Positions 1 through 43,194 of a DNA stretch of 43,194 nt are shown here, piece after piece; position 1 is the first letter of the stretch; each line of letters starts with the position of its first letter. The position numbers and the translations under genes were made by a program. The DNA is from Oscillospiraceae bacterium (GTDB taxonomy: Bacteria > Bacillota > Clostridia > Oscillospirales > Oscillospiraceae). The notes under the pieces were generated by a model. That model was given only the letters and a program-made list of their open reading frames with translations, was not told the origin of the DNA and ran no database searches. The stretch covers positions 1 through 43,194 of the forward strand of contig JAFUGY010000070.1 in assembly GCA_017469115.1 (NCBI GenBank). The letters are read 5' to 3'.

Positions 1-94
1 GATAACAGCCAAGTCAGAAGAGGCGGAACAGGAAAAATCTATAAATTATAAACTATGGGGAAACCCATGGAAATAAAAAAAGGAGAAAACCAAA

Positions 95-817
95 ATGAAA
101 AAAATCCTGGCAATCATGATGTCCCACGCACTGGTTCTGGCATTCGGCGCAATGGCATTTGCAGCAACCGAAGCTGATCTGGCAGAACTCGAGTTCGATC
201 CGAATCCCGACTATGACATGTGGACGGTTGTTGAGTTCACCATCGAGAGCATCGGCGTGGAAGACATGCCCGTAACCGTATCCGCAAAGGAAGACCTCAG
301 CGAGTTCTATCTCGAGTGCAACTTCTACGGCGACGACCAGATGACCCGCACCACTTATAACAAGGATGCAGCAGAAGGCGAGCAGTTTGAGGTTCTCGAA
401 GACAAGACCGGCTTCATGAAGGGCGACACCCCGACCGTTCTCCAGATGGCAATCGATCAGGATCTGTGGGTAAAGCTCGGCGCAGCAGAAGGTGCCACTG
501 AGGCAGACCTTCCGGCAGAGCCCGAGTTCGACCCGAACGAGGACTATGCATTCTACACGGTTGTAGAGTTCTCCATCGAGAGCATTGGCGTGGAAGACAT
601 GCCTGTAACCGTATCCGCAAATGAAGACTTCACCGAGTTCTACCTCGAGTGTAACTTCTACGGTGACGACCAGATGACCCGCACCAGCTATGACAAGGAT
701 GCAGCAGAGGGCGAGCAGTTTGAAGTCCTCGAAGACAAGACCGGCTTCATGAAGGGCGACACCCCGGCCGTTCTCCAGATGGCTCTTGATCAGGATATCT
801 GGGTTCCTGTCGCATAA
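95..817 (+). CDS. Secreted acidic protein with two tandem ~110-residue repeats
   Basis: I do not recognise this 240-aa protein. Residues 1-23 form a signal peptide (MKK start, hydrophobic core, AFA cleavage-type end), so it is probably exported. The mature part consists of two copies of one module, about residues 25-134 and 135-240, each starting TEADL and ending in a DQD(L/I)WV motif. The copies differ at only a minority of positions, mostly near their starts. Both are rich in Asp and Glu with a single Cys each (LECNFYG), so no intramolecular disulfide within a module is expected. The start is supported by an AAGGAG ribosome site about 10 nt upstream, and a strong terminator follows. It may be a surface or secreted binding protein, but no function can be assigned. 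Confidence 0.8.
   Translation: MKKILAIMMSHALVLAFGAMAFAATEADLAELEFDPNPDYDMWTVVEFTIESIGVEDMPVTVSAKEDLSEFYLECNFYGDDQMTRTTYNKDAAEGEQFEVLEDKTGFMKGDTPTVLQMAIDQDLWVKLGAAEGATEADLPAEPEFDPNEDYAFYTVVEFSIESIGVEDMPVTVSANEDFTEFYLECNFYGDDQMTRTSYDKDAAEGEQFEVLEDKTGFMKGDTPAVLQMALDQDIWVPVA
167..814 (+). repeat. Intragenic tandem duplication (two ~330-bp units)
   Basis: Unit 1 covers about 167-496 and unit 2 about 497-814. The units stay very similar at the nucleotide level, including long identical runs in the second half of each, with a one-codon length difference near the start of unit 2. This points to a recent duplication or ongoing gene conversion rather than an ancient domain repeat. Confidence 0.85.
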
Positions 818-838
818 AAAATAGTTTCCTTTTCACTT

Positions 839-870
839 CCAACAGAGCTGACCGCTCTGTTGGTTTTTTT
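839..870 (+). terminator. Rho-independent terminator after the repeat protein
   Basis: A perfect 10-bp stem (839-848 with 854-863) with a 5-nt loop is followed directly by seven T. It ends the transcript of the secreted repeat protein. Confidence 0.9.
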
Positions 871-1023
871 GTTTTGGGAAAGATCAGAACTCGATTCTTC
901 ATAAAAAAGAATACCATTTTTGCCAATAATATGATATTCTCTAAAAAAACAAAGCTGAAGCTGTCAGACACAGCAATAGCTTCTTGTTACAACACTTTGA
1001 TGTGAAAAGAGAGGAGATAAACA

Positions 1024-2097
1024 ATGGCAGACCTGATGCTTTCCCATGAACCGAGGTTTATCACGTTCGGCGAGATCATGCTGCGCCTTACTCCACCGAA
1101 TTATGAAAAAATCCGGGTGGCGACCAATTTTGAAGTGAGTTACGGAGGCAGTGAAGCCAACATCGCTCTTGCACTGGCAAATCTGGGAATCGACAGTTCC
1201 TTCTTTTCGGTGGTACCGAACAACAGCCTCGGGAAGAGCGCGGTGCGCATGCTGCGCAGCAATGATGTGCATTGTACGCCGGTGATTCTCAGCACCCGGG
1301 AAGAAACACCCACCCACCGTCTCGGCACCTATTATCTGGAAACCGGCTACGGCATCCGCCCCAGCAAGGTCACTTACGATCGGAAACACAGTGCTATCAC
1401 CGAATACGATTTCAGCAAAGTAGACCTTGACGCTTTGCTGGAAGGGTTCGGCTGGCTTCATCTGAGCGGGATCACACCGGCACTCTCCGCAAGCTGTGCC
1501 TCCTTTATGCTGGAATGTCTGAAAAAAGCGAAGGAAAAAGGGCTGATTGTCAGTTTCGACGGGAACTTCCGCTCCCAGCTCTGGAGCTGGGACGCAGCAC
1601 GGGATTATTGCACCCGGTGCCTGCCGTATGTGGATGTGCTCTTCGGCATTGAACCGTATCATCTTTGGCGCGATGAGGCTGACCACACCAAAGGCGATTA
1701 TAAAGACGATATTCCCCTTCAGCCGGATTATGAACAGCAGGAAGAGGTGTTTGAGGCTTTTGTACGTCAGTATCCGAATCTGAAATGCATTGCCCGCCAT
1801 GTACGCTATGCCCATTCCGGCAGCGAAAACAGCCTGAAGGCCTATATGTGGTACCAGGGGCATACCTATGAAAGCAAGCTGTTCACATTTAACATTCTGG
1901 ATCGCGTCGGCGGAGGAGACGCCTTTGCAAGCGGCCTGATCTACGCCATCATCAAGGGCTACAAGCCTATGGAGATGGTTAATTTTGCAGTGGCAAGCAG
2001 CGTCATCAAACATACCATCCACGGGGATGCCAACATTACCGACGATGCGGAGAGCATCCGAAATCTCATGAATATGAATTTTGACATCAAAAGATAA
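1024..2097 (+). CDS. kdgK: PfkB-family sugar kinase, probably 2-dehydro-3-deoxygluconokinase
   Basis: This 357-aa cytosolic kinase belongs to the ribokinase/PfkB family. The N-terminus (FGEIMLRLTPP, then YGGSEANIALALANLG) is typical of KdgK-type enzymes, which phosphorylate 2-keto-3-deoxygluconate in the lower Entner-Doudoroff and uronate routes. The C-terminal signature GGGDAFASGL near residue 300 carries the catalytic Asp and the anion hole, and DGNFR near residue 179 is another family motif. The start follows a GAGAGGAGA ribosome site. No eda, uxa or transporter gene sits beside it, so substrate specificity rests on sequence resemblance only; another sugar is possible. Confidence 0.8.
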   Translation: MADLMLSHEPRFITFGEIMLRLTPPNYEKIRVATNFEVSYGGSEANIALALANLGIDSSFFSVVPNNSLGKSAVRMLRSNDVHCTPVILSTREETPTHRLGTYYLETGYGIRPSKVTYDRKHSAITEYDFSKVDLDALLEGFGWLHLSGITPALSASCASFMLECLKKAKEKGLIVSFDGNFRSQLWSWDAARDYCTRCLPYVDVLFGIEPYHLWRDEADHTKGDYKDDIPLQPDYEQQEEVFEAFVRQYPNLKCIARHVRYAHSGSENSLKAYMWYQGHTYESKLFTFNILDRVGGGDAFASGLIYAIIKGYKPMEMVNFAVASSVIKHTIHGDANITDDAESIRNLMNMNFDIKR

Positions 2098-2116
2098 CGC
2101 CTGATAAAAATGAGAA

Positions 2117-2190
2117 AAACCGCTGACAAAACTGACAGAATTGATCGTTTCAAACATTTGTCAGGATTGTCAGCGGGTTCTTCCTTTGGA
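2117..2190 (+). terminator. Large imperfect hairpin after kdgK
   Basis: About 11 bp at 2118-2128 pair with 2168-2179 (one extra base), and inner segments continue the pairing across the region to about 2165. The tail is only moderately T-rich, so it is a weaker terminator than others in the window. Confidence 0.5.
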
Positions 2191-2232
2191 AAAGTACAAA
2201 AAATAAAAAATCCCCCTGCGTCAGGGATTGCT

Positions 2233-2249
2233 TATGACGCTGCGTCATA
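2233..2249 (+). promoter_or_regulatory. Palindromic operator candidate for the MerR-type gene
   Basis: A perfect 8+1+8 palindrome (TATGACGC, T, GCGTCATA) lies about 33 nt upstream of the regulator start. A second smaller dyad with the same CTGCGTCA core sits at about 2213-2226. MerR proteins bind dyads within their promoters, so this is the natural autoregulatory site. Confidence 0.5.
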
Positions 2250-2281
2250 TGTTATTTTTGGCGTGAAGGAGGTGAAGCGCT

Positions 2282-3022
2282 GTGTCAAAATACACGACAG
2301 GCGAGATTGCAAAGCTCTGCGGTGTGACAGTACGAACGGTTCAGTACTACGATACCAGAGGAATTCTGATCCCGAGCGAACTGAGTGAGGGAGGCAGAAG
2401 GTTGTACACCGAAGAGGACGTGAAGCGAATGAAGATCATCTGCTTCCTGCGGGAACTCGGCCTTTCCATCGAATCAATCAGCCAGCTGCTTTCCGAAAAG
2501 GATCCCGGGAGCGTCATTTCTCTGTTGCTCGATCAACAGGAAGCTGTTTTAAAGGGAGAAATCGGTGAACGGGAAGAGATGCTTCGTAAGCTGGAAGAGT
2601 TGAAAGCGGGGTTGAAAAGCGTTCAGGAGGTTTCTGTCGACTCCATCGGTGACATAGCGTATACCATGACAAATAAGGAGGAACTGAAAAAGGTCCATGC
2701 TGCGCTGTTGATGATTGCAATTCCCCTCGGTGTTCTGCAGTGGACATCCATCATTCTGTGGATCACGAAAGGGATTCGGTGGCTGTTTTTGGTCTGGGCT
2801 GTTGTTGCGATCCCGTACGCGATCGCAGCTTCCCGTTGGTACTTCAGAAAGGTAGCCTATCTCTGCCCGCAATGTCATTCCGTTTTTAAACCAACGTTCA
2901 AGGATGCTTTTTGGGCAAGGCATACCCCTGCCACACGAAAACTCACATGCCCGTCCTGTGGTCATCACGGCTTTTGCGTGGAAGTTGCGGAAGGATCGGA
3001 GGTGAAGGGTGATGCGTCATAA
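2282..3022 (+). CDS. MerR-family regulator with two membrane segments and a C-terminal zinc ribbon
   Basis: This 246-aa protein starts at GTG after GAAGGAGGTGAAG. Residues 1-70 are a MerR winged-helix domain (TGEIAKLCGVTVRTVQYYDTRG), followed by a helical dimerisation segment to about residue 125. Two hydrophobic stretches follow, about 140-163 and 167-188, predicted to cross the membrane. The C-terminus has two CxxC knuckles (CPQC and CPSC), a likely zinc ribbon. The layout suggests a membrane-tethered regulator that senses an envelope or metal/redox state. It overlaps the following CPBP protease gene, which is its likely target. The ligand is unknown. Confidence 0.8.
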   Translation: MSKYTTGEIAKLCGVTVRTVQYYDTRGILIPSELSEGGRRLYTEEDVKRMKIICFLRELGLSIESISQLLSEKDPGSVISLLLDQQEAVLKGEIGEREEMLRKLEELKAGLKSVQEVSVDSIGDIAYTMTNKEELKKVHAALLMIAIPLGVLQWTSIILWITKGIRWLFLVWAVVAIPYAIAASRWYFRKVAYLCPQCHSVFKPTFKDAFWARHTPATRKLTCPSCGHHGFCVEVAEGSEVKGDAS

Positions 3023-3896
3023 AGAATTTGACAAATCCCGGGTGGTGAAGTACCTGGTGTGGACTTTTGCTCTTGCGTATCTCATTCAGTTCGGTGTAGG
3101 GCTGCTGTATCAGAGGGGAAACATGATGATCGGACAGCTGGTGATGGCCGGGATGATGTTTGTGCCGATGCTCGGTGTTCTGCTGTCAGGCGGTAAATTA
3201 TCCGGCATGGGATGGAGACTGCAGATTAAGAAGAACATCAAAGCGATCCTGATTGGCTGGTTTGTTCCGGCAGTCCTGACTGCCATCGGTGCTGCTCTTT
3301 ATTTTATCATTTTTCCGGGGCATTTTGATTTGAGCGGCAGCAGCATGGGTCCAGATGCTCTTGAACAACTGCAGGTGCAGGGTATATCTTATCCGATGTA
3401 TGTTCTGATTTCACTTGTTTCCAGCCTTACTTATGCACCTTTGCTCAATACTTTTGTCAGCCTGGGAGAAGAAATAGGCTGGCGGGGATTTCTGTATCCG
3501 CAGCTGAGAGCAAAGCTTGGTCGGGAAAAGGGCTGGTTGCTGGGTGGCATCATCTGGGGCGCATGGCACTGGCCTTTGATCGGATTGATTGGTTACGAGT
3601 ACGGAACGGAATATTTTGGCTTTCCGGTGGTCGGGATGCTGGTCTTTTGCGTCTTCACGATCGCGATGGGTATCTTGTGTGATTGGTTATATGAACAAAG
3701 CGGGAGCATCTGGGTTCCGTCAATCTGCCACGGGGCGATAAATGCTGCAGGTACCCTTCCCTTGGCAATCTGTCTGCCAAATACAGGTTCTGCAAGGCTG
3801 CTGGGGCCTATGCCGAATGGGCTCATCGCCGGCTTGCCGATTTTGATTACGGCTGTTTTGTTGGGAAGAAAGGAACCTTCAACCGAGAATTCATGA
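3012..3896 (+). CDS. CPBP-family intramembrane metalloprotease (CAAX/Abi type)
   Basis: About 294 aa with multiple hydrophobic segments. The three CPBP motifs are present: EEIGWRGFLYP (paired Glu plus Arg) near residue 155, a WHWP motif near 183, and a C-terminal CHGAINA. These form the metal-dependent active site inside the membrane in this family, which acts in prenyl-protein processing, bacteriocin self-immunity or cleavage of membrane regulators. The ATG at 3012 and a GTG at 3009 share one ribosome site inside the end of the MerR gene, with which it overlaps by 11 bp. Coupling to a membrane MerR suggests the two form one sensing and response unit; the substrate is unknown. Confidence 0.8.
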   Translation: MRHKEFDKSRVVKYLVWTFALAYLIQFGVGLLYQRGNMMIGQLVMAGMMFVPMLGVLLSGGKLSGMGWRLQIKKNIKAILIGWFVPAVLTAIGAALYFIIFPGHFDLSGSSMGPDALEQLQVQGISYPMYVLISLVSSLTYAPLLNTFVSLGEEIGWRGFLYPQLRAKLGREKGWLLGGIIWGAWHWPLIGLIGYEYGTEYFGFPVVGMLVFCVFTIAMGILCDWLYEQSGSIWVPSICHGAINAAGTLPLAICLPNTGSARLLGPMPNGLIAGLPILITAVLLGRKEPSTENS

Positions 3897-3904
3897 AAAA
3901 AGTC

Positions 3905-3950
3905 CACTCGGCCGGAGCATTTCAAACAGGCTCCGGCCGAGTGATTTTTA
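3905..3950. terminator. Bidirectional terminator between CPBP protease and GNAT
   Basis: A perfect 14-bp GC-rich stem (3905-3918 with 3930-3943) has an 11-nt loop. It has T after it on the plus strand and an A run before it, so it can serve both convergent genes. Confidence 0.9.
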
Positions 3951-4472
3951 CGTCAGATGTTTTTCCAGAAGAACCAGATTAACATCCGGAATACCGTTGA
4001 AGACCGTGGGAACAATAGCAATTTCCTGATATCCGAGAACTTGATACAGAGTACGTGCCCGTAAATTGACGGCATTGGTGTCAATCCGCAACTCCGGCCA
4101 GTGATGAGCCAGGGCATATTCCTCATAAAATCGAATGAACTGTTTGCCAAGGCCTTTTCCGTTTTTCCTGGGAGAAATAACCAGTGTGTGCAAAACGCAT
4201 ACTTCCTCAGGGGAGACCTCGTATTCCCACGGCGCATTTTGATAAACGTCCACCTGAATCTGGTTTATCATTGCTGCACCGTATACGAAGTTCTTTTCCT
4301 CCAGAACGAAGAGGTCGCCTCTCTGCAAGGCGGCTTCTGCGACTGTGCGGGTTGGATAAATGCCGCGAATCCAGCCTGTCGTCATTTTTCCGGTTTCTTC
4401 TGCATGATGTATTTCCTCATAGAGCTTTGCAACGCCCGGAATATCAAACAGGGTTGCCTTTCGTATTTCCAT
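3948..4472 (-). CDS. GNAT-family N-acetyltransferase
   Basis: The 174-aa protein opens MEIRKATLFDIPGVAKLYEEI, the usual first strand and helix of GNAT enzymes, which transfer acetyl from acetyl-CoA to an amine. The acetyl-CoA loop appears as SPRKNGKGLGKQFIRF (a variant of R/Q-x-x-G-x-G/A) near residues 107-122. The ATG at 4472 is chosen over one 36 nt upstream because GAGG lies about 10 nt before it and the domain begins there. It is transcribed alone, towards the shared terminator. The substrate cannot be inferred. Confidence 0.8.
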   Translation of the reverse strand: MEIRKATLFDIPGVAKLYEEIHHAEETGKMTTGWIRGIYPTRTVAEAALQRGDLFVLEEKNFVYGAAMINQIQVDVYQNAPWEYEVSPEEVCVLHTLVISPRKNGKGLGKQFIRFYEEYALAHHWPELRIDTNAVNLRARTLYQVLGYQEIAIVPTVFNGIPDVNLVLLEKHLT

Positions 4473-4623
4473 TGTCTTATCCTCTTTATGATATAGTTTC
4501 TCAACCAATTATGTTTATAATTTGTCATTACGGGCTTGGGAAAAGTATAGGGGATGAACGGGAAAAAAGCAAGTCTTTTTTCGCGGCAGTGTCCCGATCG
4601 GTCAGGCGGATCCGGATTCCCAC

Positions 4624-4652
4624 TTGACAGAAGGACGTGTTTTGCATATAAT
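4624..4652 (+). promoter_or_regulatory. Consensus sigma-A promoter of the his operon
   Basis: TTGACA (4624-4629), a 17-bp spacer and TATAAT (4647-4652) match the housekeeping consensus exactly. Only about 36 nt separate the -10 box from hisZ, so there is no room for a T-box or attenuator leader. Confidence 0.85.
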
Positions 4653-4688
4653 ACTTTAGCTTGATAAATCGATGAAGCGAGGAAAGCG

Positions 4689-5819
4689 ATGAAAAACCGG
4701 GGAGAACAGCAGAAGGCGGAGCAAGCGGAAGAGATGAGCCTGCTTCCGGAGGAGAGGCTTCTTTTTCAGCTTCGCAGGCTGTACAGACAGTATGGGTATC
4801 GCCCGTACAGGATGAGTAAGTTTGAAAAATATGAATTATATGCCGGGAATAAAGATTTTCTGGTCAGCGACAGGATTATCACTTTTAATGATGCCAACGG
4901 AGAATTGCTGGCGCTGAAACCCGATGTGACGCTTTCTATCGTCAAAAGTGCGCAATTTCGTGAAAACCGGGTGGAAAGGCTTTACTATCAGGAAAATGTG
5001 TATCGTCCGTCCGGCAGTGACGGGCAGTTCCGGGAGATTCTGCAGTGCGGGCTGGAATGCATCGGAGATCTGGATTCTTACGGCCTCTTTGAGGTCCTTC
5101 AATTGGCGGACGCGAGCCTGCGTATTGTATCGGAAAACAGTGTGCTGTGCTTTTCTCATCTTGGAATTCTGAAATCGCTGTTCGGTATGCTTCATGCAAG
5201 CGAGCTACAGCAGAAGCAGCTTCTCAGTTTGATCGCTGCACGGAATCTCCACGAGCTTTCCGCGTTCTTTGAGGAGCGGGCTTGGAACACCGGTCTGCTG
5301 CGGGATGTGGAAGCACTGCTTACCCTGTCCTGCCCTCTGGCACACTTACCGGAGAAACTGGGTGCGCTTGAACTATCGTGGCTGGAGGAAGACGTGATGC
5401 AGGAGTTGCGCTTGCTTGCAGAACTTTCTTCCCGAACAGAGGATCGGACTCAGTTTGATTTTTCCGTCATCAATGACATTCACTATTATAACGGCCTCGT
5501 CTTTCAGGGATTTGTACGCGGTGTTTCGGAAAAGCTCTTGTCCGGCGGCCGGTATGACAGCCTGCTTACCCGAATGGACCGGAAAGGAGCTGCTGCAGGA
5601 TTTGCCGTATATATTAGCCTTCTGGAGCAGCTGCTTCGACCGCAGGAGGATGTAGAGGCAGATGTGCTGTTGCTGTATGATGCGGAAACAGACCCGAAAG
5701 AGCTGCAGGCTGCTGCAGATGCCATGCGCAGAGAGGGCAAAAGCGTGAGCGCTCAGCGTAGAGCAGAGGGGCAGTTTGCTCAGGTTCTGGATCTGCGGAA
5801 GGAGGCAGGCCATGCTTAA
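4689..5819 (+). CDS. hisZ: ATP phosphoribosyltransferase regulatory subunit HisZ
   Basis: This 376-aa protein resembles the catalytic core of histidyl-tRNA synthetase (class II fold): KPDVTLSIVKSAQFREN and RLYYQENVYRP correspond to the conserved strands, and SGGRYDSL to the late motif. HisZ lacks aminoacylation activity; it binds short HisG and makes it active and histidine-sensitive. Its presence as first gene of the operon, directly before a short hisG, supports this over a true HisS. It overlaps hisG by 8 bp. Confidence 0.92.
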   Translation: MKNRGEQQKAEQAEEMSLLPEERLLFQLRRLYRQYGYRPYRMSKFEKYELYAGNKDFLVSDRIITFNDANGELLALKPDVTLSIVKSAQFRENRVERLYYQENVYRPSGSDGQFREILQCGLECIGDLDSYGLFEVLQLADASLRIVSENSVLCFSHLGILKSLFGMLHASELQQKQLLSLIAARNLHELSAFFEERAWNTGLLRDVEALLTLSCPLAHLPEKLGALELSWLEEDVMQELRLLAELSSRTEDRTQFDFSVINDIHYYNGLVFQGFVRGVSEKLLSGGRYDSLLTRMDRKGAAAGFAVYISLLEQLLRPQEDVEADVLLLYDAETDPKELQAAADAMRREGKSVSAQRRAEGQFAQVLDLRKEAGHA

Positions 5820-6459
5820 TATCGCTTTGCCCAAGGGGCGGCTTGGCGAGCACGTTTACAGGATGCTGAAACAGGCGGGATATCCCTGCCCTGCACTGGA
5901 GCAGCCGGACAGACGTTTAATCTTTGAAAATACGGAAGCCGGAGTACGGTATTTCTGGGTAAAACCTCATGATGTGACGATTTATGTAGAACGAGGAGCA
6001 GCGGATCTGGGGATCGCCGGGAAAGATATCATACTGGAGTATTCTCCGGAACTTTATGAATTGCTCGATCTGAAAACCGGTATCTGCCGGATGTGTGTTG
6101 CCGGGCCTTCGGATTTCCGCGATGATCGAAGAACCGTTTTGCGGGTTGCCACGAAGTTTCCGCGGATCGCAGGGGAATTTTATGCAGGAAAGTCCAGAGA
6201 TGTGGAACTGATCAAGCTCAACGGCTCAATTGAGCTTGCCCCGATTCTCGGCCTTTCGGATGTGATTGTGGATATTGTGGAAACCGGCAGAACGCTTGCC
6301 GAGAACGGGCTGTCTGTTTTGGAAGAGGTTTGCCCCATCAGCGCAAGGCTTGTTGCCAATCCTGCGGCATACCGCTTTCAGCGGGATGAAATCGAAGCCC
6401 TGACAAGGAAGCTGGGAAAAGAAGTAAATGTGCAAACAGCAAGGGGAGGACGGATATGA
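5812..6459 (+). CDS. hisG: ATP phosphoribosyltransferase, short form
   Basis: At 215 aa this is the short HisG that needs HisZ; the C-terminal regulatory domain of long HisG is absent. It opens LNIALPKGRLGE and carries the PRPP-binding segment DVIVDIVETGRTLAENGL near residues 148-165. It catalyses the first committed step, ATP plus PRPP to phosphoribosyl-ATP. The ATG at 5812 follows GGAGG and matches the family start; in-frame TTG codons upstream lie inside hisZ. Confidence 0.95.
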   Translation: MLNIALPKGRLGEHVYRMLKQAGYPCPALEQPDRRLIFENTEAGVRYFWVKPHDVTIYVERGAADLGIAGKDIILEYSPELYELLDLKTGICRMCVAGPSDFRDDRRTVLRVATKFPRIAGEFYAGKSRDVELIKLNGSIELAPILGLSDVIVDIVETGRTLAENGLSVLEEVCPISARLVANPAAYRFQRDEIEALTRKLGKEVNVQTARGGRI

Positions 6460-7742
6460 TCAGAATTATCAATGCTGACGAAAGTACACCGGAGGAGATG
6501 ACAAAGCCTCGCGGAAGCCACGCAGATGTCTCTGCTACGGTTTCCGAAATCCTTGATACCGTACACCGTGAGGGGGATGATGCCCTTTTTCGGTATACCG
6601 AGAAGTTTGACCGTGTTTCTTTGCAGAGCCTTGCCGTGACTCCGGAAGAATACCGGGAAGGGCTTGCACAGGTGGAGGAATCGTTCCTTGCGGTGCTGAA
6701 AAAAGCAGCAGAGAATATTCGCCGTTATCATGAGACACAGAAGCGCAGCAATATTATGATTACGGAAGAAAACGGTGTTGTTCTCGGGAAAATCTTCCGC
6801 CCGATTGAGAAGGTTGGCATGTATGTGCCAAACGGTACGGCGGCTTACCCATCGACTGTGCTGATGGATCTGATCCCGGCCCGTATTGCAGGGTGTGAGG
6901 AGATCATCATGGTCACCCCGCCCGGCAGAGATGGAAAAGTGAATCCGGCTATTCTTGCAGCGGCACACGTTGCCGGAATCGAGAAGATTTTCAAAGTCGG
7001 TGGGGCACAGGCGATTGCGGCTCTTGCCTACGGCACAAAGAGCATTCCCAAAGTCTATAAAATCGTCGGGCCGGGTAATGCTTACGTAGCCGAAGCAAAA
7101 AAACAGGTGCACGGCCTTGTCTCTACCGACACTGTGGCAGGGCCGAGCGAAGTTCTGATCGTGGCGGATGAGAAGAATTCTCCTGCCGTTCTGGCTGCCG
7201 ATATGCTGGCACAGGCCGAGCATGACCCCGATGCCTCTGCAATGCTGATTACAGGCAGCAGGGAACTTGCTGCAGCAGTGGCACAGGAACTCGAGCGCCA
7301 GCTTGCCGTTTTGCCGAGAAGAGAGATTGCTTCGGCTTCTTTGGAGAATAACGGCATGATCATCCTGACGGACGGAACCATGGACATGGCACTTTCCCTT
7401 GCAAATCTGATTGCACCGGAACATCTGGAACTCTGTGTAGAAAACCCGATGTCTTACCTGCCACGGGTGCGCAATGCGGGCTCCATCTTTCTCGGCCGAT
7501 TCAGCCCGGAACCGCTGGGAGACTATATGGCAGGGCCGAATCATACGTTACCCACGGGAGGCTCTGCACGCTTCAGCTCTCCCCTTTCCGTAGACGATTT
7601 TGTCACAGCGTCCCAGTTTACTTATTATACAGAGGATGCACTGCATGCGATTGCCCCTTCCATCGTTCAATTTGCGGAAAAAGAGGATCTGATCGGCCAC
7701 GCACGTAGCATTCTTTCCCGCTTCCGGGAGGATGAGCCATGA
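6456..7742 (+). CDS. hisD: Histidinol dehydrogenase
   Basis: The 428-aa enzyme oxidises L-histidinol to histidine in two NAD-dependent steps, the last two of the pathway. Visible family motifs are the NAD-side segment VGGAQAIAALAYGT, then AEHDPDASAMLIT, the catalytic Glu-His pair in IAPEHLEL near residue 315, and GPNHTLPTGGSARF near 365. Its ATG overlaps the hisG stop in ATGA after a GGGGAGG site, so translation is probably coupled. Confidence 0.97.
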   Translation: MIRIINADESTPEEMTKPRGSHADVSATVSEILDTVHREGDDALFRYTEKFDRVSLQSLAVTPEEYREGLAQVEESFLAVLKKAAENIRRYHETQKRSNIMITEENGVVLGKIFRPIEKVGMYVPNGTAAYPSTVLMDLIPARIAGCEEIIMVTPPGRDGKVNPAILAAAHVAGIEKIFKVGGAQAIAALAYGTKSIPKVYKIVGPGNAYVAEAKKQVHGLVSTDTVAGPSEVLIVADEKNSPAVLAADMLAQAEHDPDASAMLITGSRELAAAVAQELERQLAVLPRREIASASLENNGMIILTDGTMDMALSLANLIAPEHLELCVENPMSYLPRVRNAGSIFLGRFSPEPLGDYMAGPNHTLPTGGSARFSSPLSVDDFVTASQFTYYTEDALHAIAPSIVQFAEKEDLIGHARSILSRFREDEP

Positions 7743-8815
7743 GCCGTTTTTTCTCCTCCCGCTATACAGCACTCACCCCTTATACGCCGGGAGAGCAGCC
7801 GCAGGGGCGGAAGTATATCAAACTGAATACCAATGAATCGCCCTTCCCACCCTCTCCGGGGGTGCTGAAAGCTGTGACGGAAGAAGCGCAGCGTTTGCAG
7901 CTGTATTCCGATCCGGAAAGCCGCCTCCTGAGAGAGGCACTTGCAACACATTATGCTTTGAGACCGGAACAGCTCCTTGTCGGGAACGGTTCGGATGAGC
8001 TGCTGAATTTTGCTTTTATGGCATTTTGTGACGAGAATTGCCCTGCATTTTTTCCGGATATCACCTATGGTTTTTACCCGGTTTATGCCAGCCTCAATCG
8101 ACTTCCCTATCAGGAAATCCCGCTGCGGGAGGATCTCAGCTTCTGCCTGGAAGACCTTCCGGACAAAAAAGGCACCGTATTTCTGGCAAACCCCAATGCA
8201 CCCACCGGACTTGCCAAAACTGCGGAAGAAATCGAACAGTTGCTTCAAAAGCGTCGGGACTGTGTGCTGGTAGTGGATGAGGCTTATGTTGATTTCGGAG
8301 CAGAGTCGGTTTTGCCGCTGATTGACCGATATGACAATCTGCTGGTCATTCAAACATTTTCCAAGTCACGATCTATGGCAGGAGCCCGCCTTGGCTTCGC
8401 TGCCGGGTGTGAAGCACTGATTGGGGATCTCAACACACTCAAATATTCTACGAATCCCTATAATGTCAACCGCATGACAGCAGCAGCGGGAATTGCCGCT
8501 CTGCGGGAGGATGCCTACTATCAGGCCAATGCCCGCACGATTATGGAGAACAGAAGCTACACAGCCTCTGCGCTCTGTGATCTCGGATTTTTTGTGCCGG
8601 AATCGAAAGCAAATTTCCTTTTTGCAAGATCTTCCCGGATTGACGGCGGGAGACTGTATCGAAAGCTGAAAGAACGGGGGATTCTGGTGCGGCATTTTGA
8701 AAAACCACGCATTTCGGACTATGTTCGTATTACCATCGGCACGCTGGACCAGATGAAAGCACTGCTGCATGAGATCAAAGCAATTTTGAAGGAGGAAGAG
8801 GCATGGAACGGATAA
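7739..8815 (+). CDS. hisC: Histidinol-phosphate aminotransferase
   Basis: This 358-aa PLP enzyme of aminotransferase fold type I moves an amino group from glutamate to imidazole-acetol phosphate. Recognisable are LNTNESPFPPSP near the N-terminus, LVGNGSDELL, VVDEAYVDF with the Asp that pairs with the cofactor, and the lysine in TFSKSRSMAGARLGFAAG that forms the Schiff base. It overlaps hisD by 4 bp and hisB by 13 bp. Confidence 0.95.
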   Translation: MSRFFSSRYTALTPYTPGEQPQGRKYIKLNTNESPFPPSPGVLKAVTEEAQRLQLYSDPESRLLREALATHYALRPEQLLVGNGSDELLNFAFMAFCDENCPAFFPDITYGFYPVYASLNRLPYQEIPLREDLSFCLEDLPDKKGTVFLANPNAPTGLAKTAEEIEQLLQKRRDCVLVVDEAYVDFGAESVLPLIDRYDNLLVIQTFSKSRSMAGARLGFAAGCEALIGDLNTLKYSTNPYNVNRMTAAAGIAALREDAYYQANARTIMENRSYTASALCDLGFFVPESKANFLFARSSRIDGGRLYRKLKERGILVRHFEKPRISDYVRITIGTLDQMKALLHEIKAILKEEEAWNG

Positions 8816-9375
8816 CTTCGGAGACTCAAATCCAACTCAGCCTGAGCCTGCATGGCACCGGCAAGGCAGAAATAGACACCGGCTGCGGATTCCTGAATCA
8901 TATGCTTACGCTTTTTGCCCGCCACGGGTGCTTTGATCTGAGTGTGTATTGCAAGGGTGATACCGAGGTAGACTTTCACCATACCACGGAGGATATCGCC
9001 ATCTGTCTCGGGCAGGCATTCCGGGAAGCGATGGGGGAGAAACGGGGTATCGTCCGTTATGGCAGCATTCTTCTGCCGATGGATGAGGCGCTCGTGCTTT
9101 GTGCTGCGGATCTCTCCGGCAGGGGCGGATTCTACGGTGAACTGGCCATTCCAACAGAAAAAGTCGGCACGTTTGACACGGAATTATGTGAAGAGTTCTT
9201 TATCGCCTTTGCGCGTGAAGCGGGAGTCACCCTGCATCTGCGTCAGATTGCAGGCAAAAATTCCCACCATATCATAGAAGCCTGTTTCAAAGCAGCGGGG
9301 CGCAGCCTGAAAGCGGCGCTGGCAGTGGATCAGGCGAACCCGGATGCCATACCGAGCACAAAGGGAGTTCTGTAA
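8803..9375 (+). CDS. hisB: Imidazoleglycerol-phosphate dehydratase
   Basis: The 190-aa protein is the stand-alone dehydratase, without the phosphatase domain fused in enterobacterial HisB. Metal-binding motifs are GFLNHMLTLFARHG, HHTTEDIAI and NSHHIIEACFKA, the two-manganese site that dehydrates imidazole-glycerol phosphate. The start inside the end of hisC is set by GGAGGAAGAGG. The missing phosphatase is supplied by hisK at the end of the operon. Confidence 0.97.
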   Translation: MERITSETQIQLSLSLHGTGKAEIDTGCGFLNHMLTLFARHGCFDLSVYCKGDTEVDFHHTTEDIAICLGQAFREAMGEKRGIVRYGSILLPMDEALVLCAADLSGRGGFYGELAIPTEKVGTFDTELCEEFFIAFAREAGVTLHLRQIAGKNSHHIIEACFKAAGRSLKAALAVDQANPDAIPSTKGVL

Positions 9376-9989
9376 TGCTTGCAATTGTAGATTATGGGGT
9401 TGGCAATCTTTTCTCTCTGTGTTCTTCCCTGAAAAGTCTGGATAAGGCGGCAATTGTGACATCAGACCCGGAAAAGATCAGGGCTGCTGAGCGTATTATC
9501 CTGCCCGGTGTCGGGGCTTTCGGGGATGCAGCAGAAAAACTGCGGAAATCGGGCCTGGATACCCTTGTACGGGAAGAGGCTGCTTCCGGAAAACCCTTGC
9601 TGGGTATTTGCCTGGGTATGCAGCTCCTGTTTGAAAAAAGTTATGAATTCGGGGAGCATCCCGGCCTCGGGTTGCTTCGCGGAAGCATTATCCCCATGAA
9701 GGGGACGATTCCGGAAGCACTGAAAATCCCCCAGATGGGATGGAATTCTCTGATCATCAAGCGCAGCCACCCTCTCCTGCGGGATGTAAAAGAGGGCGAT
9801 TGCGTGTATTTCGTCCACTCCTACTATGCCGCCGATTGTGAAGACAGTTTGATTGTTTCCTGTGATTACGGGAGAGAACTGACAGCGGCGGTTGCGCAGG
9901 GAAATGTAATGGGATGTCAGTTCCATCCCGAGAAGAGCGGAAAAGTAGGCCTGTCCATTCTGAAGGCGTTCTGTGAGGTGGAAGTATGA
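9375..9989 (+). CDS. hisH: Imidazole glycerol phosphate synthase, glutaminase subunit
   Basis: A 204-aa class I glutamine amidotransferase. The nucleophile Cys is in GICLGMQLLF near residue 80, and the His-Glu pair in CQFHPEKSGKVG near residue 184. It releases ammonia that is channelled to HisF. The hisB stop and hisH start overlap by one base (TAATG), and it overlaps hisA by 4 bp. Confidence 0.96.
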   Translation: MLAIVDYGVGNLFSLCSSLKSLDKAAIVTSDPEKIRAAERIILPGVGAFGDAAEKLRKSGLDTLVREEAASGKPLLGICLGMQLLFEKSYEFGEHPGLGLLRGSIIPMKGTIPEALKIPQMGWNSLIIKRSHPLLRDVKEGDCVYFVHSYYAADCEDSLIVSCDYGRELTAAVAQGNVMGCQFHPEKSGKVGLSILKAFCEVEV

Positions 9990-10705
9990 TCCTCTATCCT
10001 GCTATTGATCTCTACCAGGGGCAGGTTGTCAGGCTGGAAAAAGGCCGGTTTGATCGGGTTACCGTTTATGATCGGGATCCTGTCGCGCGGGCGATTCGCA
10101 TCAAGGAAGAAGAAGCCTCCCATCTGCATGTAGTGGATCTGGAAGGGGCTCGATATGGCAGCACGGCAAACCTGCCCATCATTGAGCAGATTGTAAAACG
10201 GACCGGGATCTTCCTCGAGGTGGGAGGCGGAATCCGTGACATGGAAACGATTCGCCGGTACCTCGCCTCTGGGATATCCCGCGTAATCCTGGGAACAGCT
10301 GCCGTGGAACAGGAAGCGCTTTTGCAGGAAGCTTTGGACCGATACGGAGATGCCATAGCTGTCGGAGTGGATTTGCTTGACGGTTCTGTTGCTGTGCGCG
10401 GATGGGAAAAACAGAGCCAGTGGACGGCAGAAGCTTTTTTTCAGCATCTGACGGAACTCGGAGTCCGAACCGTGATCTGCACCGATATTTCCAGAGACGG
10501 AATGCTCGGCGGCAGCAATCATGCCCTGTATGAGAGTTTGAATCAACGCTTTACGATTGATCTGATAGCGTCCGGCGGAGTATCCGGGCTGGAAGATCTT
10601 CGCACGCTGCGATGCCTCGGAATGGCGGGTGCGATTCTCGGAAAGGCCTATTACAGCGGAAAAGTATCTCTCCCGGAGGCGCTGAAGGAGGCGGAAGCAT
10701 GCTGA
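9986..10705 (+). CDS. hisA: ProFAR isomerase
   Basis: The 239-aa TIM-barrel enzyme performs the Amadori rearrangement of ProFAR to PRFAR. The first catalytic Asp lies in ILYPAIDLYQGQVVRL, the second near residue 130 in VGVDLLDGSVAVRGW, and the phosphate-binding glycines in EVGGGIRD and SGGVSGLEDL. It is homologous to the following hisF, and the two overlap by 7 bp. Confidence 0.95.
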   Translation: MILYPAIDLYQGQVVRLEKGRFDRVTVYDRDPVARAIRIKEEEASHLHVVDLEGARYGSTANLPIIEQIVKRTGIFLEVGGGIRDMETIRRYLASGISRVILGTAAVEQEALLQEALDRYGDAIAVGVDLLDGSVAVRGWEKQSQWTAEAFFQHLTELGVRTVICTDISRDGMLGGSNHALYESLNQRFTIDLIASGGVSGLEDLRTLRCLGMAGAILGKAYYSGKVSLPEALKEAEAC

Positions 10706-11454
10706 AAAAACGAATTATCCCCTGCCTTGACGTGCGAAACGGAAGAGTTGTCAAAGGTGTGAATTTTGAAGGGTTGAATGATGTTTCGGACCCGGTGGAG
10801 CTTGCCTCTTTCTACTCCGATGACGGAGCCGATGAGCTCGTCTTCTATGATATCACGGCAAGTGTTGAAGGACGGCGCCTTTTCACAGATTGTCTTCGCG
10901 CTGTGGCAGAGCATATCTTTATTCCGCTTACAGTCGGGGGAGGGATCAATACCATTGAGGATTTTGACCGTGTTTTGAAATGCGGTGCCGATAAAGTCAG
11001 TGTGAATTCAGGTGCGATTCGGAATCCTGCCCTGATTGAGGAAGCTGCAAAGAAGTACGGCAGCCAGTGTGTAGTGCTCTCAGCGGATGTCAAACGGGTG
11101 GATGGCGGCTTTCGTGTTTTTTCCCACGGAGGGCGGGTTGATACCGGCCTGGATGCGATCGAATGGATCCGCCGGGGAATCAATCTCGGAGCCGGGGAAG
11201 TTGTGCTGAATTCAATTGATACCGACGGGGTGAAAAAAGGCTTTGATCTGGAAATGCTGCAGGCGATCCGGGTTGAGGTTCCGGTTGTAGCGTCCGGCGG
11301 AGCGGGCGGAATCTCCAGTTTCGTGGAACTGTTCCGGGAGGTTCCGAGCGTTGATGCAGGGCTCGCGGCATCTATTTTTCATTTCGGAGAAGTTCGGATC
11401 CCGGCTTTGAAGCAAACCCTTGCAGAAAACGGAATCCCGGTGAGGAGAGTGTGA
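10699..11454 (+). CDS. hisF: Imidazole glycerol phosphate synthase, cyclase subunit
   Basis: A 251-aa TIM barrel that uses ammonia from HisH to turn PRFAR into imidazole-glycerol phosphate and AICAR. It begins LKKRIIPCLDVRNGRVVKGV with the catalytic Asp11, has TVGGGI for phosphate binding, LSADVKRV for the second Asp strand, and SGGAGG near the end. The start at 10699 follows AAGGAGGCGG and fits the family N-terminus; longer upstream frames are inside hisA. Confidence 0.96.
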   Translation: MLKKRIIPCLDVRNGRVVKGVNFEGLNDVSDPVELASFYSDDGADELVFYDITASVEGRRLFTDCLRAVAEHIFIPLTVGGGINTIEDFDRVLKCGADKVSVNSGAIRNPALIEEAAKKYGSQCVVLSADVKRVDGGFRVFSHGGRVDTGLDAIEWIRRGINLGAGEVVLNSIDTDGVKKGFDLEMLQAIRVEVPVVASGGAGGISSFVELFREVPSVDAGLAASIFHFGEVRIPALKQTLAENGIPVRRV

Positions 11455-12113
11455 TGGAAATGATTCAGATTGAGGAACTGAAATTTGATAAAGACGGATT
11501 GATACCCGCCATTGTAACCGATGCAGACAGCGGAAAGGTTTTGACCCTCGCTTATATGAACCGGGAAAGCCTTGCAATTTCACTGGAAAAGAAGCTGACC
11601 TGTTTCTGGAGCAGATCCCGGCAGGAACTGTGGCTGAAGGGAGAGACAAGCGGAAACTACCAGCATATTGTCTCCATTACGGCAGACTGTGATGCGGATG
11701 CCCTTCTCGTGAAAGTGCATAAGGACGGGCCTGCCTGTCATCTCGGCACGGACTCCTGTTTTTCCCGCCCGCTTTTACCGGATGAGGAGCAGAGGGAAGA
11801 CTCTTTTACCCTCAATACGCTCTATGAGCTTCTTCTTTCCCGGAAGCAGGAGCTTCCGGAAGGGTCTTACACCAGTTATCTTTTCCGGAAAGGGCTTGAT
11901 AAAATCCTCAAGAAGGTCGGAGAGGAGTGCACAGAGGTCATCATTGCCGGAAAGGGAGGAGATCGTGCGGAGACGGTCTATGAGACAGCGGATCTTGCCT
12001 ATCATGTATTGGTGATGATGGCAGAACTCGGCATTTCTCCGGAGGAAATTCGTAAAGAACTTGCCTCCCGCCATATAATTGATCACAAGGTGAAGCAGGA
12101 GAAGATGGTTTGA
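11454..12113 (+). CDS. hisIE: Bifunctional PRA-CH cyclohydrolase / PRA-PH pyrophosphatase
   Basis: This 219-aa fusion does pathway steps 2 and 3. The N-terminal HisI part (about 1-110) has FWSRSRQELWLKGETSGN and the metal/zinc motif CDADALLVKV followed by GPACHLGTDSCF. The C-terminal HisE part (about 118-219) has EECTEVIIAGKG and a nucleotide pyrophosphatase helical pattern with ETADLAYHVLVMM. The ATG overlaps the hisF stop by one base (TGATG), and its own stop overlaps the next ATG in the same way. Confidence 0.95.
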   Translation: MEMIQIEELKFDKDGLIPAIVTDADSGKVLTLAYMNRESLAISLEKKLTCFWSRSRQELWLKGETSGNYQHIVSITADCDADALLVKVHKDGPACHLGTDSCFSRPLLPDEEQREDSFTLNTLYELLLSRKQELPEGSYTSYLFRKGLDKILKKVGEECTEVIIAGKGGDRAETVYETADLAYHVLVMMAELGISPEEIRKELASRHIIDHKVKQEKMV

Positions 12114-12874
12114 TGGAGTCCAATTACCATACTCATACGACATTTTGTGATGGGGCAGACAGCCCCGAAGAATTGGTTGCCGAGGCCATCCGCCTCGGTT
12201 GCCCGGAGATCGGATTCTCCGGGCATTCCTATCTGAAGGAAGACGGCCCCTACTGCATGAGTGAACAGGGAACGTTTGAATATTGCAGGGAAATCCGTGC
12301 CCTTCAGGAGAAATACCGAAATCGGATTACAATCCGGCTTGGGATTGAACAGGATATTTTTTCCAGGATTGATCTCTCCCTTTTCGATTATGTGATCGGA
12401 GCAGTTCACTATGTGGAGAAAGAGGGGAAAAAGTACGCTGTGGATGAAAGCCGGGAGGGCTTTTGTACACTTCTGTACGAAATCTATGGCGGGGATGCAT
12501 ATGCCCTGGCGGAAGACTATTATGCTCTTGTAGCCAAAGTGTATGAGAAAACCCACTGTGATATTATTGCTCATTTCGATTTGATTACGAAGTACAATGA
12601 GGAAGGGCATTATTTTGATGTCAGCCATCCCCGTTATCGGGCAGCGGCGGATGCCGCTTTGGAGGAACTGCTGAAAACACCCTGTCTGTTGGAGGTCAAC
12701 ACCGGGGCAATGGCACGGGGATATCGCACACAGCCGTATCCGGAAAAGCGGATTCTGGAACGGTGGCTTTCAGCAGGAAAGGAATTGATTTTCTCCTCGG
12801 ATTGCCATGATAAAAGAGCCTTGCTTTACGGCTTTGATGCGCTCGCCTCTTTGCCTCATCGAAGCAGGCTGTAA
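12113..12874 (+). CDS. hisK: PHP-type histidinol-phosphatase
   Basis: A 253-aa PHP-domain phosphoesterase. YHTHTTFCDGADSPEELV gives the first HxH metal ligands, GFSGHSYL, VIGAVHYVE and AHFDLITKY supply further His/Asp ligands, and FSSDCHDK the last pair. Enzymes of this HisJ/HisK type dephosphorylate histidinol phosphate in Firmicutes, and its place directly after hisIE supports that role. With it the operon encodes every step from PRPP to histidine. Confidence 0.9.
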   Translation: MESNYHTHTTFCDGADSPEELVAEAIRLGCPEIGFSGHSYLKEDGPYCMSEQGTFEYCREIRALQEKYRNRITIRLGIEQDIFSRIDLSLFDYVIGAVHYVEKEGKKYAVDESREGFCTLLYEIYGGDAYALAEDYYALVAKVYEKTHCDIIAHFDLITKYNEEGHYFDVSHPRYRAAADAALEELLKTPCLLEVNTGAMARGYRTQPYPEKRILERWLSAGKELIFSSDCHDKRALLYGFDALASLPHRSRL

Positions 12875-12882
12875 CAGGAGAA

Positions 12883-13617
12883 ATGATGGAAGAATTTGTA
12901 CTCATTCCAAAAAAATACCGCTGCCTGAGCGGAAGCGGATTAAAAGTTCTTGCCGTGGTGACGATGCTGATCGATCATATCGGAGCGACATTTCCGCGCA
13001 GCACGGCATCGATTGTCTGGCATATCGGGAAAAACAGGCTGATGCTCTATACAGTGATGCGCCTGATCGGCAGAATCTCTTTCCCGATCTATGCCTTCCT
13101 GCTGGTGGAAGGATTCCTACATACCAGCAACCGGGAGCGGTACGGAATCCGGTTGGCGCTTTTTGCCGTTCTTTCCGAGTTGCCGTGGAATCTGTTGCAT
13201 GCCGCAAAGTGGCAATATGAAACGCAGAATGTGTTTTTTACCCTTCTGCTGGGGTACCTTGGGCTGTGCCTCGTGGAAAAGATCAGAGAGGAAGGAGGAA
13301 AAGACCCGAAATCGATTCTTTTCCTTCTGGCGACGTTTGTGCTTGCCTCTGTGCTGAAAGCGGATTACGGCAGCAGCGGATACGGCTTTATTCTGATGCT
13401 CTATCTGCTTCGGGAACAGCCGCTCTTTCAGGCCGTGGTTGGGGCCTGTTTTCTCAACAGCCGCTGGCAGGCCGGGTTGGCTTTTCTCCCGATCGGGCTT
13501 TATAACGGAAAGAGAGGATTTCTGAAAGGAAAAACAGCTTCCATCCTTTTCTATCTGATCTATCCGGTGCATATGCTGATTTTCTACTGGATTAAGAAAA
13601 ACACCATTGGGTATTGA
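12883..13617 (+). CDS. TraX-family membrane protein
   Basis: A 244-aa integral membrane protein matching the TraX family: LKVLAVVTMLIDHIGATF near the N-terminus, then GRISFPIYAFLLVEGFLHT and a run of hydrophobic segments. F-plasmid TraX acetylates pilin, but chromosomal Firmicute relatives are uncharacterised and may be acyltransferases acting on envelope material. It begins 8 bp after hisK with an AACAGGAG site, so it is carried on the his transcript despite no known link to histidine. Confidence 0.85.
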   Translation: MMEEFVLIPKKYRCLSGSGLKVLAVVTMLIDHIGATFPRSTASIVWHIGKNRLMLYTVMRLIGRISFPIYAFLLVEGFLHTSNRERYGIRLALFAVLSELPWNLLHAAKWQYETQNVFFTLLLGYLGLCLVEKIREEGGKDPKSILFLLATFVLASVLKADYGSSGYGFILMLYLLREQPLFQAVVGACFLNSRWQAGLAFLPIGLYNGKRGFLKGKTASILFYLIYPVHMLIFYWIKKNTIGY

Positions 13618-13628
13618 GCGTAACAAAA

Positions 13629-13660
13629 ACGGGAGGCCGGATTGATCCGGTCTCCCGTGA
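13629..13660. terminator. Bidirectional terminator closing the his-traX operon and the GT2 gene
   Basis: A 12-bp stem (13629-13640 with 13647-13658, one G-T pair) with a 6-nt loop lies between the convergent stops. An A run precedes it on the plus strand, giving a U tail for the minus-strand transcript. Confidence 0.8.
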
Positions 13661-13661
13661 T

Positions 13662-14672
13662 TCAGTTAAAGCGAACAATTCGATGGGCAATGCGGTAAAA
13701 AGTCCGGACGTAGGCTCTGCCGTGCTTTCCGGGAATGCAAACCAGCCGAAGAGGAGACTTCCAACGGAAATAGTCAGCCCATTTTCTGTCGTAGGCGCGA
13801 CAGGTTTCCCACATCTTCTCAATGTCCTGATCTGCCTGTTCTGTTCGGTTCAGGCGGGTGAAAAGAATCGAGATTCCGAACATGATGAACATCTCATGCC
13901 GGAGATAGGCGCGTTTCCGCTTTTCCGGAATATCATCCAGATGGAACGCCGTAAAGCAGAGCTCCGTTGCCTTAATCTGATGCGGATAGCGGCGCTTCAT
14001 GACGTCTTCCTGGACCGACTGCCCTTCGCGCCCGATTGCATACAGGTAGAGGTCACAGTTTTTGTAATACAACCGGTGGACGTTTTTGAGGTTGCCGTAG
14101 ATCATATAATTGTCTTCATAGAAGGTATGCTTCGGCATTACAAGGCCGGTGGAGCGCAGTACCTCCGTACGGAAGGTGCAGGTGTGGATCATAAGAATCT
14201 GATCCGGGCGGAAAGGGCGGGTTTCCTCCCAGGTGAAGATGCGGCCGTCCGGGAGCGCATTGGAAAAACGGATGGAACGGTCTCCTTTTCCGTCAGCATG
14301 GACGTAATGATAATTGGTCAGAAACAGGTCTACTCCGCCGGCTTTGTCACATGCCTCCAGCTCATCCAGAAAGGGGATCAGATCGCGGCTCAACGTATCA
14401 TCACTGTCAACGGTTTTGAAATATTTTCCCGTGGCATGGCGGAGCCCCTGATTGATTCCTTCGCCGTGGCCTCCGTTTTCCTGGTGAATGACACGCACAA
14501 TAGAAGGATACTTTTCCGCATAGGAATCTGCAATGGCGCCGGTTGCGTCTTTGGAACCGTCGTCAATGATGATTATTTCAAGGCGGTCTCCGCCGGGGAG
14601 GATGCTTTCCACACAGGCGGCAAGATAATCCTGCGAATTATAAGCGGGAATGGTTACAGTGAGAAGTTTCAT
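13662..14672 (-). CDS. Family 2 glycosyltransferase
   Basis: This 336-aa enzyme opens KLLTVTIPAYNSQDYLAACV and has IIIIDDGSKDATG and the metal/nucleotide-sugar site TVDSDD near residue 91, all hallmarks of GT-A fold GT2 transferases. It uses a UDP- or GDP-sugar to extend a cell-surface glycan. The start overlaps the stop of the UDP-galactopyranose mutase gene by 4 bp, so a role in building a galactofuranose-containing polymer is likely, though the sugar transferred cannot be read from sequence. Confidence 0.85.
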   Translation of the reverse strand: MKLLTVTIPAYNSQDYLAACVESILPGGDRLEIIIIDDGSKDATGAIADSYAEKYPSIVRVIHQENGGHGEGINQGLRHATGKYFKTVDSDDTLSRDLIPFLDELEACDKAGGVDLFLTNYHYVHADGKGDRSIRFSNALPDGRIFTWEETRPFRPDQILMIHTCTFRTEVLRSTGLVMPKHTFYEDNYMIYGNLKNVHRLYYKNCDLYLYAIGREGQSVQEDVMKRRYPHQIKATELCFTAFHLDDIPEKRKRAYLRHEMFIMFGISILFTRLNRTEQADQDIEKMWETCRAYDRKWADYFRWKSPLRLVCIPGKHGRAYVRTFYRIAHRIVRFN

Positions 14673-15787
14673 GGGTTGCTCCTTTTTCCTTGCAGGAGGG
14701 ATTCCGCGAGGGACAGCGCGCGTGCAATGACTACATCCATATCATAATAACGGTATTCCCCGAGTCGCCCGCAGAAGAAGACATTCTTTTCCTCTTCGGC
14801 GAGAGCACGGTACTGTTCGTAGAGCGCATTGTTGGCGTCATCATTAACAGGATAATACGGTTCTTCACCCGGCTGCCATTCTGCGCTGTATTCCCGGGAG
14901 ATCACTGTTTTAGGCTGCGTACCGAATACAAAATGTTTGTGTTCGATAATGCGTGTGTACGGCGTTTCACGATCAGTGTAGTTGATGACGGCATTGCCCT
15001 GATAGTTCGGCAGATCAAGAACTTCTGTTTCAAACCGGACGCTGCGATACTGCAGCGGACCGAGGGGATAGCCGAAATAGCGATCAATAGCACCGGTATA
15101 GATTACGGTATCGGCGAGGCTGTCCCAATAAGGCTTGTTGTCCAGATAATCCGTATTCAGGCGGATCTCGGCTCCGGAGAACAATTTCTCAGCAAGAGCG
15201 GTGTAACCCTCCATGGGAATACCCTGAAACCGCGCGTTGAAATAGTTGTTGTCAAATGTAAAGCGAACGGGAAGACGGCGGATAATAAAGGCGGGCAGTT
15301 CCGTGCAGGATCGCCCCCACTGCTTTTCGGTATATCCTTTGATAAGCTTTTCATAAATATCCTGGCCGACGAGAGAGATGGCCTGTTCCTCCAGATTGCG
15401 GGGCTGCGAAATGCCTGCCTTTTCCCGTTGACGCCTGATTTCCTCTTCCGCTTCCTGGGGTGTTGTGACGCCCCACATCCTGTTGAAGGTATACATGTTG
15501 AAAGGCAGGGAATACAGTTCTCCGTGATAATTGGCAACGGGGGAATTGGTATACCGGTTGAACTCGCCGAAGCGGTTGATGTACGACCACACAGCAGGAT
15601 CATTGGTATGAAAAATGTGAGCGCCGTATTGATGAACCTGAATGCCTTCGATTTCTTTGGTGTATGTGTTTCCGCCGATGTGATTTCTCTTTTCAAGAAC
15701 CAGGACACGTTTGCCGGCTGCACTGGCCCGTTCACAAAATACGGCGCCGAAGAGCCCGGCGCCTACAATTAAATAATCATAATGCAT
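14669..15787 (-). CDS. glf: UDP-galactopyranose mutase
   Basis: A 372-aa FAD enzyme converting UDP-galactopyranose to UDP-galactofuranose for surface glycans. The Rossmann start YLIVGAGLFGAVFCERA and the segment EKRNHIGGNTYT are typical, as are QYGAHIFHT, the C-terminal GRLGEYRYYDMDVVIA which contacts flavin, and a PYYPVND region. It is first of two leftward genes; the GT2 gene follows in ATGA overlap. Confidence 0.95.
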   Translation of the reverse strand: MHYDYLIVGAGLFGAVFCERASAAGKRVLVLEKRNHIGGNTYTKEIEGIQVHQYGAHIFHTNDPAVWSYINRFGEFNRYTNSPVANYHGELYSLPFNMYTFNRMWGVTTPQEAEEEIRRQREKAGISQPRNLEEQAISLVGQDIYEKLIKGYTEKQWGRSCTELPAFIIRRLPVRFTFDNNYFNARFQGIPMEGYTALAEKLFSGAEIRLNTDYLDNKPYWDSLADTVIYTGAIDRYFGYPLGPLQYRSVRFETEVLDLPNYQGNAVINYTDRETPYTRIIEHKHFVFGTQPKTVISREYSAEWQPGEEPYYPVNDDANNALYEQYRALAEEEKNVFFCGRLGEYRYYDMDVVIARALSLAESLLQGKRSNP

Positions 15788-15820
15788 GTTTTTGCTCTTT
15801 TCTTTACAGTTTCTTAATCT

Positions 15821-15848
15821 ATTATAAAGGGAGAAGCAGGAAAGTCAA
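15821..15848 (-). promoter_or_regulatory. Promoter of the glf-GT2 pair
   Basis: On the minus strand TTGACT (15843-15848), a 16-bp spacer and TATAAT (15821-15826) form a good housekeeping promoter about 34 nt upstream of glf. Confidence 0.7.
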
Positions 15849-15901
15849 GCAGAAGTTCCGGCAGAAAAAAGAAGAAAATCATCTGAGATTGGATTTTCAT
15901 C

Positions 15902-15930
15902 TTGCAATGCAGGTGGAGTTAGGATAGAAT
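15902..15930 (+). promoter_or_regulatory. Promoter of the DUF1858 gene
   Basis: TTGCAA (15902-15907), 17 bp and TAGAAT (15925-15930) precede a small CCGGG/CCCGG hairpin at 15941-15955 and the gene start at 15975. Confidence 0.6.
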
Positions 15931-15974
15931 AAAAAAAGAACCGGGTGTTTCCCGGCCAAAGAAAGGATACCGTT

Positions 15975-16190
15975 ATGGACGAAGTATATGTAACAAGAGA
16001 AACCTTGGTGGGCGAGATCGTCAACACCTATCCGGAAGCAATCGATGTGCTTTTCGCAATCGGTATGCATTGTCTCGGCTGCCCGGCTTCCCAGGGCGAG
16101 AGCCTGGAAGATGCCTGTGCAGTGCACGGTTTTGAGCCATCCGCGGTGGTGGAAGCCATCAACCGGAAAATTGCGGAAGCCCGCAGTTGA
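15975..16190 (+). CDS. DUF1858 domain protein
   Basis: The 71-aa protein is a single DUF1858 module: an N-terminal TRETLVGEIVNTYPEAIDVL segment and a Cys pair in GMHCLGCPASQGESLEDAC. Such domains, also found in ScdA/hybrid-cluster contexts, are thought to act as small redox or iron-sulfur-linked proteins; biochemical function is not settled. The ATG at 15975 has AAAGGAT about 9 nt upstream; a GTG 30 nt earlier falls within a hairpin and lacks a ribosome site. It is monocistronic. Confidence 0.85.
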   Translation: MDEVYVTRETLVGEIVNTYPEAIDVLFAIGMHCLGCPASQGESLEDACAVHGFEPSAVVEAINRKIAEARS

Positions 16191-16205
16191 TCAGATCGAA
16201 AAACA

Positions 16206-16243
16206 GCAAAAAACCGGCCGTTATGATTCGGCCGATTTTTTCT
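16206..16243. terminator. Bidirectional terminator between DUF1858 and gtrA-like genes
   Basis: CGGCCG at 16215-16220 pairs with 16229-16234, and the flanking A run and T run extend the stem on either strand. The stop codon of the leftward GtrA-family gene lies in its loop. Confidence 0.8.
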
Positions 16244-16661
16244 GCTCTTTTTGAGCAAGGTCATTGGTGTCAATAGTGCCGCGGAAGACGACGAAAGTGT
16301 CATACAGATACTCCGTGACGAAATTCAGAACCATGTTGAGAATGGTGACTACATATTCATTCCAGAGCAACTTCTCTGCGAGGAAGTTTCCCAGAATAGT
16401 GGATACCGGTGTGAACACGGCATAATAGAGGGCCACCTTCAGCATGGCTAATGGGACATTGTTGGCGGAGCGGAAAGTGAACTTCCGGTTCAGTGTAAAA
16501 TTCCAAAGAACGGAGAGCACCAGCGCAATCAGATAACAGGGCCAGTAACTCCAGGAAGTCAGCTCATTGAGAAGGGCGAAAGACACCATCTCGATGATGC
16601 CGGCACTGGCTGAAAAGAGCGTGAATTTGACCGCGCGCCAGACTTCTTTTTTATCTTTCAT
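16221..16661 (-). CDS. GtrA-family membrane protein
   Basis: The 146-aa protein has four hydrophobic segments. VKFTLFSASAGIIEMVSFALL, FTLNRKFTFRS and TILNMVLNFVTEYLYDTFVVFR are the usual GtrA signatures. Members are thought to move or position polyprenyl-linked sugars in the membrane for surface glycan modification. The ATG at 16661 is preferred to a TTG two codons upstream. It is last in a leftward operon, 9 bp after the DegV gene. Confidence 0.85.
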   Translation of the reverse strand: MKDKKEVWRAVKFTLFSASAGIIEMVSFALLNELTSWSYWPCYLIALVLSVLWNFTLNRKFTFRSANNVPLAMLKVALYYAVFTPVSTILGNFLAEKLLWNEYVVTILNMVLNFVTEYLYDTFVVFRGTIDTNDLAQKEQKKSAES

Positions 16662-16670
16662 TGTCAAAAC

Positions 16671-17519
16671 CTATTCTTCAATAAAGAGAACACCCAGCGT
16701 CTTCGGCCCGCAGTGGGAGGAAACCGTGCACCCGGCAACCGTGTGGTGGACTTCTTTACAGCCGGTGAGCTGTTTGATGAGCGCTGTCAGCTCTTCCAGC
16801 ACGGCAGGCTCCACTTCACCGGATTCCGTGAGGAAGACATGACCCGGGCGAACTTTCTTTCCGGAAAGGCGTTCGGTAATGTATTGCTTGTAGACTCGAG
16901 CCATGTTGCCGCGATATTTTTTATAGACTTCCAGTTTACCGTTTCGCATCTCCAGCCCCGGTTTGATTTTCAGCAGATTGGCGCCGAAGGCGGTGACGCC
17001 GGTGCAGCGTCCGCCTTTCCACATGAATTCGAGGGTGTCGAGCACAAAACTGGTGGAAACCTTGCTTCTGAGATCACTGAGATGTACCGCAAGATCAAAA
17101 GCGCTCATGCCGCGGTCACGGCATTCGGCAGCCTCGATTGCAAGAAGCCCGATGCCGGTGGAGAGCATGGTGCTGTCAATTACATAGACACCGCTCAATT
17201 CCGAAGCTGCGAGACGCGCAGCATTGTAGGTGTTGGAGAGTTCTGCGCTGATGTCGAGATGAACGAGTTCATATCCCTGCTCGACAAAGGGGCGGAAGAA
17301 ATCAAGAAAATCCTGAACGCTGGGAGCGGAAGTTTTTGGCAGGGTTCCGTCTGCACGGTATCGAACATACATGTCTGCAGGCGTGAAAGATTCCCCGTCC
17401 AGAAAAGTGGAATCTCCGAGAGTGATCGTGAGGGGGATTACATGAATCTGATAGCGGGAACACAGTTCCGGCGATAGATCGCAGGTGCTGTCTGCAGTGA
17501 TGATGACGGGCTTGCTCAT
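16671..17519 (-). CDS. DegV family protein (fatty-acid binding)
   Basis: This 282-aa cytosolic protein starts SKPVIITADSTCDLSPELC, the DegV signature, and holds TSAPSVQDFLDFF and SHCGPKTLGVLF near the C-terminus. Family members bind a fatty-acid molecule between two domains; some (FakB) present it to fatty-acid kinase FakA. No fakA gene is visible here, so the acceptor is unknown. It lies 15 bp after the pyrophosphatase gene and ends with UAG, showing that UAG is a working stop in this genome. Confidence 0.9.
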   Translation of the reverse strand: MSKPVIITADSTCDLSPELCSRYQIHVIPLTITLGDSTFLDGESFTPADMYVRYRADGTLPKTSAPSVQDFLDFFRPFVEQGYELVHLDISAELSNTYNAARLAASELSGVYVIDSTMLSTGIGLLAIEAAECRDRGMSAFDLAVHLSDLRSKVSTSFVLDTLEFMWKGGRCTGVTAFGANLLKIKPGLEMRNGKLEVYKKYRGNMARVYKQYITERLSGKKVRPGHVFLTESGEVEPAVLEELTALIKQLTGCKEVHHTVAGCTVSSHCGPKTLGVLFIEE

Positions 17520-17534
17520 GATCGATTGTCCTCC

Positions 17535-19139
17535 TTATCCCCAAAGTGCTGTCAGCATGGGGATGATCTGTTTTTTACGGCTCATAACACCGGGCAGAAA
17601 CATTTCATGGTTTTTGGGAGTAACATTGAAAGCCTGCTGCATGACATCGTCGTTGCCGAGATAGATCAGGTAAGAGCCCTCCAGCAGAACGTCTGTCAGC
17701 ATCAGGATGACAATATCCAGCTCCTGCATGTCACGAAGCTTTTCCATAACGGTCAGGAATTCCTCCTTGCGGGAAAGCAGCGCGGAAGAGTCGGCACAGG
17801 TGATTTGCCCGACGCCGAGGCTCTGCCCCGAGATGTGGAAGAGCTTATAGTCCATCCGCATGAGTTCTTCGGCGGATTTCTCTGCAGTACCGGAACTCGA
17901 GAATAGCTCTTTGCCGAGCTGCTCAATGGAGATGCCGGCAATTTTGGAGAGGCGTTCCGCCATGGCGATGTCTTTTTTCGTGCAGGTGGGAGACTTGAAC
18001 ATGACCGTATCAGAGAGAATGGCGGCTGCCATCAAACCGGCAATCTTGGGAGACGGAATCACACCGTATTCCTGATACATGGAAGTGAGAATGGTGTTGG
18101 TGCTGCCGACCGGCTCATTGCGTACGGAAACAGGCATGGTCGTCTGAATGTCGGCGAGGCGGTGGTGGTCGATGATCTCCATGATCTCAACCTGATCCAG
18201 CCCGACAACAGACTGGGCTGCTTCGTTATGATCCACCAGCACAACTCTCTTGCGGCGCGGGCGAAGCAGATGGAAACGGGAAAGTGTGCCGACAACGTGC
18301 TCGTTTTCATCCAGAACCGGATAAGCGCGGAAGCGGCTCTCGAGAAGCACTTCCCGCACGTCATCCAGATAATCACTGAGATGGAAGCAGACGATGTTTT
18401 CCGTGTGGCAGATTGTTTTGATCGGCTGTGCCTGATAGATGACGCGGGAGACAATCCGGCCGTCAAGCGGTGACGAGATGATGCACGGAGTTTCCAAAGA
18501 TGCCCATTCCGGCTTCACCTCCGCCTGGCAGAGTATGACGCAGCCGGCGCCATGACCGATGGCGCGCTCCACGGCATCGGGCTGATTGCCGCAAATGAGA
18601 ATGCCGTCTTTGCAGCGGCCGCTTTCAAAAGCCGAAGGGAGAGCGACGACCACATTCCCGGAGACGGAATTGACTGTATTGTACAGCTCATTGACAACGC
18701 GCCCTTCGATGACGCTTAACAGGTTAAAAAGCGGAAGCTCATCCACCTGGCTGGAATAGACAGTCTGCATATCGAAGGAGGCAATATCCCCCGCGGAAAT
18801 GACACCGTAAAGAGTGCCGTCATCATTTAAGATGGGGAGAGAGGCTACTTCATTGTTGCGCATGGTATTCCATGCAAGATTGATGGGTACGGAGGCATTC
18901 AGTTCAGGAGGGGTGTCAAAATCAAGATCACTGACCTGTGTGCGCATATCTTTAACAAACGGTGGAGGATCGAGGCCCAGGAGATCGAGAATGTGACGGG
19001 TTTCGTCATTGATGGAACCGATACGGACTGCTTTATATTCCCTGTCGCCTATTGCGTTGCGCAGATTGGCATAAGCAATGGAGGCGGCAATCGAATCGGT
19101 ATCGGGGTTGCGGTGACCGGTGACATATATTTCTCCCAT
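17535..19139 (-). CDS. CBS-domain manganese-dependent inorganic pyrophosphatase
   Basis: A 534-aa family II pyrophosphatase. The N-terminal DHH part has the metal ligands in VTGHRNPDTDSIAASIAY. An insert of about 240 residues carries two CBS domains around a DRTGG-like module (about 70-305), which in characterised enzymes binds adenine nucleotides and Ap4A-type regulators. The DHH core resumes with LVDHNEAAQS and IMEIIDHHRLAD, and ends in a DHHA2 domain. It hydrolyses pyrophosphate to drive biosynthesis under nucleotide control, and heads the DegV-GtrA operon. Confidence 0.92.
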   Translation of the reverse strand: MGEIYVTGHRNPDTDSIAASIAYANLRNAIGDREYKAVRIGSINDETRHILDLLGLDPPPFVKDMRTQVSDLDFDTPPELNASVPINLAWNTMRNNEVASLPILNDDGTLYGVISAGDIASFDMQTVYSSQVDELPLFNLLSVIEGRVVNELYNTVNSVSGNVVVALPSAFESGRCKDGILICGNQPDAVERAIGHGAGCVILCQAEVKPEWASLETPCIISSPLDGRIVSRVIYQAQPIKTICHTENIVCFHLSDYLDDVREVLLESRFRAYPVLDENEHVVGTLSRFHLLRPRRKRVVLVDHNEAAQSVVGLDQVEIMEIIDHHRLADIQTTMPVSVRNEPVGSTNTILTSMYQEYGVIPSPKIAGLMAAAILSDTVMFKSPTCTKKDIAMAERLSKIAGISIEQLGKELFSSSGTAEKSAEELMRMDYKLFHISGQSLGVGQITCADSSALLSRKEEFLTVMEKLRDMQELDIVILMLTDVLLEGSYLIYLGNDDVMQQAFNVTPKNHEMFLPGVMSRKKQIIPMLTALWG

Positions 19140-19180
19140 TTAAAAGCCCTCCTCAAAAGAAAAATCCTGTCAATGACGGT

Positions 19181-19209
19181 ATTATACTATATTCTTCAGA
19201 GAGTTGCAC
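19181..19209 (-). promoter_or_regulatory. Promoter of the pyrophosphatase operon
   Basis: A perfect TATAAT on the minus strand (19181-19186) lies about 42 nt upstream of the start; the -35 region 17 bp further (GTGCAA) matches only in part. Confidence 0.5.
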
Positions 19210-19269
19210 ACATAATTTGAGCTTTTTTGGAAAAATCTTAAAGTTTTTCCGGTTTTCTGCAAGAAAGGT

Positions 19270-19299
19270 TTGAATTAAGGGGTGAAATGAGAGTATAAT
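19270..19299 (+). promoter_or_regulatory. Promoter of miaB-mutS
   Basis: TTGAAT (19270-19275), an 18-bp spacer and TATAAT (19294-19299), 36 nt before the miaB start. Confidence 0.7.
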
Positions 19300-19335
19300 A
19301 AACAACTACGGCAAAAAGGAAGACGGAGGAACAGC

Positions 19336-20745
19336 ATGTATAAACGGCAAACCATCAGCGCGGAGGAAATCGCGCGACAGAGAGCACTCTGTGAAGAAAT
19401 ATTCGAACGCATCAATGCTTCCAGAGCGCATCCGCTCGCTATGGTGGATACCTAGGGCTGTCAGCAGAATGAAGCCGACAGTGAAAAAATCAGAGGGTAT
19501 CTTGCTGAGATGGGATACGGTTTTACCCAGAATGAGTTTGAGGCAGATGTAATCGTGGTGAATACCTGCGCAGTGAGAGAACATGCGGAAATGCGCGTTC
19601 TCGGAAACGTCGGGGCGCTTAACCACACAAAAAAGGCGAAGCCGGAACAGATCATTGCGGTGTGCGGCTGCATGGTGCAGCAGGAGCACATGACCGAAAA
19701 AATTAAAAAATCCTATCCGATTGTAGATCTGGTGTTTGGACCGCACGAACTCTGGCGATTTCCCGAACTGCTGCTGGACGTAATGACCAGGCATAAACGT
19801 GTCTTTGCAACGGCAAGGGACGACGGAGCCGTGACGGAAGGAATTCCCCTGAGAAGAGACGGCAAAGTAAAAGCCTGGCTCTCCATCATGTACGGGTGCA
19901 ACAACTTCTGTACTTACTGCATTGTGCCTTATGTGCGCGGTCGGGAACGCTCCCGTCTGCCGGAGGATATTTTAGCGGAAGCACGCCAGCTGGTAGCAGC
20001 CGGATATAAGGATATTACTTTACTCGGGCAGAATGTTAATTCCTACGGAAAAGATCTGGACAGTGAAACAGATTTTGCAGATCTGATCCGAATGGTGAAT
20101 GACATCCCCGGAGATTTTCTGATCCGGTTTATGACGAGCCACCCGAAGGATGCAACAGAAAAACTCTTCCGCACGATGGCGGAGTGTGAAAAATGTGCTC
20201 ACCAGCTTCACCTTCCGGTTCAAGCCGGAAACGACAGGATCCTGAAGGCGATGAACCGCCACTACGACCGGGAAAAATATCTTACGCAGGTACAACTTGC
20301 CAGACAGTACATGCCGGATCTTGTCCTGACGACGGATATCATTGTCGGATTCCCGGGGGAAACGGAAGAAGAATTCGAGGAGACCATCAGCCTTTGCGAG
20401 GAAGTACGCTTTGATGCCATGTTCACGTTTATTTATTCCAAACGTGTCGGCACACCGGCAGCTTCCATGCCGGATCCCTTTACCCGCGAAGAAAAGCAGA
20501 AGCATTTTGACCGCCTGACCGAGGTGGCCAATCGAATTTCCGGAGAAAAGCACGCCGCCTATATCGGCACACATCAGAGAGTGCTGATTGACGGAGAGAC
20601 GGGCAGGGATGAGTACAATCTGTCCGCCCGCACAAACGGAGGCAGGCTTGTGCATCTGAAAGGGGAGGCAGAGCTGATCGGCCAGTTTCGGAATGTTGTG
20701 ATTACCGGCGGGAATACCTGGGCATTATATGGCGAAGTGGAATAA
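19336..20745 (+). CDS. miaB: tRNA-2-methylthio-N6-dimethylallyladenosine synthase MiaB, interrupted by an in-frame UAG
   Basis: Read from the ATG at 19336 (GACGGAGGA site 7 nt upstream) the frame is open for 470 codons except for TAG at 19453-19455, codon 40. MiaB adds a methylthio group to i6A37 of tRNAs that read UNN codons. All cluster cysteines are intact: N-terminal Cys42 (GCQQNEADSE), Cys78 (NTCAV) and Cys112 (CGCMVQ), then the radical-SAM triad Cys188/192/195 (YGCNNFCTYC), and a C-terminal TRAM region. The TAG falls where relatives have Tyr or Phe in T-(Y/F)-GCQ-N. Re-initiation at ATG 19510 would lose Cys42. Possible explanations: nonsense mutation, sequence error, or read-through. 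Otherwise no decay is seen. Confidence 0.85.
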
Positions 20746-20819
20746 ACAACCGGAATGCCCTTCCTTGGCCTTCAGAGAGAGAAATTTCAGAGGAATGTTT
20801 TGCAGAGAGAGGAAAAAGA

Positions 20820-23420
20820 ATGGCTGAACTGACACCGATGAAAAGGCAATATCTGGAAATAAAGGAGCAATACCAGGATTGTCTTCTGTTTTTCCGGCTG
20901 GGCGATTTCTATGAAATGTTTTATGAAGATGCCTATGTTGCCTCAAAAGATCTGGACATTGCTCTGACCACCAGAGACAGGAATGTGGAAAACCCGGAAG
21001 AACGCACTCCCATGTGCGGCGTGCCGTATCATGCAGCGGAGACGTATATTGCAAAACTGATCGCGAAAGGGCATAAAGTCGCCATTTGTGAGCAGATGGA
21101 AGACCCTGCCCTGGCAAAAGGGCTTGTAAAGCGGGATGTCATCCGGGTGATCACCCCCGGAACCGTGACGGAAAGCTCGATGTTGGAGGAAAATCGCAGC
21201 AATTATATTTGTGCAGTCTCGCTCAACGGGCAAAAAGGGGGTATCGCTTTCTGCGATATCACAACCGGCGAAATGTGCTGCGCTGCGTTTGAGGAAGATG
21301 CCGTCAGCCATATTCTCAATGAGATGGGCAGGTTTTCTCCCCGCGAAGCGCTTCTCTCCCCGGAGGCAGCACAAAACAGGCAGATTACGGCGTTCCTCGC
21401 GGAAAAACTGAATGCGATGCCGGAAACCGGAGAAGAAAAATTCGCATACACCGGTGCCGCAGAGAGAATGTGTACACAGTTTTCCTACCGATCGGCAGAA
21501 GAGGCAGGATTGCAGGATGCCGAAGGTGCAGTGTGTGCAGTGGGAGCCCTTCTGCAATATATCGATGAAACACAGAAGTTTGAACTGAGTCATGTCAGCC
21601 GTCTGGATATCTTCAACGGCGGGAAATACATGGAGATGGACTGGACGACGAGGCGTAATCTGGAGCTGACGGAAGCACTGCGCAGCGGGGAAAAAAGAGG
21701 TTCGCTGCTGTGGGTTCTGGATCGAACCAAAACGCCTATGGGCTCACGTCTGCTGCGGGCATGGGTGGAACGCCCTCTGCTCTCTGCCGTGGCAATCAGG
21801 CGCCGGCTTGCCGCTGTGGGCGAGCTTGTAAACGACAATGTGAACCGTGCGGAACTGCTGCTGAAGCTCAAAGAAATCAGCGATATGCAAAGGCTCGTAG
21901 GCCGGTGTGTATATGGCACGGCAGGCGGCAGAGATTTGCGGACGCTTGCCAATTGCTGCGCAGCACTCCCGGCAATTCGGACGATTCTTGCAGCTTTTCA
22001 CTGCATGGAACTGCGGGAGATCGGGGCTATGGACGTTCTGGAGGACATCCGACAGTGCATTGATGCAGCCATATGCGAAGAGCCGCCGTTTTCTGTGCGG
22101 GAGGGAGGTATCATTCGACCCGGTTATTCGAAGGAGCTGGATGAGCTGCGAAACGTCCGCGATAACGGGGCACAGATGGTGAAAGACCTCGAGGAACGGG
22201 AGCGGGAACGCACGGGGATCAAAAAGCTGAAAGTCGGCTATAACAAGGTGTTCGGCTACTATATCGACATCCCACGTTCTGCCGGTGATGTGGAGATCCC
22301 GGCAGACTATATCCGGAAACAAACGCTGGTTTCAAACGAGCGATATTTCACACAGGAACTCAAGGAACTGGAAAACACGCTCATGACGTCACGGGAACGG
22401 ATCAATGAGCTGGAATACAACTTTTTCGTTGCGATACGGGATCGCGTCGCTGCGGAAGTAAGCAGAATTCAGGCAACATCGGATGCGGTTGCAAGGCTTG
22501 ATACCCTGTGTTCTCTTGCCGAAACAGCCGTAAGAAACCATTACACCATGCCGGAAATTGACACCTCCGGGACGATTTCCATCACGGAAGGCAGACATCC
22601 GGTGGTGGAACAGACGTTGAAAGATGTGCTGTTCGTTCCGAACGATACCTTCCTGAATACGACAAGTGACCGCGTGGCAATCGTCACGGGCCCCAACATG
22701 GCGGGAAAATCGACTTATATGCGGCAAACCGCTCTGATTGTGCTGATGGCGCAGATGGGTTCCTTTGTGCCGGCGAGATCCGCGACCATTGGAATCGTTG
22801 ACCGTGTGTTCACAAGAATCGGCGCTTCCGATGATCTGGCAGCCGGGCACTCTACCTTTATGGTGGAGATGAACGAGATGGCGAATATCCTGCGGTATGC
22901 CACAGGGTCTTCCCTGCTGATTTTAGATGAGATCGGAAGAGGCACATCGACCTTTGACGGGATGGCAATTGCCCGGGCTGTGCTGGAATACTGTGCAGAC
23001 CGGAAAAAGCTCGGAGCGAAAACAATGTTTGCCACGCATTACCATGAACTGTCTGCCCTGGAAGGCGAGATTGACGGCGTGCGAAATTACAATATCTCCG
23101 CCAAGAAGCAGGGAGGTACGCTTGTTTTTCTCAGAAAGATTCTCAGGGGAGCAGCCGATGACAGCTACGGGATTGAAGTGGCAAAACTCGCCGGGCTCCC
23201 GGATGCTGTGGTAAACAAGGCGAAGGGATACCTGAAGGAATTTGAGGCACAGGGCGTCAGCAGTTTGCCGGAGCACAGAGAGGCAAGTGCACAGATCAGC
23301 TTTGTGGACGTCGGTGTGGATGAGGTAAGAAAAATTCTGGATGCAACAGATCTCAACTCCATCACACCGCTTGAAGCCCTGAACCTATTGGGTGAACTGC
23401 AGAAAAAGGCAAGAGCATAA
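20820..23420 (+). CDS. mutS: DNA mismatch repair protein MutS
   Basis: This 866-aa ATPase recognises mismatches and recruits MutL. Mismatch-contacting domain I has the Phe-x-Glu element in FFRLGDFYEMFYEDA near residue 30; the connector, lever and clamp follow. The ATPase carries Walker A GPNMAGKST from residue 624 and LLILDEIGRGTSTFDG for Walker B, with FATHYHEL as the later His motif. Length is normal for bacterial MutS. The start at 20820 has GAGAGAGG upstream. No mutL follows in this window; miaB upstream is a common neighbour. Confidence 0.97.
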   Translation: MAELTPMKRQYLEIKEQYQDCLLFFRLGDFYEMFYEDAYVASKDLDIALTTRDRNVENPEERTPMCGVPYHAAETYIAKLIAKGHKVAICEQMEDPALAKGLVKRDVIRVITPGTVTESSMLEENRSNYICAVSLNGQKGGIAFCDITTGEMCCAAFEEDAVSHILNEMGRFSPREALLSPEAAQNRQITAFLAEKLNAMPETGEEKFAYTGAAERMCTQFSYRSAEEAGLQDAEGAVCAVGALLQYIDETQKFELSHVSRLDIFNGGKYMEMDWTTRRNLELTEALRSGEKRGSLLWVLDRTKTPMGSRLLRAWVERPLLSAVAIRRRLAAVGELVNDNVNRAELLLKLKEISDMQRLVGRCVYGTAGGRDLRTLANCCAALPAIRTILAAFHCMELREIGAMDVLEDIRQCIDAAICEEPPFSVREGGIIRPGYSKELDELRNVRDNGAQMVKDLEERERERTGIKKLKVGYNKVFGYYIDIPRSAGDVEIPADYIRKQTLVSNERYFTQELKELENTLMTSRERINELEYNFFVAIRDRVAAEVSRIQATSDAVARLDTLCSLAETAVRNHYTMPEIDTSGTISITEGRHPVVEQTLKDVLFVPNDTFLNTTSDRVAIVTGPNMAGKSTYMRQTALIVLMAQMGSFVPARSATIGIVDRVFTRIGASDDLAAGHSTFMVEMNEMANILRYATGSSLLILDEIGRGTSTFDGMAIARAVLEYCADRKKLGAKTMFATHYHELSALEGEIDGVRNYNISAKKQGGTLVFLRKILRGAADDSYGIEVAKLAGLPDAVVNKAKGYLKEFEAQGVSSLPEHREASAQISFVDVGVDEVRKILDATDLNSITPLEALNLLGELQKKARA

Positions 23421-24148
23421 TGGTAAAGAAGGAAATCCGGGAATTCACCAGCACCATGACAGCCCGGGAGAGAATTTTTTCATTGATCTGGTTCCCAATG
23501 CACCTCTTCCTGATTCCCAGGCTTGCCATGCGTCTTCTTGACCGGGGGATCCTCAGCGACAGCCAGGCCAATCTGCTGGTCTACGGAATCGGAGCGGTGT
23601 ATATTCTCCTCACCTGTTTTGGCTTTTTACGGAGAGATTTTGATCCGCTGTGTGATGAACCGCTCTACTGCATTGCGCAGATTGCGCTGTGCTACTGTAT
23701 GATGATGGCATTTAACCTGTGCGCATCCGGCATCCTCTCCGGTATTGAAACACTGGTCGGGCACAGCAGAGAGGTTTCCAACCTGAACAATGAGGCTATC
23801 CTCAATTTGGCGAAGACGGATCTGTCGTCGATCACGGCAATGGCCGTGTTTCTTGCACCTTTAACGGAAGAAGTGCTTTTTCGAGGGGCTGTTTTCGGCG
23901 GAATCCGAAAGAAAAACAGAATCGCGGCTTATGCAGTCAGCATGCTGCTTTTTGCTGTTTATCATATCTGGGGCTATGCCATGGAAGATCCGTCGTACTG
24001 GCTTTATATGCTGCAGTATCTGCCGGCAGCTTTTCTGCTCTGTCGCTGCTACGAACGGACAAATTCCATCTGGTGCAGCATATTCTTCCATATGCTGGTC
24101 AACCACATCTCCATGAAAATGCTGATGTTGCTGGAGGAACTGTTATGA
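23420..24148 (+). CDS. CPBP-family intramembrane metalloprotease
   Basis: A 242-aa membrane protein with about six hydrophobic segments. The CPBP motifs are EEVLFRGAVFGGI near residue 153, FAVYHIWGYAM near 177, and HMLVNHISMKM at the end. Its ATG overlaps the mutS stop by one base (TAATG), and the next gene overlaps its own stop in ATGA, so it is translated from the mutS transcript. It is unrelated in detail to the other CPBP gene at 3012, being shorter. Substrate unknown. Confidence 0.8.
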   Translation: MVKKEIREFTSTMTARERIFSLIWFPMHLFLIPRLAMRLLDRGILSDSQANLLVYGIGAVYILLTCFGFLRRDFDPLCDEPLYCIAQIALCYCMMMAFNLCASGILSGIETLVGHSREVSNLNNEAILNLAKTDLSSITAMAVFLAPLTEEVLFRGAVFGGIRKKNRIAAYAVSMLLFAVYHIWGYAMEDPSYWLYMLQYLPAAFLLCRCYERTNSIWCSIFFHMLVNHISMKMLMLLEELL

Positions 24149-24822
24149 CAAATGCGGAACTTCGCCCGATCGCGACGATACAGAGCGACTTCGGCACAAA
24201 ATTCGGAATCCCGCGTCAATCGGGTATCGTGGAAGAATTGAAGGCGAGAATTGTTTTTGAGCCGGAGTATCGACAGAGTGAAACTCTGCGGGGCATAGAG
24301 GAGTTTTCCCATCTGTGGCTGATCTGGCAGTTTTCGGAAAATGTGGGTGCTGAGTGGTCCCCTACCGTGAGGCCGCCGCGGTTCGGCGGAAATATCCGTC
24401 AGGGGGTTTTTGCCACGCGATCTCCTTTTCGACCAAATTTTCTGGGGCTTTCCTGCGTGAAATTGGAGGCGGTAGAGGAAGTAAAGGGCTGTGGGTTGAC
24501 GCTGCTTGTTTCCGGGGCCGACCTGATGAACGGAACTCCGATTTTTGACATCAAACCGTACCTGCCTTATTCCGATTGTATCCCGGATGCAAAGGATGGG
24601 TTTGCGCCGAGGCCGGATTTCACGCTGCAGGTGGAATTCTCGGAAGGGACGCTGGAACAGATCCCGGAGGAAAAACGGGAGGCGCTGAGAAAAGTTCTGA
24701 TGTGCGATCCGCGCCCGCGATACCATGATGATGAGACGCGGGTGTATGGCATGGAATTTGCGGGAAGGGACGTCCGTTTTCAAGTGAAGGACAGCCTTCT
24801 GACCGTGATTGAAGTATGCTGA
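24145..24822 (+). CDS. trmO: tRNA (t6A37) N6-methyltransferase TrmO
   Basis: A 225-aa member of the TsaA/TrmO family, which uses SAM to methylate the threonylcarbamoyl adenosine at position 37 of some threonine tRNAs. Family features are the N-terminal LRPIATIQSDFGTKFGIPRQSG, RGIEEFSHLWLIWQF, a TVRPPRFGG segment, RSPFRPNFLGLSCVKLE near residue 93, and DIKPYLPYSD. The ATG at 24145 overlaps the previous stop; a longer frame extends upstream inside that gene but lacks family resemblance. Confidence 0.9.
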   Translation: MTNAELRPIATIQSDFGTKFGIPRQSGIVEELKARIVFEPEYRQSETLRGIEEFSHLWLIWQFSENVGAEWSPTVRPPRFGGNIRQGVFATRSPFRPNFLGLSCVKLEAVEEVKGCGLTLLVSGADLMNGTPIFDIKPYLPYSDCIPDAKDGFAPRPDFTLQVEFSEGTLEQIPEEKREALRKVLMCDPRPRYHDDETRVYGMEFAGRDVRFQVKDSLLTVIEVC

Positions 24823-24846
24823 TTGCTTTTTCATAGAAGATGCGGA

Positions 24847-24892
24847 ATCCCGCCCGGGAGGAGAGAAATCCTTCCGAGGCGGGATCCTTTGT
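24847..24892. terminator. Bidirectional terminator after trmO and the anti-sigma-like gene
   Basis: A long hairpin: 24847-24854 pairs with 24878-24885 and 24855-24862 with 24869-24876, with one bulged A and a 6-nt loop, then a short T-rich tail. Confidence 0.75.
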
Positions 24893-24893
24893 A

Positions 24894-25961
24894 TTATTCC
24901 GTTTTTTCCCAGAGAACGAGATCGCCGAGAACAATTTGCTGAACCTCATCAATATTGATGGCACTTCCCCATCCGCAGTGGAGATGGACGGCACCGTCCT
25001 CATACGGGCATGTCAGAGCCCCGCCGGTAGAAAAGGATGTTCCGTTTGAAAAGAGAATCTGCGACTGGACACAGACTTCATCTTCTAAAAATGCATAGTC
25101 CCGGTAGGCGTCCCAATCCGCTTCCGGAGTGTGAAATACGGCAGCTTCGGGGTAGGTTACTTTCCACACGGCGGTGAAAGGGGTGAGCTCCAGACCGAGG
25201 ATCTCGATTTCTTTTCCAAGCTCAGGATCAACATAGCGGGCATGATTAAAATCGAACGAGCGGAGCTGCTTTTCGGTGGGGGAGAACGGAATAGTACCGA
25301 AGCAGCGAGGTTCTTCCTCTCCTTTCGCCACAAAAATGCTCAGAGGGACGGATTCCGTGCCGAGTTCTTCCACTGCTTTCTCCAGCATATCCGTCATGAG
25401 ATAACACTGCAGGGTCAATGTGCTGCTGTCACGATCGTAGGCATATTCCAGCACTGCGGTGTGGATGCCGACTTCTCCTGCAAGAGACAGATCTGCCGGC
25501 AGAGCCGGAGCAGCAAACCCACCGTATTCGGTGCCGTCTATGGTGCAGAAGAAGTGCAGAAGCCCCGGAAAGCCTGCCAGTTCCTCTTCCGAAACAGGAG
25601 AGACGTTGACGTAGATCCGCTCTTCCTCTCCGTCATTCACGGCAGAGAGAAGGACGACACCTTCGGATGCCGTGTCCGGCACCTGGTATTCCACATAACT
25701 TTCGGCGTTGTTCTCGTCAATTTTCAAATCACTGCGCAGCTCCTGCTGCCGGGCAGTATGGATACTCCAGACAGCGTAGGCTGCAATGCCGAGAGAGAGA
25801 ATCACCGCAGCTGCCAGAGCAAGGGTAAAAAGACGTTTTGGTTTCATTTGCACAATCCTTTCCGGGGAGCGGGATGCATCCTCGGGTACGGGGCGGTAAG
25901 CTTCGGCGATAAAGCGATCATCGATATTTCCAACGGCTTTTGAGATCAGTTCCCGATTCAT
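24894..25961 (-). CDS. Membrane-anchored anti-sigma-like protein with large extracellular domain
   Basis: The 355-aa protein has a cytosolic N-terminus of about 42 residues, one hydrophobic segment about 43-66 (LFTLALAAAVILSLGIAAYAV) and an extracellular remainder with two Cys and many acidic residues. It overlaps the stop of the ECF sigma gene by 4 bp. This arrangement is typical of a single-pass anti-sigma or sensor that holds the sigma factor and is released by an envelope signal. I see no zinc-binding HxxxCxxC motif, so it is not a ZAS-type anti-sigma. The external domain matches nothing I can name. Confidence 0.7.
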   Translation of the reverse strand: MNRELISKAVGNIDDRFIAEAYRPVPEDASRSPERIVQMKPKRLFTLALAAAVILSLGIAAYAVWSIHTARQQELRSDLKIDENNAESYVEYQVPDTASEGVVLLSAVNDGEEERIYVNVSPVSEEELAGFPGLLHFFCTIDGTEYGGFAAPALPADLSLAGEVGIHTAVLEYAYDRDSSTLTLQCYLMTDMLEKAVEELGTESVPLSIFVAKGEEEPRCFGTIPFSPTEKQLRSFDFNHARYVDPELGKEIEILGLELTPFTAVWKVTYPEAAVFHTPEADWDAYRDYAFLEDEVCVQSQILFSNGTSFSTGGALTCPYEDGAVHLHCGWGSAINIDEVQQIVLGDLVLWEKTE

Positions 25962-26524
25962 ACAAGCAGGCCCTCCTTTTTCAAAGTATTCCGTAGTTTT
26001 TCCCGAAGGCGGAAAAGACGGACGGAAACACGGTTTGCGCTGCTGCCTGTCATGGCAGAGAGGTCCGATACGGAATCCGCATACCAGTAGCGGCGGACGA
26101 AGAGAAAGCGGTCTTCCTTTTCAAGCGTGGCGAGAAAGCGGTTGATTGCTTCCGTCAGTTCTTTTGCTTCCAGCTCGGATTCCAGATCAAAGCCGGAAGG
26201 AATACATTCTTCCAGTTCGTCCAGCACAAGGTCATAATTGCTGTTGCGCTTTTCCGCATGGTTGGCGTGGTAGCGGTTTATGGCGATATTGCGGGCAATT
26301 TTGCAGACATAACTGACCAGAGGGTTCGGATTCTGAGGCGGTATGGTATTCCAGACCCCGAGGTAAGTGTCGTTTGCACATTCTTCCGCATCCAGCCTGT
26401 TTTTCAAGATGTTTGCCGCTGTTCTTTTCACAGCTGCACCGTATTTCTGATTCAGCTCCACGATTGCCTGTTCCGAGCGCTCATAGAACAGAGAAATAAT
26501 TTTGCTGTCTTCCAAATGCGTCAC
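25958..26524 (-). CDS. ECF-type RNA polymerase sigma factor
   Basis: A 188-aa sigma-70 family protein with regions 2 and 4 only. Region 2 spans about 20-95 (CANDTYLGVWNTIP and a region-2.4-like VCKIARNIAINRYH), and region 4 spans about 130-180 with a helix-turn-helix ending SSANRVSVRLFRLREKLRN. A GTG at 26524 is taken as start; a TTG at 26515 with AAGGAA upstream is also possible. It is first of a two-gene unit with its membrane partner. Confidence 0.85.
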   Translation of the reverse strand: MTHLEDSKIISLFYERSEQAIVELNQKYGAAVKRTAANILKNRLDAEECANDTYLGVWNTIPPQNPNPLVSYVCKIARNIAINRYHANHAEKRNSNYDLVLDELEECIPSGFDLESELEAKELTEAINRFLATLEKEDRFLFVRRYWYADSVSDLSAMTGSSANRVSVRLFRLREKLRNTLKKEGLLV

Positions 26525-26593
26525 TTCCTTTCCGCCTCACCCTATCTCTCAGGATTCAGGAGTGGATCTTACAGGTTTTTTGAAAATATCCGA

Positions 26594-26630
26594 AAAAACA
26601 AAAACAGCAGAACCGCGGCTGTTCTGCTGT
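26594..26630 (-). terminator. Terminator of the thyA-folA-LysM operon
   Basis: Ten bp (26604-26613 with 26621-26630) with a 7-nt loop; on the minus strand the stem is followed by a T-rich tract (26594-26604). Confidence 0.8.
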
Positions 26631-26655
26631 CTTCCTGAAAAAACAAGAGAAAAAT

Positions 26656-27786
26656 CTACTTGACCGTAATGGTAATCTCAGGCGCCGCCTCAGTAAAAGC
26701 GGGAGAGGAAACGGGATAAGAGGTCGGAACCGGATAGGATGTTGAGCCGGGATAAGGAGTTGAAACCGGGTAGGATACTGCACCCGGTGAAGAAACCGGG
26801 GTGGGCACGGAAACCGAAGCCAGCGTGGTTACCGTAGCGGAAACCGCCGGGGAGACCAGAAGCAGCGCTTCTCCGATTCGAAGGGCGGCAAGGGAAGAGG
26901 CGGGGTTCAGCCCCTGAAGAAGAGAACGGACATCTGCGTACCGGATTTGATGTGCTTCGCAAAGTTTTTCTATGGTATCTCCGAAAACAACAGTGTGAGA
27001 GTAGACCTGATAAGCGGCATTGTTCGGCGTTTTGGAAGGGAAAAGGCAGGTCTTGCCGGCGGAAGCCGCAGACAGATCGGAAAGGCTGTTGATCAGGCGA
27101 AGCATGGCGGCAACTTCTTCTGAGTAGAGGATACCGAGCTGCGAGCAAACACTCTGCAGTGATTCTCCGGGAGCCATGGTATGAGCAATCAGATAATACT
27201 CAAAGGTATCCTTGGGAGCAGCGGAAGCCGGGTTGGAAGTGGTTGCCTCAGCGAGGGCTTTCGTGATGGCAGCAGCTGCAGCATCGCTTGACGGAAGGAG
27301 AAGTTCCTGCCCGACGTAGATGGAATTCAAACGGGAATCGGAAGACCAGAGATTGAGTTTTTTTATGGCCTCCTGGCAGACGCTGTAGGTGAGATGATGA
27401 TCCTCACAAATGCTGGAAAGAGTATCCCCCTTCTGAACGGTTACTTTTATGGTATAGGAAGCGGGAATCGCTGCGGAGGATTCGGCATGATAAAGAGCCC
27501 GAATCGAATCGGCATCTGCTCTGGAGCGGGGAAGATAAATCGTCTGGCCGGGGCTCACGGCACTGAGAGCTGCTTCACTGGCAAAACCATTCACAATGAG
27601 AATGGCATCTTTTACAGCATAATAGTCAATACGGCGGCTGTCACACAGATTGCTGACAGTGTCGCCGGCAGAAACCTGCACCTCAATGACATAAGGGCTG
27701 TAGTCTTTCTCCGCAAGGCAAATGCCGGGAAAAGCCGAAAAGAGCAGCGAGAGCAAGGCGAGCAGCCAATGCAGCTTCGTTTTCAT
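26656..27786 (-). CDS. Secreted multi-LysM protein
   Basis: A 376-aa exported protein: signal peptide residues 1-25 ending in CLA, then four LysM-like modules at about 32-90, 107-170, 197-253 and 262-313, seen as VSAGDTVSNLCDS, VQKGDTLSSICEDH, MAPGESLQSVCSQ and VVFGDTIEKLCEAH. LysM binds the glycan of peptidoglycan, so it probably stays at the cell wall. After about residue 313 comes a Ser/Thr/Pro/Tyr-rich tail with a repeated Y-P-(V/G)-(S/P)-(T/S) pattern. No catalytic domain is present. It overlaps the preceding membrane protein gene by 4 bp and ends with UAG. Confidence 0.85.
   Translation of the reverse strand: MKTKLHWLLALLSLLFSAFPGICLAEKDYSPYVIEVQVSAGDTVSNLCDSRRIDYYAVKDAILIVNGFASEAALSAVSPGQTIYLPRSRADADSIRALYHAESSAAIPASYTIKVTVQKGDTLSSICEDHHLTYSVCQEAIKKLNLWSSDSRLNSIYVGQELLLPSSDAAAAAITKALAEATTSNPASAAPKDTFEYYLIAHTMAPGESLQSVCSQLGILYSEEVAAMLRLINSLSDLSAASAGKTCLFPSKTPNNAAYQVYSHTVVFGDTIEKLCEAHQIRYADVRSLLQGLNPASSLAALRIGEALLLVSPAVSATVTTLASVSVPTPVSSPGAVSYPVSTPYPGSTSYPVPTSYPVSSPAFTEAAPEITITVK
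26695..26790 (-). repeat. Short tandem codon repeats encoding a YPVS/T tail
   Basis: The 3' part of the LysM gene repeats an approximately 18-24-nt unit that encodes SYPV/PYPG-type motifs. The tail may change in length by slippage or recombination. Confidence 0.6.
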
Positions 27787-28622
27787 AGACGTTCAACAAT
27801 TTCTTCCTCGTCAGAATCCTCTTCAGCGGGAGCCGCTTTCGGGGTGGGAACGAGGTTGGCAAACAGAATCCAGTTATACATGGTGAGCATCAAAGCAACG
27901 GCGAAAAACATCACCTGCTGCCCCAGATAACGGTTATCGGCGAGACACATCAGGCTCAGCATGGCTCCCAACATGGAAAGAAACATACCTTTTTTGGCAT
28001 CGGGGACGCCATAGGCAAAACCCGCAACCCGGAAGAAGGCAAACATATCCACGATAATCGTGAGCACCTCAACCACGTAATCCCAGCCGATCGGGTTGAT
28101 GGAATTCTGCTTGTAGGAGGTAAGAAGCCAGGTGGCAAAGAACAGCAGCGGCATGAAGGAGAGAAGTGTGATGGTGCCGTTTTTTGCAACGTGAGGTTTA
28201 TTGGCACAGACCAGAAGAAGCGGGAAGCAGATTCCGGTTATTGCACCAAAAACGGAGAGCACCCGGAGAAATGTAACATTCATATCCAGCTCACAGTTGA
28301 AGAAGAGCAACAGACTGCCCGCAACCATAATGATACCGATGAACCAACGGAAGAGAGCATGAAATCTTCCGGGGTTGGAAAGAGCATCAAAAAAGCCATC
28401 CGGAACCACAAGGCCGGCTTTCCCATTCCTCCGGACAAAATACCAGAAAACTCCGGCACAGACGGCAATGAGGAGAACCACAAAAAAGTTCCATACGCTC
28501 TTACCGGGAAGCCCTTCACCGTTGTAGGCGAGCTGAAGCTGCATCCAGCGGAAGAAAACGCCGAAGGCCCCTGCACCGAGAACATAACAACTGACTTCCA
28601 GGGATTTGCTGTCTTTTAACAT
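27783..28622 (-). CDS. Polytopic membrane protein of unknown function
   Basis: A 279-aa integral membrane protein with about six or seven hydrophobic segments, a cytosolic N-terminus and an acidic C-terminal tail (EEDSDEEEIVERL). I recognise no family. The ATG at 28622 follows AAAAAGGAGAC and fits a start just before the first membrane span; upstream codons fall in folA. Its start overlaps the folA stop by 7 bp and its stop overlaps the LysM gene, so it is part of the thyA-folA transcript. A role linked to the envelope together with the LysM protein is plausible but inferred. Confidence 0.75.
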   Translation of the reverse strand: MLKDSKSLEVSCYVLGAGAFGVFFRWMQLQLAYNGEGLPGKSVWNFFVVLLIAVCAGVFWYFVRRNGKAGLVVPDGFFDALSNPGRFHALFRWFIGIIMVAGSLLLFFNCELDMNVTFLRVLSVFGAITGICFPLLLVCANKPHVAKNGTITLLSFMPLLFFATWLLTSYKQNSINPIGWDYVVEVLTIIVDMFAFFRVAGFAYGVPDAKKGMFLSMLGAMLSLMCLADNRYLGQQVMFFAVALMLTMYNWILFANLVPTPKAAPAEEDSDEEEIVERL

Positions 28623-29122
28623 GATTTGTCTCCTTTTTCGGTGCTGCGCGCATAAAGGCAGAAGCGAAAAGGAATTCCGTTTTCTTCCAGAAGCGGACCT
28701 TCCTCCGTGCACTGCCAGTCCGGAAGCTCATCGAGGTTCGGGAAAAACCGCGTCGATACCGGACAGCAACCGATTTTCGTGATGTATATTTTTTGCAGAT
28801 AAGGGAAAAATTGCTCAAAAATGCTTGCTCCGCCGAGAACCAGGCATCGGGAATGCGCCCGTGCAACAGAGAGAGCTTCCTCTGGGCTGTGAACAACTTC
28901 TGCATCGGGAAGGATAAGATCGTGACGGGTCACAACAATGTTGTGACGCCCTTTGAGAGGCTTTCCGCCCGGAAAATCCTCCAGTGTTTTTCGCCCGACT
29001 ATGACAGCGGCCCCTGCCGTGACAGCTCTGAAATGTGCACGGTCGGCTGTGAGGACGACGGGCTGAGTCGCACCGTCGCCGATGCCCCAATCGGAATAAA
29101 CCGCGACAATTGCTTCCAGCAT
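28616..29122 (-). CDS. folA: Dihydrofolate reductase
   Basis: A 168-aa enzyme reducing dihydrofolate to tetrahydrofolate with NADPH. AIVAVYSDWGIGDG is the N-terminal strand and Met20-type loop; IVGRKTLEDFPGGKPLKGRHNIVVTR is the central NADPH region, and LVLGGASIFEQFFPY the C-terminal Gly-Gly element. It begins 9 bp after thyA, whose reaction makes the dihydrofolate it recycles. Confidence 0.93.
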   Translation of the reverse strand: MLEAIVAVYSDWGIGDGATQPVVLTADRAHFRAVTAGAAVIVGRKTLEDFPGGKPLKGRHNIVVTRHDLILPDAEVVHSPEEALSVARAHSRCLVLGGASIFEQFFPYLQKIYITKIGCCPVSTRFFPNLDELPDWQCTEEGPLLEENGIPFRFCLYARSTEKGDKSC

Positions 29123-29131
29123 GGCGAACCC

Positions 29132-29962
29132 TCAAACAGCGACGGGGATCTTCCCCGAAAAGTCAGAATATTCATAGTTTTCCATTTGGAAGCTGTCACG
29201 CGTGAAGGCATAAAAATCCTTTACGGAAGGATCCAGCCGGAAAGAAGGAGCGGGTTTCGGGTCATGGGAGAGAATTTCTTCGACCATCGGGATGTGCCGG
29301 TCATAAATGTGGGCATCGGCAATCACATGGACCAATTCTCCGGGTTCAAACCCGGAAACCTGAGCGAGCATCATGGTGAGCACCGAATACTGCACAACAT
29401 TCCAGTTGTTGGCAGCCAGCATATCCTGAGACCGCTGATTCAAAATTGCGTTGAGCTTGTTGCCGCAGACATTGAACGTCATGGAATAGGCGCAGGGATA
29501 GAGGGCCATTTCGCTCAGATCGGCAAAATTATAAATGTTGGTCATAATACGCCGGGACGACGGATTGTTTTTCAGATCCCAGAGGACCTTGTCCACCTGA
29601 TCCATGTCGCCCTGCGGATAGTGATGCTTGACGCGAAGCTGATACCCGTAGGCTTTCCCGATGGAACCGGTTTCATCGGCCCAGGCGTCCCACACACGGG
29701 TGCGAAGATCATGCACGTTGTTGCTCTTGGCCTGCCAGATCCAGAGAAGTTCATCAACAGCGGACTTCCAGAATGTACGGCGAATGGTGAGAATCGGAAA
29801 TTCTTCCGAAAGATCATAGCGGTTGACAATACCGAAGCGCTTTACGGTATGAGCAGGGGTTCCGTCCTCCCAGCGGGGACGAACCGGGAGATCCGTATCC
29901 CAGGTACCGTGATCTAAAATGTCACGGCAATTCTGAATAAATATCTCATCAGCTCTGCTCAT
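29132..29962 (-). CDS. thyA: Thymidylate synthase ThyA
   Basis: A 276-aa enzyme making dTMP from dUMP with methylene-tetrahydrofolate. Visible are RWEDGTPAHTVKRFG, WIWQAKSNNVHDL, a catalytic-cysteine region ALYPCAYSMTFNV near residue 165 where the nucleophile Cys sits, the NQRSQDMLAANNWNVVQYS phosphate/nucleotide segment, and HIYDRHIP. The ATG at 29962 follows CCGGAGGTC; a longer frame upstream overlaps the promoter. It is first of a four-gene operon. Confidence 0.93.
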   Translation of the reverse strand: MSRADEIFIQNCRDILDHGTWDTDLPVRPRWEDGTPAHTVKRFGIVNRYDLSEEFPILTIRRTFWKSAVDELLWIWQAKSNNVHDLRTRVWDAWADETGSIGKAYGYQLRVKHHYPQGDMDQVDKVLWDLKNNPSSRRIMTNIYNFADLSEMALYPCAYSMTFNVCGNKLNAILNQRSQDMLAANNWNVVQYSVLTMMLAQVSGFEPGELVHVIADAHIYDRHIPMVEEILSHDPKPAPSFRLDPSVKDFYAFTRDSFQMENYEYSDFSGKIPVAV

Positions 29963-29990
29963 AATGACCTCCGGAATTTTGATTCTAATT

Positions 29991-30019
29991 ATTTTACCAC
30001 GAACGTAGACGCTTCGCAA
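29991..30019 (-). promoter_or_regulatory. Promoter of the thyA operon
   Basis: On the minus strand TTGCGA (30014-30019), a 17-bp spacer and TAAAAT (29991-29996), about 28 nt before thyA. Confidence 0.65.
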
Positions 30020-30056
30020 TAAATTTTGTTCGAATTCCGACGGGAACAGTATTCGG

Positions 30057-30090
30057 GCGGCTTGACGAAGAAAGCCGCATTGATTATAAT
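30057..30090 (+). promoter_or_regulatory. Promoter of the sortase gene with a dyad over the -35 box
   Basis: TTGACG (30062-30067), 17 bp and TATAAT (30085-30090). A 7-bp inverted repeat (30057-30063 with 30072-30078) covers the -35 element and could be an operator. Confidence 0.7.
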
Positions 30091-30135
30091 GCAGGCAGAA
30101 ACGAAAATAAAATACCGGAAAGGAGAGAAAAACCC

Positions 30136-31344
30136 ATGAAAAAAGTTGCTATCCTGCTGCTTGCTGTTCTTCTGCTGGCAGGAGCCACGCTTTCAGCCTG
30201 GGCAGAAACAGTAGAAGAACCTGCCGTGATTCTACCGGATGAGACACAGAAAGCGGAGAGTCAGGCGGAAGAAAGCTCGACGACAAACCAGACCGGAAAA
30301 ACAAAAAACAACTATAACCATAAAGTACTTCTGGAGGACGAGAACTGCAAAGTAACTCTTGCAGATGCGATCCTCTCAGCAGAAGATGGCTGGAGCCTGA
30401 CGGTGAGCTGTGAAAACAAGGGAGAAGAGCTGCTTGTCTTTTCCTGGGAAAATACTGTTGTTCGGGAGAGTGAAGAGGAGACCGTATGGGAAGAGTTGAT
30501 TCCGGTCGCCCCGGAGGCCAGAACACAGCTGACCTTCTGTACTTCTGAGTTGAAAGAGGCAGAGCTTCTGCAGTTGAAAGTTGCCGTTTCTGCGATTCCG
30601 GAGGAAGAAACGGAAGAAGAGCCGGAAGAGGTCCCGGATTCCCCGGCCCCTCCCGAAGAAGCAAAAGCAGAAACAACCGAACAGGAGCAGGATGAACCGG
30701 CGGAACCCTATCATGCAGAGGCAACTGCCGTTATGAAGAATGCAAACGGAATCACCTGCGTGCTGGATGACGCGTTTTCTCCGATTGTAGTGGATTTTGA
30801 GGCACTTACGGAGCGTAATGGGGATGTTTGCGGATGGCTTTACTGCCCCGATACGGTGATCAGTTATCCGGTTGTTCAGGCAGAGGACAATTCTTTCTAC
30901 CTGCATCGGGATATCGACCTGAATTACAGCTCTTACGGAACACTCTTTACCGAAACCATGTCGGAAAAGAACTTCGACAATGATAACAGCATTATTTACG
31001 GGCACCATATGAAAGACGGCGGAATGTTTGCCGGACTCGTCAACTATGCCAAAAAGAGCTATTATGAGAAGCATCCTGTTTTTTATCTCAACACCCCGGA
31101 GATGAATTATCGCGTGGAAGTGTTTGCGGCATTCCTGACGGATATGTATTCCGATGCCTACAATAACGCCTTTGACAGCGATGAGGAAATGCAGACCTGG
31201 TTGGACATCGCAAAAGCGCTTTCGGCAATTGAGACGGATGTGGAAGTCTCACCCGGGGACAGGGTTCTCACCCTTTCAACCTGTACCTATGAGTATGACA
31301 CGGCAAGATATGTCGTGATGGGAAAGATGGTTCCCATCCAATAA
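30136..31344 (+). CDS. Exported class B sortase with an N-terminal Ig-like domain
   Basis: A 402-aa protein. Residues 1-23 are a signal peptide ending AWA; about 60-155 look like a beta-rich domain of the kind seen in Firmicute secreted proteins (CKVTLADAILSAEDGW, then VSCENKGEELLVFSWEN); about 155-195 is a Pro/Glu-rich linker. The C-terminal 200 residues form a sortase B fold: VDFEALTERNGDVCGWLY, catalytic His at 290/291 (YGHHM), Cys383 (TLSTCTYEY) and Arg391. Sortases cut and transpeptidate sorting signals at the cell surface. No pilin or sorting-motif protein lies nearby. A cleavable-looking leader in place of a clear anchor is unusual. Confidence 0.85.
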   Translation: MKKVAILLLAVLLLAGATLSAWAETVEEPAVILPDETQKAESQAEESSTTNQTGKTKNNYNHKVLLEDENCKVTLADAILSAEDGWSLTVSCENKGEELLVFSWENTVVRESEEETVWEELIPVAPEARTQLTFCTSELKEAELLQLKVAVSAIPEEETEEEPEEVPDSPAPPEEAKAETTEQEQDEPAEPYHAEATAVMKNANGITCVLDDAFSPIVVDFEALTERNGDVCGWLYCPDTVISYPVVQAEDNSFYLHRDIDLNYSSYGTLFTETMSEKNFDNDNSIIYGHHMKDGGMFAGLVNYAKKSYYEKHPVFYLNTPEMNYRVEVFAAFLTDMYSDAYNNAFDSDEEMQTWLDIAKALSAIETDVEVSPGDRVLTLSTCTYEYDTARYVVMGKMVPIQ

Positions 31345-31351
31345 CAAACGG

Positions 31352-31388
31352 AAAACCGGCATGCACAATAGTCAGGCATGCCGGTTTT
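31352..31388. terminator. Bidirectional terminator after the sortase and CAT-like genes
   Basis: A perfect 13-bp stem (31352-31364 with 31376-31388) with an A run on the left and T run on the right arm, between convergent stops. Confidence 0.9.
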
Positions 31389-31404
31389 AACCGTCCAGAA
31401 AAAC

Positions 31405-32049
31405 TCAGAGAACCTCTGCAGACAGGCGAGCAAGCTCGGAATCGAGATTCTGATAAAACTGTGAGAGATGGATCCCATCCACAAGGGCATGGTGTGCAAG
31501 AACGGAGACAGGAAGCAGCACACGCCCGGAGGGGTCCTTTTCATATTTGCCCCAGGTGATGCGCGGGTTGGATTCATCCCCTCCTGCGACCGGTTGAATC
31601 AAGGCAGTATAATGCAGCCATGGGAGGGAGGAAATGAAAAGCATACTCTCCACGTCCTCGCTTTCCTCAATGCTGGCATTGATCTGGCAGGCTGCACGGG
31701 CGGCTTCTGCCTGAAGAAGATAGTCTTTCAAAGGCAGGTTGTGATGCAGTGTACAATAACAGTAAGTGCCGTTTTCCAGAAGCTCAATATGGGAAGTCGG
31801 GCATTCACTGTATTCCACAATACCTTCTTCCCGAATCCTCTGGCGCAGCTCTGCGACGTTGTTTGCGGCAAGAGCTGCGGCGTGGAGAAACGAGAGATAA
31901 AATGAGATGCCCTTTTCCCTGCAAAAAGCGAGAAAGTCGGTAATATCTATGTTGACGGTCACACCGACGTACGGATACGGAAGAGAGCAAAAATAAGTAA
32001 AATGGCTGCGGCGGGGATAGCAGGACATATCAAGATACCGGCAGGACAT
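31405..32049 (-). CDS. Chloramphenicol acetyltransferase-like protein
   Basis: This 214-aa protein shows the CAT fold pattern: a near N-terminal RRSHFTYFCSLPYPYVGVTVNIDIT, and the catalytic HHxxxDG motif as HHALVDGIHLSQFYQ near residue 188. CAT enzymes acetylate chloramphenicol with acetyl-CoA, but many chromosomal relatives use other or unknown acceptors, so resistance should not be assumed. The ATG at 32049 follows ATGGAGGC; a longer frame upstream runs into the intergenic region. It is transcribed alone. Confidence 0.8.
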   Translation of the reverse strand: MSCRYLDMSCYPRRSHFTYFCSLPYPYVGVTVNIDITDFLAFCREKGISFYLSFLHAAALAANNVAELRQRIREEGIVEYSECPTSHIELLENGTYCYCTLHHNLPLKDYLLQAEAARAACQINASIEESEDVESMLFISSLPWLHYTALIQPVAGGDESNPRITWGKYEKDPSGRVLLPVSVLAHHALVDGIHLSQFYQNLDSELARLSAEVL

Positions 32050-32171
32050 GGTGAAGCCTCCATAGAAAAGATACCGGTATTTTAGCATAATTTCGAAAAG
32101 ACAACAACGCAGAGAAACAAAATTTATCAACGGCTGAAACTTTTCTGCTGTTTCGTGGTAATCTGAAAGTG

Positions 32172-32183
32172 AAACGATCGTTT
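32172..32183 (+). promoter_or_regulatory. 12-bp perfect palindrome upstream of the second ECF sigma gene
   Basis: AAACGATCGTTT ends 22 nt before the sigma start, in the position of an operator or overlapping the transcription start. No clear housekeeping promoter is seen beside it. Confidence 0.4.
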
Positions 32184-32205
32184 GCTCCCCGGAAAGGATT
32201 TCACC

Positions 32206-32736
32206 ATGACGGACGAAAACAAATTGCTGCAATGGCTTCAAAAGCAAAGAGAAGATGCGCTGGAAGAAGCAATCAGAATCTATACCCCTTATCTGAGCAC
32301 CGTGATCTATCGCGCAGCAGGAAGCAGCCTGTCGAAGGAAGACACCGAAGAAATTGCTGCGGATGTCTTTCTGAGTCTCTGGAAAAATGCGGATCGAATT
32401 GACCCGGGCAAAGGAACCCTCCGATCTTACCTTGCCGGAGCTGCCAGGAATCAGGCATACAAACGCCTGAGAGAGAAGAAAGAGGAAATATCCCTGGAGG
32501 AGATTGGCACAGAGACGATAGAGGCTATCCCGGAAGAAAGGTCAGACCAGTCTCTCTGGGAAGCCGTGGCAGAGTTGGGAGAAGAAGATGCGGAGATCTT
32601 TATTCGGTTTTACCGATACGGGCAACCGCTGAAGGAAATAGCCCGGATGATGGGTATGAAGCTGTCTACGGTGAAGACGCGTCTTTTCCGGGGAAAAGAG
32701 AAGCTGAAACAGATTTTGACTAAGGAGGATTTGTGA
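32206..32736 (+). CDS. ECF-type RNA polymerase sigma factor
   Basis: A 176-aa sigma factor with region 2 at about 20-85 (EEIAADVFLSLWKNAD, then LRSYLAGAARNQAYKRL) and region 4 at about 115-170 ending in the helix-turn-helix PLKEIARMMGMKLSTVKTRLFRGKEKL. The ATG at 32206 has GGAAAGGA 8 nt upstream; an in-frame TTG 24 nt earlier lies on the palindrome. It overlaps its partner gene by one base (TGATG). Confidence 0.85.
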   Translation: MTDENKLLQWLQKQREDALEEAIRIYTPYLSTVIYRAAGSSLSKEDTEEIAADVFLSLWKNADRIDPGKGTLRSYLAGAARNQAYKRLREKKEEISLEEIGTETIEAIPEERSDQSLWEAVAELGEEDAEIFIRFYRYGQPLKEIARMMGMKLSTVKTRLFRGKEKLKQILTKEDL

Positions 32737-33536
32737 TGGATCGGAACAGAGATCTTGATCAGGAACTGGCGGATCGCTTGGGCGAGAGTGAAGTACCCTA
32801 TGTGTTGGAGCCGGCCAGGATTCTCAGATTGGTCGAAAACAAATCCGCCGGTTTGACAGAAAGGAAAAACCAGATGATACGAGCAAAAAGATGGAAGGCA
32901 GTCCTCCTCGCAGCGGCAGCGGTGTTGATCCTCACCGTCGGGGCATATGCCGCAAACGGGAAAGTGACACATGTGTTCAGTTCCGGGCCGTCTTATGAGT
33001 TCCCGACCTATCAAGCGCTGCCAAGTGCGGAGCGGTGCAGGAAAGATGCGGGTTTTGATGCCGTATTGATCCAGGCGTTTGCAAACGGATATGCCTTCCA
33101 GGGCGGATCCCTGCTGGAGAACAAGCTGATGGACGATGACCTCATCCCGGTGGAAGAATACAAATCTTTAAACTTCCGATATGAAAAAGAGGGAGATCTC
33201 ATCTATTTCAATCAGGAGAAGTACGCCACCGAAATGGAAGAACACTTTCCTCCTCAGGAAAGGAGAACGATCAACGGAATTGAAGTCAATTACAGAAGCG
33301 CCAGGCACAAAGCAGTGCCGGAGGGATATATCCCGTCGGAGGAAGAGCAGAAGGCGATGGAAGACGGTAACCTCTCCTTCGGTTATGGTGGCCCGGATCA
33401 GGAAATCGTAGAAAGCGAGACACAGATTCTGCTCTGGCAGATCGGTGAAATGCACTATGAGCTTTTCCAGATGAACGGAGCATTGACGCCGGAGGAGCTG
33501 TTTGGCATGGCAGAAGAATGCATCCCGGCGGAATAG
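32736..33536 (+). CDS. Single-pass membrane protein, probable anti-sigma partner
   Basis: A 266-aa protein with about 48 cytosolic residues, one hydrophobic segment at about 49-68 (VLLAAAAVLILTVGAYAA) and an extracellular part of about 195 residues, acidic and Tyr-rich. Its coupling to the ECF sigma gene and topology suggest it restrains that sigma factor and senses an external cue. I see no known anti-sigma domain, and its outer domain shows no clear similarity to that of the other pair at 24894. The start follows AAGGAGGA; it ends with UAG. Confidence 0.7.
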   Translation: MDRNRDLDQELADRLGESEVPYVLEPARILRLVENKSAGLTERKNQMIRAKRWKAVLLAAAAVLILTVGAYAANGKVTHVFSSGPSYEFPTYQALPSAERCRKDAGFDAVLIQAFANGYAFQGGSLLENKLMDDDLIPVEEYKSLNFRYEKEGDLIYFNQEKYATEMEEHFPPQERRTINGIEVNYRSARHKAVPEGYIPSEEEQKAMEDGNLSFGYGGPDQEIVESETQILLWQIGEMHYELFQMNGALTPEELFGMAEECIPAE

Positions 33537-33550
33537 GGCAATAGAAAAAC

Positions 33551-33594
33551 AAGATGCAGGCTGTTTGGCCTGCATCTTACTCTGTTTTTAGGGT
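33551..33594. terminator. Bidirectional terminator before the CDF gene end
   Basis: An 11-bp perfect stem (33551-33561 with 33568-33578) with a 6-nt loop; A-rich on its left and T-rich on its right, between convergent stops. Confidence 0.85.
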
Positions 33595-34712
33595 TAATCC
33601 GTGATGTCAACATCCGGCGTGATTTGTATGGTATACTCCGGGTACAGGGCTTGGGTCTCCTCCTGGATGATTTTCAGCCCCTCGCCTGAGGCAATGTCAA
33701 AACTCATCACGACATCAAAGCGCATCGTTTTTTGTTCCAGATCCACATAGAAACCATGGAGCTGCAGCGCCCAGTCATGGGCAAGAACAAGCTGCTGAAT
33801 CCTGTTGCGGATGGCAGAAGCCTCATCGTTGCTGGTGTTGTAAGAATAAACGCCGATCCCCGTCAGGATAACACCGGTCTCATGGTAAACCCTGGCTTCC
33901 ATTTTCCGGGAAAGCTCGTCCACTTCCCGGACAGTCATGGTATCCGGCAATTCCAGATGGACAGAGCCGTAGTTTTTGTCCGGTCCGTAGTTGTTGAGAA
34001 TGAGGTCGTAGGCACCGTGCACTTCCGGAGTTTCGTTCAGAATCTGTTTGATTTTCCGGCTGACTTCGGCATCGGCACGGTGTCCGAGAATATCATCCAC
34101 TGTTTCGAGCATCATTTCCACACCGGCTTTGATGATCATTGCGGAAATCAGAACGCCGACAAAAGCTTCCAGCGAGATCCCGGTAAGAAGAAAAATAACA
34201 GCGGAAGCCAGAACAGAGGATGACAGGATGGCATCAAAGGTCGCATCGGAGCCGGAGGCAATCAGCGCACCGGAGTTGGCAGCCTCACCCTGCTTTTTAA
34301 CATAGTTTCCGAGCACCAGTTTTACGACAATTGCAACCGCAAGAATCAGCAGGGAAACGGCCGTATATTCCGCCTTTTCCGGATGAAAGATCTTTTTTAT
34401 GGATTCGATCAGGGATGTAATACCGGCATACAGCACGATGGCTGCGACAATCATGGCGCTGAGATATTCGATTCTGCCGTGCCCCAGCGGATGTTTTTTG
34501 TCCGGGTGGCGGCTTGCCAGCTTTGTTCCTGCGATGGTGATGACGGAGGAAAGCGCGTCCGAAAGATTGTTGACAGCATCCAGAATAACAGCAATGGAGT
34601 GCGAAAGAATCCCTACTCCGGCTTTGAAGGCAGCCAAAAACACATTTGTAAGAATCCCGATAATGCTTGTGCGGACAATGATCCGGTCCCGTTCCATGAG
34701 GTTCTGTTCCAT
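33594..34712 (-). CDS. Cation diffusion facilitator (CDF) metal transporter
   Basis: A 372-aa proton-coupled efflux transporter for divalent metals. The first spans hold IAVILDAVNNLSDALSSVITI, where the Asp pair forms the transport site, followed by DKKHPLGHGRIEYLSA, a motif conserved in the family. A second Asp site appears in ALIASGSDATFDAILSS. The C-terminal cytosolic domain (about 205-290) carries the His/Asp regulatory site region, and about 80 further residues follow. Zinc, iron or manganese are all possible substrates. The ATG at 34712 follows GGAGCAAGG; residues before it in the longer frame look non-family. Confidence 0.88.
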   Translation of the reverse strand: MEQNLMERDRIIVRTSIIGILTNVFLAAFKAGVGILSHSIAVILDAVNNLSDALSSVITIAGTKLASRHPDKKHPLGHGRIEYLSAMIVAAIVLYAGITSLIESIKKIFHPEKAEYTAVSLLILAVAIVVKLVLGNYVKKQGEAANSGALIASGSDATFDAILSSSVLASAVIFLLTGISLEAFVGVLISAMIIKAGVEMMLETVDDILGHRADAEVSRKIKQILNETPEVHGAYDLILNNYGPDKNYGSVHLELPDTMTVREVDELSRKMEARVYHETGVILTGIGVYSYNTSNDEASAIRNRIQQLVLAHDWALQLHGFYVDLEQKTMRFDVVMSFDIASGEGLKIIQEETQALYPEYTIQITPDVDITD

Positions 34713-34832
34713 CCTTGCTCCAAACCTCCCAACTGTGGTTTGGGCCACATCATAGCACGTTGTAGAACGATTTGCAATGGAAGGTGACTGAAAAATAACG
34801 GGAGAAAAATGAAAAACAATGAAAAAAAGTAG

Positions 34833-34861
34833 TTGACAAAAGCCAAAAGATTTGCTAATAT
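34833..34861 (+). promoter_or_regulatory. Promoter of the tRNA-Asp/tRNA-Thr operon
   Basis: TTGACA (34833-34838), 17 bp and TAATAT (34856-34861), 11 nt before the first tRNA. Confidence 0.85.
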
Positions 34862-34872
34862 AACACCGCTGT

Positions 34873-34949
34873 GGCCGAGTGGTTCAGCTGGTTAGAACGC
34901 CGGCCTGTCACGCCGGAGGTCGAGGGTTCAAGTCCCTTCTCGGTCGCCA
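34873..34949 (+). tRNA. tRNA-Asp (anticodon GTC)
   Basis: A 77-nt cloverleaf: the 7-bp acceptor stem GGCCGAG pairs with CTCGGTC including one G-T pair, the anticodon loop is CTGTCAC with GTC, and the T loop has GGTTCAAGTCC. The 3' CCA is encoded. Confidence 0.95.
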
Positions 34950-34980
34950 CAATGCCCCTTTTCCAAGGGGCATAAAATTT

Positions 34981-35053
<73 letters not shown>

Positions 35054-35135
35054 CTTATTTTTTGCACTGGAAAGAATTTCTTTCTGGTGTTTTTTCTTTT
35101 ATATAAGAACTTTTCTGGAAAAGTAGGAAAATGAA

Positions 35136-35193
35136 TCTCTTAAAAGAAATTATAAAACCACAACAAAAACCACAACCACCCTTCTTTAAGAGA
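35136..35193. repeat. Inverted repeat between tRNA-Thr and integrase
   Basis: TCTCTTAAAAGAA (35136-35148) is matched by its near-complement TTCTTTAAGAGA (35182-35193), separated by an AAACCACA-rich spacer with repeated CCACAA motifs. It may hold integrase arm-type sites. Confidence 0.5.
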
Positions 35194-35211
35194 CTTCTAT
35201 AGAGAAAAATG

Positions 35212-35242
35212 AAGCGGATGACATGAAGCCATCCGCTTTTGT
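35212..35242. terminator. Terminator after the integrase gene
   Basis: A 9-bp stem (35212-35220 with 35230-35238), 9-nt loop; on the minus strand it is followed by a T-rich stretch. Confidence 0.7.
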
Positions 35243-36552
35243 TATGCCTGTTTTACCTGTTGATTATTGAGAGCATCTCTCACAGTTTGTCCCGCTCTCC
35301 TGATTGATTCTTCATTAGCATGAGCGTACATTCTGAGTGTAACTGCTGTGTCACTGTGACCGAGGCGGGCAGACACACTTGTTACATCAGCACCATTCGT
35401 GATAGCTACAGAAGCGGAACTATGCCGAAGGATGTGTGGATGGAAATTCTGTAACCCGTGACGATCTCCAAACCTTTTAAAATACTGTGTAGCTGACTGT
35501 GGGTTCATACATCCAGGAGCTTCTGTTTTCTTTTCTTCTGTAGGGAATACCCACTTAGAAAGATGCACTTCAGCTTGTCTTGCTCTGAGCTGTTTCAGTA
35601 AAGTTAATGTATGGTCTCCAATATCCACAGAGCGGGTTTTCCCATTCTTTGGAGTTGTAACGTATATACCTTTTGTGGAATCATATTGCGCGTTACGCTT
35701 TATCATAATGCCGGGGTTATCCCAGTTGACGTCCTGCCATTGCAAACCGCATAGTTCCCCTCTACGCGCCCCTGTGTCAATTGAAAGGTTGAGATAGACA
35801 AACCATCTGAAAGCGGTTAGACACATCTTTTCCCAGTAGGCAATAGTGTCTGGTTCGCTATCCTCATTCTCTTTTGCCGCCGTTACTTTCTTTAGAGCAT
35901 CCTGGTACTCCTGCCAAGAATAGTTGATAATCTGTTTCAGTTCATCCACAGTGTAAGCTTTGTCCGATTCGTCTTGCACCTTCTCCCTTTTTCGTGGAGC
36001 GGGCCGTTTTACCTTTAGCATTGGGTTGAGCGGGATAGAGTCATCAAGGAAAGCCATTTGGAATACGCCGTTGAGAATGTTGTAAAGCTTTACGCAAGTA
36101 GCGTGGGCGTGGTCATTCTTTTGAAAGTCAAGCAAGAGTTTCGTTATGTTTGCTGGCGTTACATCCACGATAAGCATATTTCCAATTTCCGGGATGATGT
36201 ACTTATCACAAAATTGTCTATAGCTGTATCTCCCATTTTCTGATAGAGTAATTTCCTTTGTCGGCATAAACACGCCATTAATGTACTGAGTAACAGTTTT
36301 AATTTTTTTTGCTTCAGCCGCTGCCAGCTCTTCTGCTTCTTTCTTTTCACGGAGTGTTACTGCCTCTCCTGCTTTTACTTGTCGTTCAAACTCGGCAGCT
36401 ACTCTACTTAATTCCCGCTCTATAGATTTCTCCGACCATCCTTTAGGAATATCCCAGCGTTTATAAACAGCGGGCTTTCCCCGACCACGCGATACTTTGA
36501 TTTCATAGAAATTCGATCCATCTGTTCTGGTTTTCTTTCTCCATGATGCCAT
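35242..36552 (-). CDS. int: Tyrosine-type site-specific integrase
   Basis: A 436-aa recombinase of the phage/ICE integrase group. Residues 1-60 look like an arm-binding N-terminal domain, about 85-180 are the core-binding SAM-like domain, and the catalytic domain spans about 200-425. Catalytic residues are Arg263/264 (TGARRGEL), His373 and Arg376 (HPHILRH), His399 (RLGHSD) and Tyr409 (LRMYAH), so it appears active. It points toward tRNA-Thr, placing the attachment site at that gene. Confidence 0.93.
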   Translation of the reverse strand: MASWRKKTRTDGSNFYEIKVSRGRGKPAVYKRWDIPKGWSEKSIERELSRVAAEFERQVKAGEAVTLREKKEAEELAAAEAKKIKTVTQYINGVFMPTKEITLSENGRYSYRQFCDKYIIPEIGNMLIVDVTPANITKLLLDFQKNDHAHATCVKLYNILNGVFQMAFLDDSIPLNPMLKVKRPAPRKREKVQDESDKAYTVDELKQIINYSWQEYQDALKKVTAAKENEDSEPDTIAYWEKMCLTAFRWFVYLNLSIDTGARRGELCGLQWQDVNWDNPGIMIKRNAQYDSTKGIYVTTPKNGKTRSVDIGDHTLTLLKQLRARQAEVHLSKWVFPTEEKKTEAPGCMNPQSATQYFKRFGDRHGLQNFHPHILRHSSASVAITNGADVTSVSARLGHSDTAVTLRMYAHANEESIRRAGQTVRDALNNQQVKQA

Positions 36553-36591
36553 AAGTATACATCCTTTCTCTTTGTAATTCTTCCACAGGGG

Positions 36592-36789
36592 TTATTCTTC
36601 TGGGCGGTTATCAGCTTCTATTGTGGTATCAATAGCTCGGTTAATAAAAGCGTTTAATGATTCCCCTTGCTTTTCTGCATGGCCTTTGACAATTTCCTTT
36701 TTCCCTTTAGGCAAACGAAGTTCCACCCTGTCATAATTCTCTAAGTTATATTTTGCTGTAGCCCGCATCTGTGATTCTCTTACAGTCAT
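36592..36789 (-). CDS. Ribbon-helix-helix DNA-binding protein
   Basis: A 65-aa basic protein with the RHH pattern: a strand RVELRLPKGKK at about 21-31 followed by two helices, the second containing SLNAFINRAID. It has a GAGGAG ribosome site 10 nt upstream and lies 39 bp before integrase on the same strand. It could be a repressor or recombination accessory factor, or an orphan antitoxin; no toxin gene is adjacent. Confidence 0.75.
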   Translation of the reverse strand: MTVRESQMRATAKYNLENYDRVELRLPKGKKEIVKGHAEKQGESLNAFINRAIDTTIEADNRPEE

Positions 36790-36961
36790 GATATGGTGCT
36801 CCTCACAATATGAATTTTGAATGATAATACCACAATATTATAATGACGTCAATATATGTTTATGAAAGATTCAAAGTAAACAACATACTTTTTTTACTTG
36901 TAAATTCTATTTAGATATGATATTCTATTGACATATAATGGAAAATATAAGGAGGATCAAA

Positions 36962-37564
36962 ATGAAAAGAATAACACGATTTTTAGTTGTAGTGTTTCTA
37001 ATAATTACATTTTCTATTGGAAATGCAAGCTATGCATTCGCATCGTTAAAGTATACTCCAGATTATTCCACGTCAAAAGAAGTCAACAGTTATTATCTGA
37101 ATGACTATTTTCAAGAGTTTTGTAATTTAAAATGGCATGAAGAAACTAGTGAATCTACTGCGGAGTGGTTACGTGATAATAACTTGTATCATGAAATTAT
37201 ATGGGAAGATGGGTTCGTTTCTGAAATTAAAGTATCAAATAAGGATAAAAGTATTCCGATATATGAAATATATACGTCATATTCCACAATAACAGTAGAG
37301 GACTTATCCCTTGGATTTAGCCACGATAGCGGAAAAGCGCTTTTAGAAAATGCATCATTTACTACACCGGAGAGTTTGGCGAAACTTATGAAGTATTATG
37401 AGCATTTTTATGATGTAGAGATAGAAATGATCGGCGATGATACAGATTATCCATGTGCCATGCTTAGTGGTGATTATTTTACTATTCTTATTGCTCAGCT
37501 AAGTGAAGGACACTGCTATGTTTTATATTGGATTGCGCCTAAGGTTATCTACTATAACCCTTAG
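36962..37564 (+). CDS. AT-rich secreted cargo protein, unknown
   Basis: The only substantial rightward gene in the element apart from the transposase. The 200-aa product has a signal peptide (MKRITRFLVVVFLIITF up to ASYAFA, residues 1-27) and a soluble acidic, Tyr-rich mature part with two cysteines. A perfect AAGGAGG site and a TATAAT (36934-36939) precede it; the -35 box is weak. Codons are far more A/T-rich than in the his operon, consistent with separate origin. No family is recognised. It reads like an accessory gene expressed by the integrated element. It ends with UAG. Confidence 0.75.
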   Translation: MKRITRFLVVVFLIITFSIGNASYAFASLKYTPDYSTSKEVNSYYLNDYFQEFCNLKWHEETSESTAEWLRDNNLYHEIIWEDGFVSEIKVSNKDKSIPIYEIYTSYSTITVEDLSLGFSHDSGKALLENASFTTPESLAKLMKYYEHFYDVEIEMIGDDTDYPCAMLSGDYFTILIAQLSEGHCYVLYWIAPKVIYYNP

Positions 37565-37576
37565 AGCATTGTTTTG

Positions 37577-37606
37577 GAGCGAGCTTAGTAAGCCCGCTCT
37601 CTTTTA
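37577..37606 (+). terminator. Terminator of the secreted cargo gene
   Basis: A 10-position stem (37577-37586 with 37590-37599) with one A-C mismatch and a 3-nt loop is followed by TCTCTTTT. Confidence 0.7.
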
Positions 37607-37613
37607 ATTCCTG

Positions 37614-37835
37614 TTATGCTGTGCAGTCCTGAGGAGAGGAATCATCCCGCTCCAGAAGCTTATGATAATTTATGAGATACTTATCACCAACCTTAATGTG
37701 CGGGATAGTTCCATCTTTACATCCACGGCGAAGACTGTAAGACGAAATCCCTGTGGCTTTTACTGCCTGGTTAATACTGAGAAAAGGGGGAAAGCTCAGA
37801 TGATCATCTTTTATTCTTATGCGGTCTTTATTCAT
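37614..37835 (-). CDS. Excisionase-like helix-turn-helix protein
   Basis: A 73-aa protein with a winged-helix pattern typical of small MerR/Xis-type DNA-binding proteins: FLSINQAVKATGISSYSLRR as helix-turn-helix and DGTIPHIKVGDKYLINYHKL as wing. Such proteins act as recombination directionality factors for tyrosine integrases. It lies 4 bp after the preceding small phage-type gene. Antagonism of the nearby integrase is inferred. Confidence 0.75.
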   Translation of the reverse strand: MNKDRIRIKDDHLSFPPFLSINQAVKATGISSYSLRRGCKDGTIPHIKVGDKYLINYHKLLERDDSSPQDCTA

Positions 37836-37839
37836 TCTA

Positions 37840-38292
37840 TTATCCCTCTGACGCTATCTCGTTCTGTCTCTCTGCTCTGCGGATCATGGCGGTAAGTTCC
37901 GCGTTACTGAGGTGAGAAAGGTCTATTGTATCTGTATCATTAACTGTTTCAAGTTTAATCCCTTCAGAAATCTTTTGCCCAGAAGAGTCACGGAGGAATC
38001 TTGCTGCTTCGACTTCTCCTTTTCTTGCTTTCTGAATCATTGCAAGCCCGATAGCTGCTTCCTGACTTGCTTCAATCCCCATAGCTTCAAGGGTTTTCTT
38101 TACTTCGTCCTCATCTGACAGTTCCGCTCCGAGCATATCTGTTAACAGATCACGCAACGCTCGCTTTTTTCTTCGGGCTTCTCCTGATGCTATGCCTGCT
38201 TTACGCGCCTGCTCTCGCCGTTCTTCTGCTGTCTTCGGCGCTCTGTTGGGGTTGAACTGCACAAGATTTGCTAACTTGCTATTATTATCCAT
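37840..38292 (-). CDS. Small phage-type protein with an AGIASGEARRKKRALRDLL motif
   Basis: A 150-aa charged protein. The segment at about 21-50 (AEERREQARKAGIASGEARR, then a basic run) resembles the KGG-like stretch of small phage-encoded proteins, and EVEAARFLRDSSGQKISEG is a recurring motif in them. Some such genes sit next to terminase genes, so a packaging or DNA-binding role is conceivable, but no function is established. It begins just left of the origin-like repeat. Confidence 0.6.
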   Translation of the reverse strand: MDNNSKLANLVQFNPNRAPKTAEERREQARKAGIASGEARRKKRALRDLLTDMLGAELSDEDEVKKTLEAMGIEASQEAAIGLAMIQKARKGEVEAARFLRDSSGQKISEGIKLETVNDTDTIDLSHLSNAELTAMIRRAERQNEIASEG

Positions 38293-38376
38293 ACTATATA
38301 TTGTTCCTTTACAGTATATTTATTTCCACAAGCAGTCATCCACAAGGGGGTATTCTCTTTGTTTAGAGACGCTTTA

Positions 38377-38462
38377 TTGTAGGAGTTGTAGGAGATTTTG
38401 TAGGTCGATTAAAAATTTTTTTGCCTGAGAATGACCGGGAAAATCTCCTACATCTCCTACAA
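38377..38462. repeat. 23-bp inverted repeat built from tandem 9-mers around an A/T tract: candidate replication origin
   Basis: The left arm (38377-38399) holds two back-to-back TTGTAGGAG units then ATTTT; the right arm (38440-38462) is its complement with one mismatch. A third partial TTGTAGG copy starts at 38398. The 40-bp centre includes AAAAATTTTTTT. Iterons plus an AT-rich segment beside a primase-helicase gene are what a P4-like origin would look like. A regulatory hairpin is the alternative. Confidence 0.55.
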
Positions 38463-38523
38463 GCATATTGTATAAAAGAGCTCTCCCAATCTGTGGATGA
38501 AATGTACAAAATGCACAACAGCT

Positions 38524-40947
38524 TTATGCTATATCTTCGAAAACATTTAAACGATACCCACACAAAACTGTGGTTGGATTCCCTCCCGCTGTGGGTCTAT
38601 CGTTTTTTACTATTACACCAGCCGTTTTTAATTTGCCAAGAAAGATCCTGTTACTCTCTGGATACTGCCCATTATCGTAACACCAAGAACGGTAGTTCTC
38701 GTACACTTCGGCAGATGGAATTTTGCTACTCGGATCCTCTTTAAGCCACTCATCTTTAAACCGACTTACTTTGTCGTTGTCTCTGCGATAGTCTCCCGTT
38801 GCATTCTTTACAATATCCGGGGCATTCAGTCCGATGCTTTGATACATCTTTAATCCTTCAACCAACCAGTTTAAAATCCCGCTCTGCATTTCTGGTTCTT
38901 TGAATTTATGTTTCAGACTTTTATCCTGTTTGTCTGCTTCAAAGTGCTGACTAAAAGGAAGCACAAGAACACGACCGGAGGCAAACACAGAATTGTCAGA
39001 ACAGTCTGGCAAGTGATTTGTATGTAGTAGGAGTTTGAACTGCGGAATAAAATCAAAGCTATTTTCTCCTAAGAATCGAGCGTTAACACTATCCCCACCT
39101 GTCAAAAGCTTTACCCTTGCCGCGTCCATCTGGCTACCTTGTGGGATTTCTCCCACGCTTGCCATGCGAATTCCTGCAAGTCTTGCAATGTCTTCAGAAG
39201 GCCCAGAACTATCTCTACTATTCTTTGTTCTTAATAGAGTATCCGCATTAACTGCACGGGCATAGCTCCCCATGATAGCTCTGATTGTCTCCACGCATAC
39301 GCTTTTGCCATTGCGGGAAGTAGGGCCATACATAATCAGGAAAGCTTCTTCTCTTGTATCCCCGCTGAGGCAGTATCCCATATATCGTTGAAGGAATTCT
39401 GCTTTCTGCATCTGAACATCAACCCGCTCCAGGTCATCTGGGTTAGGACACTCTGCATCTCCCGGCTTCATGATTTCAGCAATAAAAGTTTCCCATTGCT
39501 CACAGATGCCGAGGGAAGGTAAATAGTCAACTGGCGCAACCTGTGTTATTAGATCGTCAGGATCGTGTTCATGCAGTTCGAAAGTTCTCAAGTCAAGAGT
39601 CCCGTTATTCAGGTTTAAAAGCCACGGATTTGTGTCAAACTCACTGCGAGAAACTGGATACACTGTGGTTGCGTCCTGTATATATTGCTTTCGTTTAGAC
39701 CGCTGTGTCCACTTATGACCCCAGTCAAGCACGTCTTCCATTTGCTCTGTATCACAGCTACCGCTCCTTGCGTACAACAGTAAAGCTCGGCTAATATCTT
39801 TTGCGGATTCTTCTACCACAGAAATCCCATTATCTTCTCTCCAACGAATGCCATCATACGAAACCCATTTCTTGCCATTGTCCAAAGGTCTGGCGAAAGG
39901 TTTAAGGTAATCTGCTAACAGATTCCCGGAAGACACATCGTCCATTCCGTTATAGCGGGGATTGTCGATCAAGTTTATACGTTCGAGAAAACTCAGGGCA
40001 GATTCAATACCGTTACTCATTTCAACCGATCGGTAATATGGGGACCACACGTTATGTGTACCATTAATTGCCTTCTGGATTGTCATTGCTCCGTAAGTTT
40101 CCGCACCGCGTAGTTCGTCCCATTTATCACGGAATAATCCAGACACTCGAAAAAGCCTGTCCATTTGCTCCGGGTCTTTCCTTGTATAGAACGCAAGCCA
40201 ATTACAGACGGCAAGATCTGCCTCATTCTGTGATGGATACCTTGACAGATCACCATTCCATAACTGTTGAATAACTACCCCGTTTTTAGATGAGAACATT
40301 CTCTGTAAAACTGAGTCATCATCCAACGAATAAGTTTGTCGGTCAAGAGCGTCATTGCGTTCCACAGGTGATGCAGTCCCGCTCATAGGTGCGGATTTCT
40401 TCAGCATATATTTTTCAGCGAGTTCTTGAATCTCTTCTGCCCGCTCGTTTACAGCTCCATTGTTCAGTGCTTCCCCCGTGATAGTCAGATATCTATTAGT
40501 GCTGCCAGAAACATAGAACTCAACATGATTGTGCGGGTTCTTAACGTAATATCTTGAACTGTCATAACGGAAGCCGGGAGCATAGCATAGAATATGTACA
40601 CCCGTTCCGCTGGGGGATTTCTCTGCATAACTGCCGAGTTTCTTTATAATGTCCTCAGCTATGTCAGAAAGATTCCCCTCAGCGTCTATACAGTCATCAA
40701 TATCAATACCCACGAGATTATCAAACAGTCCTATACCTATACCGTCATAGTTACGAGGATTCTTCTCCAAAGCCTTTACCGCATCTGTAAAACTACTGAA
40801 TGTCGATGGATCATTTGTTTTCGCTCCCGCTCCAGTTATAGGGTTGTACGGAGTCTTTGTAGGTTTGTTCTTTCTCCTGCGGAATCCCCATACACAGAAG
40901 CGGGCTGAGTCTTTTAACACCTGTGGAAATCTGCTATAATCATTCAT
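38524..40947 (-). CDS. P4-type phage/plasmid primase-helicase
   Basis: An 807-aa replication protein. The N-terminal primase of AEP type has the catalytic acidic motif LVGIDIDDCID (81-89) and the SPSGTGVH motif (111-118). A D5-N type linker precedes the superfamily 3 helicase, with Walker A GPTSRNGKS near residue 540 and motif C LLLHTNHLPD near 640. The C-terminus has a winged-helix-like region (EVYENYRSWCYDNGQYPES). It would start element replication without host DnaA/DnaB loading. The start overlaps the upstream gene by 8 bp. Confidence 0.92.
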   Translation of the reverse strand: MNDYSRFPQVLKDSARFCVWGFRRRKNKPTKTPYNPITGAGAKTNDPSTFSSFTDAVKALEKNPRNYDGIGIGLFDNLVGIDIDDCIDAEGNLSDIAEDIIKKLGSYAEKSPSGTGVHILCYAPGFRYDSSRYYVKNPHNHVEFYVSGSTNRYLTITGEALNNGAVNERAEEIQELAEKYMLKKSAPMSGTASPVERNDALDRQTYSLDDDSVLQRMFSSKNGVVIQQLWNGDLSRYPSQNEADLAVCNWLAFYTRKDPEQMDRLFRVSGLFRDKWDELRGAETYGAMTIQKAINGTHNVWSPYYRSVEMSNGIESALSFLERINLIDNPRYNGMDDVSSGNLLADYLKPFARPLDNGKKWVSYDGIRWREDNGISVVEESAKDISRALLLYARSGSCDTEQMEDVLDWGHKWTQRSKRKQYIQDATTVYPVSRSEFDTNPWLLNLNNGTLDLRTFELHEHDPDDLITQVAPVDYLPSLGICEQWETFIAEIMKPGDAECPNPDDLERVDVQMQKAEFLQRYMGYCLSGDTREEAFLIMYGPTSRNGKSVCVETIRAIMGSYARAVNADTLLRTKNSRDSSGPSEDIARLAGIRMASVGEIPQGSQMDAARVKLLTGGDSVNARFLGENSFDFIPQFKLLLHTNHLPDCSDNSVFASGRVLVLPFSQHFEADKQDKSLKHKFKEPEMQSGILNWLVEGLKMYQSIGLNAPDIVKNATGDYRRDNDKVSRFKDEWLKEDPSSKIPSAEVYENYRSWCYDNGQYPESNRIFLGKLKTAGVIVKNDRPTAGGNPTTVLCGYRLNVFEDIA

Positions 40948-41506
40948 ACGCTTTCCAATCTACTTTTTCATCCTGCATGAAAGTGTAAAACTCCCATGCC
41001 TTATTTGCATCTGTAAAGTAAAAGAAAATATCAAAGCACCAATTTTCAAAAGGGTTTTTCTTGTAGTTAACTGCTTGTATACCCAAATCATGTAACAGCC
41101 CATTTTCGGCGATAACCAAACGGTAAACCCATTCTTTTACAGCACGACGAGTTTCAAGGTCGGGTCCATGTCCCCACAGTACAATATAACCTTCAATGTG
41201 GTTATTGCGAGGGTAATAGAAGAAGCCGCCTGCATCATATCGTTTGTCCCTGATTTTCATCTTTGTTGGAATTGCTTTTTCTTCCCAGTCAATGGGGAAT
41301 CTATCAAGTTCATTACATCCGCGAGCGGATTCTATGTTTTCGCTAATTGGAATATCATCTTCTATTTCGTCCACAGAAGAAGAGTACATGGGAATCTCGC
41401 TGAACGCATAGAGAGATAAAGCTTCAAAGGTTGTTTCGTTCCGTGCCTTTTCTACCAGAAAATCAACTTCGTCCTGCGAGTAAGATTCCTTATAATCATA
41501 GATCAT
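40940..41506 (-). CDS. Unknown protein coupled to the primase gene
   Basis: A 188-aa acidic, aromatic-rich protein I do not recognise, with no signal peptide or membrane segment. Motifs that stand out are GFFYYPRNNHIEGYIVLWGHG and NWCFDIFFYFTDANKAWEFY. Its ATG overlaps the HTH gene in ATGA and its end overlaps the primase start by 8 bp, which suggests coordinated translation and perhaps a helper role in replication or its control. Confidence 0.7.
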   Translation of the reverse strand: MIYDYKESYSQDEVDFLVEKARNETTFEALSLYAFSEIPMYSSSVDEIEDDIPISENIESARGCNELDRFPIDWEEKAIPTKMKIRDKRYDAGGFFYYPRNNHIEGYIVLWGHGPDLETRRAVKEWVYRLVIAENGLLHDLGIQAVNYKKNPFENWCFDIFFYFTDANKAWEFYTFMQDEKVDWKAYE

Positions 41507-41700
41507 ACGTTGTTCTCCCGCTCCTCATGAGCAATCTTTTCAATCAGCGTCAGACAGTACGCCGTATCTTTTTCAGAAAATTGTTTTCTCATCCTGCGGC
41601 ATAGTGTCGATTCATCTATGCCGAGAGCTTGGGCAAGTTGCCAATGTTTTACGCCCAAATTAATCAAGGCAGCGCGGATACTACTGTTAAAATACTTCAT
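41503..41700 (-). CDS. Small helix-turn-helix protein
   Basis: A 65-aa protein with an HTH reading LGVKHWQLAQALGIDESTLCRRM near residues 13-35. The ATG at 41700 follows AGGAGA and precedes a compact domain; the longer upstream frame is basic and non-family. It overlaps the next gene in ATGA, and probably regulates the primase transcript, as small HTH proteins do in phages and satellites. Confidence 0.7.
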   Translation of the reverse strand: MKYFNSSIRAALINLGVKHWQLAQALGIDESTLCRRMRKQFSEKDTAYCLTLIEKIAHEERENNV

Positions 41701-42019
41701 GTTTAAAAATCTCCTATAGAGGAAAGATTTACCGCTGTAGAGCATTACATCTACCTGCGGTATTTTGAAACACTTGTTCCCATAATGGATAACTCCTTTC
41801 CTTGAACGGGATAACAAAACAGCTACGGATAAATCTGTAGCTGTTTGAAATACTGTGTTTGATTAGTTGTTATTGTAACTGTCGACTTTGCTGCTGTCAA
41901 GATCACTTTCTTGTATTTTGCCCTTCCACGGTAGAAAAGAATGTATTTTTTTATGCCAAAAATTCTGTAGGCGGGGAAACGATATTCAATGCCCGTACCC
42001 CCTTCCGGGGCATAGGTGG
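41701..42019. other. Gene-poor stretch with a 10-bp hairpin
   Basis: No convincing gene. A perfect 10-bp inverted repeat (41817-41826 with 41837-41846) with a 10-nt loop has TTTTG after it on the minus strand, so it probably ends the transcript of the 63-aa gene. A smaller dyad (ATGCCC/GGGCAT) lies at about 41990-42013. Two overlapping open frames here look like chance. Confidence 0.6.
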
Positions 42020-42211
42020 TCAATTGATTTCCTTTTTGCCTAAGATCTCTTCCTTTAGTTGCCGTTTGAATTGTTCCAGGCGATCCCGCTCCTCTGGAGT
42101 AGGAGCTTTCTTTCCCGTAGGGTCCCATTTCCCAGATCTGTATAGTTCGAGCATCTCGTCGTTCATTCCTATAGTTCTCCCGTCCGAGAGTTCTACCATA
42201 TAGTGAGCCAT
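42020..42211 (-). CDS. 63-aa protein of unknown function
   Basis: A short charged protein starting MAHYMVELSDGRTIGMNDEM, with a predicted helical C-terminal half (EERDRLEQFKRQLKEEIL). AAGGAG lies 7 nt before the ATG. Similar small proteins are common in phages and integrative elements; function unknown. Confidence 0.65.
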   Translation of the reverse strand: MAHYMVELSDGRTIGMNDEMLELYRSGKWDPTGKKAPTPEERDRLEQFKRQLKEEILGKKEIN

Positions 42212-42559
42212 TGTTTACTCCTTAACAATCTGCTTTTTGTGGGTCAAACTACCATGCGATTCAACTTTTATATATACTATATAATAAGACCCCACCCCCC
42301 AAAGATGGGCATAGGGGGTCTTTCGGATTTCCGTTGCTGTTTCTTATTCAATAGTTCTTTTCTGAATACACACTATGTGGGTATCCTTCTTCGAAACCCA
42401 AATTAAAAATAATTTGTTTCCTTTATATAGCAGCACACTAGGCTATTATTTTTTATCCTATCAGCCTAACACGGTAATACTTCTCACTTCCGATCAGCTT
42501 CCGGAAAATAAAGAAGTTATCTTGGATCAGTGTGTAAGAGGTATTTTTCGTTTTAGCAT
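42212..42559. other. Intergenic stretch with terminator-like hairpin
   Basis: Holds an 8-bp stem AAGACCCC (42286-42293) with GGGGTCTT (42315-42322), probably stopping the leftward transcript of the truncated gene, and an AT-rich TATATATACTATATAATA tract (42269-42286). A rightward open frame across 42375-42656 lacks a ribosome site and overlaps a better gene, so it is not called. Confidence 0.5.
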
Positions 42560-43077
42560 TCAGGACTTACGTGAACTTGAAAATTCCAACACAACGCAAG
42601 GATCAACATCATCAAGCCTGAACCAGTCGGATACTCCTACAGAGATAAAGTACTGAAGATCTTCTGATTCATAACCCTTAAATCCTTCTTCAAGAGGGCC
42701 GTATCTTTCCTCTATCTTTGTCAATACTGTTCTGAGATCCTCATTGAAAAAGAGTTTTGTAAAAATAAGTTCCGGCATATTTGTTTCTCTATTAGGGAAA
42801 AAGGAAAGGTCAAAACCAATTAAATCCATCCCTAATATCTTTGCAAACGTACCTTTTTCAGATGTATATTTAGGCCACTCCATTGTTTCCATCTCTACGT
42901 GTTTGCTTTCCTTTACGAGAGTACGATAATCATCGTAATCATGATACCCGGGTAATAAACCAACATAATTAAAATAGTACGCTACTTCAAAAGGTGAGGC
43001 AAACCAGGGGATAAAAAACAGCTCTGGTATCCCTTCTTTTAGGTCTTCGTGGTTACTAGTATAATATCTTTTAAATA
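42560..43077 (-). pseudogene. Unknown element gene, 5' end missing, probably cut by an IS630-type insertion
   Basis: From the stop at 42560 the leftward frame stays open for the 3' part (residues METMEWPKYTSE onward from 42892) and continues open upstream through 43077 and on to the window edge, with protein-like sequence (ELFFIPWFASPFEVAYYFNY). No in-frame ATG, GTG or TTG start is found between 42892 and the transposase start, and the ATG at 42892 lacks a clear ribosome site. The open region ends at the point where the IS element seems to begin. The original protein was cytosolic and acidic by appearance; family unknown. Confidence 0.55.
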
Positions 43078-43194
43078 ACTGGACTAATTTACAACTCTGT
43101 AGTATACTATCTCCAGTAACAAACTGGAGGTCAACATCATGGGAAGAAAAGCAGCTGCTCTTGTTTTGTCTGCAGAGGACAGAGCTTATCTTGA
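43078..43194 (+). mobile_element. Left end of an IS630-family element
   Basis: A TA dinucleotide at 43076-43077 is followed by ACTGGACTAATTTAC, a possible terminal inverted repeat; IS630 elements target TA. The transposase starts 61 nt inside. The right end is outside the window, so the repeat cannot be confirmed. Confidence 0.5.
43139..43194 (+). CDS. IS630-family transposase, N-terminal fragment
   Basis: Eighteen codons are visible, MGRKAAALVLSAEDRAYL, resembling the usual start of IS630-type transposases (basic, then LVLS-x-E-x-R-x-x-L before the first HTH). An ACTGGAGG ribosome site lies 9 nt upstream. The reading frame runs off the window, so catalytic DDE residues cannot be checked. 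Confidence 0.65.
   Translation, partial: MGRKAAALVLSAEDRAYL

What the first reader, a model, noticed from the sequence alone, without database searches (positions are those of the whole stretch)
19441..19470. In-frame UAG replaces the conserved Tyr/Phe next to the first cluster Cys of MiaB
Codon 40 of an otherwise intact miaB is TAG (19453-19455). The upstream 39 codons are protein-like, a good ribosome site marks the ATG at 19336, and the downstream sequence continues exactly as expected (GCQQNEADSE). UAG ends other genes here (DegV at 16671, the LysM gene at 26656, the membrane protein at 33536, the cargo gene at 37564), so the code is not reassigned. A TAC or TAT to TAG change is one base. 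Options are a fresh loss-of-function mutation, an assembly error, or regulated read-through. MiaB itself modifies tRNAs that read UNN codons, including tRNA-Tyr, the natural near-cognate of UAG, so read-through that depends on MiaB activity would be a feedback loop; that part is speculative.
Basis: partly seen in the sequence, partly recalled or inferred. Interest (0 to 1): 0.75.

Follow-up and report, generated by a model that had tools for sequence, protein, structure and literature searches.

The report
Isolated stop codon in miaB
One draft genome of an uncultured gut or rumen bacterium carries a lone premature stop codon in an otherwise healthy-looking tRNA-modifying gene, most simply a very recent loss-of-function mutation or an assembly error and not a new kind of decoding.

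Summary
The TAG at 19453-19455 is really there, in frame, at codon 40 of the only MiaB gene found in this genome. It is private: 139 of 139 MiaB rows from other loci that span the codon have Tyr (124) or Phe (15), and none of the 88 other congeners with an above-cut-off match lists a stop. The rest of the gene shows no decay: 0 of 219 genus-invariant positions are changed and the amino-acid change load matches that of the nearest relative. So the stop is very young, suppressed, or an error. Recoding has no support: TAG ends genes at about the relative's rate, RF1 is present though split over two contig ends, PylS was not found, none of 26 tRNAs has a CUA anticodon (set incomplete), and miaB is the only one of 53 relative-matched genes with a mid-gene stop. 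The RNA after the stop is not unusually folded. The proposed MiaB feedback is unsupported; one study (passages read) reports more stop read-through without miaB under tobramycin. Verdict: fresh null allele or assembly/strain-mixture artefact; raw reads would decide.

The parts
19336..20745 (+). miaB reading frame (469 codons plus TAA) interrupted at codon 40
   Evidence: (479.4 bits, 1 TAG inside)
19336..19452 (+). 39 codons before the stop; align with the N-terminal part of congener MiaB proteins; no Pfam family of its own
19453..19455 (+). in-frame TAG where congeners have a Tyr codon
19456..20742 (+). rest of the frame: UPF0004 domain with cysteines at residues 42, 78, 110 and 112, radical SAM CNNFCTYC at 188-195, TRAM domain
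   Evidence: which cysteines bind the cluster is recalled, not tested
19510..20742 (+). first in-frame ATG after the stop; a product from here would lack Cys42 and has no clear ribosome site
20820..23420 (+). mutS, intact neighbour

Best explanation
A single, very recent base substitution created a nonsense codon in miaB of the sampled strain or of a large part of its population. Translation starts at 19336 and ends after 39 residues; no clear re-start site lies between the stop and the loss of the first cluster cysteine, so the cell most likely makes no functional MiaB and carries i6A37 (MiaA is intact) in place of ms2i6A37 in its UNN-reading tRNAs. Shown: the stop, its uniqueness among the relatives examined, and the absence of decay. 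Inferred: that the base is real in the organism, and the tRNA consequence (from the known MiaA-MiaB pathway).
For: Of 101 congeners (G000 included) 89 have a match over the MiaB cut-off and only G000's lists a stop (two of the 88 others, G028 and G079, are partial matches that do not reach this codon). Tyr in every congener row spanning the codon, Tyr or Phe in 139 of 139 rows from other loci. Only one match over the cut-off in the genome. 0 of 219 genus-invariant positions changed after the stop. Own branch 12 amino-acid to 68 silent changes against 18 to 87 on the sister branch, Fisher P 0.84. Freedom from selection for 3% of the branch gives P 0.034, or for 10% P 0.008 if all 9 ambiguous changes are laid on this branch. 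Only gene of 53 relative-matched G000 genes with a mid-gene stop. miaA intact. Deletion of miaB is tolerated in Vibrio cholerae (passages of PMC12588516).
Against: The genome is a draft of 148 contigs, 89% complete, so a wrong consensus base cannot be excluded. MiaB is kept in most congeners (89 of 101 drafts over the cut-off), so a null allele should cost something. No second assembly of the same species was at hand.
Confidence: 0.55

Rival explanations
1. Assembly or consensus error, or a minor-strain base taken into the consensus of a metagenome-type draft; the living organism has an intact miaB.
For: Draft genome, 148 contigs, 89% complete, 2.6% contamination; gene without any decay; PMC11017572 (abstract read) reports that many internal-stop pseudogenes in public assemblies come from assembly errors and low coverage.
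Against: No other mid-gene stop among 53 relative-matched genes, so the assembly is not generally error-ridden; but a real young null allele would look exactly the same.
Confidence: 0.36
2. The UAG is read through at a useful level by a near-cognate tRNA (Tyr or Gln) or by an amber suppressor tRNA, so that MiaB is still made.
For: Full conservation downstream; only 26 tRNA genes were found, none for Tyr, Trp, Phe, Cys, Ala, Ile or Asn, so a suppressor in the unassembled part is not excluded.
Against: No CUA anticodon among the 26; TAG ends 33 of 403 long ORFs against 25 of 242 in the nearest relative, so it is not markedly avoided; RF1 pieces present; RNA after the stop not unusually folded, z -0.24; the TAG is not conserved.
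Confidence: 0.05
3. UAG has been reassigned to an amino acid (Tyr, Gln or Pyl) in this lineage.
For: RF1 is split over two contig ends, C134 and C70, with about 40 residues missing.
Against: Both RF1 pieces align with relatives' prfA to, or within a few bases of, the contig ends, as in an ordinary contig break; no PylS match in the genome; no other in-frame UAG among 53 relative-matched genes; TAG terminates many ORFs.
Confidence: 0.01

Closest known systems
tRNA (N6-isopentenyl adenosine(37)-C2)-methylthiotransferase MiaB (TIGR01574)
   Same: Whole frame apart from one codon: UPF0004, radical SAM and TRAM domains, CxxxCxxC motif, next to mutS
   Different: Carries an in-frame TAG at codon 40
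Recent nonsense alleles and internal-stop pseudogenes of bacterial assemblies (abstract of PMC11017572)
   Same: One isolated internal stop in an undecayed gene
   Different: Nothing found here that sets it apart; reads not available
UAG recoding with pyrrolysine or suppressor tRNAs
   Same: In-frame UAG
   Different: No PylS match, no CUA tRNA found, no further in-frame UAG in the genes compared, not conserved

Membership tests
MiaB methylthiotransferase | score above the curated TIGR01574 cut-off | tested here: met
   475.3 bits for the part after the stop, cut-off 355.3
MiaB methylthiotransferase | radical SAM CxxxCxxC, N-terminal cysteines, TRAM domain | tested here: met
   CNNFCTYC at 188-195, Cys 42, 78, 110, 112; PF00919, PF04055, PF01938
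MiaB methylthiotransferase | uninterrupted reading frame that yields the enzyme | tested here: not met
   TAG at codon 40
UAG reassignment or Pyl system | PylS or CUA tRNA in the genome | tested here: inconclusive
   no PylS match; no CUA among 26 tRNAs, but the tRNA set is incomplete
UAG reassignment or Pyl system | several conserved genes with in-frame UAG | tested here: not met
   miaB only, of 53 distinct relative-matched genes (72 alignments) in about 625 kb
Programmed read-through | stop and context conserved between relatives | tested here: not met
   0 of 139 rows from other loci have a stop at this codon
Recent null allele | stop supported by raw reads | not testable with these tools

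The most novel reading that the evidence does not exclude
Probability: 0.02. Interest if true: 0.75.

Novelty: already known. Interest (0 to 1): 0.1.

Why it matters
It matters little by itself: it is a good example of how one stop codon in a single draft genome can look like recoding, and how uniqueness among relatives plus absence of decay points to a very young change or an error. If it were real read-through, it would be a rare case of a tRNA-modifying enzyme controlled by the decoding that it tunes.

Tried and rejected
Code reassignment: rejected on RF1 present, no PylS match, normal TAG use, no other in-frame UAG among the genes compared. My first count, TAG in 4 of 126 terminal stops, came from a filtered subset of strongly coding ORFs and made UAG look rare; the wider count was 33 of 403. 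That wider set is the longest non-overlapping stop-to-stop ORFs and may hold some shadow ORFs. The codon-score search for interrupted genes was not specific (29 candidates, which I take to be mostly neighbouring genes or shadow ORFs; not each checked) and was replaced by homology.

Rows dropped before the in-frame stop count: 5 of 77 matched queries, holding 10 of the 30 stops (2 of them TAG). Their mismatches fall mainly on codon position 1, as in ORFs antisense to real genes. Of the 20 stops in the 72 kept alignments, 4 are the miaB TAG met by four queries; the other 16 lie near the start of six alignments. For five of these six a start codon follows within 10 codons of the last stop, and the sixth (window 19142, TAA) lies just before the ATG at 19139 of its gene; I read them as 5' leaders.

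Gene decay: rejected. Second MiaB copy: none over the cut-off; the other hits are paralogues of 292.7 and 266.4 bits and one weak match of 18.7 bits. Re-start downstream: the first in-frame ATG (19510) has no clear ribosome site and drops Cys42. RNA structure after the stop: not unusual. Pairwise dS estimates failed or were saturated, so I used polarised counts; these are rough parsimony counts. Plasmid records gave 6 distant matches, none covering 80% of the query. A paper search for miaB with 'premature stop' and 'pseudogene' gave 0 papers; searches gave listings of which I saw the abstract of PMC11017572 and passages of PMC8779196 and PMC12588516.

Full report
Observation. The frame starts at ATG 19336, meets TAG at 19453-19455 and then runs open to TAA at 20743-20745, just before mutS at 20820. 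The part after the stop is MiaB by the curated model (475.3 bits, cut-off 355.3) with UPF0004, radical SAM and TRAM domains.

Genome. The window is contig C76 of a 2.64 Mb draft in 148 contigs, 89% complete, 2.6% contamination. The best-matching public genome records are Oscillospiraceae, Clostridiales and Ruminococcaceae metagenome assemblies, many from rumen or gut samples; I did not obtain the organism's own name, and that it is a metagenome assembly itself is inferred. It has one MiaB over the cut-off, two lower-scoring paralogues without stops and one weak match.

Relatives. Of 101 congeners including G000, 89 have a match over the MiaB cut-off; only G000's lists a stop. Two of the 88 others (G028, G079) are partial and do not reach this codon. 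A second search over 102 congeners matched 97 at the DNA level, a few of them only by short stretches; the closest, G055, has 79% nucleotide identity. In one search the 170 loci then held included 26 tRNA loci and one weak match; the other 143 gave a row across codon 40: 2 are the window gene itself (TAG), 2 are paralogues (Leu), and 139 are MiaB of others, with TAC 107, TAT 17, TTC 10 and TTT 5. Some of the 139 are the same gene reached through two or three searches; among loci L005-L034 and L036-L064 (59 loci) there are 48 distinct congener sequences.

Age. After the stop, 219 positions are invariant in the 48 distinct congener rows and G000 departs at none; each other species, tested the same way, departs at 0 to 2. 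Changes polarised with seven outgroup rows give 12 amino-acid and 68 silent changes on the G000 side against 18 and 87 on the G055 side, with 9 amino-acid changes unassigned. If the gene had been free of selection for 3% of the branch, 12 or fewer changes would have P 0.034; laying all 9 unassigned changes on this branch moves the limit to between 5% (P 0.28) and 10% (P 0.008). Silent sites are near saturation, so these figures are rough. Either the stop is young, or it is suppressed, or it is an error.

Recoding. RF2 is whole; RF1 is in two pieces at the ends of contigs C134 and C70, both still aligning with relatives' prfA to or within a few bases of the contig end, with about 40 residues between them missing from the assembly. 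PylS gave no match in G000; in the 14 control genomes the same model gives some match in 13 and one over its cut-off. The 26 tRNA genes found have no CUA anticodon, but none for Tyr, Trp, Phe, Cys, Ala, Ile or Asn was found, so the set is clearly incomplete. TAG ends 33 of 403 long ORFs in the sampled G000 stretches and 25 of 242 in G055. Relatives' ORFs (403 queries) matched about 625 kb of G000 in 77 cases, 72 with a coding-like substitution pattern, which are 53 distinct G000 genes in 16 loci. The only stop inside the body of a gene is the miaB TAG, met by four queries; 16 further stops sit in 5' leaders of six alignments, and the 5 dropped queries, with 10 stops, look antisense.

Mechanism. 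Most likely translation ends after 39 residues and no active MiaB is made. MiaA is intact, so tRNAs would carry i6A37 without the methylthio group; this follows from the known pathway and was not tested. The Vibrio cholerae study reports a marked increase of stop read-through in the miaB mutant under tobramycin, UGA being the codon most affected overall (passages read, PMC12588516); a review reports lower efficiency of CUA suppressor tRNAs in miaA mutants, which leans the other way (passages read, PMC8779196). Neither tests this gene, and the stop is private to this genome among those examined.

Verdict. An ordinary, isolated and very young nonsense allele (0.55) or an assembly or strain-mixture artefact (0.36); functional read-through about 0.05. 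Raw reads over 19453 decide between the first two.

Noticed in passing
G000 contigs C134 (end) and C70 (start), loci L201 and L202: prfA (RF1) of this genome is split by a contig break with about 40 residues missing; both pieces align with relatives' genes up to, or within a few bases of, the ends.
   Followed up: yes
window 24073-24822 (+): TrmO, another enzyme of tRNA position 37 (function recalled), lies two genes downstream of mutS, after a CAAX-protease-like gene (23420-24148), so two A37-modifying genes sit close together.
   Followed up: no
   Followed up: no
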